Origin: Cordilura impudica
Taxonomy: Eukaryota; Arthropoda; Insecta; Diptera; Scathophagidae
Length of the DNA: 64,000 nucleotides
Assembly: GCA_963682025.1 (NCBI GenBank)
Contig: OY821519.1
Span: 65,466,783-65,530,782 of the forward strand
Reading direction: 5' to 3'
A program made the position numbers and the translations under genes. The notes beneath the pieces were generated by a model. The model was given only the letters and a program-made list of their open reading frames with translations, was not told the DNA's origin and did not search any database. Positions 1 through 64,000 of the stretch are shown here, piece by piece. Positions within the stretch are counted from its first letter, which is position 1. The number at the start of each line of letters is the position of its first letter.

Positions 1-252
1 GAAAATCATCTGATTACTTACGAGTGTTTTTATTATAGAATAAAACTAAAATTCTACAAAATTCCAAGATCACTAGTGAATGTTAACATTAGAAAAATCT
101 TGATGTTAAACTTAAGATTTTCAGAATGAATGAAATTGGTTGGGAACATATGTTTTTTTATATTGAACTAATTTTTTATATTTTTAATCTAAATAAAGTA
201 GATAACGTTGTTCTAATCAAAAATTTATATATTAATTTTTTCCAATTTCTAG
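1..252 (+). other. msl-3 upstream intron, 3' end
   Basis: AT-rich non-coding sequence ending in a pyrimidine-rich tract and the acceptor TTTCTAG at 246-252. Nothing else is recognised; a short reading frame at 126-377 crosses the splice site in the wrong frame. Confidence 0.7.
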
Positions 253-893
253 GGTTGGATTACTCAAAGAAGTCGCGGATGGCTTACGAATTTATTTTGA
301 TTTTACAATCTCCGAATATTTACTTTATAAAGAAGAAGAGGAATATGCTTTGTCATACCTATCGGAAGAGAATCTGAAGAATTTTACTTATATTGCAACG
401 CCGGCATTTAGTATGGAATGGTTTAATACAAAATCCGAAACACCGGAAACAACCAATGCTACATCAACAGGAAATAGTTCAACAACATCTGATAATATAG
501 CGGAAACAACACCGCCAACAGCAGCTACAGGTGTTAATGTAGTAAACTCTTTAAATGTAGAAAGCTCACAAATTTCTACAAACCCCAGCACAATACCGTC
601 CAATCAAGAAGAACAGCCACAACGTAGAAAATTACGTTCACATCGTAGTGACGACTGTGATCTTACCTTAGAGAATTGTCTATCCAGTATTGCCAGTACA
701 AGTTCGGGTGCCTCTACGCCATTACATTCCAATATACCAGTGTCACATTTAAACTATTTAAAAACTTTACCACCCATTTCACCGCTTATACGAGATTTTC
801 TGCAAAATGTCTTATCTTGGCGTTTACTGCCATCTAATGCTGTGCCTGCACCCGCCATGATATTTGGGGCTCCACATTTAGCTAGATTAATAG
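253..893 (+). CDS. msl-3: msl-3 exon: MRG domain first half plus Ser/Thr-rich linker
   Basis: Opens after the acceptor AG at 251-252; one base completes the preceding codon. It encodes the first MRG helices, then a linker rich in Ser, Thr, Asn and Pro containing a basic patch (QRRKLRSHR), then the VLSWRLLP and HLARL segments. The exon ends one base into a Val codon, before GT at 894-895. Confidence 0.88.
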
Positions 894-3800
894 GTATTTT
901 TTTTTTCAAAATCAAAATCTTTTAAGCCATTTTTTTTTCTCTCATTATTGTTTCTAGTTAAACTGCCCGAGTTCCTAAATGCATCATCTATGACTGACGA
1001 AAAATTAAAGCTTCTTTTACAACATTTGGATACCTTTACCAAGTAAGTTGTTTAATTTTGTTTTAATAGTTTGCAATATATCAGATGTTATTAATCATGT
1101 TGCACGTTATATCGCTGAAGTTGGGATACACATAAAAACGAAATTGTTACATGATAGAATTTGATGTATTCGTATTGGTTGTAAATAAGAAATTTTTATT
1201 GGTTATTAAGGATAATATTTCGAAAAACAATATATGGGATTAGTAACAAGCAGGCACCGAAAATAACAGCTATTTGATTTTTTTTTTAACAGTAAAGCAT
1301 ATCTACATATAATAATAGGCTAGGCGATTTCTTGATACCGATGCTTTGTTCTACCGTTTTATCCCGATTTTGACCAAACTTATATTATTTGAAAATTATT
1401 TCTTTTTAGCTGTTCACCAGATTTACAGATTTTTAAATTTTTTCCTTTATTTTTAGTAAATTGCATTTAAAGTAGCTACTAACACATACATAAAATTATA
1501 CATATGCTATGTGTGTGTTTATTAAATTTGTTGGCGTGTTTGGTAATGAGTTTGTTATCTTCATTCACAATAATAATAAACCAAAAAATGATGGTTTGTG
1601 AATTGGCTAAGTTGAGAAATAAAGTTGCCTAGAATTTCGAGCGCTGGAATCTGCTAGTAGAAGTTAATGTCGAAGAACTGATTTAAGCATACAATTTTGA
1701 TTCTTGTAAGTTAGTCTTACCGAACATGCTTTGCTTTTATTTATTTATTTGTTTATTAGTCTTATAAATTTTTTTTTTTTTTTTTTTTCAATTAAATATT
1801 CTTCCTTTATTTACATATTTTAACAAATTTTGATATTTACATATGAGATCTTATCTTAACATAGATATTGCAACAAATAATATATAGGATCTAAAGACAT
1901 TAAATAGTTTTTATTTTATTTTTTAATGATTTTTAAAGGAAAATGGGAGGAAAAAACCTTTATATGATTTAATAAATTCAAATACTATCTGAAAATATTT
2001 ATATGCTTATAGAAGGTTTATTAGAAATAATAGACCTCTATAAGCATATAATTTTCAATTTGGTGATTTCTTTTTAATATTACGTTACTTTTCTACATTC
2101 TCTTATCAGTGGGTAAGAGGAATTTTCAATTTTGGCAAAATAATTGTTGTTAATCCTTGTTATGAAATCGATAATTTTTTCATAACCTGTTTCTTCATGA
2201 AGAAGATTTGTAGGATACCTCCAGGGCTTTTTATTTATCATTTTAAGACATTTGTTTTGTATAATTTGTAAGCGTTTTAGGTGGCAGTTGGCAGCGTCAC
2301 TCCAAATAGGACACGCGTATGTTAATATCGGCCTTATAACACTTTTGAAGAGTAGATTTTTGTTTTTGGGGTTTAGAAATGACCTTCTATTTAGTAGTGG
2401 CCATAATGCTTTAAATGATTTTATAGCTTTTTGGCACGTAGCCATAATATGTTGTTTAAATGTAAGCTTTTTGTCCAAGACAACTCCGAGATATTTGACC
2501 TCGTTAAGTACATTTATGGTATTATTTCCAATAAAAAGATGACGTCTTGGCAGTCTTTTGGGAGATTTGTTGAATGGAAAAATTATTGCTTGGGTCTTGT
2601 TTGGATTAATTTTGATTTTCCATTTGTGAAAATATTTACTGCAATTTACAAGTCCCTTTTCCATTTTCTTCAGGAGTGCGCTTGTAAGTTTGTTTGAAGA
2701 AATTAACGCAGTATCATCTGCGTAATAAGCAATTTTCATATATTTCGGGACTTTAAAATCGGATGTATATATCGAGTAAAGCAATGGCGACAAGACAGAT
2801 CCTTGAGGTAACCCTGTGGTAATGGTTTTTGGAGATGATGTTTCATTATTAATCGCAACTTTAAAGTTTCTGCCGTGAATGAAATCTGAAATAAGTTTGC
2901 ATAAATATTTTGGTATATTTGCATCAAGAAGTTTAAATAAGAGGCCATTATGCCAAACGGTGTCAAACGCTTTTTCAATATCTAACAATATTAGACCCGT
3001 TGAACGTTTATTGTTTTTATTTGTGGTTATTTGATTTTTAATTCTGTTTATTTGGTGCGTAGTGCTATGCCCTTTTTTAAATCCGAATTGTTCTTTGGCA
3101 ACAATAGAATTGGTCGTTACAAATTCACTAAGACGAGAATGTAGTATTTTTTCAAATATTTTACCTAAGTTACTTAATAGACTAATAGGTCTGTAGCTGT
3201 TTGGGTTATTTTTTGGCTTACTAGGTTTGTTTATGGCTATAACCTTAGCATTTTTGAAATGGTTTGGGAAATAGTTGAGTTTGATGCAGCTGTTAAATAT
3301 TATAACCAGTAATTTTAGAGCTTTGAGTGGTAGTTTCTTTAAGAGCAGGTTGGGAACATTGTCAAAACCAGGAGATTTTGAGTGTTTTATTGATGAGACA
3401 ATATTCATTACTTCTTCAAGAGATGTATAACTTGCAGATTCAGAACTGGGATTTTCCTTCTTAAAATTATTTACTGTTGTATTTATTAGTGTATCTGCCG
3501 AGTGGTTATAGTTCGAAGTGAGGTTATTTGCTTGGACAAATGTATTTGCCAGGACTTCAGCCTTGTCCTTATCAGATGTTATTTTTTTATTTCCAACTTT
3601 AAAGTGAGCGATTTGATTTTTTCCTTTTCCTCGCAAGTTCCTGCTTATTTTCCAAAATGATTTATCACCTGGTTTTAAATTGGATAATAATTGAGACCAT
3701 TTCTTATTGCGCTCCGAATTAATACTTTTATCAATCATGTTACTTAGAAACTTAGTACATTGATTATAAAAAGTTTGCTCGGCTATATTTGAAGATCGTT

Positions 3801-6800
3801 GGCTTTTTCTTTTAAAGCTTCTTCTTAGTTTAATATATTTTACAGTACTTTCTGGTAATGTGTAATTATTTTGTTGAGTTATTTTAGGTGTGGACACATC
3901 CCTTGCTTCGAAAACTACATTTATAAATTTTTGGATTTCCTGATCAATAACTACCTTGGTATTGTATATATCCGAATATAACGTGATTTTATTGTCTAAA
4001 AAATTCATAAAAATGTTCCAGTTGGTTGCACTGTAATCATAATAATTGAGGTCAACCTGCAAGGCCGTTGATCTTTTAAGTGTACATATAATAGGGCGAT
4101 GGTCTGATGGTATTTCGTAATCCATTGTTTTTACGTCTATATCTAAAGCTGAATTGCTTAAAATAATATCGACTGTGGATGCTTCGCGATTGTGTTGATG
4201 GGGGAATAGGGTTGGTCTATTAGGGTAGTGAATGAAAAAATTGCTCGATTGCTGTAGGTTGTTGAGTGCAATTCCTGCAGTATTATTTGAACGGCAATTC
4301 CAAGAACAATGTTTGGCATTTAGGTCACCAAAAACTATATATTCTTTGGTGGAAGGTGTTAGGTTCAAGATATCAGCACAGAAGTTATGAGTATATCTTG
4401 GTGAATATAACGAAGATACAACAATAGGTCTATTATTTATAATAACTTCAATTGAGATGTTTTCGATTGATGATGTGTTTGATATAAAGAGGTTTTTATG
4501 AGCGACAGATTTATGAATTAACAGAGCTACTCCTCCTCCTCTTGCATCTGTTCTGTCACTTCTATGTAAATAATAATTTTTAAAATAGGGTCTATGATTT
4601 TCTGAAAAAAGTGTTTCATTCAAAGACGCTATTTTAATATTTTCTCGTTCAATTAGTATCTCAAATTGTTTTAATTTAGAAAAGTTTGAAATGCCATTAG
4701 CATTCAAGTGAAGCATTTTGAATTCGTTTAAATTATTAGTATAATCCATGGGCGTATTTTACCATTGACATTACAACTTTGATTTGTTGTACTTTTGAAG
4801 TGCACCTATGCAAATCATCCATAGCTGTAGTGAAAATATCAAAAAGCTCATCAATGCTAAATAAATCGTTGTTTGTTTTCAGCTGGTTAGCATATGTAGC
4901 TTTGCTGTTATTATTGATGTTATTGTTACAATTTGTGTTGTTGTTTCTTAAGTTAGGAAAATCTCCCACATTAAATTGAAATGAGTTATTTTGTTGTTGT
5001 CTGCTTTTATTCGGACTTTTAGAAGTAACTCTTGTTCTAGTTTCCAAATAGAGAGAACGCAACGGACAGTTGATATCGTTTGCAGAGTGATCAGTTCTCT
5101 CTTTTCCTTGTTTTTTGCAATTAAAGCATGTAAAAACAGCTGGTCTTTTTTCGTTTGTGTTAAACGGACACACACTGGTATGATGTTGTTCTGCACATAT
5201 CATACAGGCAGCACTACGATGACAATGTTCACCGCCATGGCCATACATTAAGCAGTTCCAGCATTGAGTTGGTTTATTTCTGGATTTAGATTTGTATTTT
5301 TTCCAGGAAATTATTATATTTGAAATTGTTCTTACGTTTCTTAAGGCAGTTGGGTTAAAATTTTTACGTACAAATTGAACTTTGTAAACTGCATTGTTGT
5401 TCGAACTGAATTTGGTGACTATTTCAGCTACGGAAGAAGGGGACAGGTTGTAGTTTTTTAGCTCTGCGGTGATGTCCTCAGTTTTTATGCGGGGTAAACC
5501 GTGTAAAAAAGTGGTGTATAACCTATTATCTTTGGAGCCATAAGAGTGAAACTCCAACTTACTCTCTTTAAGAATTTGCTTGTAGCATTCGAACATTTCT
5601 TTACTTGGAGCAAAAATTTTAGTACCAATTGAAGTACGTTTGAAAATACAATCTTTACCAAGTAGTTTTTGTATTTCTGTAAATGAGGCGTTAGCTTCAA
5701 CAACAATAGGTGGAGGTTTGTGTTGTTTAACCTCGTTAATATTTGATACAGGAGTGACGTCCATATCATTAAGGCCAGCAAGCAGGCTAAATCTGTTGCT
5801 TGAAGTTGACGCGATGTTCGGGTTAAAACCCGGAGGAAGTTTTGTCATCTTCTTGTTGGCAAGGAGCTTTCTTTTTGATGAAGATTTGGCCCCTCGGGCC
5901 ATCGCTAGATTTTTTATTCCTCTTTTAAGCTGAATTGACTACCACGTGAGTTCAAATGAGATCAAGAATAGCCAATTGCAAAAACAAAAATATACACTTG
6001 TTATTAATTTTAAATAGTTGTACTCTATGCGCTTTAATTATTTACACGACCGTTCGTAAAGAGAATTAGATTCGAACTGTTAGTCTTATAAATAAATTGT
6101 AAGACTAATGAGGAATATATTAACGCTAGCTGCAAGGGCTATCGGCTCGTTAAAATAAATAAACAATTATCTATAATATTAATAGGCAAGGCGATTGCTT
6201 GTGACCGATATAAAAACTGTAGTTAATAAGCGATTTTGACCAAACGTACCTCATTTGAAATGTATTTATTTTTAGCTGTCCACTAGATTTACAGATTTGC
6301 ACCGCCTGGAACATTTTTTTTGCAGTAATGCTCATTTTAAGTTGCTACTTACACAAAAATAAAACACATACTGTGTGTTTGTTTATTATAAATATAAAAA
6401 GCTCTGTGTTGAATTGCGAATTGGCTAAAATTGATTAGCATACCTTTAGGCTCCTTTAAAATAATTTATTAACAAACCAATTTATATATCTTCTGTGTGC
6501 TCAACAAATATTTATAATGAAATTTAATGAATTTTATTTAAAAAGTGTTGAATTGTGATTTGGCCAAAATTGATTAGCTTACCTTTAGGCTCATATAAAA
6601 TTATTTATTACATGAAAAAAAAATTCGTAGAATTTGCTCTTGAATTTCGAGGGCTGGACTCTGCTAGTATAAATAATTACAATAGTTCAGATTTTAAATT
6701 CTTAGTTTAATTTTTTTAATAAAGTAAACATTTTAAATGTTAGTGACAGATGGTTCATGAAGGAGACTAAATGGCTTGTTGTTGAGGTGCTTATTTCTAA

Positions 6801-8172
6801 TGTAAAATAAAGACGGACAATCATATAGAACGTGTTTGGTAAAGAGTATGCTATTTGAGTATTGGGTTTCTTTATTTTATCATGGGAGAAACTAGCGTGA
6901 ACAAGTCAGCGTCTTGAAAAAACTTATTTTATCCTTATCGATTGCTATTGGGTATATAGGACTTGTATGATTTAGATTAATGTCTGAGTACTGATGGTGA
7001 TCGTTCGGGGTCTCTTGACAACGCATGTAAATGTAAGATCCAGGAGAACTGCAATGTCAGCTTTTTCATTGTATTTGTATTTGTATTTTTCTTCATTACC
7101 GATAAGGTCATCTCTAATTATTATTATTGTAGTCCATTAGTTAATATAGGTGTTGGAAAAAGCTTTTAAGACTGTAAAAATTATGGTTCTCTTTTTCTCT
7201 ATTATTGCCAGTCTAATAGTTCGATAGACAGCGAAAGCTTCTGATGTGCACATCGATGAGTGTAGCCATGGCATAAGCTGAAGAAATACCCAGGGACTTT
7301 GTGCCGCGTGTGTTAATAAATCGCCAGCCATTATTTTCTAAGAGCGATTTCTTTACTGCCAGATGACTTCGAAATTCCTCTTTGGTGATATTATTTCGTT
7401 TCGATGATTCTGAGTTGTTAGTATTAACCAAAGCTTTTAAAGTAAAACAAGTTTTATAAAAATCACCCATTAACAGTTGTTTCCATTGCAGGTTCAATGT
7501 TGTTTCATAGATTGGTTTTAATGTGATAACCAAATCCTCTATGGAGGGGCTTTTTCAAATGTTGTTAACAAATGTCTATACATTTCAGCAACGATTGAAA
7601 CATATCATATGTCGAGTTCCATCTAGTTGGCATATCGATTTGGGCTTGGTTAAACTTAACGTGTTTAGTGTACTTCCTAAAGGGGAGTTCTTAATGTTTT
7701 AACCACATGACGAGAACGATCAATTAGTCTGTAAAGTTAAAGTACAACTTCTTGAAATATTTCTTATAAAAGGGCAACTTTTCATATTCCTAAAATTTTG
7801 ATAACAGTTAATTTAGGTCCTTGGTTTTTTCACAAATTTTTTATTTTTGCCCTAATGTTTCAACAATAATCCAAATAACTTGAATAATAATAAAATAATG
7901 CATTTTCTTTTAGCTACTTGGAATCACACAAAGAATGGTTCAATGAAGATAACTATGCCCGCGGAAATGTTAGTAAAAAATCCGCCAATATCATAACAAC
8001 AAATACTGACCGTCTCGACGATAATACACAAATATATAATAACGTGGACACACAACAACCGGAACTATCAATTCAACAGGAACAGAAAGAGATCTCTACA
8101 ACTGTGACAATGACAACAACAACAACAACAACGACACCTATAGCAACGGCTATAGAAAGTGTGGCTTCATAG
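253..8172 (+). CDS. msl-3: msl-3 orthologue, 3' portion (three exons, C-terminal MRG domain)
   Basis: Subunit of the chromatin-bound MSL (male-specific lethal) complex, which up-regulates the male X in Drosophila. Joined exons 253-893, 958-1042 and 7914-8172 read as the C-terminal MRG domain: VADGLRIYFDFTISEYLLY, then a Ser/Thr-rich insert of about 120 residues, then VLSWRLLPSN, IFGAPHLARLIVKLPEFL and LLLQHLDTF. A long linker splitting the MRG domain is typical of MSL3 proteins and absent from MRG15. After YLESHKEWFNEDNYA comes a low-complexity tail with a Thr run encoded by an ACA repeat, and the stop at 8170-8172. Splice sites are GT-AG and phases agree. The N-terminal chromodomain exons must lie upstream of the window. 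The last intron (1043-7913) is packed with transposons. Family assignment is strong; orthology was not tested by search. Confidence 0.88.
958..1042 (+). CDS. msl-3: msl-3 exon: MRG helix KLPEFL to LLQHLDTFT
   Basis: Small 85-nt exon after a 64-nt intron (894-957) with acceptor TTTCTAG. It restores the frame of the previous exon and ends at AA|GTAAGT. It encodes the conserved MSL3 stretch around VKLPEFLNASSM. Confidence 0.87.
1302..1657 (+). mobile_element. Non-autonomous Helitron, copy A
   Basis: Begins TCTACATATAATAATAGG and ends CTGGAATCTGCTAG. It sits between host A (1301) and T (1658), the A|T insertion rule of Helitrons. The 3' CTAG is preceded by the palindrome around GAATTTCGAG. Six relatives occur in this window. 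It lies in the msl-3 intron beside the retrotransposon. Confidence 0.85.
1756..1769 (-). repeat. Target-site duplication, left copy
   Basis: TTAGTCTTATAAAT directly abuts the T-rich tract (poly-A on the minus strand) and is repeated exactly at 6080-6093. Confidence 0.9.
2080..4749 (-). CDS. Retrotransposon ORF2: APE endonuclease and reverse transcriptase
   Basis: An 889-residue protein that nicks target DNA and copies the element RNA by target-primed reverse transcription. The N-terminal APE-type endonuclease shows LNANG (residues 15-19), NETL with Glu45, GDLNAKHCSW (Asp142), TVDIILSN (Asp194) and SDHRPI (His217). The reverse transcriptase shows YRPISLLSNLGKIFEK (519-534), LLDIEKAFDTVWH (588-600), GLPQGSVLSPLLY (646-658) and the catalytic YADD at 676-679. 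The C-terminal part contains IRPILTYACPIWSDA. No RNase H is visible. The start codon overlaps the end of ORF1 by 14 bases in a different frame, suggesting re-initiation or termination-coupled translation. Every catalytic residue I can check is present. Confidence 0.95.
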   Translation of the reverse strand: MDYTNNLNEFKMLHLNANGISNFSKLKQFEILIERENIKIASLNETLFSENHRPYFKNYYLHRSDRTDARGGGVALLIHKSVAHKNLFISNTSSIENISIEVIINNRPIVVSSLYSPRYTHNFCADILNLTPSTKEYIVFGDLNAKHCSWNCRSNNTAGIALNNLQQSSNFFIHYPNRPTLFPHQHNREASTVDIILSNSALDIDVKTMDYEIPSDHRPIICTLKRSTALQVDLNYYDYSATNWNIFMNFLDNKITLYSDIYNTKVVIDQEIQKFINVVFEARDVSTPKITQQNNYTLPESTVKYIKLRRSFKRKSQRSSNIAEQTFYNQCTKFLSNMIDKSINSERNKKWSQLLSNLKPGDKSFWKISRNLRGKGKNQIAHFKVGNKKITSDKDKAEVLANTFVQANNLTSNYNHSADTLINTTVNNFKKENPSSESASYTSLEEVMNIVSSIKHSKSPGFDNVPNLLLKKLPLKALKLLVIIFNSCIKLNYFPNHFKNAKVIAINKPSKPKNNPNSYRPISLLSNLGKIFEKILHSRLSEFVTTNSIVAKEQFGFKKGHSTTHQINRIKNQITTNKNNKRSTGLILLDIEKAFDTVWHNGLLFKLLDANIPKYLCKLISDFIHGRNFKVAINNETSSPKTITTGLPQGSVLSPLLYSIYTSDFKVPKYMKIAYYADDTALISSNKLTSALLKKMEKGLVNCSKYFHKWKIKINPNKTQAIIFPFNKSPKRLPRRHLFIGNNTINVLNEVKYLGVVLDKKLTFKQHIMATCQKAIKSFKALWPLLNRRSFLNPKNKNLLFKSVIRPILTYACPIWSDAANCHLKRLQIIQNKCLKMINKKPWRYPTNLLHEETGYEKIIDFITRINNNYFAKIENSSYPLIRECRKVT
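4736..5902 (-). CDS. Retrotransposon ORF1: Gag-like zinc-knuckle protein
   Basis: A 388-residue nucleic-acid-binding protein that packages element RNA. It has a basic N-terminus, a central region resembling the RRM-like fold of jockey Gag proteins, and CCHC-type knuckles at about residues 214-247 (CWNCLMYGHGGEHC, then CMICAEQHHTSVC), with further cysteines at 259-279 (CFNCKKQG to CPL). The C-terminus is Asn-rich. The ATG at 5902-5900 is the first Met of the long frame. It precedes and overlaps ORF2. Confidence 0.92.
   Translation of the reverse strand: MARGAKSSSKRKLLANKKMTKLPPGFNPNIASTSSNRFSLLAGLNDMDVTPVSNINEVKQHKPPPIVVEANASFTEIQKLLGKDCIFKRTSIGTKIFAPSKEMFECYKQILKESKLEFHSYGSKDNRLYTTFLHGLPRIKTEDITAELKNYNLSPSSVAEIVTKFSSNNNAVYKVQFVRKNFNPTALRNVRTISNIIISWKKYKSKSRNKPTQCWNCLMYGHGGEHCHRSAACMICAEQHHTSVCPFNTNEKRPAVFTCFNCKKQGKERTDHSANDINCPLRSLYLETRTRVTSKSPNKSRQQQNNSFQFNVGDFPNLRNNNTNCNNNINNNSKATYANQLKTNNDLFSIDELFDIFTTAMDDLHRCTSKVQQIKVVMSMVKYAHGLY
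6080..6093 (-). repeat. Target-site duplication, right copy
   Basis: An exact copy of TTAGTCTTATAAAT at 1756-1769, marking the 5' end of the retrotransposon. Confidence 0.9.
6170..6667 (+). mobile_element. Non-autonomous Helitron, copy B, with internal duplication
   Basis: Starts TCTATAATATTAATAGGC after A6169 and ends GGACTCTGCTAG before T6668. At 498 bp it is longer than its relatives because a segment containing TTGAATTG, GGCCAAAATTGATTAGC and CCTTTAGGCTC is present twice in tandem (about 6410-6480 and 6545-6605). Confidence 0.83.
6668..7136. other. Unassigned msl-3 intron sequence
   Basis: Non-coding, moderately AT-rich; possibly further hAT remnant on the minus strand, but no motif is clear. 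Confidence 0.3.
7137..7720 (-). pseudogene. hAT-superfamily transposase relic
   Basis: Minus-strand fragments in several frames resemble the middle of a hAT transposase: VVKTLRTPL, then PTRWNSTYDMFQSLLKC (about 7630-7570), a signature hAT segment, then EDLVITLKPIYETT and LLMGDFYKTCFTLKALV. Frameshifts and a broken C-terminal part (AVKKSLLENNGWRF) show it is dead. No terminal repeats were found. Confidence 0.65.
7914..8172 (+). CDS. msl-3: msl-3 terminal exon
   Basis: Acceptor TTTTAG at 7908-7913; the first base completes an Asn codon, followed by YLESHKEWFNEDNYA, the end of the MRG fold. The remaining ~65 residues are polar and low in complexity, with a run of Thr codons, and end in VAS-stop. 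Confidence 0.85.
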
Positions 8173-8206
8173 CCATATACATACTTAAGTTAGAAATAAC
8201 TATGCA

Positions 8207-8212
8207 ATTAAA
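8207..8212 (+). terminator. possible msl-3 polyadenylation signal
   Basis: ATTAAA lies 35 bases after the msl-3 stop. It is a common variant signal, but the region is so AT-rich that chance occurrence is likely. Confidence 0.3.
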
Positions 8213-8796
8213 AAATAATTGTTTTTATTTGTCATAAGTTTATTTTTTTTCCATTTAAATATTTTTAATATTTAATTATAAGAAAAGCACATAAAAAATA
8301 TGCATATGTTGCGTTTGTTACATTATATATAGGATTTCTTAATGTATAAACTGAACTCTGCATACCAGATGTCAATATGTAGAGTAGGATGGAGTGACAT
8401 AATAATTACTCAAATTTCATTTCGGCCCTCAGCAGGATCTATGAAAATAAATGTAAAAATACTATGTAAGTTAACACAGCCACATAACAACAACAACAAC
8501 CATAAACGTGTCAGTTCTGCAACCACTATAAACGTGCCAACATTCTATTGCAATAGCGGTTTCCCAGACTATAACTAGACTCCGCACACGAAGCGGATGA
8601 ATTGTGGAAAACGCCGATTGGCCTAGAAGGCTTTTGTGTTACAATATGGATAAATAAATAAAATTAATTTTTAATGTTTAGTTATTGAAATTGTTATTAT
8701 TAAATAAAACTCTATATTCGATTTTAAGAACTTTGAAATAAAGTTTTTTTTGCTAACATAAAATAATTTTTTAATTTATATGAAGTTTAGGCTTCA
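8213..8796. other. Intergenic spacer between msl-3 and the first Transib
   Basis: AT-rich with a short CAA microsatellite near 8488-8502. The reading frame at 8342-8578 has no recognisable motif and I do not call it a gene. Confidence 0.5.
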
Positions 8797-8801
8797 CGAC
8801 G
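8797..8801 (+). repeat. Transib target-site duplication CGACG, left
   Basis: Matches CGACG at 10746-10750 on the far side of the element. Five-base GC-rich duplications are the Transib rule. Confidence 0.8.
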
Positions 8802-8840
8802 CACAGTGGCGCCCGTAGAGCAAACGAGGTTGCAAAAATC
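8802..8840 (+). repeat. Transib left terminal repeat (heptamer, 23-nt spacer, nonamer-like block)
   Basis: Heptamer CACAGTG at 8802-8808, spacer 8809-8831, then GCAAAAATC at 8832-8840. The spacer length equals that of a 23-RSS. Confidence 0.75.
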
Positions 8841-9536
8841 AAAATTTTCATGTGCGCCGACGAAGTTTTGAATAAACCCATGTTATAGGAAACTTTTCAA
8901 CGATTTAAAATATGCTACTCTTAATAATATCACATTTTTAGTTTAGAAGATATAACCGTTCAAAGTTGACCGACTTTCGGTTTTCAAAAAAACACACAAT
9001 TTTTAGTCAATTTGTTGCGATTTCAGGTGTAATATCACGAAAAATAGGTAACGAATCGCCTTATTTTTTGTTTGTATTGATTGATGTATTTATTAAATGT
9101 ATAATGATAAAAAAAATTAACTGTTTGCTTTGTGTTTCTCCTGGTAAATCACTATTTAAAAACTATCCGTTTTTCACTATTTTTCAACTTTGACGGAAAA
9201 AAAAAATCTATATTTTCTATATTTTCCATATTTAATTATTTCTTTACATAATTCAAAAGGTTTTATCTGCCCGTACGTGCCCGTTTGGCTCCCAATATTC
9301 TGTTACAGACACAGGATGCACAAAAAACTACTCATTGAAATTCGCAGGTCCGCACCTCACTTAAAAATTACTTTGGAGTACAAATGGTCAAGAACAATAT
9401 TGACTTATGGTCCCTCCAGGTAGGCACAAATCTTATTTAGACACGAGCATAATATCAAAATTGCATAATTCAGCCTAAATCCATATGTATGCAGGGAACA
9501 GGTAAATTTTTAGGCATGGTAGCATAAGCCTATATA

Positions 9537-10660
9537 TTGCAAAATAAGCATAATGCCTGGATTAGTCTACGACTGAAAGTTGGCGCAACAAGTACTGAAA
9601 CCATGGGGTTAAACAATTTAAAATTATTTGAACTGTTTAGAAGGTCAACCACACCAAAGTTTTTCACGGAAGCTACTTTAGAAGAACTTGATAGCTTATA
9701 CGGAAATATTGAGAGAAGCGAAATTAAAAAAAATAATGTTTATCTGATATATGCAAATATTAAGGCAAAATGGGTGAAATCTAATTGAACCATTCAGAAC
9801 TTCAACTCCAAATACGAGGACTGGCTTAATGAATACACCATCCTGGATATATTGGCAGTTGATAAACCCACCACATCAACCAGAGGAGCAAAAGGAAGGC
9901 AAGAAAAAAGTATTGAGGAGTGTTCAATTTTCACAAGAAAGAGGAAACTTGCCGATGCCACCAATGACTTGACCACGAAGCATTTATCGGACGCGTTGTC
10001 TATTAAATATACAAAGGATAGTGAAAGAGTTAGGTCGCAGATTACAAAATCTGTTGCTGATGCAAGCCCACTGCGACTAAAAAGGATTAAGGAAAGCATT
10101 CCCACGCCCACAAACGCACACATTAAAAAGTATGGTTCCGAAGAAGCCTTGACCTTGTTTATGGACTTACAACTTTCCAAAGAAAAATATGAGATACTAC
10201 GGGCATGCTTGATGCGACACGGGGCTGACATTTTATCAGGATACAAGCATATTACGCAAGCCAAAATAAATTCACGACCACTGCATACGGAGTTTACGGA
10301 AGTCTCTGTGAAAGCCAATCTGCAGGATCTCATGGACCATACAGCAAAACGTTGTTGGAGAGTCTTCCTGAAAATGAGGTGAAAATTCTTGCCGAGAAAC
10401 TGACATTGATCAGCAAATGGGGCTGCGATGGATCATCCGGACAAAGCGTTTATAAGCAAAGGATATCTTCCGATGACGCTAAAATATCGGACGGAAATAT
10501 GTTTATGGCATCTGTTGTTCCTTTGCGGCTAAAATCTGATGTTTCCCTACACTGGAAAAATCCACGTCCGTCATCAGTGCATTATTGCCGACCAATCATG
10601 TTTCAGTTTGCAAGGGAATCGGCAAACGCCCCTATAAAGCGTAGCACCCTTTCCAAACGC
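9537..10660 (+). pseudogene. Transib transposase, N-terminal part, frameshifted
   Basis: Three frames in succession read as one protein: GLNNLKLFELFRR and SLYGNIERSE (frame 1), YEDWLNEYTILDILAVDKP to MDHTAKR (frame 2), then LISKWGCDGSSGQSVYKQ, FMASVVPLRL and HWKNPRPSSVHYCRPI (frame 3). KWGCDG at about 10414-10431 corresponds to the motif holding the first catalytic Asp of RAG1 (KWGCDG, Asp600). Similarity stops after FQFARE, close to the right terminus, so the regions with the other catalytic residues are deleted. The same segments occur in the copy at 43-47 kb. Confidence 0.75.
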
Positions 10661-10706
10661 TCATTTCATAGGCTGAACAGTTATCTATCATTCGGTTCAA
10701 AATATA

Positions 10707-10745
10707 TGATTTTTGCAACGAAAAAACTCAAATGGCTCCACTGTG
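10707..10745 (-). repeat. Transib right terminal repeat
   Basis: Read from the right end inward: CACAGTGGAGCC, a 22-nt spacer, then the same GCAAAAATC block. Outside are the conserved heptamer and the CGACG duplication (10746-10750). Confidence 0.75.
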
Positions 10746-10750
10746 CGACG

Positions 10751-12213
10751 TTTCCCCGTCTTCAGGGTCCTCTCATATTATTAAACATTTAGAAAAAATG
10801 CTGAATTAAAAAAAAATTGTCAAAATTTAAAATTTTAATAAATCTATTCTTTTTTTTATTGCACTCTGTTTGATTGATATTTCTATAGATATAAAATATT
10901 TATTTATTTGTATTTATTTGTAACATAATTTTATAATAATAATTAAATATTTTTTCAAAGAAAATTGGGAAATATGAAATTTTCTTTACATTGAAAAAAA
11001 AAAAAAAAACAAAAAAACGGAACATTTCCGGTAAATTGGTTTCGTTAAACGATACTATATAAATACATACGAATGAAAATGTAATCCGCGGTAAATTGAT
11101 TGCTTGGGGCTTTCAAATATCCATAATCTTGTAAAATTTTAGAATTATTTTCAAAAATTTCAATTTAAATACATGAGTTTAATCCGATACAGAGATGCCT
11201 GAAAGTTTTGTAATAATTTTTATTATTAACATTCATTTATTTTACATTGTTGCGTAGCATTTCTAGATTAATAATTTTCTTAAAAAAATAATTTTAATTT
11301 CGTAATTAAATTTAGTAAATCATTTTTTATAATAGAAATAAGTTTGTCGTGTATTAATATTAACTGTTATAATTTATAATTGATTTTTACTGGTACAACC
11401 GATTTGTCGAAGATAAACAAAATTGTGCTCCCCATGTTAAAAAATTTGCTACAATTTTTCCAATTATTTTCAATACCATATTTTTAGCAATTATAAATAA
11501 GCTCGTGTTGGATAATAAAAATTAGGTGAGAGTTTTTTCTTTAAATTTACAGTTTTTTTTCGTCCTAAGGAGTATATATAGATGAAACAGTGTTACTTAA
11601 ATTTTATGCTTATTCTTCCCCTGATATGGTAAAAAAAACTAAAAAATTAAAAAATTTTAAAGTTTATAGGCTTTTTTTTTTAATATACATTTGTATAAAC
11701 TGTAACAACATGCAAAAAATCAGAAGATGTCTACAACAACACAGTATTCAAGATATTTAGGTCGAATTGTTTAATCCTTTCTCTTGTTTGATTCTTTTTA
11801 TATTACAAAATTTATTTCTCTCATAATATGTATATTCATGGAATTTTACAACATATATTAATTTTAATATAAATATCTTTCCTTAACGATTGTTTTAATA
11901 ATACGAGCGTTAAATAAATTTAAAAAATATATTGTAAATAAATAATGTATATAAAAAAATTAAATTTTCAATTATAAATGTAAATTAAGTATATCAATAC
12001 AAAATAGACCAATATTTTAATATTATACAAAGTATAGTGATTAAGTTCATTATAAAGTTAAATAAATATTTAAAAACTATGTAACTGTGCTCAAGTAGAA
12101 ACCATTTTTGGCCGTACCCTCTTTGAATTTGATAAAATTTGGCATGAAAGTTCTATCATACTAAGATAAGAAGTATTTAAATTATGGACCTCTAGCTCTA
12201 ACAGTTTATGAAA
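10751..12213. other. AT-rich intergenic stretch
   Basis: Very AT-rich with homopolymer runs (for example around 10995-11010). I see no gene, motif or ordered repeat. Confidence 0.6.
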
Positions 12214-12379
12214 TATATGTGACCTTCTCCGAGAAAAGGGACCTAGTGTGTCAAAAAACGGGTTGTGTCAAAAACGGTGGATTCTGGTACCTAAAAGGGT
12301 GTAGAAACTTTAAATGCGCTTTTTTCTAAAAACTTAATTTTCACACACTAGGTTCCTTTTCTCGGAGAAGGTCACATAT
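12214..12379. repeat. Fold-back: inverted repeat with ~42-bp arms
   Basis: The left arm (12214-12256) begins ATATGTGACCTTCTCCGAG; the right arm (12338-12379) is its near-perfect reverse complement ending CTCGGAGAAGGTCACATAT. The loop is about 80 nt. It could be a small MITE or a deleted transposon; no coding sequence. Confidence 0.75.
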
Positions 12380-12521
12380 GGTGGCGCAAAAAGTGAAAAA
12401 TGTATAAGACGTAATTAAAATTTTTTAAATTTAAGTTAATGTTTTTATTTCTGTATTTGGTAAACCATTTTATTTTGCTACTTATAAAAATCAAATAATA
12501 AAAAATTAAGTTGGAATAGAG

Positions 12522-12650
12522 TTTCAATACGCGCAGGGGGGTAAAAATATATTTCACAATACAATCAAAAACAGCGTAACATGTAAGACGTAAGACAAAA
12601 TCGGTGTGACTTATGATTGTATTGGTGAAAAAATTATGATATGTAATATC
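12522..12650 (+). mobile_element. Family Z terminal segment, diverged copy Z1
   Basis: Contains ACGCGCAGGGGGGTAAA, CACAATACAATC, AACAGCGTAAC and ATCGGTGTGACTTATGATTG as in the other Z copies, but the outer GATGTGTAAACATCT is not recognisable. As in Z2, an AAAATGA-type array follows directly. Confidence 0.65.
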
Positions 12651-13204
12651 CTGTTTAAAAATGAAAAATAAGAAATGAAAAATTAAAAAATTCAAAAAAT
12701 AAAAAATGAAAAATGAAAAATAAAAATTTAAAAATTAAATATAAAAAATGAAAAATAAGAAATAAAAAATGAAAAAAAAATGAAAAAAATAATGGAAAAC
12801 GAAAAATGAAATATGAAAAATAAAAAATGATAAAAGAAAAATAAAAAATAAAAAATGAAAAATGAAAACTTAAAAATGAAAAAAAAAAAAAAAATAAAAA
12901 CGAAAAATGAAAAAAAAAATGAAAAACGACAAATAAGAAATGAAAAATAAAAAATGAAAAATAAAAAATGAAAAATGAAAAACGAAAAATGAAAAATAAG
13001 AAATAAATGAAATATGGAAAATGAAAAATAAAAATTGAAAAATGAAAAACGAAAGATGAAAAATTAAATATAGAAATTAAAAATGAAAAATAAAGAATTA
13101 AAAATTAAAAATGAAAAATAAAAAATGAAAACTGAAAATTGAAAAAAAAAAAAAAAAAAAAAATTAAAAACGAAAAATAAAAAATGAAAAATGAAAAATC
13201 AAAA

Positions 13205-13595
13205 ATGATTAAATACGAAAACTCTCTTTCAAAATTTCAATTCTGTGTGAATTCAATCCGTCTTTGGAACTCGCTACCATCAAATCTTAAATTTATAAGC
13301 AACGCCCAACAGTTTAAGAAACAAATTTTTAAATTCTATGCATTTATTCTATTTATTTATTTTTTTTTCTTCCTCTTTGCTTTGTTAGTCAATTTTTCCT
13401 TAACTTTTTTATATATTCGATGTTATGTATGATTTTAGTTATTTTCATATTCTGTAATTTTTATTTTTTTTTTTAATTTAATCATCATTATATTAAAGCA
13501 ATTATAATAACCAATAATGTAAAACTCCTTAACTATAATTATAAGATTTTTAATCTTGTTGTTTTGGAAAACAAATAAATACAAATACAAATATG
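13205..13595 (+). pseudogene. Non-LTR retrotransposon 3' end (ORF2 C-terminus and tail)
   Basis: Encodes FQFCVNSIRLWNSLPSNLK, the C-terminal motif of many LINE ORF2 proteins, then a non-coding 3' part ending in AAATACAAATAC repeats (13570-13593), a typical LINE tail. It is a 5'-truncated insertion inside the array. Confidence 0.65.
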
Positions 13596-14205
13596 GAAAA
13601 TAAAAAATTAAAAATGAAAAACAAAAAATGAAAAACAATAAAAGAAAAATGAAAAATGAAAAATTCAAAATGGAAAATAAAAATGAAAAATGGAAAATAA
13701 AAAATGCAAAATGAAAAACTAAAAATGAAAAATGGAAAATGAAAAATAAAAGATGAAAAATGAAAAATTAAATATAGAAAATGAAAAATAAAGAATTAAA
13801 CATTAAAAATGAAAAATAAAAAATGAAAACTGAAAAATTAAAAATAAAAAAAAACAATGAAAAACGAAAAATTTTTTGTAAAACTCCTTAACTATAATTA
13901 TAAGATTTTTAATCTTGTTGTTTTGGAAAACAAATAAATACAAATACAAATACAAATATGGAAAATAAAAAATTAAAAATGAAAAACAAAAAAAGAAAAA
14001 AGAAAAATGAAAAATGAAAAATTCAAAATGGAAAATAAAAATGAAAAATGGAAAATAAAAAATGCAAAATGAAAAACGAAAAATGAAAAATGGAAAATGA
14101 AAAATAAAAGATGAAAAATGAAAAACGAAAAATTAAATATAGAAAATGAAAAATAAAGAATTAAACATTAAAAATGAAAAATAAAAAATGAAAACTGAAA
14201 AATGA
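13519..14205. repeat. Segmental tandem duplication of ~358 bp
   Basis: The block beginning GTAAAACTCCTTAACTATAA at about 13519 (LINE tail plus downstream array) recurs from about 13877 with nearly the same order of variant units to about 14205. Confidence 0.7.
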
Positions 14206-14560
14206 AAAAAAAAAAAAAAATTTTTTTTCGTTTTTTTAATTTTTTATTTTTCATTTTTCATTTTTATTTTTTATTTTTCATTTTTAATTTTTGAAAAATC
14301 AAGAATGAAATATGGAAAATAAAAAATGAAAAACATAAAATGAAAAACGATAAATGAAAAATGAAAAATAAAAAACGAAAAATGAAAAATTCAAAATGGA
14401 AAATAAAAATAAAAATGAAAAATGGAAAATAAAAAATGAAAAATGAAAAACGAAAATTGAAGAATTAAAATGAAAAATGGAAAATGAAAAATAAAAGATG
14501 AAAAATGGAAAATACAAAATGAGAAATGAAAAACAAAAATGAAAAATAAAAAATGTCACG

Positions 14561-15155
14561 CATAGTCACGCGCAGTCACGGGGTGATCTAAATGTCATTT
14601 CCCCTCATCCGAGCGATCTGAAACTAAGTCCATACACTTGCTGTGGAAAAAAGATTAACTTTGACTTAGTCACGCACAGTCACGCATGGTCACGTAGTGA
14701 TCTAAAACCCATTTACCTTATCCGATCGATCTGAAGCTAGGTCTATAGACTTGCTGTGAAAAAATATTAACTTTGACATAGTCACGCACAGTCACGGAGT
14801 GATCCAAATGTCATTTTCCTTCATCTGATCGATCTGAAACTTGGTCCATAGTCTTGTTGTGACTATAGATTTATTTTGGGGTAGTCACGCGCAGTCACGC
14901 ATAGTCACGCACAGTCACGGAGTGATCTAAATGTCATTTCCCTCATCCAATCCATCTGAAACTTGGTCCATACACTTGCTGTAAAAAAAAGATTAACTTT
15001 GACTTAGTCACGCACAGTCACGCACAGTCACGGAGTGATTTAAAACACATTTCCCCTCATCCAATCAATCTGAAACTTGGTCCATAGACTTGCTGTGACT
15101 ACAGATTAATTTTAAAATAGTCACGCATAGTCACGCAGTCACGTAGAGATTCAGG
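14561..15155. repeat. Tandem satellite, ~5 units of 100-125 bp
   Basis: Each unit has a run of AGTCACGCAC decamers (one to four copies), then GTGATCTAAATGTCATTTCC, a TCATCC...GATCTGAAACT block, TCCATAGACTTGCTGTG and ATTAACTTTGA. Units start near 14563, 14669, 14780, 14882 and 15006, with a partial sixth at 15119. Unit length varies with decamer number. Confidence 0.82.
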
Positions 15156-15366
15156 GATGCATAAGGAAAGAAATAGTTTTAATAAAAACATTGTTTTTAT
15201 GGGTTAGATTATTTAATTTTTGGAAAATTGAAAAAAAAAATTAAAAATTAAACACAAAAAATTTTTTTTTTAATAATAAATTAAATAAAAACTAATTTTT
15301 TTTTTTTGGTAAAAATGTGTAGTTGGATGAGACAAATATGAACTCCATTTACATTTTTTTTTTAAA
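15156..15366. other. AT-rich spacer
   Basis: T/A runs only; no feature recognised. Confidence 0.5.
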
Positions 15367-15706
15367 CCAGCAGATTCCAGCACTCGAAATTCGAGTGCAA
15401 ATTCTAGATCATTTTATTTTTTCATTTAATAAAGACCCTAAAGGTATGCTTCACAATTCAACTCATTTTAAACGAAGAAAACAAATCAACACATTAACAC
15501 AAACACATTAACAAATTTAATAAACACACACAAAGCATTGTATAATTTTATGTATGTGTTAGTAGCAACTTTAAACGATCATAACTCCAAAAAAAAAAAA
15601 TTCCAGACGATGAAAATCTGTAAATCTGGGTATCAGCTAAAATCAGGGTAAAACTGTGAAACTTACATCGGTAACAAAAAATCGCCTAGCCTATTAATAT
15701 TATAGA
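15367..15706 (-). mobile_element. Non-autonomous Helitron, copy C
   Basis: Reverse copy: 5' TC complement at 15705-15706 followed by T, and 3' end CTGG (a CTRR variant) at 15367-15370. The subterminal palindrome GCACTCGAAATTCGAGTGC is complete here. Confidence 0.85.
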
Positions 15707-16338
15707 TTATTACAAACGTCTTTTCAATAATCTTTTTCACCAACTTAAGATTATATGATTACGACCTTTGAACTGTACGCAGCTGAACTTGTAGGTAAGC
15801 TACTTTTAAAGATAATCGTTAGAATGTTGACCCACCTTTGAGAATTTTTGAATGATTTTTTAAATTTTAACGCCCCGATATTTGGATATCATAAAACCCA
15901 GGTTTCAGCTTTTTGAATATTTCTTATTGAACTAAGGTACAATTTTTTTTATAAAATTTTAATGAATTCTGAGGCGGTGCGGCCGATCCGTTCGTTGCTT
16001 ATAAATATGAACTACGATCAGTCTAAAATTTCCCACATAGTATTTTTATTACTATTTAAACATGTCCAACAAAGAGCCAAAGTAAAATAAAAAAAAATTC
16101 CTGCATCCTAATTTACGGATCCCTCGCTTCAAAGAGTAAAGAACATTCGAGCATAATAATATAATTTAATTTTTTTTAATGAGGTTGTATTATGTTTGCG
16201 CTAGCTTGGCACGAAGCATGCTGTGCTTCAAATCCTCTCTTGGACAACAATTATGCAAAAAGAAGAACTTCGCTAGTACAATAACGCGAAAATGTCAAAC
16301 AATTACTACATCCAGCTCAGTAGTTATAGTTTTTTTAA
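15707..16338. other. Intergenic; probably includes the form3 3' UTR
   Basis: No coding motif. On the minus strand an AATAAA lies at about 16045-16050, roughly 290 bases after the form3 stop, and could be its poly-A signal. Confidence 0.35.
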
Positions 16339-17633
16339 TCACTTTTTAGACTGGATGCTGGATTTGGAATTCTTTGGTTTTAGAATGGTTGCTTTAATGT
16401 TTACAGCGGTACGTGGCGACTGAGTGTGAGATGATCCCTTACGTAAGATTTTAATGTTGCCAACGGCTCTTTGCAATGGAGCTTCATCTTCATCTATACA
16501 TCTTTCAGTAGTGTTTGTTTTCTGAATTGGTACAGAACATTTACGGGCTGGTGCATCTCTAGAAGATTTACTCAAGCTGCCTCTACGTTGAATGGAAGTA
16601 GTAGAAGAGGATATAGGAAAGCTAGGCTTGCAATGAATAGGACCAGTGCTAGCAACATTCTCTACGGATTTGATGGAGGATTTGTTTAAACTACCTCTAC
16701 GTTGTTCTGAATTAGAAGGAATTGCACTGGATGATAGAGGATTAAGTGTTATAGGCTTACGTTGAGTACAATTTGTGCTGTTCCTGCGTTGTACAGCAGT
16801 TGTGGATGAGCCAATACGACCACTGCTTACAACATTCTTTACGGATTTGATGGACGATTTGCTTAAACTACCTCTGCGTTGTTCTGAATTAGAAGCGATT
16901 GTTTTAGGGGATAGAGGATTAAGTGTTATAGGCTTTCGTTCAGTACAATTTATGCTGTTCCTACGTTGTACAGTACTACTGTTGGTGGATAATATTTTTT
17001 TCCTCGTTTCCGTTTCACTTTTAGTTTTGCTCAAAGTGGTTTTTTCTGAAGTTTTGTTATGTGTGGAGGCGTTGTATTTAAGTTCTGCATTAAAACGATT
17101 TGAAGATGTTAATCTGCTAGTTAAATTTTGGGAAATGTTATCATTGAAGGAATTTCTTTCACTTCTAATAGTTGCTCCTGCTTTACTTATTGGTTTACGA
17201 TTGAAGGAAGCATTATTTGTGAAAGGTCGGTTTTGAAAAGTTTTATATGGTTTTTTATCACCCATGGGCGCCGAAATCGATTCCATTTTACTTGAATTTT
17301 TAATAGAATTTTTTAAAAATGTTCCATTTGCAGGACTTGTTCCATTCAGAGTGGTAACTGAATTGGTTGCGGCTGTGTTTGTGCTGTTAGGTTTACCGAC
17401 AAAGGATTTGGCTTTAATGGAAGAACTACGAATTGCAGATGATTTTAATAGAAAACTATTGTTTGACTTTGCAGCTTCATTATTAAAATTGCTTTGAGGA
17501 ATACATTTTTGCTGAATTTTTTGGGAAGTTCTCCGTGATGATAAATTAGAATTAGATGCCGGAATTGTTTGATATCTTCTCGTTGACTCCTCTGAACTCT
17601 GAAGATTTTTGGTTAACGCCAATTTGGATTGAT
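16339..17633 (-). CDS. form3: form3 terminal exon with RRxS repeats
   Basis: About 430 residues, Ser/Lys/Arg-rich, ending QSKK-stop. I place the intron at 17634-17697 (64 nt, ending CAATAG), because the upstream TTCTAG would bring an immediate stop. It contains two tandem 59-residue units (QRRNS...KPITLNPLS...EQRRGSL.KSSIKS) and a partial third, rich in RRNS/RRGS, which fit basophilic kinase sites. Confidence 0.74.
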
Positions 17634-20600
17634 CTATTGTTAAAGAAGTTCTAGAAGCAAATTGTGGTATGTTTGAATTTTTATTTTGACAACTCACCTA
17701 TCGATGGTGTTGAGGAGGGTTCTTTTGTTGTCACTGTTGTAGCACACGATTGTGACGATATTGGAGATAATGATTTCTTGGTTAAATATAGTTTTTGAGC
17801 AAATCGCAGCAGCGTGGACTCTGGCTGCTCAGCTTTTGATGTGGCAATACAAGCACTATTGGGTTTTTTAGTTTCGGTGGTATGTTGTGAACTTGTTGGT
17901 GAAAGTGATCGTAGTTTTTTGATCGGAATTTTTAATTTGTTCGAAATTTGTGTAGATAATGATGGTTTCTGGGACAATTTAGCCTCTGCACCATTGGGAG
18001 AAATTTCATCAGAAATGGGCGTATGTATAGAAGCAGACTCTTTGTCATTAGTCAAACTTGATGTTTGTTTGTTAAGTTCTTGAGATGGACTTTTTGTAGT
18101 GGCCGCGAACCGACATTCTTCCAAAATATTTTCATTAAATTTTGTATCTGATACTTCAGAAGCAGTTGTATTATTTGTTATTGCTGTGGAGGGCGTGACG
18201 AGAGAGTTAGCATTGCTTGTGGAAATGATTTCTCGAGTTTTCAATTCTTGATCTAGTTTTTCCAAATGAAGCTCTCTATTACCCTTTTCGAGATTATTTT
18301 TAATATTTAAGTTATTTGGCGAGGCAGACAATATATCACCTTGCAAATCTTTATCATTTTTATTTGTAGTAGTGGAGTCCAATGAACAATTTCCATTGTT
18401 TTGTTGAATTGAAAACTGTTGGTTTTCTCCAGGTCGCTGAGCGTTGTTACCATCAGAGATTTTAGTATTTTGTTTCTTTGGGAAGCTGTTATTTTTTAAT
18501 CCCTGATTAGTAGAATTGGGCATTGCTAGTGAGCTTATAGGGGGCAATTCGCGAACGGGACTAAATAAAAATTTTGATACACCTACTTTGGGTGTACCCA
18601 GAGAGGTTCTAGGAGATAAATGACTAAATAAGAATTCCGATCCATTTATTGGTGTTGGTGTTTTTAAATTTTTAATAACTCCTTTGAGATCTTGTTCATT
18701 TATTGCACTATATCGACGCTCTAGCTTTACTAGATTAGCCAAAGCTTTAAATTTTTCAATGGGTCGTCTTTGTTCAACTTTTGTTTCTTCCGTGTTAGGA
18801 TTAGCTTTTGGTAGTTCATGATGTTTATCATTATTTTCGTTTAAATCTTCAGGCCAAGAAAGATTTTCATTTATACGATCCGTAGGAATTTGAAGACGCA
18901 TACAATTCTTCGTCTTAGAATGGCGATTGAGTTGAGAGGGAATTTCTAAATCTTCTTTGTTGACTTTTGACTTATTAAATTTGTTACTAATAGGGGTATT
19001 AGAGTACATTGGCAATTTGGATGTTAATTCATTTTCACTATCATTAGCATAAATGGGATTGTCAAATGAACTGGTGTCGTTATTAGACGATTCAATTGGA
19101 GGAAATTTGAAAACAGATTCAGTTTGTGGCTTAGGTGTCTGCATAACTTCCACTATGGCAGCGGAACGTTTCGTTAATCCTGAGTCATTTTTTAATTCAG
19201 AATTTGGTCGTATAACAATTTGTAAGCTTTCGCTAGTATGATTATGATCTGTTGCTGTTATAGCTAAACATTTATCTTCGTGTAAAGTTTCCAAATTGCA
19301 TTTGTTTCCTAGAACTTTAAAAACAGAATAGAAGTAAAAATTTTTGTGTTCAAATCTTCAAGACCAACCTGTATCCGTTGCAGTAGATAAACGTCTTTGG
19401 AATCCAGTATTTGGCCGCTTGCATTCGTCTTCCTGTTTGAGTTCCTGTGTTTTATTTTCTTCCTTGTGTTCCATTGGTGCAACAGTTGTGAGACGTTCTC
19501 TATTATCTGTGTTTAAAAATTGCAATAAATCGGGTTTATCAAAGCTGGTTTTACGCTTTCTAACGCGTCCTTTGTTTGCTATTTAAAAACATTTTGAAAT
19601 AATTTAAAAATTCGTTATGTCATTGCATTATGAAAGTATACCTCTTTCAGATTTATCTGCCAATTTCCGTTCAGGCAATCCTAAGTATTCCAATAGCTCA
19701 TGTCCTTCACCATTTGCTGCATAACTCTCAGTGGTTATGAAATTATTGTTGATATCATCCTTGCATTTGTTCACATTTCGTGCTCGTTTAACTGGCAAGC
19801 CCGGACTTTTAGAAATTGATCCAGCTAAAAAAGGTTTTTGAAATGTTACGATAAGCTGAATTCATATTCACCCACAAACCCATTCAAAATTAAACCAATA
19901 CAAATTGTTTAATACCAAAATATTTGTATTGATTTCACTTTCAAGGTGATGTGAATTAGAGAACATGAGCAATTGAGAAATATTGAAAAGACCCTTTAAA
20001 AGTATTCGAGATAATGGCTGGTTGTGAACTTGGCGAAACTCATTTACATTCGAATCTGGGCGTTGTTCAGTACTAGTATTTTTTACTGAGTAAAACCAAT
20101 ATAGAGTATTTCGATGTGGTACTTGAAATGTAATCAGTACTGTACGAGTATTTTTTTTGTAATTTATATTTTTTTTCATGAATTAAATTCTGGGTCCATC
20201 GGGTCAAAATTTCTTCTAAGAATTTAAATTCAGTACAAATACAGGGAAAATGATTTAATTTTCAAGTTCGAAATACCTGGCAAGTACTTGAGAAAATCTT
20301 ATGCCGTTTTCTTTTCTGACAAAAAATTTCGCATTTTATTTGCACTTTTTTCGAAGTGTATTTTTTATATATTCTAAACTAAGAGCAACCTTATCTTATA
20401 CAAAAATCAAATGGTCTCAAAGTCGAGCTTCCGTAAATCGCAAAAAATTGTAACCATTGACTTTTATCAGGTTATAGTGTGAGAATATTTCCACACTGTT
20501 CTCCTTTTTTGAATATTTTCACCCCATGACTTCAAAAAGGATAATAATCAAAATTTTTTGCATTTTTGAGACCTCTCGATTGATGTATAAAATTAGGTCT

Positions 20601-23600
20601 CAGATCAACGTAAATTTATATGGAGTAGAACAATAAAACACACATATTTTAATTTCTCTAAGACGAAACGTGAATTGAGTACAGAGTATTAAGCTTCAAG
20701 TACATATGTTAATAGTACTGATGAAACCGTCCGATATCCTTCTGCCCTGATATGAAACGACTTTTTAAGAAAAAGTGTTTTTTCAAGAAGCAGTATTTTT
20801 TAAGAAAAGATACCTATTTTAAAACTGCTTTTTTTTTAAGAAAACGAAAATGTTTTATGAAACGGTAATTTTTGATGTGTAAACATTTATACGCAATACA
20901 ATCACAAAAACAGCGTAACATGTGAGCCGTAAAACAAAATCGGTGTGACTTATGATTGTATTGTATGAAAAAAATATGATATGTAATAACCTGTTTGAAA
21001 ACGAAAAATAAAAAATGAAAAATAAAAAATGAAAAATAAAAAATGAAAAATAAAAATAAAAATGAAAAATTAAAAATAAAAAAATAAAAAATGAAAAATA
21101 AAAATGAAAAACGAAAAATGAAAAAAAAAAAAAAATAAAAAATAAAAAAAAAAAATGGAAAACGAAAAATGAAAAATAAAAAAAAATAAAAAATGAAAAA
21201 GGAAAAATAAAAATTAAAAATTAAAAATTAAAATAAAAAATTAAATATAAACAAGTAAGAAAATTATAGTCGGTCTAGACCGACTATACGATACCCTATA
21301 CCATGCGTTTAGAAACCCTATCTCTTAGGCCCAACTAACTGGACATAGAAAATAAGCAAAAACCAAATTTGAGTGGGATTTTTATTAATTTTTTTGGCTG
21401 CAGATATGAAAAAGGTCATATCGGATGCTATATCTATATAGGGACTAGGTCCAAAAATGGACCGATCCTGATCATGTTTGGTAAAGTCTCTTGTATTTTG
21501 CAAAAATATATACAAACAAAATTTGGGAAGAATCAGTGCAATATTTTTGTTTTTAATAGATTTAAGTGAAGATCGGGAAGCAGCTCTATATGGGGTCAAA
21601 GGGATCATTTGTGGACTACTCATTAATGGATGTAATGAAGGCATACAAATCCAATTCGAGTAAGATCTATATGACAATTTGGATCTTATGGCAATTTATG
21701 TCGATTTCATATGGGTAATTTGTATGGGGGCTAGGTCTGAACATGGGCCGATTCTCACCAATTTCAATAGAGTTCATCCCATGGCCGGTAAAAGCTTATA
21801 TACCAAATTTCATCAAAATATATTCTTATTTACGACCTGCAGTTTGATTACAAGGTTTACATGGACACACAGACGGACGGACGGACGGACGGACGGACAT
21901 TGTTAAATCAACTCAGAAAGTGATTCTGATTCGATCGGTATAATTAAAGATGGGTCTAGGTCAAATATTTTTGCTTGTTACAAACAGCAGCACAAAGTCA
22001 TTATACCCTATACCACTATGTGGTAAAAATGAAAAATAAAAAATGAAAAATAAAAGATGAGAAATAAAAAGTGAAAAATAAAAAATAAAAAATGAAAAAC
22101 GAAAAATGAAAAGATTAAAAATGAAAAATAAAAAATTGAAAATAAAAAACGAAAAATTAAAATTAACCGGTTGAAATAATAAATATGTAATAATAATAAT
22201 AATAAATATTTTTATATTAAGGGAGCCGCTGCAGTTGATTGCTATAAGTGATACATAGACGACGCTTTATGTTTGATTTTAAAAAAGTGCCATAAAAAAA
22301 TCTTTAATTACTAGATGTTTACACATCTCCCCTATAATCAGACTCACATGATTTTTTATTAAAAGGAAATTTTATACCAAAAGGTAACTTTTTTCCAAAA
22401 AGATAGTTTTTAAGAAAATCGACTTTTCTAAAAAAGGTACTTTTTTAAAAAAGGTAATTTTTAAGAAAATTTACTTTCTTAAGAAAATGTGGTTTTTTGG
22501 AAAAATAAATTTTTTTAGAAAAGTAAATTTTTAATTTTATGAAAATGTACTTTTTTAGAAAATTTAATTTTTTAAGAAAAGGTACTTTTTTAAGATAATG
22601 TCCCTTATTATGAGTTGCATTCGATGTTCGATCTACGGGCTATCGAACATCGACTATCGAAATGTCAAATTCGTATTATGAGCTGGCAGCACGGTCGAAA
22701 ATTTTTTTGTACAACGAATTTTCAATCGAATACAATTTTGCTTTTGATGCTGGACGGCAGTTTGCAAAACTTATTGAAAATATAAGTTTTAAATTATTTT
22801 AATTTCATGAGATTGATCTGCCTTGCGTGCATTGCCACAGCAGTTCATCTGTAGTAGACAGCAATTCCATATACGCGTCTTTGCAGTCGAAAATTTGCTA
22901 TAAATCTGTAAACAAATGGGACCCTTGTTAAAACCTCGCATACTCACGTAGTGGAATCCATTTCCAAAATGCTGGAAGCATCTCTCATGACGAAGCATTC
23001 ATCTTCATCAGACGATCAGAGAACCATAATTCCATGTTAATAAACAATTATTTTTTTTCTTTAATAAATTTGTAAACAATGCTTATTTATAGTGCCATCT
23101 TATAAATATGTACTATTGTGAATAATCCAATTGAGTGAAATTCACAATAGCGCTATTTTATCGAATGTGCGCCATAATACCAAATGAAAATTCGTTCGAT
23201 CAGTTAATTCGACCACAATCGAAAATCGAAAGTTGCTCATAATAGGCACCAATATCCTTTTTTAGAAAAGTTACTTATTTAAGAAAAGGTACTTTTTTCA
23301 GAAAAGTTTCTTTTTACGAAAAGGTTATGTATTAAGAAAATATACTTATTTAAGAAAAGATTATTTTGTCAAAAGGTACTGTTTTAAGAAAATGTTAAGT
23401 ACATAAGAGGCACTTTTTTTTTAAGAAAATGTAATTTTTTAAAGAAAATGTATTATTGTGTTGTGTAATTGTTTGGTTTTAGGTCATAAATAATGAAATA
23501 AAAGAAATTAAAAACTTAGAAGTTTAATATTTTATTTCGCTGATTTTATTCTTCCGATATTTCCGATACATATATAATAACAATAATAATATTACTAATA

Positions 23601-26600
23601 AATCACAATTAACGCACAAAATATTTTTAAAATAATAATTACATTTTTAAATTTTTAATTAGTTGAGCTGAAAAACTTCTCCTTTTGCAAGTTTATTACC
23701 AACTAATCTCAGTGTTGATCGTTTGTATTTATCTATTGTGTGTCTATATATTTGTGCACATCTTTCCGTATCAGTTTTGTAATTTAATCTCTTATGCGAA
23801 GATGATCTGCGAAGCAGATCGAAATATCGGAAGAATATAATCAGCGAAATACAATATAAAACTTCTTAGTTTTTAATTTATTTTATTTCATTATTTATGA
23901 CCTAAAACCAAACAATTACACAACACAACAACAACAAAGGTCAATTATATAACTTAATCAAAATATATTATTTTCAAGAAAATTTACTTTTTTAGGAGCA
24001 GTTATTTTTTAAGGAAAGATACCTTCTTTAAGAAAAGGTAACTTTTTAAGAACATGTCGTTTTTTAAGAAAATTTAATTTAATTTAATTTTTAAGAAAGG
24101 TACTTTTTTAACAAAAGGAATTTATTTTGGAATATGTACTTTTTTAAGAAATATTACATAAAAAGTGTTTTTTAATAAAATGTACTTTTTGAGAAAAGCT
24201 ACTTTTTAAGAAAAACTACTTTAAAAAAAAGTTATTGTCAAGATAAAGTACATTTTTAGAATAGGTACTTTTTAAGCAATTGGCCTCTTTTATGAAAAGC
24301 TACTTCTCTGTGCCCAATAAAGCGTAAATAACTAAAGACGGTGCAATGGAGCAGTACCACTATGTGATGGGGGTATAATGAGTTTTTGCTGCTGTTTGTA
24401 AGCTAGACCTTTTATTATACCGATCGACTCCGAATTTATTTCTGAAAAGGCAGTTTAGAATTACTCTCTGAGTCGATTTAGCACTGTCCGTCCGTCCATC
24501 TGTCTGACAGTCTGTCTGTCTATCTGTCTGTCCATCTGTGCGACCATGTAAACCAAACAAATAACCCCTATCAGACCGACTAAAATGGTCGTAAGATCTG
24601 GATTATCTATATCGATAAAATTTGGTGCAGTATACCCAATCGTTTTTAATCAAGAACCAAAAATATTTCTCAGATTTCTTTCATACAAAAATAACATCAG
24701 ATATGAAATTTTTCATTCCATGAAGGCCCAAATAACAGCAATGCTACTAAAATTTAGTTTATGCTCATTTTCTATGTCCAGTTAATGCTTCAGCAAAGTT
24801 GGATCCAAGAACCTATCTCGAAACGCTTGGTATAGGGTATTATATAGTCGGTCTTGATTTTCTTATATATTTTTTTGGCTTCTTTCGATGTATCCTTCAA
24901 CAGGATTATTTGTGTTCAAAGAACGTAACCAATTAAATTAAATCGCGATGAAATATAAATATGGGTATAAATATGCTGGACAAATGTATCAAATTTAATC
25001 CAAATAACTTTTACCGAAATGTTTAAAATTTATATGAAATATTTTTTGAATATTTCAGTTTCAAATTTTTCACACAAATTTTAATCTTTTCGTTTGCACC
25101 ATTATATTTATGCCCTGCTGTTTGATAACTTCGTTTACATGGACAAAACAATCGAGGTGAACTATTATACATACGATATTTAGTTTTGCGGGCCAAGTCC
25201 TCTTGATTTTGCATTTGTCGTAACATGGCACGTTTTTCCAAATGTTCGCGTTTCTCATTTTCCTTAACAGCTGCCGTAAATTGTACGCAAAATTTATACA
25301 TAATCCCAAAATATTCGTCCAGTGTAAATGTGGACGCATCTTCACAATAGAAATCAGCCAACATTAAACGCATGGATTCCAGTTCATTCATGCCATTTTT
25401 TAAATGTCCTATCTGACTTTCAGCACTTTTTAGAAATTCAGCCATTTGTTCTCGAATATCCTCATCGCATTGGGAATCGATTTGTTTTATTATTTTTTGC
25501 AATGGTTTATCAAGATCATTAATGTCTTTGGCAATTTGTTCAATATTAATTCTGAAAAGTAAAATATATCTTATTATTATTATACATCCAAATTTTTTGT
25601 AGTAAGTAGTGTATATATTTTTTTACTTGGAAACATTTTCCAAAAAGCTTAACTCAGTGGTAAAATTCAATAGGTCGGGATCGTATTTTTCAACTTCTTT
25701 TGCTATGTAATGTAATAGATTCATACCCGATATATTGGCTCGAATATCGGTTAGTTTATTTAATGATGACAACTTGATACCAGCAGCATTACCAGCATAA
25801 CCTCCGGAATTTAGAAAATTACCAATAGCCATAATAATGCTGAGAACTTTCTGCAGTGCTTCATTGTTTTTGAGATCTTTGGAAATATTATAAATTGTAT
25901 TGATTGCAATAACTACTTTTCAAATATTTAATTACCATCTCCTGCTTTGAACAGAGAATTTATACAAGGATCCATATATGTTACATTGATGGCAAATTCT
26001 TCCTTAAGTAACATGCTCTCAATTCGCAATTTGTAACTAAAAAAATATAAAACAAAAGTTTTTAAGAATTAGTAAGACTTTGCGTGCACTATCTCTAATT
26101 TTTCTAGAGTCAAAGGCTAAATAAAGTGAGGGCCAAATAAGGGAGTGAAATAAAACACCCGTGTTCTAAACTCAATATTATAATCGAGGCTGCTAATACC
26201 AAGAGAAAAGAAAGGCAAATTTTACATTATACTGGTTAAGTTTTTACAATGATGTTGAAACTTAATAAAACAATTAAAAAAAATTTTCGTGATTTCTTTA
26301 ATTGAAAGCAATTATTAAATGCAATCAGCACAAATGTAAATAAATACAATTACTTGTTTAAAGAGAGTGAGAGAATAACTCTTACTCTCATCGTTAAACA
26401 TGTACAAAAAAAAAAAAAAACAAAAACAACAAGCCAAGAAAAATGTGTATACATCACAAACATGTATCTATATGCATATGTTCTGTTACTTATAAAGATT
26501 TTTCACTGTTTTTAATTTTTTATAAACATGTAATTTTATGGGAGTCTCTTTACATTTTTATACGTCATTCCTCACCTATACGGTCTAGACTCTACAGACT

Positions 26601-29600
26601 TCAAATTCAATACCAATCTGCTCAAAATAATAACATCATACAATTCATTACCCAGTTAAATAGTTTATTTTGTGATTGATTGATTTTAACAGACAGACAG
26701 ACCTGTTAACAATCTCCGAGTGGGGTAAAGCGAATAGGGTTGATTTTAATGCGCTGAAGATTCAATGCTGTATGTTGACCCATAGGGCCATGGAATCAAC
26801 AATGCCATCTGTATATATGGGTGGTATAGGTATTGAGGAATCGGATACTCTTGATGTTCTAGGCATGAGAATTCAATGTGATGTTCGTTGGAATGAGCAT
26901 GTTTTTCAGGTGTCGAAAGAAGCATTCAAGTGTCTTGGTTTTCTAAAACGGTGTAAAAATTACTTCACTCCTTCTGATCTCCTTAAAATCTATACCACTT
27001 ACATCCGACCGAAAATGGAATACAACTCCCATATATGGGCAGGAGCTTCAGAGTCTATTTTGGAGCTACTGGACCGTGTGCAAATGAGAGCGTTGGCGCT
27101 CATCAATAACAGTAGGGTATCCAACTCTATTGATTCATTGGAACACCATCGGAATGTGGGTTGTGTAGCACTGTTCTATAGATATTACCATGGGAAATGA
27201 TCATCTGAGATTAGCGAAATTATTCCAAGTGCCCGAGTTTCGGTTCGCTCTACCCGCTTCTCTAGTAGATCACATCCGTTTGTAGTCTATTATACAGTTG
27301 ACCACACAACGCATTACAGAGAGAATTCATTTATCAGTCAAACTAGCCTTATGTGGAATAAACTCCCCGCAGAGGTCTTTCCTGACAGTTATAATCTAAT
27401 AAAATTTAAGTCAAATATCCACAAACACTACTCCCTCTTTCCTCCTTCCCATAACCTATTTCCTGAAATCAACACAATGCACTGCATTTGTAGGGGGCAT
27501 CCCCTGAGTGTTGGTTAATATAAAAAAAAAAAAGTATAGCTCGACTCGAGCTGTTGTAAAAATAGGGAATATACTTTCTTTGGTCGCAAATATTTTTTTC
27601 AATGCGTTACAAAGGGAATGGCAAATTGGCGTTGAGAGTATAAAGATAAAAACTAAATTTCAGTTCTTTGAAAAAGGATAATCCTTAATTTTTTATTTCG
27701 CTCTTAAAAAGCTCCTGCATACATCCCTGATAATTAATAATACTCACTTGGGAACATCCAGCAGAAGTAATAAAAACTTTTCCGCTTTACCGAGAAATTG
27801 CTTATTTCCAACAAATGACCGCAGAACTTCAATCTGTTGATCATCGGGAAGATACCTTAATAAATCTTTAAGTTTTTCTGGACCCATAGCCTTATGATGA
27901 CCATTGTATATGAGTTGAATAATATCTTCATTAGAATTGTAGCTAAAAATAGTTGAGCAAATGATTAAATTAAAAACAAGCAAGAAAATTATAGTCGGTC
28001 TAGACCCACTATGTGATACCCTGTACCTTGCATTTAGAGAATGGGTCTTAGGTCGACTTAATTGGGTATAGAAAATAAGAAAAATAATAAATTTTTATTA
28101 ATTTTTTTGCCTGCATATCTGAAAAAGTTCATATCGGATGCTATATTTATATGTGGACTAAGTCGAAATATGGCCCGATCCTGACCATATTTGGTAAAGT
28201 TACTTATTTTTTTTTTTCCAAAAACATATACAAACCAAATTTGAGAAAAATCTGTAATATTTTTGTTTTTGATATGTTTATGTGGAGTCTATGACTAACA
28301 ATTTTTCCGTCTGCGGAAAATTTCCCGAAAACAATTTCCCGAAAACAATTTCCCAAATACAATTGCCCGAAAACAATTGCCCGAAAAAACAATTCCCCGA
28401 AAAAACAATTCCCCGAAAAAACAATTCCCCGAAAACAATTTCCCGAAATTACAATTTCCCGAAAACAATTTCCCGAAAACAATTTCCCGAAATTACAATT
28501 TCCCGAAAACAATTTCCCGAAAACAATTTCCCGAAAACAATTTCCCGAAATTACAATTTCCCGAAATTACGATTTCCCGAAAAAAATTTCCCGAAATTAC
28601 AATTTCCCTATTTTTAGTTTACAACTTCCCATATATTCTTGATTTCCCCCATACAAAAACTTGCTGCATACGATTTCTTGAAAAAACAATTTCCCGAGTA
28701 TACGACTTCTCGAAAAAAAAATTCCCCCACCCCGCACCGCGCCCTTCCTCTTCCACCCTCCCTCGTCATCCGGACCTATTTATTGGAGTGTCATACGCTT
28801 ATTTTTTCATTGTGACTTTGAACACTTCGGTATTCAGACTTCCCGACGGATAACGCTCACTCCATCACACCCTACCCATGCAGTAGCTGCTACGGAATCG
28901 TTACCATCTTGCATAGCGAAGTTTTTTTAGTTATTTGGGTTGTAATACTCAGTTACTATGCCACTCGAATTCCTGGATAGCGAAAAAGGTAAACCGAGGT
29001 TGCTTTTGAATGGTTTCTTGTATCATGACGACGGTCAGTCCGTTGATAGCGTTTATTGGCGTTGTATCCTTTATTGAGGAAAACATTGTACCGATAGGGT
29101 CATAACAACGATACTATAAAAAAAGAGGCTCTTCACAATCACAGTGCTGAAGCGGCTTTCGTTGCTAAAGAAAAAATCGTTAATGAGCTGAAAGATCTTG
29201 CCCGGACCATTACATCAACTGGTCATGAGCTGATTATCGCGGTTCGGCCGGTTCTTTGAAGAAATAGAAATTTCGGGAAATTGTAGTTTCGGGAAATTGT
29301 GTTCGGGAAATTGTAATTTAGGGAAATTGTGTTCGGGAAATTGTAATTTCGGGAAATTGTCATTTCGGGAAATTGTGTTCGTGAAATTGTAATTTCGGGA
29401 AATTGTTTTCGGGAAATTTCCCGCAAATCAATTTTTCTGCAGGGTTTATTTTGGACGGATGTAATAAACACACACAGCCCCAATTTGGTCGAGATCTATA
29501 TAACAATTTGGATCTTATGGCAATTTAAGTCAATATCATAGGGGTCATATGTATGGGGACTAGGTCTGAACATGTACCGATTTTCACTAATTTAAATAAC

Positions 29601-31485
29601 GTTCTTCCTAAGGCCGATAGAAGTTTATATTTACCAAATTTATCAAAATATATTCATATTTGCGATCCGTAGTTTGACTACCATGTTTACATGAACTCAC
29701 AGGCAGACAGACGGACAGTCAGACGGACTGACATCGCTAAATCGATTCAGAAAGTGATCGGTATAATAAGAGGTGGGTCTAGGTCAGAAATTTTTGGAAG
29801 TTACGAACATCAGCACAAACTCATTATATTCTGACCACATAGTGGTATTGGGTACAATTATTTTATGCTAGCAGATCTCAGCCCTCGAAATTCGAGTGCA
29901 AATTCTAGGAAAATTTATTTTTTCATTTAATAAATTATTGACCCTAAAGGTATGTTAATCAATTTTAGCCAATTCACAATTCAACACTTTTTCAACACAA
30001 TTCAACACAATTATTAATGTGAATGAAGAAAAACTCATTTTTTTTTTGCAAACACATTAAACACACAAAGCATTGTATAATTTTATGTATGTGTTACTAG
30101 CAACTTTAAATGAGCATAATTCCAAAAAAATTAAAAAATTTTAAAAATCTGAAAATCTGGTGGACATCTAAAAAGAAATACCTTTCAAATAAGATATGTT
30201 TGGTCAAAATCGGGAGAAAACTGTGAAACAAATCATCGGTCGCAAGAAATCGACTTACCTATTAATGCTATAGAAAAACCGGTTTTTACTTACTCTTTAA
30301 ATTGGCTAAGAAATATATTAATTTTGAGACTGTGGATGCTGTCTAGTAAATTAATTGATTTCGGTTCTTTTTTCGTTTTGCCATCTACGCACTCGGAAAC
30401 TGTATCTAGTTTTGTGACTCGTATGCTAAATAAGCCTTCGATACCCTTAAAGTCGATAACTTCTAAGCATTGCTGGTGCTTGGCCAGGATAGACCAAAGA
30501 TTTTGTTTACCCATTATTTTATGTTGTGGAATTTTGGTCCAATTAAGGGTTTTCATTTTTGTTGCTGGTTTTGGTGTATATTGTTGATGTTGATTACATA
30601 AAGGAGGAGGAGGAGCACCTGGTGCAATTATCGTTCTAGGTGGGACTGGTGCTCCTGGTATTGCTGGGGGTGGTGGTGGTGGTGGACCAGCAGCTACACC
30701 TGTTAACAGAATCAAGAATCATATAATATGAGGATGTGCAAACATTTCCGGCTGCGGCAAAGCCAAACTTAAGTCCGATAGATACATGTTTTTTTTCTTT
30801 AATATTCATATATATATATATACATTTTTATTAAATTCATGAATATAATACAAACGTTGTTATTGTAGAAAATACGATAAACAATATCGTATGTAGAATT
30901 TTTTTTTATTATTATTGAAGCAATTGTAAACTAATAAACCTTAATAAAAATTAGTGATATGAAAAAAAATTCTGTTTGACTTCATTGAAATTTAACATTT
31001 AATAAAAAAAAATTTGTATATGTTTTTGATTCTTGCTATACCTGTTAACGTTGGGGGTGATGATGATGAAGAATGTGTTCCTGGTATTGCGGGTGGTGGT
31101 GGTGGTGGAGGAGGTGCTCCTGAAAATGTTGGCGGTGGAGGTGGTACTGGTGGTGGCGGTACATTCAGTTTTCCTCCAGGATCTAGTGGAGGTGCTGCTA
31201 GAGGCTGTGGTGCCGTAGCAGCCTCGACTTCACTCTTGTTATCTGCTGAACTATAGCCATCAATGCTACACTTTCGGCAAGTAAATCTATTTGTTATTGC
31301 TGTTCGTAGCAGACATGCTGCCTCCTCTTGATTTTCCAATTGTATTGCACGATGTACTAATTTTTCTGCAGTATCCCACAAAATATCACAGACGGCTTCT
31401 CTGGGATCAATACTCAGCAAATGTTGTAAGATGTTCAGAAATGATAGTTTTTGAGGAGTATTTTCTACCTACATACATACATATG

Positions 31486-31516
<31 letters not shown>

Positions 31517-34438
31517 AATTTTTGTAAAAAATCAAGTTAGTGAGAAATATTTTAAAAGTTTCTCTAAATATATATTAGAGAGGCTCAAAAAAAGTGTTAA
31601 ATGCAAAACCATAAATTAAACTTTGGTTTATTTTCTGATGATTCCCAAAAATTTTCGGCTCTAACGGTAACTAGGTTTTAAGAAACCTCTTTTTTTAGTC
31701 TTTTTGAAAATTCTCCATTTTTTTGATATTCGTGTTTGTTGGGTCATTAATAATTAACTCGCAGATTCCAGCGCTCGAAATTCGAGTGCAATTTCTAGGC
31801 AATTTTATTTTTTTAATTAGCCAATTCACAACCCAACACTTTTTTGGTTTATTATTATTGTGAATGAAGAAAACAAACTCTTTAACAAACACATTAACAA
31901 ATTTAATAAACACACACATAGCATATGTATAATTTTATGTATGTGTTAGTAGCAAATTTAAATGCAACTTACTCAAAATAAAGAAAAAAAATTAAAAATC
32001 TGTAAATCTGGTGAACAGCTAAAAAGAAATAACTTTCAAATAATATAAATTTGGTCAAAATCGGGATAAAACGGTAGAAAAAACATCGGTAACAAGAAAT
32101 CGCCTAGCCTATAAATATTAGAGATAATATAGAAACAATTCTGAATTCTTTAGTTGGAGACGTGCTGTCATGCAAAATATTTCAAAAGATTCTGCTTTTT
32201 CCTTATAAATTTTTTATTAATGTAGCTATGCTCAAATCTGCAGATTATCAGATTTCGCATATTTTAATCAGCTTTCAAACGACATGCTATATCATATAAC
32301 TTAAACTGGGTGGCAACTCTATATAAAAATCATGAACAACATAGTACCAAATTTCATATCGTCATGAAAACGTTACCTTTGTGTAATACTTATTCAAAAT
32401 TTATAAAAGTGTTTTCATGTTTAAGATTTTTCAAAATATGTTGGCGTAGTTGCCGTCCTGTTTAAAAAATTAACACACCATACTTGTAAAAGTCAATTAC
32501 ATGTAAAAAGTAGAAAAGAAATCGAAGAGTGCGAAAATTGCTCTAACAATTTAAAGCTACGAAAATGGAAAAAATAAAGACAGAACTGACTTATTTTGGT
32601 CTTAGTAAGTAAAACCAAAAAGTTCAAGTACGAGTGTTTGTGAGACAGACGCAGGTTCAAACCTCACGGAAAAATTTCATATGGAAACATTCTATTAAAT
32701 TTTAACATAACAATTATCACATGTTCAATAAAATCACTGATGAAGGCTGAAATACTAGAAACTAGTCAGATTTGATGTACAGTGTAGTTATGACTTTTTG
32801 AAATATATCCTCTACCTCGCACCATTAAAAACATAATAAACATTTGCATATTAATTGTAGTATTAATAGGAACCTGTCTGAAAAATTCACATTAAATTTA
32901 ACAAACAATTAGTATCCGTTTTTTTAATTATCAATTTTCGTTATAGTTTCGCTGAGGTCAAAGGAGTGTTCAGTTTAATGAACTTTTGAAAATTCTTAAC
33001 ACATATCAAATATGGACTAAAAAATAATTATTCCTTTATAGTGCATTTACATCTACACAAAATCTAGTATATAAGAGATTTCGAGCGAAATCTAGCTCAT
33101 TTTTACTAGATTTCCCATACAAAACAAAATCTGGCTCGTTACTAGATTTGTGCAAAATCTCACAAAATCTTGTCAAACTTGGGCACTACCAAATGATACT
33201 ACTGTGTTTTTTTTTAATATCGTAGTAGAAAATTACAACGCAGTGACTGAAAAATTTACATTTAAAAACAAAAGCAAACAAGCTGAATAACAAGGAAATA
33301 AAATATTAATTTTTATACTGACATGTCCCAATTCCAATCTGCTAAATAATAATTGTGGAAAATGAATTTGTTTTTGTTGTTCAAACAATACATTTAACAA
33401 ATGCTGATATTTTTTTTCGCAAAATTTCTATTTCAGTTTGTGCTTTTTTAATTTTTGATGCATTATATAATTATAAAATCTGTTCCTATTTAGAATTTTC
33501 CATATTGTTTATTTTTGGTATTTCTAGTTTATATGTTTTATTTTAATCAGCTGTTTATTGTTGTGGAAACAAAATCTCACAAAATGTCAAAAAAGTTAGA
33601 TGTAAACGGTATAGATTTTGAAATAGATTTCCACTTAATCTACTAGATTTTTCTCAGATGTAAACGCACTATTAAAGAATTCTACCAAATTTTTCTACAA
33701 AAAATAATTAAAAATTTAAATTTTATAAAAGCAATCTTGGCCTGAAAATGAGGATATTATATGTTTTAACTTAAATATAAAGAGAAATGTTGTACATACT
33801 TTAAATATTTTATTGTTTATTGTCACTTAAAAAGTAACATCAAATACTGACAATTTTAGCGGTTTTCCATTCATTCTAATTTAAAGCCCTTTAACACTTT
33901 TTGTGATACTTTTTTGCTCTTTTTGCTTGGAAAAAGGTGGTATCAGGCGTTGTCACCCTGCAAGAAAATATTTTGGAAAAATTCTGACACAAGTGTCAAT
34001 TTTTATCAATTTTGAATAATTATTACACAAAGTTAACATTTTCACTTCGCCAAAAATTCGCCTAAAATCCCAACAAACTCGATTATCGGGAAATGTGTAA
34101 TACGTCATCAAAAAAAAAACCTTTGGAAGAAATATGAAAAAACTTAAACAATAAGTTTTTTAATAACGGTCCAATTCACTGGTGGTTATAAATAGAGCTG
34201 AAAATTTGTTGTTAGAAATAAAAGTTTATTTAACGGGGGGTTTGGTGCATTTAACATTTTTTTTTGATATGTGATGTTGACCCATCTTAATAAACATACC
34301 TGCCGTAAGACTGTATGAAAGATATCCAAATGTGAATTGAAATTAAAACTACTTGTGCTGTCTTGTCTTTGAACATTTTTCTGCTCGTCGAAGACGTCCA
34401 ATTGTACAACTATGTCTCCAACACCTGGTGCAACTTTT
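16339..34438 (-). CDS. form3: form3 / INF2-family formin, C-terminal 1,730 residues in 11 exons
   Basis: Actin nucleator and elongator of the INF2 class. Exons (descending): 34438-34300, 31468-31042, 30699-30294, 27942-27748, 26036-25936, 25876-25627, 25551-25175, 19824-19642, 19578-19369, 19308-17698, 17633-16339. All introns are GT-AG and every phase joins. Domains: end of the FH3/armadillo region (exons 1-2), FH1 with runs of eight or more Pro (exons 2-3), complete FH2 from MKTLNWTKIP through IGNFLNSGGYAGNAAGIKLS to DFYCEDASTFTLDEYFGIM (exons 3-7), then a Ser/Asn/Thr-rich tail of about 1,100 residues (exons 8-11). FYCEDASTFTLDEYF and AVKENEKRE follow the INF2 rather than the diaphanous pattern. 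N-terminal exons were not found up to 64000. Linking exons 8-11 to the FH2 exons rests on strand, phase and the lack of another start. FH2 identity is very sure; the tail link fairly sure. Confidence 0.88.
17698..19308 (-). CDS. form3: form3 exon 10: long disordered tail
   Basis: 537 residues of Asn/Ser/Thr/Pro-rich sequence without a known fold. Scattered repeats of the type NGSEFLFSHLSPRTS and VSKFLFSPVRELPP suggest short linear motifs. The frame has no ATG at its 5' end, arguing that it is an internal exon. Ends ATAG|GTGAGT. Confidence 0.76.
19369..19578 (-). CDS. form3: form3 exon 9: basic and acidic tail segment
   Basis: NKGRVRKRKTSFDKPDLLQF then a Glu/Lys-rich stretch and TGFQRRLSTATD. 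Acceptor AAATAG, donor ACAG|GTTGGT, phase 1 on both sides. Confidence 0.74.
19642..19824 (-). CDS. form3: form3 exon 8: post-FH2
   Basis: GSISKSPGLPVKRARNVNK and GHELLEYLGLPERKLADKSE between TTTTTTAG and GAG|GTATAC. Phase 1 on both sides. A basic PVKRAR stretch follows the FH2 domain. Confidence 0.75.
19825..20749 (-). other. form3 intron 7, 3' part
   Basis: Unique-looking AT-rich intron sequence; a 103-residue minus frame at 19868-20179 has no motif and crosses no usable splice site. Confidence 0.5.
20874..22327 (+). mobile_element. Family Z element, copy Z2, carrying an AAAATGA array and a Y insertion
   Basis: Left end GATGTGTAAACATTTATACG (20874), inner hairpin CACAATACAATC / GATTGTATTGT, then an AAAATGA array (about 21000-21245 and 22025-22165), and the right end AGATGTTTACACATC at 22313-22327, followed by TCCCC and ACTCACATGATTTTTT. 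Y1 lies within the array. Confidence 0.72.
21250..22025 (+). mobile_element. Repeat family Y, copy Y1
   Basis: Begins ACAAGTAAGAAAATTATAG with the palindrome TAGTCGGTCTAGACCGACTA and contains the ACGG microsatellite (about 21870-21897). The 3' end reads CCCTATACCACTATGTGGT, the reverse complement of the end seen in Y4 and Y8. Short frames in it are not genes. Confidence 0.8.
22603..23247. mobile_element. MITE with ~30-bp TIRs, possibly PIF/Harbinger-derived
   Basis: The left end CCTTATTATGAGTTGCATTC and the right end, reversed, CCTATTATGAGCAACTTTCG are imperfect inverted repeats. On the minus strand near 22990-22870, SILEMDST and FIANFRL weakly resemble the N-terminus of HARBI1-like nucleases. 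No clear target duplication. Confidence 0.5.
23457..23932. mobile_element. Fold-back element with ~110-bp arms
   Basis: The left arm (23457-23566) starts TTGTGTTGTGTAATTGTTTG and the right arm (23821-23932) is its near-identical reverse complement, so the two could form a long hairpin. Inserted in the TTAAGAAAAGG array; no coding. Confidence 0.78.
24354..24873 (-). mobile_element. Repeat family Y, copy Y2 (diverged, reversed)
   Basis: Reverse copy: ACCACTATGTGATGGG at the left, GTCTGTCTGTC microsatellite near 24485-24535, and GGTATAGGGTATTATATAGTC at the right end. More diverged and shorter than the other copies. Confidence 0.7.
25175..25551 (-). CDS. form3: form3 exon 7: FH2 C-terminal coiled part
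   Basis: INIEQIAKDINDLDKPLQKI, then ADFYCEDASTFTLDEYFG and FTAAVKENEKREHLEKRAML. I end it at TATC|GTATGT (25175), because the next exon then joins in phase; the frame reads on to 25023 if unspliced. Confidence 0.87.
25627..25876 (-). CDS. form3: form3 exon 6: FH2 core GNFLN motif
   Basis: NNEALQKVLSIIMAIGNFLN then SGGYAGNAAGIKLSSLNKL, the most conserved FH2 block, and LLHYIAKEVEKYDPDLL. Donor CCAA|GTAAAA. Confidence 0.92.
25936..26036 (-). CDS. form3: form3 exon 5: FH2 YKLRIESMLL segment
   Basis: A 101-nt exon encoding YKLRIESMLLKEEFAINV and INSLFKAGD, matching INF2 YQLRIECMLL. Too short to show as a long reading frame; supported by phase on both sides. Confidence 0.84.
26037..26675. other. 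form3 intron sequence
   Basis: AT-rich; no gene or ordered repeat recognised. Confidence 0.5.
26676..27535 (+). pseudogene. Non-LTR retrotransposon fragment (RT C-terminal region)
   Basis: Reads LLTISEWGKANRVDFNALK, LDVLGMRIQCDVRWNEH, KEAFKCLGFLKRCK, IRPKMEYNSHIWAGAS and, after an in-frame TGA at 27198-27200, HYRENSFISQTSLMWNKLP to the final HPLSVG-stop. This is the end of a LINE ORF2, followed by A's at about 27523-27534. It is 5'-truncated and antisense to form3. Confidence 0.75.
27748..27942 (-). CDS. form3: form3 exon 4: FH2 helices
   Basis: YNSNEDIIQLIYNGHHKAMG, LLRYLPDDQQIEVLRSF and KAEKFLLLLLDVP, equivalent to INF2 LLKLLPEKHEIENLRAF. Acceptor TATTTTTAG, donor CCCAA|GTGAGT. Confidence 0.88.
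28308..29428. mobile_element. Fold-back / MULE-like element with tandem-repeat arms
   Basis: Flanked by the direct repeat CAATTTTTC (28299-28307 and 29429-29437), a 9-bp target duplication within Y3. The arms are inverted arrays of AATTTCCCGAAAAC / AATTTCCCGAAATTAC units (left about 28320-28612; right, reversed, about 29262-29427), ending TGCGGAAAATTTCCCG and its inverse. The centre is noticeably more GC-rich and holds a broken FLYWCH-type coding region. Arms of tandem repeats plus 9-bp TSD resemble Drosophila Foldback (FB/NOF); FLYWCH domains often accompany MULE transposases. Confidence 0.75.
28958..29259 (+). pseudogene. FLYWCH zinc-finger relic
   Basis: MPLEFLDSEKGKPRL, then LNGFLYHDD and VYWRC, then after a stop and frame changes CTDRVITT, then ALHNHSAEAAFVAKEKIV. 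The order F-L-Y-W-C then C and H-x-H matches a FLYWCH zinc finger. At least two frame disruptions make it non-functional as read. No transposase domain remains. Confidence 0.65.
29868..30274 (-). mobile_element. Non-autonomous Helitron, copy D
   Basis: Reverse copy: CTAG at 29868-29871 and the palindrome CCTCGAAATTCGAG at one end; TCGACTTACCTATTAATGC at the other. Flanking A and T are not preserved, unlike the other six copies, so the edges may be eroded. Confidence 0.75.
30294..30699 (-). CDS. form3: form3 exon 3: FH1 end and FH2 lasso/linker
   Basis: PPPPPPPAIPGAPVPPR, then MKTLNWTKIPQHKIMGKQNLW, the conserved FH2 opening with its Trp residues (lasso), and NLLDSIHSLKINIFLSQFK. Donor AAAGA|GTAAGT. 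Confidence 0.9.
31042..31468 (-). CDS. form3: form3 exon 2: FH3 end and start of FH1
   Basis: VENTPQKLSFLNILQHLLSI, a helical segment ending NRFTCRKCS, then the Pro-rich FH1 (PPPPVPPPPP, PPPPPPPPAIPG). The GGT/GGC-rich opposite strand gives glycine- and valine-rich shadow frames. Confidence 0.85.
31758..32124 (-). mobile_element. Non-autonomous Helitron, copy E
   Basis: Reverse copy with palindrome GCGCTCGAAATTCGAGTGC; flanked by A31757 and T32125. The 3' CTAG is mutated to CGAG. Lies in the form3 intron. Confidence 0.82.
32125..33038. other. form3 intron sequence
   Basis: No gene seen. GGTTCAAACC near 32650 resembles a tRNA B box, but no tRNA can be built around it. Confidence 0.5.
33041..33669. 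mobile_element. MITE family X, copy X1 (uninterrupted)
   Basis: TIRs GTGCATTTACATCTACAC and, at the right reversed, GTGCGTTTACATCTGAG, both followed by AAATCTAGTA. TA on both sides (33039-33040, 33670-33671) fits a TA duplication as in Tc1/mariner relatives. Several internal AAAATCTCACAAAAT motifs; no coding. Confidence 0.8.
33670..34299. other. form3 intron sequence near exon 1
   Basis: AT-rich, nothing recognised apart from the donor GTATGT at 34299-34294 on the minus strand. Confidence 0.45.
34300..34438 (-). CDS. form3: form3 exon 1 of window: end of FH3 region
   Basis: Encodes KVAPGVGDIVVQLDVFDEQK and NSHLDIFHTVLRQ, matching the INF2 segment just before the C-terminal armadillo helices. 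Acceptor TTTACAG, donor CAG|GTATGT, ends in phase 0. The exon preceding it was not found in the window. Confidence 0.78.
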
Positions 34439-34667
34439 CTGTAAACGACAAAGCAAAAAGAGATTCAGGGGATCTTTATGCTAGAGTTTGTGGTTAAGGA
34501 AATTCTCGTTATTTGCAAGAATTTGGAACATTTTTGGAAAAAGTTCGAGTACTCTTTTGCTTTGTTTTACACTCGATGGCAAATGTTAGTTTTATTTATG
34601 ACTAAATTATTTTCAGCTCACTCAATTGCAATGACTTTGAGTGGCGTTTTCTTGTAAGAGATTTTTT

Positions 34668-34810
34668 GATGTGTAAACATCTATACGCGCAGGGGGGTAA
34701 ATTTCTATTTCACAATACAATCACAAAAACAGCGTAACTTATATCGGTGTGAGCTGAAGGAGATAACGCTGTGTGACTTATGATTGTATTGGTGAAAAAA
34801 TATTTTCAAG
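34668..34810 (+). mobile_element. Family Z left end, copy Z3
   Basis: GATGTGTAAACATCTATACG then GCGCAGGGGGGTAAAT, CACAATACAATCACAAAAAC and ATGATTGTATTGGTGAAAA. The right terminus is missing. Confidence 0.7.
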
Positions 34811-35321
34811 AGAAACTGTTCATGGGCAATTACCCAATGCATTCGAAATTGGAATTGTGGTAGGAGAGACAAACCTAAGTAACTCGTGTTTTTAACACTT
34901 TTTTTTATTGTTTGTAACATTCTATTTTAATAAATTTCACTTTTATTTTTTTTATATTTAATTAATAAACACAATAACTATCGCTTGCTACCACTCAAAA
35001 AATCTCAGAAATCTCACAAAATCATACAAATTTATACAAACATCTGATTTCGAGTTGCCAACTTCAAAAAATAAAACAGATGTTAACTTTGTAGCCAGAT
35101 TGTTAAACCAGGGATACCAGAGCTTTCAAATGAAGTGAACTGCTGAAAATAGTATAGAACAATTCGTAAATTTAAATTAAATTTTTTTTATAATATTTTA
35201 GATTCTGGTTAATGTTTGCAAAAATTAATTATGCCGATATGATTATATTGTGTTTTATTTAAAAACTATTTTTTCTTCATATAGAAAATTGAATAGTTTA
35301 GATTTCTTCTAATAATTTAAA

Positions 35322-35709
35322 CAAGCAGATTCCAGCCCTCGAAATTCGAATGCAAATTCTAGGAAATTTTATTTTTTCATTAAATGAAGACTCTAAAGGT
35401 ATGCTAATCAATTAAAGCCAATTCACAAATCAACACAAAAAAAAAACAAACTCATTTTTATTACAAACACATTAACAAATTTAATAAACAAACACATAGC
35501 ATTGTATAATTTTATGTATGTGTTAGTAGCAAATATAAATGCAATTTACTCAAAATAAAGGAAAAAATTTAAAAATCTGTGAATCTGTACATCTGCAAAA
35601 CGGCTAAAAAGAAATACCTTTCAAATAATATAGTTTGATCAAAATCGGGCTAAAACGGTGGAACAAAACATCGGTCACAAGAAATCGCCTAGCCTATTAA
35701 TATTATAGA
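35322..35709 (-). mobile_element. Non-autonomous Helitron, copy F
   Basis: Reverse copy flanked by A35321 and T35710; palindrome CCTCGAAATTCGAATG is slightly decayed and the 3' end is CTTG. Lies 43 bp from Z4. Confidence 0.82.
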
Positions 35710-35752
35710 TGAGTTCATCATTTAATAAGAATTCTAGCCTTTGAATATTTTT

Positions 35753-37332
35753 GATGTGTAAACATCTATACGCGCAGGGGGGTAAATTTGTATTTCACAA
35801 TACAATCGCAAAAACAGCGTAACACATCGGTGTGAGCTGAAGTGTAAATCGGTGTGACTTTATCTGATTGTATTTGTGAAAAAATTATGATATGTTCTTT
35901 TCTAAACATTTTCCAAATGTCTTTCAAAAAACATCAATTGTATTTCAGAAAACATCAATTGTTTTCAGAAACCATCAATATAATTTCAGAAAACATCAAT
36001 TGAATTTCAGAAAACATCAATAGAATTTCAGAAAACATCACTTGAATTTCAGAAAACATAAAAAGAATTTCAGAAAACATCAATATAATTTCAGAAAACA
36101 TCAATTGAATTTCAAAAAACATAAATAGAATTTCAGAAAACATCAATATAATTTCAGAAAACATCATTCGAGTTTCAGAAAACATCAATTGAATTTCAGA
36201 AATCATCAATAGAATTTCAGAAAACATCAATTATATTTCAGAAACCATCAATATAATTTCAGAAAACATCATTTGAATTTCAGAAAACATAAATTGAATT
36301 TCAGAAAACATCAATATAATTTCAGAAAACATCATTCGATCAATTGTATTTCAGAAACCATCAATATAATTTCAGAAAACATCATTTGAATGCAGAAAAC
36401 ATAAATAGAATTTCAGAAAACATCTATAAAATTTCAGAAAACATCAATTGAATTTCAGAAAACATAAATAGAATTTCAGAAAACATCATTTCAGAAAACA
36501 TAAATAGAATTTCAGAAAACATCAATATAATTTCAGAAAACATCATTCGAGTTTCAGAAAACATCAATTGAATTTCAGAAAACATCAATAGAATTTCAGA
36601 AAACATCAATATAATTTCAAAAAACATCATTCGAGTTTCAGAAAACATCATTTGAATTTCAGAAAACTTAAATAGAATTTCAGAAAACATCAATATAATT
36701 TCAGAAAACATCATTCGAGTTTCAGAAAACGTCAATTGAATTTCAGAAAACATCAATAGAATTTCAGAAAACATCAATTGTATTTCAGAAAACATCAATT
36801 GTATTTCAGAAAACATCATTTGAGTTTCAGAAAACATAAATAGAATTTCAGAAAACATCAATAGAATTTCAGAAAAAATCAATTGTATTTCAGAAAACAT
36901 CAATTGTATTTCAGAAAACATCAATTGGATTTCAGAAAACATAAATAGAATTTCAGAAAACATCATTCGAGTTACAGAAAACATAATTTGAATTTCAGAA
37001 AACATAAATAGAATTTCAGAAAACATCATTTGAATTTCAGAAAACATAAATAGAATTTCAGAAAACATCAATTGAATTTCAAAAAGCATTATTTGAATTG
37101 CTGAGAACATTAATTGTATTTCAGAAAGCGTCAATAGAATTCCAAAAAGCATCATTTGAATTGCTGAAAACATTAATTGTGTTTCAGAAAACATCAATTG
37201 AATTTCAGAAAACATCGATTGCATTTCAGAAAACATCAATTGAATTTCAGAAAACAGCATAATCGACTTATTTTTTATGCACTGGAAAATATGATGTTGA
37301 TGTTTTCTTTAATTATTAGATGTTTACACATC
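35753..37332 (+). mobile_element. Family Z element, copy Z4, carrying a 21-bp tandem array
   Basis: Left end GATGTGTAAACATCTATACG at 35753, right end AGATGTTTACACATC at 37318-37332 followed by TCCCTTGTGATCGGACTCAC. Between them are the usual inner hairpin and then more than 1.3 kb of tandem repeats. Confidence 0.78.
35935..37262. repeat. 21-bp minisatellite, about 60 units
   Basis: Unit variants of CAATTGAATTTCAGAAAACAT. Because 21 is a multiple of three, the minus strand stays open for long stretches (278 codons at 37260-36424) as a repeating MFSEIQL/MFSEILL heptapeptide. I treat this as a consequence of unit length, not a gene. Confidence 0.9.
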
Positions 37333-37556
37333 TCCCTTGTGATCGGACTCACATGATTTTTTTTTAATCGCAGCTCGTACGGCTTTGTTTAAACTGGGCC
37401 ATCTAATATTTTATAGTCGTAAATGAAGGATCAGGTTCCCCCAAAGTGGAATCTAGATCGGCTGTAATATTGGATGGACTGAGACCTTTTAAATGATAGT
37501 ATTGAATTACATGATGCACTGTGACCAAAATTTTGATTTCACTGACCAAAAGTAAA

Positions 37557-38300
37557 ACAAGTAAGAAAATTATAGTCGGTCTAGACCGACTATACGATAC
37601 CCTATACAATGCGTTTAGAGACCCTATCTCTAAGGCCAAACTAACTGGACATAGAAAATAAGATAAACCAAATTTGAGTGGGATTTTTATTAATTTTTTT
37701 GGCTGCAGATATGAAAAAGTTCATATCGAATGCTATATCTATATGCGCACTAGGCCTAAAATTGGACCGATCTTGATCATGTTTGGTGAGGTCTCTTGTA
37801 TTTTGCAAAAATATATACAAACAAAATTTGAAAAGAATCAGTGCCATATTTTTGTTTTTTGATAGATTTAAGTGCAGATCGGGAAGTAGCTCTACATGGG
37901 GCCTATGAGTAAGGGTTGTCCCATAGGGATAATTTTTGGACTAGTCATTAATGGATCTTATGGCAATTTATGTCGATTTCATAGGGGTCATTGTAAGGGG
38001 GCTAGGTCTGAACATGGACCGATTTTCACCAATTTCAATAGCGTTCATCCCATGGCCGATAAAAGCTTATATACCAAATTTCATCAAAATATACTCATAT
38101 TTGCGACCTGCAGTTTGATTACAAAGTTTGCATGGACACACAGACGGACGGACGGACGGACGGACATCGTTAAATCGAATCAGATAGTGATTCTGATTCC
38201 ATCGGTATAATAAAAGATGGGTCTAGGTCAAATTTTAGTAGTAGTTACAAAGAGCAGCACAAAGTCATTATACCCAAACCACATAGTGGTATAGGGTATA
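37557..38300 (+). mobile_element. Repeat family Y, copy Y4
   Basis: ACAAGTAAGAAAATTATAG with the intact palindrome at the left, ACGG microsatellite near 38143-38164, and CCACATAGTGGTATAGGG at the right. It ends 12 bp before the TSD of the next transposon. Confidence 0.82.
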
Positions 38301-38312
38301 ATTAGGTTAAAC

Positions 38313-38316
38313 TATT
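38313..38316. repeat. TATT target-site duplication, left
   Basis: Matches TATT at 42065-42068; both abut the terminal GGGTAAAAACATATG. Confidence 0.7.
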
Positions 38317-38883
38317 GGGTAAAAACATATGAAATCAACCAATGAGTTGACCGCACCGATTTCGAATTGGATGAATTTTGGTACGAAGGGAAAGTTAAAC
38401 ATAATAATAGCGTTTGCCAACTTTCAGTGTCGTAGCTCTCGTACTTTCAGAATTATGGCCATTCCAAGTTGGCAAAAATCAATAAAAATGCACTCAGATG
38501 CCTTAACACAATTTTGAATATCTCGAAAAGTGTTCATTGTACGTTAATAATCAAGGGCTCATTTTACAGACTAAAACATGCGCCATTCCAAACAAATTTT
38601 TTTTCAAATTTTCGATCAAGGATAATGTAAATAAAAAAAGGACTAAAATTTCCAAAGAATATTTCTCGAAAATCAATATTTTTAAAAATTTCAAAAAAAT
38701 ATATGTTAATTCTTATTATGTTTTGTACAAGTCTGTCAAATTTCAATGTGGAGTCTTTATTACAACATGAGTTATTAAGAAAAAAGCAGGAGAAGGTTTA
38801 TGTATTTCATGATATGTACCAAAATACAAAAAGGTGACAAATTACAAAAAGAAGGACAAATCAAATGTAAAGGAACTTTTTCG
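38317..38883 (+). repeat. Left terminal inverted repeat
   Basis: Pairs with 41489-42064. A 77-codon frame (38537-38770) in this arm and its mirror in the other arm (41834-41601) are copies of one another; they reflect the shared repeat rather than genes. Confidence 0.82.
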
Positions 38884-38982
38884 AATTTTCTTTGCTTAAA
38901 CTCTTTTTCTCCATTGCTAAACCTTTAGTAAAAAGTACATTATGTATTATCATTATTAAACACTTTATTACAGCATATATAT

Positions 38983-41036
38983 TTATTTCTGAAGGATTTC
39001 AATTAAAAAATCTGCATCTGCCGAGTATCGCTTGACTTTAAATTTTTTTTTATCTACAGGTTCAATAGAATGCAGCTTTTGAGTTCCAGGAATAGTACGC
39101 AAATCTTTAAAACGAATTTGAAGGAACCGTGCTTCTTCTTCGTGGTCTTCTAGAGTTAAAAACTCGAAATTACAGTTCAAAAGATTTTGCAGGCACCATT
39201 CATATAATTGTTTTGGAGTAGTTATTTGACCTTGTAATGGACGCTGTAAACTAGCTCGACGTGCTCTCTCTTTACGGTACCTCCAAGACCGTCACTTGGG
39301 CCTTTTCCATGGCTTGTTGCAAAAAAATGCCACTCAGCATTACATCCAAAATCTTCCATATGATAACATAAATTGATAAAGTTCTTTTTATTTTTAAACT
39401 GGGCAGCACTACCGTCTGAAAAATACGTGATTTTCTTCGGGGTTGTTTTAAACTTTTTTCTCAAAAATACATTCAGGTGGCGATGGAACAGGTGAACAGC
39501 TACAGAATCGTGTACAAGACAATCAGATATTATTATGAAGTTTGTATGTTGTGTTTTTCCATCTGATTTAAAATAAATAGCAATTGGGTATAAAGTGGCC
39601 TGAAAGTTGTTCCAGTGAAATCCCTGGACTGCATCCTGAATAGTAAAAGAAGCATTTTCTGAAAAATCGCAAACTGCTATATACTCATTTTCTTCCAAAT
39701 TTGATTTTCCTTCGCTCAAATATGCTGCCTGCTGTTTTGCAATAAATGAATGAGGTAATAGAATTTCAAGCTTTTCACATAGGGAATCCACAAAAACGTC
39801 GGCTTGGCCAAACATGGTCTCCAAATTATCCCTATCTACACTTACCCATTGTTTATATGTTATTTCATCAATATCGTTTTGCTCTAGTAATTGATTTAGT
39901 TTTGCTTTTAAATTTTCAATTCCTGGACACTTGTTACATTTACGTAGGTGACACTTTGAAGAAGATGGAATGCATGTCATTTGTTTCAAACAATCTTTGT
40001 AACATTCAAGCTGATAATTCGGAACACCAGCAGTTAATTTTTTAAAATTTATAGCATCAATCATCAGCTTCACATTTTGATGCTTTGTACAAACACACAC
40101 GTAATGAAATCCACTCGCATTTGCTAGAATTATATTCCTCGGACGAAGTTGGCAAAACCTGGAAATACCTATTTTTATTCCATCATGTCGTTCCTTGAAT
40201 AAGGCGTACATTTCTCTTGAGTTTCCAAGCAAAAGTCTTTTATTTTTCCTGACTTTTGTACCATTTTCAAAAACAGACACGAAATCTTTCTGTCCGGGCA
40301 TACACCTGCTGACGTCATCGGATTCATAAAAGGGTTTTACTAAACTGCTTGTCACTGGTGAAATTGGACTTCCCAGTTTTGGGTTAGGTGTACTCATCAC
40401 ACCCTTTGTTTCAACCAAATGCTTAACTTTTCGCGCGATATAGTTTGTAACCATGAATTCTTCCTCAGTTTTATGTATTGCCCAGCTTTTTGGTAAAATT
40501 GTTAGCAGTTGGATTTTCTCACTATTTTTTGTTAATGTTTTAAACTTTTCTTTTAATTGTTCTATTATTTCGGATTGTGGGCACATATGCGAAGTTGATT
40601 GTGCTGAACCGTGGAAAATTTTGTCTTGAATCGAATCACTTATTTTCCTGAATTTTGCATCTCTGTACCGTTTTTGATGTAACTTCTTCTTTTTTATCGG
40701 AGATTGTTCCAGATACGGTAAAGATTGGTTTAATTTTGAAATAGCAACTTCTTCCGTGCCTGACGCAATGTCATCTACTTCCGTGCCTGACGCAATGTCA
40801 TCGAAAGTATCCACATTTTCGTTTATATCTGAACCTTCTTCCAAATTAGATTTATTAGATTTCTTCAGATGCGAAAATTTTATTCTACATGTCCAACAAA
40901 TTTTATTTGAGATCGTAATGTTTTTATCCTTAGTATACTGTATCATCCATTCTTGGACTTGTCTTAAACTTTTATTGCACCCAGTGTGACCGGATTTTTT
41001 AAAAGGATTACAGCAAAATGTTGAATTGAGTGTCAT
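38983..41036 (-). pseudogene. Transposase-like protein of the long-TIR element, one frameshift
   Basis: The 604-codon frame (41036-39222) opens with MTLNSTFCCNPFKKSGH, and has Cys/His-rich N-terminal and central regions (ICWTCRIKF; CHLRKCNKCPG). The C-terminal catalytic-looking part reads YIAVCDFSENASFTIQDA, VQGFHWNNFQATLYPI, FIIISDCLVHDSVAVHLFHR, KITYFSDGSAAQFKNKKNF and EWHFFATSHGKGPSDGLGG. The acidic residues in CDFSEN, ISDCL, FSDGSAAQ and GPSDG are candidates for a DDE/D triad. At a CTCTCTCT run (39264-39272) the frame shifts, and the remaining ~95 residues continue to the stop at 38983. I know this protein type as an unnamed repeat-derived family of insects; the function as transposase is inferred. 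Confidence 0.75.
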
Positions 41037-41488
41037 ATTTTTTATTTAGATACCACAACCGAATGAATTGTGCACGACTTTTTTGTATTGACAATAATTA
41101 TAATTTATTTAAATATTTAGTCTCTTTTTTTTGTTTTTTCAAACGATCAAGTCACTTTAACACTATAACACTTTGACGTTTAGCACTTTTGAAATCTAGT
41201 ATTCAACTGAAGTTTGACTTACAGTCTCTGAACTATTTACAGTGTTTTTTTTTTGGTACAAAAAATAGATTTCAGGTAAAAAAATACACGCCTTGCTTTT
41301 CTTGAATTGGAAAATTTGCGTGAAGTACGGGTCATAAAATGTTTTTTAAATAGGGACTGAATTTGCTACTGCCAATAAGCCGACCACAGTTCATAAAATA
41401 TTTGTACATTTTTTGTGTGAACAGGCAATAAATATATAAATATAATATAAATATATAAATATATATATATCGCCTAGGTTGTAAAGTC

Positions 41489-42064
41489 GAAAAAGTTCCT
41501 TTACATTTGATTTGTCCTTCTTTTTGTAATTTGTCACCTTTTTGTATTTTGGTACATTTCATGAAATACATAAACCTTCTCCTGCTTTTTTCTTAATAAC
41601 TCATGTTGTAATAAAGACTCCACATTGAAATTTGACAGACTTGTACAAAACATAATAAGAATTAAAATATATTTTTTTGAAATTTTTAAAAATATTGATT
41701 TTCGAGAAATATCGTTTGCAAATTTTAGTCCTTTTTTTATTTACATTATCCTTGATCGAAAATTTGAAAAAAAATTTTTTTGGAATGGCGCATGTTTTAG
41801 TCTGTAAAATGAGCCCTTCATTATTAACGTACAATTAATACTTTTCGAGATATTAAAAATTGTGTAAAGGCATCAGAGTGCATTTTTATTGATTTTTGCC
41901 AAATTTGAATGGCCATTATTCTGAAAGTTCGACGGCTATATGTCTGAAAGTTGGCAAATATTATTGTGCCGATCCATAGATCATGTGTACAAAATCTTAT
42001 CAAATTTGGAGGTGATGAGGTCACAAATGTTAATATTTTCGGTTGATTTCATATGTTTTTACCC
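41489..42064 (-). repeat. Right terminal inverted repeat
   Basis: Inverse of 38317-38883; inner half nearly identical, outer ~230 bp clearly diverged, with substitutions and small gaps. Confidence 0.82.
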
Positions 42065-42068
42065 TATT

Positions 42069-43059
42069 GCTAATTGTGAGCGTGGCATGCTGTCAAACTC
42101 AACTGTTTTTTTTTAATCTCAGAAAAAGGTGAATTTTTATGTTTTTTTTTATCAAAAATAAATGGTTACTAATCGCAAGTTATCGTCGAAAATGACATGC
42201 GGTCTTCTTTACAAGGTTGGTAGCATTGCAGTCTTTAGTTGTTTAATATTAGGGGTGTTCAGAAATATTTATTAAACTACCATATTTGTGTCAAATTTTA
42301 ACTTTAGTGGAATAGAGGTTCTAGGGAACAAAAGGGAACAAGAAACGTATACACCCCAGAGAAAGGTGAAAGTGTCCTCTTTAACCGTATGCATACTTTT
42401 ACACTCGTGACGATCCGCGGGTAGAACACTTTTTTCATTTTAATTTAATTACTCAAAAAATTTTAAATTACGGTAATTCAAACAGCCCTATATGTATACA
42501 ATGATGTGTTAAATTTGTGCTTTAGGTGTTTTATAGCTTATAGTAGTCATTATTTTTTCTATTACCAGTAATGATATCTGCTTACAAAATACACTACCCT
42601 TTTGATATATATGTAAGTAAGAATGTCAATACACAGAGGAAATAATTCATTTGTAACCTGGATTTTTTTTATTATCATACTTTTTTATACCTTTTTATTT
42701 TACCTAACGTTGCAAGTAGTAAAGAAAACACATACAGGTAATTCATTTGTATAGTGGGCTTTTTATATATCATCTTAGGTAGTAATGCACTAATGCCATT
42801 TTCTGACTTTATTTTACCTAGAAACATAGTATGATGGCTTATGAGAAGGCTTATAAGAAAGTGACATTTGAATAACAATTACAGTCGCAAATAAAAATAT
42901 TCAGAAAAATATGGATTGCTTCAGTTATAAAAAAACTGGCCGAAGAGTATTTTAGGAACAAAAACCAAAAATTAAACTTAAATTCGTGTAGCATCGCCAA
43001 ATAACTAAAAAAAAAACGCTACAAAGAAGTTAGCTATAATAAACAAAACTTTTATATAT
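42069..43059. other. Unassigned stretch
   Basis: AT-rich; no coding motif or ordered repeat recognised. Confidence 0.5.
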
Positions 43060-43818
43060 CAAGTAAAAAAAATTATAGTCGGTCTAGACCGACTATACGA
43101 TACCCTATACCATGCGTTTAGAGACCCTATCTCTTAGGCCCAACTAATTGGATATAGAAAATAAGCATAAACCATATTTGAGTGGCATTTTTATTAATTT
43201 TTTTGGCTACAGATATAAAAAAGTTCATATCGGATGCTATGTCTATATGGGGACTAGGTCCAAAAATGGACCGATCCTGACCATGGTTGGTAAAGTCTCT
43301 TGTATTTTGCGAAAATATATACAAACAAAATTTGAGATGAATCAGTGCAATATTTTTGTTTTTTGATAGATTTAAGTGAAGATCGGGAAGCAGCTCTATA
43401 TGGGGCCTATGACCGAGAGTTGTCCCATAGGACCGTTTTTGGACTATTCATTAATGGATGTAATAAACACATACAAACCCAATTTGACTAAGATCTATAC
43501 AATTTGGATCTTAGGGCAATTTATGTCGATTTTATAGGGATCATTTGTATGGGGGCTAGGTCTGAACATTGACCGATTCTCACCAATTTCAACAGCGTTC
43601 ATCCCATGGCCGATGAAAGCTTATATACCAAATTTTATCAAAATGAATTCATAATTGCGACGTGCAGTTTGATTACAAGGTTTACATGGACACACAGACG
43701 GACGGACATAGTTAAATCGATTCAAAAAGTGATTCTGATTCAATCGGTATAATAAAAGATGGGTCTGGGTCAAATATGTTTGGTTGTTACAAACAGCAGC
43801 ACAAAGTCATTATACCCA
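43060..43818 (+). mobile_element. Repeat family Y, copy Y5, 3'-truncated
   Basis: Typical Y start with palindrome at about 43075-43095 and a short ACGG stretch, but the sequence changes at CATTATACCC (43818) into Transib coding sequence, so the Y 3' end and the Transib 5' end are both lost at this junction. Confidence 0.8.
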
Positions 43819-44457
43819 TTATAGCGCAAGCTGGTTAGAAGGCCAACTTACTGTCGCTTCAGAAACAACAAAGCAAAATAAGGCTGGAAGACTACGTAAA
43901 TCATTGGACAACTGCAGCGATAGATCTAAGAGGCGGAAACTTAAAGATATTAACGATGAAATTGGATGTATAAAAATAAAAGAATCTTTCCTACATCAAT
44001 TACGATCACAGCAACAATTGACAAAAGTATCGTTGAAAAAGTTGTTAAAGCTAGTCGTCCAGTGAGAACAAAACGAATTCTTAAAAATATACCAACTCCG
44101 AGCGATGCACAACAGTTCACAAATGAGGAGGCATTGGCATTATTTCTGGATGTGAAATTAACAATGCAGCAATACATTCCGCTCAGATGGCGTGCGATTG
44201 AAAAAGGCTCAAATATGTAACCAGCATATCATCACATAACCGCTGCTAAAATGGACTGTTTGCCATCAAAGGACACTACTATAATCACACCAATTTCGGC
44301 AGAGGTACAACTACAATCTCTACTTGATCACACAGCCGAACGGTTGCTACAATCAATAAAAGGAAATGAGTTCAAGAAATATGGAAACACAAAGTTAATT
44401 ATTTTTTGTAAATGGGGATGTGATGGTTCTTCAGGACAAAAACAATACAAACAAGTA

Positions 44458-45760
44458 AAGGGTCCGCCAAATAACTTTTTTTTTTTTGAAAATGCTATAA
44501 AAAAAACTACTGAATATTATCTCAAATTTCTTTTTTATTTGAAAGTACAATTCTTCCGGTTAATAATGGAAAATAATTTCATTCAAATGGCTGCCTCGGC
44601 TGGCCATGCAGTAGCCTACACAATCGGTACAATTTTTAAGCACATTATCGATTGTGTGCAACTGTATTTCACCAATGGCTTCACGAATATTGTCCTTTAA
44701 AGCGTCAATTGTCTCTGGCTTGTTGGCGTAACACTTATCTTTGAGGGCACCCCACAAATAATAGTCCAACGGTGTCAAATCGCAGCTCCGAGGTGGCCAA
44801 ACGACATCAGCTCTGTGGCTGATAATGCGATCTTCAAAAACAGGGCGCACAACATCGAGTATAGCTTCGGCTGTGTGGCACGTAGCGCTGTCCTGTTGAA
44901 ACCAAATGTTGCCAATATCCTCCTCTTCAATTTTTGTGAACAAAAATTCGTTCAACATGGTCCGATAACGATCGCCATTGACTGTAACGGCCACTCCTTG
45001 CTCATTTTCGAAGAAAAATGGCCCAGTTATGCCTCTGGACCAAAATCCGCACCAAACAGTGACTCGTTTTGGGTGTATCGGCTTTTCAATGTATGCGTGC
45101 GGGTTTTCTGTGCCCCAAATGCGACAATTTTGCTTGTTTACATACCCGCCAAGATCAAAATGAGCTTCATCTGAAAAGATGATTTTTTGGCAAAATCGGC
45201 ATCTTCTGTAAGTCGATCGCAGGCCCACTTAGCGAAGCGAAAACGCATTGGATGGTCAGTTGGCTTCAACTCCTGAACCAATTGGACTTTGTGTGGCGTC
45301 ATACCAAGGTCTTTATGCAAAATTCGTATCAATGATGCCTCCGAAATGTTCAATTCTTGAGAACGACGGTGAATTGATGTTGATGGCGCTTCACGCACAC
45401 TTTCTGCCACAGCAGCAATATTCTCGGGTGTACGCACTATTTTTGGAATTTCACGCTTTGGTTTATCGATGAGGATGCCAGTTTCTTTCACTTTTTTCAC
45501 AAGATAACGAACATACGAAGCTGACGGTGCTTCTCTTCTTCCAAAATCCGTACGCAATTTTCGCACACATTCTGCAACATTACCATGATCTTCAAAGTAA
45601 TGTCGAAATATTTCCTAGCGTTGTTCAAGCGTAAACACAACCATATTCGTTCAGCGGAAGGATAACACTAATTATCTGTCAAATCAGACATGACCTTAGT
45701 GTTACAATTCACGAAATAAGCACTAGTTGAAAAAAAAAAAACGTTAGATGGCGGACCCTT
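44458..45760 (-). mobile_element. DD41D mariner-like element (rosa-type), inserted in Transib
   Basis: 1303 bp bounded by TA on both sides (44456-44457, 45761-45762). Termini AAGGGTCCGCCAAATAAC and, reversed at the right, AAGGGTCCGCCATCTAAC. Removing it restores the Transib reading frame. It encodes a decayed transposase on the minus strand. Confidence 0.88.
44560..45644 (-). pseudogene. DD41D mariner transposase, broken
   Basis: From ATG at 45644 the frame begins MVVFTLEQR but meets TAG at once; it then continues ECVRKLRTDFGRREAPSASY and LNISEASLIRILHKDLG, shifts frame near 45185 and continues IIFSDEAHFDLGGYVNKQNC, IWFQQDSATCHTAEAI and PPRSCDLTPLDYYLWG to the C-terminus HLNEIIFHY. The catalytic Asps of SDEAH, QQDSA and PLDYY remain, with 41 residues between the last two. 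One stop and one frameshift inactivate it. Confidence 0.85.
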
Positions 45761-46880
45761 TAGTATGTGAAAATATTTCGGACCCAGATATGTTCATGGT
45801 ATCATTTGTACCACTGCTGTTGAAAAAGATTTTGGAAGATTTAGAGCCTGCGACTAGTACAACGCAAACAAAAGATATTTGGAAAAATGAGACACCATCT
45901 TCTACGAAATACTGCAGGTCAATCAAATTTGAATGAAAAAAAGAAACTCACGATGACATTAACAAAGAAGTTACTGATATTAAGGCCCAAATTGCAACCT
46001 TACTGCCATTAAAATTACGGTTAGATGGGCAACAAATTGAAGTAAGCTACCAGTTAATGCTGACAATAATAGATGGAAGGCTTCATCCAGCTGCATCATA
46101 TGCCAATCATATCAAGCCAATTAATTCAAGTTCCGACAAAAACACTAGAAAATACTGATACGTATGATTTTGGATTATCACCACTACATGCAAGAATACG
46201 ACTTATGGAACACATACTAAAAATAACTTATGATTCGGATTTCGGTTCTTCAAGAAGAAACAACGAAACCACCATGGAGTTAAGAAGTTCAAAAAAGAAA
46301 CATGTTCAGGATGAATATCGCAAATTTGGATTGATTATAGATCAGCCAAAACAAGAGTCAGGCGATACAAATGATGGCAATACCGCAAGAAGATTCTTTT
46401 CAAGTCCAGAAAAAGCATCTCAAATAACAGGAGTGGATTTAAACCTTATTTTCAGATTTAAAATAATTCTAGAAGTACTTGCGTGCAATGAAGAAATTGA
46501 CTCCAAAAAATTTACAGACTATGCTAAGGAAATATGTCTCCAATAGTACACAAAATTCTTTATCATGCAGAAGATGTCATTAAATATCATCTGGTGCCAC
46601 TTGGAGTTCTATCAGAGGAGGCTCAGGAAAAAAGGAATAATGATTACAGATTTTATAGAGAGCACAATACTAGAAAAATTTCACGAAATTCCACAAAAGA
46701 AGATCTATTTAATATATTACTGGCAACGTCAGATCCGTTCAACTCCAGTATTCGAAATCAATGGAAAGTGGAACATCGGGATTTAGATGAAGAAGTCAAA
46801 AAACTACTAAAGAACAGAAATTACACAGAACAAAATAAGGAATATTTGCAATCAATATTTGAATCAAATGAATAATAATT

Positions 46881-47689
46881 ATAAGTAGGAAAAGCGTAGA
46901 ATTAGTAAAAAACAATAATAAACAGAACCTCGCATTGTTACAAATGCTATTAAAATCTATTGCAGTTTTTTTTTTAAAGGTTTTTTACCCACATATGTAC
47001 GAAATGTTTTAATAAATACAAAGATTCAAAAAATAAAAACCCTTATTTTCATATCAAAATCAGAACCATTGCGCTAATGTTCAGCAGATTTATTTTGCAA
47101 AAATTAACAAATTTGACAGCAAAAAATTATAAATTTTTCTGTAGTAATAGCAAGACTATTAGATAATATTACTAACGTTATTTTAAGTGGAAATTTCTCT
47201 TTGAGTGTAAACAAATTTGCAAATTTGACAGAAAAAAAATTTTTAATTTTTCAGTAGCATGTAATAGCAAAATTTCCAGTTGATTTTACTTATTTTAGTG
47301 TAAAAATTTTTTTGAGTGTAAACATAAAAAAATGCTTGTTATTGCAAAAAATGCTTGTAATTATTATTAAAATCCAAATATCACATTTTTTTTTTAAATA
47401 AAAAAAATTAAAAACCCATATTTCAAGCTAAAAGTTAAAAAGTTAGAATTTCTTAAAAAGTACTCAATCAACTTTAATGAAATTAAAACAGACTCAAGTT
47501 CAACTAAATATCTACACACTAGAAAAAGAATTACTATAATATTTTGAGCGGTTTAAATGTTACGGAATTTTGGTCAATGAAAAACAATTTTCAGCCACTG
47601 TGATAGTTTACTTTTGATGATTCATAAAAATACTTAATGACGTGGCACCTTGAAAATTACAACTTATGTTTTATAAGGTTGCCACTTTT
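46881..47689. other. AT-rich stretch, possibly Transib-2 3' UTR
   Basis: No gene. CACTGTG at 47596-47602 (reverse CACAGTG), with CAAAATTCC 23 nt inside, may be the Transib right terminus; the left end is missing, so a target duplication cannot be checked. Confidence 0.35.
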
Positions 47690-47880
47690 CGCCAAAGTAA
47701 TTTTTTTCAAACTACTGCCGCCATCAATTGGAGTACGCTTCTTACGTATTGAACTGATTGTATCACTTTGCAATGACATATTTTTCATAAATTGTAGCAA
47801 CTGAAACACCTCTATCTAAATCTTCGTTTATATTAGCCTTTTGAACAGGAGGTAAACTATGTAAGTGTGTATTTTTTGAA
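47690..47880 (-). pseudogene. CENP-B/pogo-type HTH fragment
   Basis: Minus-strand reading PPVQKANINEDLDRGVSVAT and IYEKYVIAK, then after one frameshift DTISSIRKKRTPI, resembles the N-terminal helix-turn-helix of pogo/Tigger transposases. Only this short piece is visible. Confidence 0.45.
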
Positions 47881-48998
47881 AAAAATACATTGGTCAGACG
47901 AAGTTTTATACTCAAATTTAATTGAATTTGGGGAATATACCAATTTTAAGTATGCTTAGTGATTTTGTATTTGTCCAATGACGTTTTGGAGGTTGTATTG
48001 AAAAATATTGTGTAACAGCCTCAAACTGTTATTGAGTTAATTCCGCGACTTAACAATTTACAACTCCTAATAAATAAACGTTAACTTTTAAATAAATGAA
48101 GAATATCATAAAACGTTAAGATATTATTGATTAAAATTATGCAATGCTGGAACCATCCTACAGCATTTTGGCTTCTTAATGGATTTTATGGTACTTTGAA
48201 AAATACACACACACACACACATGTTAGAGCAACATTCATTTTCGAACAAAAGCTGACTAACAACAAATTGAATATGCATTGTGGCTTGGAATTTCTATTT
48301 ATTTATTTATAAAATAAAAAGTTTTAATTTTTTCAAACTTATTTTAGAAAATTTTTTTTGTAATATTTTTTTCTAATATTTCGCCTCCACCTTGATTGAA
48401 ATCACAATAGTCGACTTCTCTTTACATTTGCATGCACTTTCTTTAATTACGAATCAAATATATGATTCACTTAAAAGTTTTGATTAAAAATCGTTAAAAA
48501 TAAATAAAGAATAATCAACGAAAACAAAAAAGAACACTTTCTTCTTACATATTAAGAAGTTCCGTATTTGTGCCGGTAGCATTCGATAATATTTGTAAAT
48601 TTTTTTCCATAATTTTTCCGAAAATAATTTAATTAAAAATTTTTTTATGACGTTCATTTATGAACCGCTTTGCAAATGTTATAAAATTGTACTGAAATTA
48701 TTCGAGAGAAAGTACTATGAGAAATAATATTTACATTTATTTATATATCTCGGATTTGTGGTTCTTGATTCGCGATTGATATAAATATATGTATACGTAA
48801 ATACATGTGTATGTACTACGAGTAGTTTGTGTAAAAAATATAAAATTTTTATGTTTTATTACAAGTTATTGGCATAATTTCGATTTCATTCGCAGCTAAA
48901 TACGTACCATTATCGTTTCCAAGCCATTTAAACTGAGTAGCGTTACCGCTGAAATTCCGTAAACAATGATTTTGAGATTATCTTACTTATGTCGTATT
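47881..48998. other. Unassigned AT-rich stretch
   Basis: A short CA microsatellite lies at 48206-48220. No gene or transposon signature otherwise. Confidence 0.5.
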
Positions 48999-49212
48999 GA
49001 TGTGTAAACATCTATACGCGCAGGGGGGTAAATATCGAATTCACAATGCAATCAGAAAAACAGCGTAATATGTGAGCGTAACATCTTACGCGTACCATGT
49101 ATGCATTAAAACAAATCGGTGTGACATGATTGTTTGGTGAAAAATTATGTTATGTAATAACATTTTTGTCGCTGTTTTCTGCATTTTATTTATTACCAGA
49201 TGTTTACACATC
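48999..49212 (+). mobile_element. Family Z element, copy Z5, compact without array
   Basis: 214 bp from GATGTGTAAACATCTATACG to AGATGTTTACACATC, a perfect 15-bp terminal inverted repeat, with only the inner hairpin region between. This is the minimal form of the family. Confidence 0.82.
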
Positions 49213-49719
49213 TCCCCTGTGATCGGACTCACATCATTTTTTTTTCTATTTTTGTCTTTTGAAAATATGTACAATTGTTTATACCCTCCACACCACTGTG
49301 CAAAGAGCATATATCAGTTTGTCATTCCGTTTACTAGGGCACCCCTGCTGCTCCGCAGCATTATATTATATTATATTAATTTTTATAATATAATACCAAA
49401 ATTTGCCAAGAGAAGTTAACGTACAGTAATGCGAAAATATGCCAAGAGAAGTTAACGTACAGTAAAAGTAAAGTTGATTGTCCACGCATAACTTTCCTCA
49501 AACCCAACGAATTTAAGCAGTTAATAGCTCAAAAGAAGGAGCTTGATCCACTGAGTGTTCTTAGACCTATGTCAACAGCCTACGTTAATTAGAACTCTAG
49601 TTATAGAGGTTTGAGAGAAGAAAAATATTGAAAAAAATCTTGAATGCAAAGTTTATTCATAAATTCTTTTAATACATAAGATAACAAGAGAAGTTGATTT
49701 AGTGATGACCGTCCGTCCA
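49213..49719. other. Unassigned stretch with a short direct repeat
   Basis: GCCAAGAGAAGTTAACGTAC occurs twice in tandem (49405-49424 and 49441-49460). Nothing else recognised. Confidence 0.5.
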
Positions 49720-50165
49720 TCTGTCTTTTTTAAAAAAGTCCCCCTTTTTAAAAAAGAATTTTTTTAAAGATCAAAATTGTATGTTTGCGCATACAGGGGA
49801 CCGATGAGGGTTAAAGTAAAAATGTAATTTAAAAAAATGAACCCTTTTTAAAAAGGACTTTTTTTGAAAATTACCCTTTTTAAAAAGGACTTTTTTTTGA
49901 AAATTACCGTTTTTTAAAATTACTCTTTTTTAAAGTACCCTTTTTTAAAACACCCTTTTTTGGGAAAGTACCATTTATTAAAAAAAAAGTACCCTTTAAA
50001 AAATATAAATATATTTTTAAAGTTCCTTTATACCATCCTTTTTCAAAGTACCCCTTTTTTACCTTTAGTTTTAAATAAATTTTTTTTAAAGGTACCCTTT
50101 ATTTAAAATAGGACCCTTTTTTAAAAAGTACCTTTTTTAAAGTACCATTTTTTTAAATATATAAT
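49720..50165. repeat. CCTTTTTTAAAAAGTA-type array
   Basis: Irregular units of about 15-20 bp such as TACCCTTTTTTAAAAAG, similar to but distinct from the TTAAGAAAAGG arrays. Confidence 0.7.
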
Positions 50166-50201
50166 AAGGTTTGCTACTATCAATAATACTTTACACAGGC
50201 A

Positions 50202-53045
50202 CAGTGGTGGCTCAAAAATATTATCTCGCGCCCTAGCCACTCCTTTATTGTGGCGCCCTCTTTATCAATGAAATCAGTTATGTAATGGAAATAATCTTGT
50301 TTTTATAGTCATTTTAAGGTAAAACAAATTATAGTTGAAAAATAATATTAATACATACACATATTTATTTATTATTAAAAAAGAAAAATAGTATAATAAG
50401 AAAATTTTTTTATAAAATTCTTTAACAAAAAGTATTTTTCAATTTTTAATTTTTTTTCTTATTTTATTATTTACCTCGTTTTCCTGATTAGATTTCTTTT
50501 AACTTTATTTTTATCTATGTAAATAATAAAATTAGAATTCACATGTAATCCTATAATATTAATAGGCTAGGCGATTTGTTGTGACCGATGTTTTGTTCTA
50601 CCATTTTATCCCGATTTTAACCAAACGTATATTATTTGAAAGGTATTTCTTTTTAACCGTTTTGCAGATTTACAGATTTTTAAATTTTTTCCTTTATTTT
50701 GAGTAAATTGCACTTAAAGTTGCTACTAACACATACATAAAATTATACAATGCTATGTGTGTGTTTATTAAATTTGTTAATGTGTTTGTAATAAAAATGA
50801 GTTTGTTTTTTGTGTTGATTTGTGAATTGGCTATAATTGATTAGGGTCTTTTTTAATGAAAAAATTTCCTAGAATTTGCGCACGAATTTCGAGGGCTGGA
50901 ATCTGCTAGTAACAAATAATGTATTAGAAGACTTAGCACACCGTAACTTACATTTGTAACTAACTTATCAATGTCTAGTGCTATCTCATCTTCATTTGAT
51001 ATTTTTGACAAGCCTGCAAGCCGTTCTTTAACCATTTTTTGAACGAAGATAAGTTTTAATTAACTTCAGTTTCGAAAAACTTCTTTTACCACTTGCTACA
51101 ATAACAGGTAACGATAAAACGATTCTTAAGGAGATACAAATATTTTGATAAATACCGGTCAACTTTTTGTTCACAAATAAAATATATGACATCTATTGGC
51201 GACGAACTCTGTTTAATGCTGTAGAAATAGATTGATGCTCATTGTACAAATTCACTGCTTCGTGTTGTTACGTTTTTTAGCCTGTAAATGTCAAAAATGA
51301 ATCCAAAAACTGACTCAAGATTTTGCATTTGCCCAAATCTATCACTGACGGTGTTGATAGCAGTATCGAGGACTGCAAAGTAAAAATTCACTTTAAATCA
51401 TTGAGAGTTTTGGATGTAATTATCTTGCCCTTCATATGAAAATTGTTTCTTTTCTAATCGAATGTGCACTGGTGCTGCATCAAAATCCCTTTGAAAGTCA
51501 ATTTCTTTAGCAAGTTCAGAAGCATCTGCTAACAGATAGCCAAATCCGATATCACTCCTTAAATTCTCTAAAACGAATTTCGTATTCTGTAATTGTTTGA
51601 TAGCATGTTGCTAGTTATATTAATTTCAAACAATATCTTATAACATATTATTAATTGAACAACAAACACAAATTTCGAAATTCTAACTGATAATTCTTGC
51701 GCTTCTGAACGTGCTGCTATCTCTGCAGTGCCAACAAAACTTTTACCATCAGAAATATCAATAAGGACATTATACATGTATGTTTCCTAGTTCCCATCTA
51801 GTGTTACTTAATGATTTTAAGGCAAGCGACTTTACATAACCCACCAACACATCCCATCTGCATGACGATCCTGAGAAAAACTTTATATACGCATTGTACG
51901 ACATCAAAAAAATGTACTACTTCTATGGAACACTTCGCATCATTAACAACCAAATTTAATGAATGCACATTGTAAGGCACAAAAAGCTCTCCGTTGCAAC
52001 GAGTAAACAATTTTTCTCCGCCGCTACCAGTACCAAGTAATGCTAAATTTGGTTGACCCAGAACCCGAACTAAAGAGATCAAACGTAATTATGCTTCTTG
52101 CCAATAATTTTCTTGTTGTTCAATAAATCACAAATTATCATCGTCAATAGTTGTGTCTCTTTTTAGCCGCAACTCCAGTTCTTTCCATACCTCAAAACAT
52201 TACAAATATTCTTGATTTTTTTCATGTAATAAAAGTAGCGCAGATTTATTTTTCCAGTCCTTACTATCATATTCAGTAATGGGCGAAGATTGGTTATTTT
52301 CATTTGCGAACAGTTTACAGCAAAAACAACACAATTAATCCTTAAGAAGTGAATATTGTAACCAATTCCTATAATTACTTCACCATTAATTAGACTTCTT
52401 TTGTAATGATAGTTTGAAAATTTTCGATTATTAAAATCAGTTGGGTATGGAATGTCATGTATGTTTTGTGACCAAATTTGAACTAATATCACGAACTTTA
52501 TAGGACATGTTCCAGGAGCCTTGTAATGGTACTCTAATCTTAAATTTTCTTCACATACTTCATTTTGATTCACAAGTTCTGAATCTATCGCATCTACTTC
52601 CATAATAGATTCCTGATTCTCTAATAAACCAACATTTTCATCCGAGTTGACAATAGTTGTACTGATTGGGGTCAAACTGCAGTTGGATGAATTAGCATCG
52701 ACTTCCTTATTTTTTGAAATATATGTTAAAAGGGAACCACTTTGTTTCACATTTTCTCTTTCCTTCTCAACTTTTCTTTTTCGATTTTCCTTCCATGAGT
52801 AAGGCCGCCTAAGAAATACTCAATTTCAATTCAAAAATTCCAAATTTGGATATTTGTTATCAAATATAACATAAAAAAAGTAGATTTTATTTTTCTTTAG
52901 AAATTTTTAATACGCCCTTAATAGTTTTTAAAAAAACTTATAACTAAAAAAAGTATCTTTTTATTTTCTCCCGGATTTTGGCGCCCTCAACAGTTTAGCG
53001 CCCTAGGCGATCGCCTAGTTTGCCTATATGGTAGAGCCACCCCTG
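50202..53045 (-). mobile_element. hAT element (ZMYM1-like), decayed, with Helitron insertion
   Basis: Left end CAGTGGTGGCTC, right end GAGCCACCCCTG, flanked by the related octamers CACAGGCA and CACAAGCG (6 of 8 match), fitting the hAT 8-bp duplication. Minus-strand coding remnants: VKQSGSLLTYISKNKEVD, LVQIWSQNIHDIPYPTDF and FSNYHYKRSLINGEV (about 52750-52360), FVPYNVHSLNLVVNDAKCS (52000-51930), and the C-terminal KERLAGLSKISNEDEIAL near 51020-50970. Many stops. Helitron G lies near the 3' end. Confidence 0.7.
50549..50909 (+). mobile_element. Non-autonomous Helitron, copy G
   Basis: Starts TCCTATAATATTAATAGG after A50548, ends GGAATCTGCTAG before T50910; inserted in the hAT element. Confidence 0.85.
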
Positions 53046-53159
53046 CACAAGCGCACCTCTTATACCGATCGACTATAAATCACTTTCTTAGGTTGACGGC
53101 AGAGTGTGTACTACAAGCTATACTAGAAGCTATAATACATGGTTCATGCTATAGCAATA

Positions 53160-53375
53160 ATTTTAATTTTTTGTTGTTCAAGATGGATTCAGACGAAAAG
53201 TGTTTCATATTAATGTATAACTTTCATGTATCGAGAAATGCGAGAATTTCGTGAGGCTAGTGGAGAATTGCACAATTTGTAAAATGAGCTGAGGCAATAT
53301 CCTGAGAAATTTTTTAGTTATTCAAAAATGTCAATAGAAACTTTTGATTATATTTTTAAAGAAAATCCAGTATAA
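53160..53375 (+). pseudogene. PIF/Harbinger transposase N-terminal fragment
   Basis: Starting at MDSDEKCFILMY and, in shifted frames, FREASGELHNL, ELRQYPEKFFSYSKMSIETF and DYIF, this resembles the N-terminus of HARBI1-like nucleases. It stops where Y-type sequence begins. Confidence 0.55.
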
Positions 53376-54150
53376 GCTTATATACCAGATTTCATCAACA
53401 TATATTCATATTTTCGACCTGTAGTTGGATTAAACAGTTTACATGGACACACAGACTAACGGAAAATGGCTCTGAGCCGATCAGTATACTACAAATTTGT
53501 TTCTTCGATCATTATTTGCAATACTACTATTTGGTGTGGGTATGATGAGGTTGTGCTGATGTTTGTAACTACCAAAAATATTTCTTGTACCTGTCGACTT
53601 AGAATCACTTTCTGAGCCGATTCAGCGATGTTCTTGCGTCCGTTTGTCCGTCCCTCTGTGCGTCCATGTAAACCTTGTAATCAAAATACAGGTCGCAAAT
53701 ATGAATATATTCTGATAAAATTTGGTATATAAGCTTTTATCCGCCTTAGGACAAACGCTATTGAAATTGGTGCATGGTTACACCTAGCCCCTATCAGATC
53801 GACTTAACTTGTAGTAAAATCCAGATTATCATATATGTATCTCGATAAAATTTGGTATATATGTGTGTATTATGTAGGACCACTTTTAATCATAGTCCCC
53901 GATTTCCGATCTTCACTTAAATCTGTCGAAAACAAAACTATTGCATACATTTTTTTCAAACTTGGTTTATATATGTTTTTAAGAAAAGTAAGTGCCTGTA
54001 CTAAATATAGTCATTATATAGTCCATTTTTGACCTGAGTGTTCCCATGAGACCTTCCTTGTCAGAAAGTGAGTATAATGAAAGATAATTGTGGTAGTTAC
54101 AAACAACAGCACAAGCTCATTATAACCTGACCGAAGATAATATGGGGTAT
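53376..54150 (-). mobile_element. Diverged family Y fragments (Y6, Y7)
   Basis: A short forward piece (53376-53465: GCTTATATACCAGATTTCATC to CACACAGAC) is followed by a reverse copy (53520-54150) with GTCCGTTTGTCCGTCC near 53635-53660. The joined opposite orientations suggest a rearranged pair. Confidence 0.6.
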
Positions 54151-54808
54151 GAAAAGGAAAATAATAATTTGCAACAATTTTAATAGCCAGCGCTCTTGTG
54201 TCGAAAACATTTGCGAACTTTATATTATAAGCAATGTTGGGTACGGCTACCACTTTTAAATTGTTGCTGATACTGAAACTTTAAATTCGAATACCAATTA
54301 AATTTTAAATTAATTGCTTCTCTTTTTGTCCAGTTTCTATTATAATTCCTTGTTAAAATAAATACAATGATCGTGTCTTCTATAGAAATAATTAATTACT
54401 ATTTGAAAAAATTTACTATTTTTCTCTTACTGGAGTAGAAAAGATCCCTAAGGACTTCATAGAACACCAATGAAATTCATTATGTAATGTAGCCCGCGTT
54501 ATAATACCAAAAGTTTGATCCGTATAGGAATATTTTGAGACCATGGAAATCATACGATAATTAAAAAAATTTCGAATGATTCTTTGTTAAAAATGGCCTG
54601 ATATTATTATTAAAAAAGCTAATTTTTTAATTTTTTTTTTATACGAATTTGCTGATAATATGCTAATTTAAAAATTTATATATCAAATTTCATTTAAATA
54701 AATACTTGTATAAATTAGTTTGCGTACCAAGTAAACGTGTACTGAAAGTCGTTAAATCGATAAAAAAGTGATTTAGAGTCAATCAGTATAAGAGGTGTGT
54801 GTGTGTAA
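54151..54808. other. Unassigned stretch
   Basis: AT-rich, ending in a short GT microsatellite (54795-54806) just before MITE X2. No gene. Confidence 0.5.
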
Positions 54809-55115
54809 TAGTGCCTTTACATCTAAGCAAAATCTAGTATATACGAGATTTCGAGCACAATATAGCTCATTTTTTACTAGATATCCCATACAAAACAAAA
54901 TCCAGCTCGTTACTAGATTTTAGCAAAATCTCACAAAATCTTGTCAAACTTGGGCACTACGAAATGATACTACTGTGTAGTTTTATTATTGTAGTAGAAA
55001 ATTACAACGCAGTGACTGAAAAGTTGACATTTAAGAACAAAAACAAAAGCAAACAAGTTCAATAAAAAGGAAACAAAATATTCATTATTAATAAAAATGA
55101 CGAATCTATAATAAA

Positions 55116-55922
55116 ACAAGTAAGAAAATTATAGTCGATCTAGGCCGACTATACGATACCCTATACCATGCGTTTAGAGACCCTATCTCTCAGGCCCAAC
55201 TAACTGGATATAGAAAATAAGCATGAACCAAATTTGAGTGGGATTTTTATTAATTTTTTCGGCTGCAGATATGAAAAATTTCATATCGGATGCTATATCT
55301 ATATGGGGACTAGGCCCAAAAATGGACCGATCCTGACCATGTTTGGTAAGGTCTCTTGTATTTTGCGAAAATATATGCAAACCAAATTTGAGAAGAATCA
55401 GTGCAATATTTTTGTTTATTGATAGATTTAAGTGAAGATCGGGAAGCAGCTCTATATGGGGCCTATGACTAAGAGTTGTCCAATAGGGATCATATTTGGA
55501 CTACTGATTAATGGATGTAATATATACATACAAACCCAATTTGACTAAGATTTGTATGATAATTTGGATCTTATGACAATATATGTTGATTTCATAGGGG
55601 TCATTTGTATGGGGGCTAGGTCTGAAAATGGACCGATTCTCACCAATTTCAATAGCGTTCATCCCATGGCCGATAGAAGATTAAATACCAAATTTCATCA
55701 AAATATATTCATATTTGCGACCTGCAGTTTGATTACAAGCTTTACATGGACACACAGACGGGCGGACGGACATACGGACGGACGGACATCGTTAAATCGA
55801 ATCAGATAGTGATTCTGATTCGATCGGTATAATTAAAGATGGGTGTAGGTCAAATATTTTTGGTAGTTACAAACAGCAGCACAAAGTCATTATACCCAAA
55901 CCACATAGTGGTATAGGGTATA
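55116..55922 (+). mobile_element. Repeat family Y, copy Y8
   Basis: Begins ACAAGTAAGAAAATTATAG (palindrome with two changes), ACGG/ACGGACAT microsatellite near 55758-55790, ends CCACATAGTGGTATAGGG. Inserted in X2. Confidence 0.82.
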
Positions 55923-56012
55923 AATATATATAGTAATTGAAAAGTTATCATTTTTATACTTATATGTGTCCATTCCAAACTGCTTTTTAATAATTGTGGA
56001 AAATGCATTTGT

Positions 56013-56812
56013 TTATACCCTATACCACTATGTGGTTTGGGTATAATGACTTTGTGCTGCTGTTTGTAACAACCAAAAATATTTGACCTAGACCCATCTT
56101 TAATTATACCGATCGAATGAGAATCACTTTCTGAGTTGATTTAACAATGTCCGTCCGTCCGTCCGTCCGTCCGTCCGTCCGTCCGTCTGTGTGTCCATGT
56201 AAAGCTTGTAATCAAACTGCAGGTCGCAAATATGAATATATTTTGATGAAATTTGGTATATAAGCTTTCATCGGCCATGGCATGAACGCTATTGAAATTG
56301 GTGAGAATCGGTCCATGTTCAGACCTAGCCCCCATACAAATTACCCATATGAAATCGACATAAATTGCCATAAGATCCAAATTGTCATATAGATCTTACT
56401 CAAATTGGGTTTGTATGCGTTCATTACATCCACTAATGAGTAGTCCAAAAATGATCCCTTTGACCCCATATAGAGCTGCTTCCCGATCTTCACTTAAATC
56501 TATTAAAAAACAAAAATATTGCACTGATTCTTCTCAAATTTTGTTTGTACATATTTTTGCAAAATACAAGAGACTTTACCAAACATGATCAGGATCGGTC
56601 CATTTTTGGACCTAGCCCCTTTATAGATATAGCATCCGATATGAACTTTTTTATATCTGCAGCCAAAAAAATTAATAAAAATCCCACTCAAATTTGGTTT
56701 TTGCTTATTTTCTATGTCCAGTTAGTTGGGCCTAAGAGATAGGGTTTCTAAACGCATGGTATAGGGTATCGTATAGTCGGTCTAGACCGACTATAATTTT
56801 CTTACTTGTTTT
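56013..56812 (-). mobile_element. Repeat family Y, copy Y9
   Basis: Reverse copy with complete ends: TATACCCTATACCACTATG at the left and CTATAATTTTCTTACTTGT at the right, plus eight GTCC units near 56150-56186. Comparison with X1 shows a simple insertion into a T run, with no duplication longer than one base. Confidence 0.85.
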
Positions 56813-56905
56813 GTTGTTCAAACAATACATTTAACAATTCCTAATGTTTTTTTTTCGCAAAATTTCTATTTCAGATTGTGCTTTTTTAATTTTTGATGCA
56901 TAATA

Positions 56906-58211
56906 ACGGGTGATTTTTTAAGAGCTTGATAACTTTTTTTTAAAAAAAGACGCATAAAATTTGCAAAATCTCATCGGTTCTTTATTTGAAACGTTAGATT
57001 GGTCCATGACATTTACTTTTTGAAGATAATTTCATTTAAATGTTGACCGCGGCTGCGTCTTAGGTGGTCCATTCGGAAAATCCAATTTTGGGCAACTTTT
57101 TCGAGCATTTCGGCCGGAATAGCCCGAATTTCTTCGGAAATGTTGTCTTCCAAAGCTGGAATAGTTGCTGGCTTATTTCTGTAGACTTTAGACTTGACGT
57201 AGCCCCACAAAAAATAGTCTAAAGGCGTCAAATCGCATGATCTTGGTGGCCAACTTACCGGTCCATTTCTTGAGATGAATTGTTCTCCGAAGTTTTCCCT
57301 CAAAATGGCCATAGAATCGCGAGCTGTGTGGCATGTAGCGCCATCTTGTTGAAACCACATGTCAACCAAGTTCAGTTCTTCCATTTTTGGCAACAAAAAG
57401 TTTGTTAGCATCGAACGATAGCGATCGCCATTCACCGTAACGTTGCGTCCAACAGCATCTTTGAAAAAATACGGTCCAATGATTCCACCAGCGTACAAAC
57501 CACACCAAACAGTGCATTTTTCGGGATGCATGGGCAGTTCTTGAACGGCTTCTGGTTGCTCTTCACTCCAAATACGGCAATTTTGCTTATTTACGAAGCC
57601 ATTCAACCAGAAATGAGCCTCATCGCTGAACAAAATTTGTCGATAAAAAAGCGGATTTTCTGCCAACTTTTCTAGGGCCCATTCACTGAAAATTAGACGT
57701 TGTGGCAGATCGTTCGGCTTCAGTTCTTGCACGAGCTGTATTTTATACGGTTTTACACCAAGATCTTTGCGTAAAATCTTCCATGTGGTCGAATAACACA
57801 AACCCAATTGCTGCGAACGGCGACGAATCGACATTTCACGGTCTTCAGTAACACTCTCAGAAACAGACGCAATATTCTCTTCTGTAGGCACTGTACGCAT
57901 TCGTGTGGTTGGTTTAATGTCCAATAAAGTAAACTGAGTGCGAAACTTGGTCACAATCGCATTAATTGTTTGCTCACTTGGTCGATTATGTAGACCATAA
58001 ATCGGACGTAAAGCGCGAAACACATTTCGAACCGAACACTGATTTTGGTAATAAAATTCAATGATTTGCAAGCGTTGCTCGTTAGTAAGTCTATTCATGA
58101 TGAAATGTCAAAGCATACTGAGCATCTTTCTCTTTGACACCATGTCTGAAATCCCACGTGATCTGTCAAATACTAATGCATGAAAATCCTAACCTCAAAA
58201 AAATCACCCGT
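56906..58211 (-). mobile_element. Intact DD41D mariner (rosa-type), inserted in X2
   Basis: 1306 bp bounded by TA (56904-56905 and 58212-58213), with TIRs beginning ACGGGTGATTTTTT at both ends. Inserted where X1 reads GATGCATTATATAATTA. Encodes an uninterrupted transposase, so it may be active. Confidence 0.92.
57013..58098 (-). CDS. DD41D mariner transposase, intact
   Basis: 361 residues without a stop, a usual length for the family; cuts and re-inserts the element at TA. The N-terminal part has two helix-turn-helix regions (NEQRLQIIEFYYQNQCSVRN; MSIRRRSQQLGLCYSTTW). Catalytic acids: Asp159 in ILFSDEAHF, Asp252 in WFQQDGATCHTA, Asp294 in CDLTPLDYFLWG. Asp252 and Asp294 are 41 residues apart, so DD41D rather than the DD34D of Mos1. 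The WVPHEL-type linker of mariners is replaced by KIQLVQELKPNDLPQR. The start ATG at 58098-58096 lies 113 bp inside the right end. Well preserved, in contrast to the broken relative at 44.5 kb. Confidence 0.95.
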   Translation of the reverse strand: MNRLTNEQRLQIIEFYYQNQCSVRNVFRALRPIYGLHNRPSEQTINAIVTKFRTQFTLLDIKPTTRMRTVPTEENIASVSESVTEDREMSIRRRSQQLGLCYSTTWKILRKDLGVKPYKIQLVQELKPNDLPQRLIFSEWALEKLAENPLFYRQILFSDEAHFWLNGFVNKQNCRIWSEEQPEAVQELPMHPEKCTVWCGLYAGGIIGPYFFKDAVGRNVTVNGDRYRSMLTNFLLPKMEELNLVDMWFQQDGATCHTARDSMAILRENFGEQFISRNGPVSWPPRSCDLTPLDYFLWGYVKSKVYRNKPATIPALEDNISEEIRAIPAEMLEKVAQNWIFRMDHLRRSRGQHLNEIIFKK

Positions 58212-58589
58212 TATTATAATTATAAAATCTGCTCCTTTTTAGAATTTTCCATATTTCCATTTCCTATTGTTTTCTTTATTTTTGGTATTTCTAGTTTATA
58301 TGTTTTATCTTAATCAGCTGTTTATTGTTATGGAAACAAAATCTCACAAAATGTCAAAAAAGTTAGATATAAACGGTATAGATTTTAAAATAGATTTCAA
58401 CTAAAATCTACTAGATTTTCCTTAGATGTAAACGTACTATAAAGTATTGTTGATAGTTACAAACATAAAATTTTTTTTCAAAAAAGCGTAAATTTGTAAC
58501 AAATAAATGCAAAGCAATTAAAAGAAAATAATGATATATGTATATATTCGGTATTCGATTATTTTTAAAATCAAAAATTACAAAAGAAA

Positions 58590-59745
58590 AGTTACTTTTT
58601 TAATAAAAAGTACTTAAAAAAAATTTAGTTTACTAAAAAAATTTTGTGTACTAAATTTTTTTTAAAAAGGGCACTATTTTAAAAAAAGTTTTTTTCTAAA
58701 AGATACTTTTTTAAAGAAAGGTAACTTTTTCAAAATGTTACTTTATTATGAAAAGTATTTTGTTGATTAAAGCTACTATTTTAAGAAATAGTACTCTTTT
58801 TAGAAAATATACTTTTTTGAGAAAGGTACTTTATTAAGAAAAGGTACTGTTTTAAAAGTGGTACTTTTTTAAGAAAGGTAATTTTTTCAGAAAGTTAATA
58901 TTTAAAAAAAGACAATTTTTAAACAAATGTACTTAAAAAAAAAATGTATTTAAAAAAAAAATACTTTTTTGAAACAGTTACTTTTTAAGAAAGATAATTT
59001 TTTAAGAAAAAGTATTTTTTTAAGAAAAGGTACTTTTCGAAATAAGTACTTTTTAAGTATTGGTTCTTTTAAAAAAAAGGAGTAATTGAAAAAGAGCACT
59101 TTAAAAAAGAGTACTTTTTTGAAGAAGGGAATATTTTTTAATAAATGGTACTTTTAACAAAAAGGGTAGTTTTAACAGAAAGGGTAATTAAAAAGGGTTT
59201 TTTTTTAAAGGGTACTTTCTTTAAGAAAAGAGTACTTGTTTAAAATAAAATGTACTTTTTTAAAATAAGGACACTTTTTTAAATTAAGGGTACTATTTGA
59301 AAAAGGGTACTTTTTTTTAAAAACTGTTTCTTTAATAAAAGCTACTTTTTACAAAAAGGGTAATTTTTTAAAAAAGGGTAATTTTATCAAATAGGCTACT
59401 TTTTTTTAAATATATGTACTTCTAAAAAATTGTACTTTTAAAAAAAGCATATTTAAAAAAGGGTACTTTTAAAAAATGCGTATTTAAAAAGCATACTTTA
59501 AAAAAAATTTACTTTTTTTAAAAAAGGTATTTTTTTTATAAAAGGGAATTTTTCTCAAAAAGAGTACTTTTTTAAAAAAGGTTTATTTTGTTTAAAGGGT
59601 ACTTTTAAAAAAAGGGTACTTTAAAAAAGAGTACTTTTTTAAAAATGGGTACTTTAAAAAAGAGGTAATTTTTTAATAAAGGTTATTTTTAAAAAAATAA
59701 ACTTTTTTAAAAAGGGTACTTTAAAAAAGGTACTTTTTTAGTGCT
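58590..59745. repeat. Degenerate TACTTTTTTAAAAAAGGG array
   Basis: About 1.15 kb of irregular 15-20-bp units (ACTTTTTTAAGAAAAGGT shading into AAAAAGGGTACTTTTTT). The consensus drifts along the array, as expected from local duplication. Confidence 0.8.
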
Positions 59746-62087
59746 TATATTTTTTATCTTTTATATTGGCGATTTTCTTTATTATATCTTAGGCTTTCTT
59801 AGGCTAATGTGACTTGTGCAGTATACCATACGCACATCCTCATGTAGAAAATGCTACAACTATAATGACCGCAGCAATAAGCAGAATTACAACATATATG
59901 TACATTTCTTAAGAAAAACAACAAACACATTGAACATTTTTATTTTTAGTTTTTGCACATTTTCATTCATATCTCGTGACCTTTTAGACCGGGTTGTTAA
60001 TAAACGATTGTACTGAGAGTGTGACCGTGATTTACACACACATATGGACAGACGGTCATAGATAAACTAACTTCCCTTGTTATAAGGATCAAGAAAATAT
60101 ATAGTTTTTGGGTCTCCAGTATTTATTTCGATGCACAGTGGTATACAAAAAATAATAAATTGCTTAATAATTTATTAGAAAAAAAAAAAATAATTCAACT
60201 TTGGTATATTTTCTTATTTCTTTCGTAATACCTATGACAGTTTTAATTTTATGTGTACATAGACACACAAACAGACGCACACAGTAATTCTAGTTGATCC
60301 GATGGGTCTGTGTCAAGTATTTTTAATAGTCACAAAAACCAGCACAAACTCATTGTATTCTTACACTTAAATTTGTTGAACGGTTTTTATTTTGTAATTC
60401 GTATTTTTTTTATTTAATAAATTTTTTACATTTTTTACGTTATAATTTTAATTTATTCATCTTTTAAATTTTAAACTTAAAACTTGGTGTATACAAAATG
60501 TTTTGTTTAACTTGAATTAAAAAATAATAAAATAAAACTATATAATGTCTTAGTTTGATATTTGTTAATTTGTTTTGTCTTCAATTATTATTTAATAACA
60601 TTAACTACAAGTTGAAAGTATTTTCATTCATACTTATGACTATAATTTCTTTTAACTTTTATTACAATTATAAACAAAATGTGGAAACTTAGTACATAAT
60701 TAGATTAAAGAGATATATGGATAGAGAGAGAGATAGAGAGAGAGAGAGATAAAGAGAATTTTAAATGTTAAAATTAAATTAATATAATTTTGTTTGTCTT
60801 TTTAGTTATAAAGTTAATAATATATTAATTCTAAAAAAATAAGTATGTTTGTAAGTATTTGTGTAAACTTATTTATAGAAAAAGAGTGCTTAGTTTATGT
60901 TAAATTTTAAGTTCTTTTTTCAATTCTATTGAAAAAAAGGTCTTGGTACTTACAACATTTTATTTAATTAATTCATTCAATAAATTATTTCAATTATTTT
61001 TGATTTTTGTGACTTTTTGGTGTTATGCACCTCTAACATAATATTGTATTGTACTAAAACCACTAAAGTTTAAAATTTTCAACGATTTAATTTGAATAAT
61101 TATGAAAACACAATATGACAATAAAGTTGAGTAGAATTATTTTTAAAGTTCTGACAAATACAAAAAACGTTTTTCTAAGCTCTATTGATTGGGATTTCAC
61201 AACACGACTTTATGGCATATTGAGCTTTCAGCTACAGAAACATTCGAGGTTTATTTTTCTACTCACTACTGGATTCTAGCTATATAAAAATATATTTTCT
61301 TTTCACAGGGTTATTTAATATTTTAAATATTAATAATCAATATTATTTTTTAAAACTATTTACGTATTGTTTTTATAATGGCCGTCACATACATCTATTA
61401 ACAATATCTAAAATGTTTTTCCAAAAATTGTTACAAGAGTTTTTTTTTATAATTCCTTTGGACGGGTTTCTTAAAGTTAAGATTAGTTTTAAACGCTTTG
61501 TGTTTTTCGATTACTTCGAAGGACGTTTATGGTTAACTTAAGGTATTTTTGTGTATTAAATTCTTGATTTCAATTGCAACTTTTTTTTTAGCGTATAGAA
61601 AAACTTATTAATAGATTTTGATTGTTTTTTTGTTTTATTCAAGACTTTTGGTTATTTTTTTTTTTAGAAATGAATATATTCTTCTGTCGGAATGTGTAAC
61701 AAAGGCTAATTTTCTAAATTAAATCTAGTAATTTGAGCATTTCATTTCGCGTAAGGATTTTCAGAATCTAAAAAAAAAATTAATTTAAATTTTTCTGAAA
61801 CATCTTTATTTAAATTTAAATCAAGTTTTAGTCTCTTTTGGCATTGAAATTAAAATATAAAATTTTAAAAATACACTGTACCACAAAATATCTATGTACG
61901 TAACAGATTTTAAATTTTGTTGAAATTTGACATTTCCTTAAATTTTTTATTAGAAATATAAAACAGAATAATAATTGACAGTCACTATACCACTTGATTC
62001 TGTACAAAAAAAAGTCTACGGACGGGTACAAAATTTTAAGTAATTTCAACATGTTTCTATATTTTGTTATCTATCTACATATACTCT
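59746..62087. other. Long AT-rich stretch without recognised genes
   Basis: No coding motif, transposon end or RNA gene recognised. Contains a GA microsatellite at 60723-60750. Confidence 0.55.
60723..60750. repeat. GA microsatellite
   Basis: GAGAGAGAGATAGAGAGAGA-type run, slightly interrupted by T. Confidence 0.85.
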
Positions 62088-62644
62088 ATATGTATGTATA
62101 TATATATATAAAAGCGAAAGTATCAATGTTTGTTTGTTTATAGCTCATAGGAGGCTAAACCATTGAACCGATCCTCCCATACAAATTAATTATTCAATAT
62201 CAATACCTCGCGTACTATAACAGAGACAGCTATGCAAATTTGTAAAGGTCATCTATTATTGATGTGAGTAGTCGGACAAAAATGGGCGGAGTAGGGCCGA
62301 TGGGCATGGCACTCCCTATACAAAGTAAATACTAAATGTCAAATAACTGGATTTTTATGGACACTTTGTACGAGTCCATAAGATATTGATGTGAGTATTC
62401 AGATAAAAAAGTGGGCGGGATAGGATTAGTGGGTGTGGCACATCCTACACAAAAAATTATTAAGTACTATTCAGTCTTGAATCTTTTGACATTAATTACC
62501 AATATGGGCGGAATCGCTAAATTTAAACATCAGTAAAATCAAAAATCGGCAAAAAACAAAAATAAGCAAGACAAAAATAGCGAAAATCAAAAATCAATGA
62601 AATAAAAAATTCCCAAACGATATTCTTAACGCAAGGCCCATCGT

Positions 62645-62781
62645 TAAGTGCTGACGGAATTAGTTTGAAAAATCTATGTTCTTCTCATGGGCAGCTATAT
62701 GTAGCTTGCTCCAGAGTAGGAACGCCGAAAAATTTCATAATTTTTACACCAGATGAAAAAACACAAAGTATTGTATATTAG
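62645..62781 (+). pseudogene. Helitron helicase C-terminus (PIF1-like motif VI)
   Basis: GISLKNLCSSHGQLYVACSR then VGTPKNFIIFTPDEKTQS and IVY-stop. SHGQLYVACSRVG is the last helicase motif of RepHel proteins. Only about 45 residues survive. Confidence 0.72.
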
Positions 62782-63247
62782 TCTGTGTTCACACAAGGCA
62801 ATTTTTGTTCCGAAATTTTTGAGTTTATAGGAGACAGGGGAAAGAAGAGAGGTATTTGGTATGGAGTTGCTTGTACTCGGCAACTCGTTTTTTTGTGCCA
62901 TTCGTAAACATGCAATTAGCTGCGGCTTATTATTTGACATTTCTTTTTATCCTTTGTTTCGCTGTGAAAAATTATTATTATTATTTCATTTATTTTATTA
63001 TTTTTTTTTATTATTTCAGTTTTTCTTTGACTTAACTTTTTTCACGTAAAAAAATTTTTTACTTTGAACCAATAATAAATTCTTTTTACACAAACTAATA
63101 AAGTGAACTGTCAAAAATGTAAGAATTTGAAAACAAAAGAAAACGAAAAGTTGCGGCAATAAATATCTCTGTGTGAACATTAAGGCTATTGTAAAAGAGA
63201 ATTGAAAAAAAGTTGTGCAACAAAAATTGCCTTGTGTGAACCCAGAC
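62781..63247. mobile_element. MITE with ~29-bp TIRs and TTA duplication
   Basis: Left GTCTGTGTTCACACAAGGC, right, reversed, GTCTGGGTTCACACAAGGC, both continuing AATTTTTGTT. TTA at 62778-62780 and 63248-63250 is a 3-bp duplication typical of PIF/Harbinger. It inserted in the stop codon region of the Helitron helicase relic. Confidence 0.82.
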
Positions 63248-63361
63248 TTAGCAAGCAATGAAATAAAAAAATTAAAGAAAAAAATAAAATAAATTGTTTT
63301 AATTGCACATTACAAATCATAAATAATCATAAATTGATTATGAAAACATACTTGTTCTTAA

Positions 63362-63658
63362 AGGCCTAGTTAGCCACACGTTGTTAAAATGTAACCGTAT
63401 CGTAGCGTAACGTTGGCAATTTGAGCAATTACAGAACGCAAAAAAACAAACCAGCATGTTGCTGTGTATAATTAACCAAACTTTATCAGCTGTTCACAAA
63501 TTTCACGTACAAACGTAACAAAAATCTAAAATCAACAGAAGCTAACGATACGATACGTTAAGCTTAAGTTGGGTAAGCATATGTTTTTCATAAGACAGGT
63601 TGAATCAGCTGATTCGGGCTGATTCGCGCCGTCACCATTACGCGTGGCTAACTAGGCT
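63362..63658. mobile_element. 297-bp MITE with TTAA duplication
   Basis: Ends AGGCCTAGTTAGCCACACG and, at the right reversed, AGCCTAGTTAGCCACGCG, flanked by TTAA at 63358-63361 and 63659-63662. A TTAA duplication suggests mobilisation by a piggyBac-like enzyme. Confidence 0.75.
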
Positions 63659-63662
63659 TTAA

Positions 63663-64000
63663 GTCTTGGTTTCAATTTTAGAGTATAATTTTTATGAAAT
63701 TTTTTCAAATGAAGGACATAAGCGAAGAGTATGAAAAGTTGCCGTTAAGTTATTAGAGGTTGGAAAAATATTAAAATTTTATCAAGTCCATCGTGAATAC
63801 CAAATGAAGAAATTATAATACCCAAATCAGGACGTTCAAAAAGCGATAGTCAAACGAACTGAAAAGAAAGCAGAGTCACTGCTTATAAAATTTTACAATG
63901 ATGGAGGAACTAATAGCCATTTGTTGAAAAAAAAAACTTTTCTGAAATTATACCCAATTGTTTTCGAAGTTTTGTATTTAATAACAAACATGAAAATATG
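63663..64000. other. Window end, unassigned
   Basis: No gene, repeat or motif recognised. Confidence 0.5.

Follow-up and report, generated by a model that had tools for sequence, protein, structure and literature searches.

Within the 64,000-nt stretch of Cordilura impudica DNA analyzed here (the window), a segment of 1944 bp is bounded by inverted copies of CACAGTG, the heptamer that also opens the signals of antibody genes (RSS). An earlier note, made from the sequence alone, had taken this segment for a Transib element and considered its terminus unusually RSS-like. Two questions are raised by the locus: what the element is, and how far its ends depart from those of other Transibs.

Ends of the window element

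Direct reading places the inverted heptamers at 8802–8808 (plus strand) and 10739–10745 (minus strand), as the earlier note had reported. The remaining terminal features that it had listed, namely CGACG on both sides and a nonamer-like block 23 nt (left) or 22 nt (right) inward, were found as well. The features are as follows.

8797–8801, no strand: left target-site duplication CGACG (direct reading and family comparison)
8802–8808, plus strand: left terminal heptamer CACAGTG (without mismatch at 23 of the 27 left ends located in the family)
8832–8840, plus strand: nonamer-like block GCAAAAATC, spacer 23 (exact at this spacer in 21 of 27 left ends)
10708–10716, minus strand: nonamer-like block GCAAAAATC, spacer 22 (this spacer in 28 of 29 right ends)
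10739–10745, minus strand: right terminal heptamer CACAGTG (without mismatch at 26 of the 29 right ends)
10746–10750, no strand: right target-site duplication CGACG (direct reading and family comparison)

The right end of the window copy reads CACAGTGGAGCC. At the right end of 23 of the 29 other loci stands CACAGTGGCGCC, which gives the family an outer repeat of 12 bp. To estimate chance, 5000 segments of 1944 nt were drawn at random from the window. In none of them were the first eight bases the same at the two ends; a common run of at least 12 nt within the terminal 60 nt was seen in 14, and the 5-nt flanks agreed in 13. The window contains the heptamer eight times where 2.6 would be expected, a count reached in one of 100 shuffles, and four of the eight occurrences belong to the ends of its two Transibs.

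Copies of the family in the genome

The genome searched comprises 1.486 Gb in 855 contigs, and at least 40 copies of the family were found in it, the best 40 of 1431 candidates having been scored. The 30 best-scoring loci, window copy included, were fetched; as these are the top scorers, old or short copies are under-counted. Ungapped comparison of 40-nt ends located both ends in 27 of the 30 loci, and no left end was located by it in L006 and L016. The remaining locus, L027, carries CACAGTG at both ends and CGACG beside each, with small indels, and was excluded from the counts.

The earlier reading called for further copies ending at CACAGTG, and these are present at the frequencies given above. 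The other left heptamers (n = 27) are CACAGCG (two), CATAGTG and CGCAGTG (one each); the other right heptamers (n = 29) are CACTGTG (two) and CGCAGTG (one). Terminal inverted repeats starting with CAC and resembling the RSS heptamer are what is expected of a Transib. The exact nonamer-like block is missing from six of the 27 left ends, and the one right end departing from spacer 22 has it at spacer 24.

Besides the window copy, 26 copies have both ends, and 24 of them measure 3186–3423 bp, the other two being of 2691 and 2991 bp. Long open frames are retained in L016 (667 aa, in a copy whose left end was not found), L003 (633 aa) and L002 (599 aa), which suggests that the family could have made its own enzyme recently. 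Within a shared block, the 30 copies differ from their own majority sequence by a median of 1.42% and from one another by a mean of 2.75%. This divergence points to a family that is probably young and arose in a rather recent burst of copies.

Deletions and decay of the window copy

Compared with five longer copies (L003, L005, L010, L019 and L020), the window copy has lost two internal segments, and its reading frame is broken.

8802–10745, plus strand: internally deleted Transib copy, 1944 bp (genome copies and comparison with longer copies)
9289–9290, plus strand: point at which about 150 nt present in the five copies are missing (element positions 489/488 in the window copy, 519/669 in L003)
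9603–10352, plus strand: first part of the transposase frame, with an in-frame TGA at 9786–9788 (frames and alignment)
10355–10624, plus strand: transposase frame past a frame change at about 10353, up to the deletion; its WGCDGSSGQ contains the first catalytic Asp
10624–10628, plus strand: main deletion junction, 1.1–1.2 kb, removing the rest of the catalytic domain (1823/1827 in the window copy, 2005/3130 in L003)

The first part of the frame contains the stretch aligned with GRP-K of the relatives, a stretch whose role in RAG1 is nonamer binding. KWGCDGSSGQ, which the earlier note had read in the interior, lies in an open frame at 10229–10792. Of the catalytic residues, the first Asp alone is retained, the second and third having gone with the deletion. 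The window copy is hence a dead deletion derivative that cannot make transposase, and its intact ends might be moved by the enzyme of another copy.

It could be argued that the 1944-bp form is not a single casualty and represents an amplified non-autonomous subfamily, as it has kept both ends and a clean duplication. Among the best 40 of the 1431 candidates, however, the deletion joints of the window copy are crossed by none of the 39 other main matches listed. These matches span from approximately 488–499 to 1823, and the separate 5′ piece, where listed, ends at 485–493. This count covers the 40 best-scoring candidates and leaves short derivatives outside it. On these grounds we consider an amplified subfamily very improbable. 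The segment is almost certainly a dead Transib copy shortened by internal deletion; the longer copies of its family are of about 3.2–3.4 kb.

Identity of the transposase

A read-through protein of the window copy (363 aa, the stop and the frame change being written as X) matched HzTransib (PDB 6PQN) with an E-value of 4.5e-29. The protein search with it gave 99 proteins at E ≤ 0.001 among 2596 candidates, including an unnamed 450-aa database protein (P0017) with 93% identity across 94% of the query. Eighteen Transib proteins were combined into a profile with the 667-aa L016 frame as lead sequence, and this profile matched HzTransib at 1.5e-181 and the RAG1 chains, of which 3jbw_A was the best, at 1.7e-11. 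The score of the 3jbw alignment is carried by two catalytic regions (i-Evalues 0.01 and 0.00043), and in the nonamer-binding region the GRP stretch that aligns has no significance by itself (i-Evalue 250). The profile matches both of the proteins that the earlier note had proposed for alignment, HzTransib far more strongly than RAG1. CDG, MVDGK and SEEAQES occupy the aligned catalytic places in L016, so that the family possesses the DDE triad. In Pfam, the three window-copy frames and the read-through protein had no family at E 1. Among viral contigs, three pattern matches contained no relative. A search for host genes had no hit at E 0.001 among 7246 candidates.

Three short proteins of Eumeta japonica (P0001, P0002 and P0015) resemble the window protein, with identities of 82, 90 and 90% across 42, 31 and 21% of the query. 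When compared with other family copies, P0001 drops to 71–72%, and P0002 and P0015 remain near 90%. These proteins might reflect horizontal transfer or DNA of a parasitoid fly in the assembly of this bagworm moth.

CAC-starting ends and 5-bp duplications are, according to passages of PMC7204232, common to Transib and to RAG-like transposons (RAG1L-RAG2L, ProtoRAG type), and the ends would therefore suit an element of that type as well. The protein, however, is far nearer to HzTransib than to RAG1 or RAG1L. In the 26 both-ended copies other than the window copy, the longest minus-strand frame is of 124–262 aa and faces the transposase gene, so that a convergent RAG2-like gene is absent from them. 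The long plus-strand frames seen are pieces of the transposase. That the family is of the RAG-like type is hardly credible. As for a domesticated gene retained for a host role, considered because RAG1 arose in that way, we found no support for it, and the stop, the frame change, the missing second and third catalytic residues and a divergence from the family majority (1.50%) close to the median of the 30 copies make it a negligible prospect.

Target site and empty sites

The 5-bp duplications are identical in 23 of the 27 copies with both ends; three pairs (L013, L023 and L024) have a mismatch of one base, and that of L028 is unmatched. Seventeen of the 23 identical duplications are CGNCG, a motif present 25 times in the 64,000 bases of the window. 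C stands at position 1 in 22 of the 23, G at position 2 in 21, A or T at position 3 in 21, C at position 4 in 20 and G at position 5 in all 23. The earlier note had asked whether other copies also have GC-rich duplications of 5 bp, and they do, with a preference for CGNCG that is characteristic of Transib. CGNCG is named as the Transib target in a passage of PMC4735498 and appears as the Transib site in a table of PMC5704228; the duplications of Transibs are described as GC-biased in part of PMC8289069.

For 26 of the 30 loci, the two flanks were joined and searched for in the window and in all 30 loci; in four of these 26 cases (L002, L008, L012 and L021) a match spanned the joint. The one match of L002 (82%) and nine of the ten of L008 (73–90%) are gapped. 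L012 and L021 are inserted in opposite orientation within copies of one repeat, and the window holds an uninterrupted stretch of it.

45265–45468, minus strand: empty site of L012 and L021, an uninterrupted mariner-like stretch (flank alignment)

The flanks of L012 joined through one duplication are identical to this stretch at 193 of 199 positions, and those of L021 at 94% of 200 nt, both gap-free. These gap-free empty sites place the breakpoints of the family at CACAGTG and define the target as a single CGTCG or CGACG. Different breakpoints at an empty site had been named in the earlier note as grounds for abandoning its reading; the empty site shared by L012 and L021 has the breakpoints of the family. 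Neither the window nor the 30 loci contained an empty site of the window copy itself, and its breakpoints are assigned from its own duplication and from the other copies. The repeat at 44458–45760, which we take to be mariner-like from its protein, is nested inside the second Transib of the window.

The right flank of L013 abuts a family B end (see below), and that of L019 abuts another end that looks Transib-like by eye, with one CGNCG between in each case. Special targeting beside another Transib was dropped as an explanation, as the 64-kb window has only 25 CGNCG sites, with Transib duplications among them; two such cases would need no special cause.

A second Transib and other elements in the window

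37517–47602, plus strand: second Transib (family B), older and interrupted by nested insertions (genome search and end comparison)

The window copy of family B has CACTGTG as left heptamer and CACAGTG as right heptamer (read on the minus strand). Positions 46540–47602 used as query gave at least 51 genome matches from the best 40 of 3927 candidates, and beyond 47602, where the query ends, the flanks of the copies diverge. The right end is alike in at least 28 of 40 nt in 14 of 20 fetched loci, window included. The heptamers of these 14 are CACAGTG (ten, that of the window among them), CATAGTG (two), CACGATG and CATATTG (one each).

A pattern scan from 38000 to 44300 revealed no convincing left end. 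It was located at 37517 by means of the end of L060. Of the ten copies that were fetched with 5 kb, L060 is the one whose left end is clear (CACTGTG), and it has CGACG on both sides of the element; weaker left ends were seen in L052 and L058, and none that is credible in the rest of the ten. The left end in the window agrees with that of L060 at 30 of 35 nt, and the outer duplication of the window copy is no longer recognizable. As family B also has a CACAGTG right end, this heptamer is not special to the first element even within the window.

Other features of the window were recorded. Inside family B, an insertion carries a 607-aa open frame (39222–41045, minus strand) whose best Pfam match, E 0.12, is below the cut-off. 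Two adjacent frames at 2080–5938 (minus strand) appear to form a non-LTR retrotransposon, the larger having endonuclease and reverse transcriptase domains. A 364-aa open frame at 57013–58107 (minus strand) has a helix-turn-helix match (PF16087) and looks mariner-like by eye. At 60140 (minus strand), the pattern scan gave CACTGTG and CAAAAA at RSS-like spacing, possibly by chance.

Discussion

The analysis bears out a Transib with a 5-bp duplication and RSS-like ends, through the HzTransib match, the family copies and the empty sites. That the copy is a deletion derivative and that the window holds a second Transib are additions to the earlier note. The view that its terminus is unusually RSS-like is not supported, as Transib heptamers and nonamers identical to those of the RSS have been published and the second Transib of the window also ends in CACAGTG. 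Passages of PMC8355894 describe some Transib ends with near-perfect spacers of 12 or 23 ± 1, and part of the heptamers and nonamers of these ends equal the canonical RSS; identical heptamers and nonamers at various spacer lengths in some Transib ends are mentioned in part of PMC6941560. A passage of PMC8289069 attributes little or no nonamer likeness to most Transib families, HzTransib for example, and a legend in PMC8355894 gives one Transib group symmetric spacers of 20–22. Taking both into account, the family sits at the RSS-like end of the known Transib range. Relative to the literature searched, it is a new Transib family of a known type. Passages of PMC9435367 report Transib ends of both symmetric and asymmetric type, and suggest much horizontal transfer.

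With HzTransib of Helicoverpa zea (3518 bp according to passages of PMC1852546), the family has in common a transposase resembling the RAG1 core, terminal inverted repeats and a 5-bp duplication, which is GCTCG in HzTransib. Its frames are 35–36% identical to P0034 of Helicoverpa armigera, a clear relative of HzTransib, and its ends differ from those of HzTransib, as described in PMC8289069, in having a nonamer-like block. In the passages of PMC8355894 that concern Transib5 of Drosophila melanogaster and Transib2, N1, N2 and N3 of Anopheles gambiae, these elements resemble the family in having an RSS-like heptamer and nonamer and, at one end, a spacer of 23 ± 1. They are cited there for 12/23 asymmetry, whereas the spacers of the family are 23 and 22.

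Compared with the vertebrate 23RSS, the family has an identical heptamer, a left spacer of 23 and a nonamer-like block that agrees at seven of nine positions with the consensus ACAAAAACC quoted in part of PMC8289069. It differs in its right spacer of 22, in having no partner with a spacer of 12, and in that its signal is the end of a transposon and not that of a gene segment.

The ends, the duplication, the target, the empty site and the homology can be read from the sequences themselves; for the cutting chemistry, HzTransib serves as the model. By analogy with it, the transposase of the longer copies would bind the ends through the heptamer and the nonamer-like block 22–23 nt inward, and would cleave at the outer edge of CACAGTG. 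As in HzTransib (passages of PMC6941560), cleavage by the DDE residues would leave the flank closed as a hairpin and the transposon end blunt, and strands would be joined at positions 5 bp apart. Insertion into a 5-bp target near CGNCG would then yield the duplicated target.

It is conceivable, although we think it unlikely, that vertebrate RAG1/2 recognizes and cuts the left end as a working 23RSS. If this were the case, the family would offer a natural end readable by Transib and RAG enzymes alike. As RSS-like Transib ends are already in print, the overall picture of the origin of RAG is unchanged. With its exact ends, its empty site and its CGNCG target, the family can serve as a comparison for the origin of RAG and of its signals.
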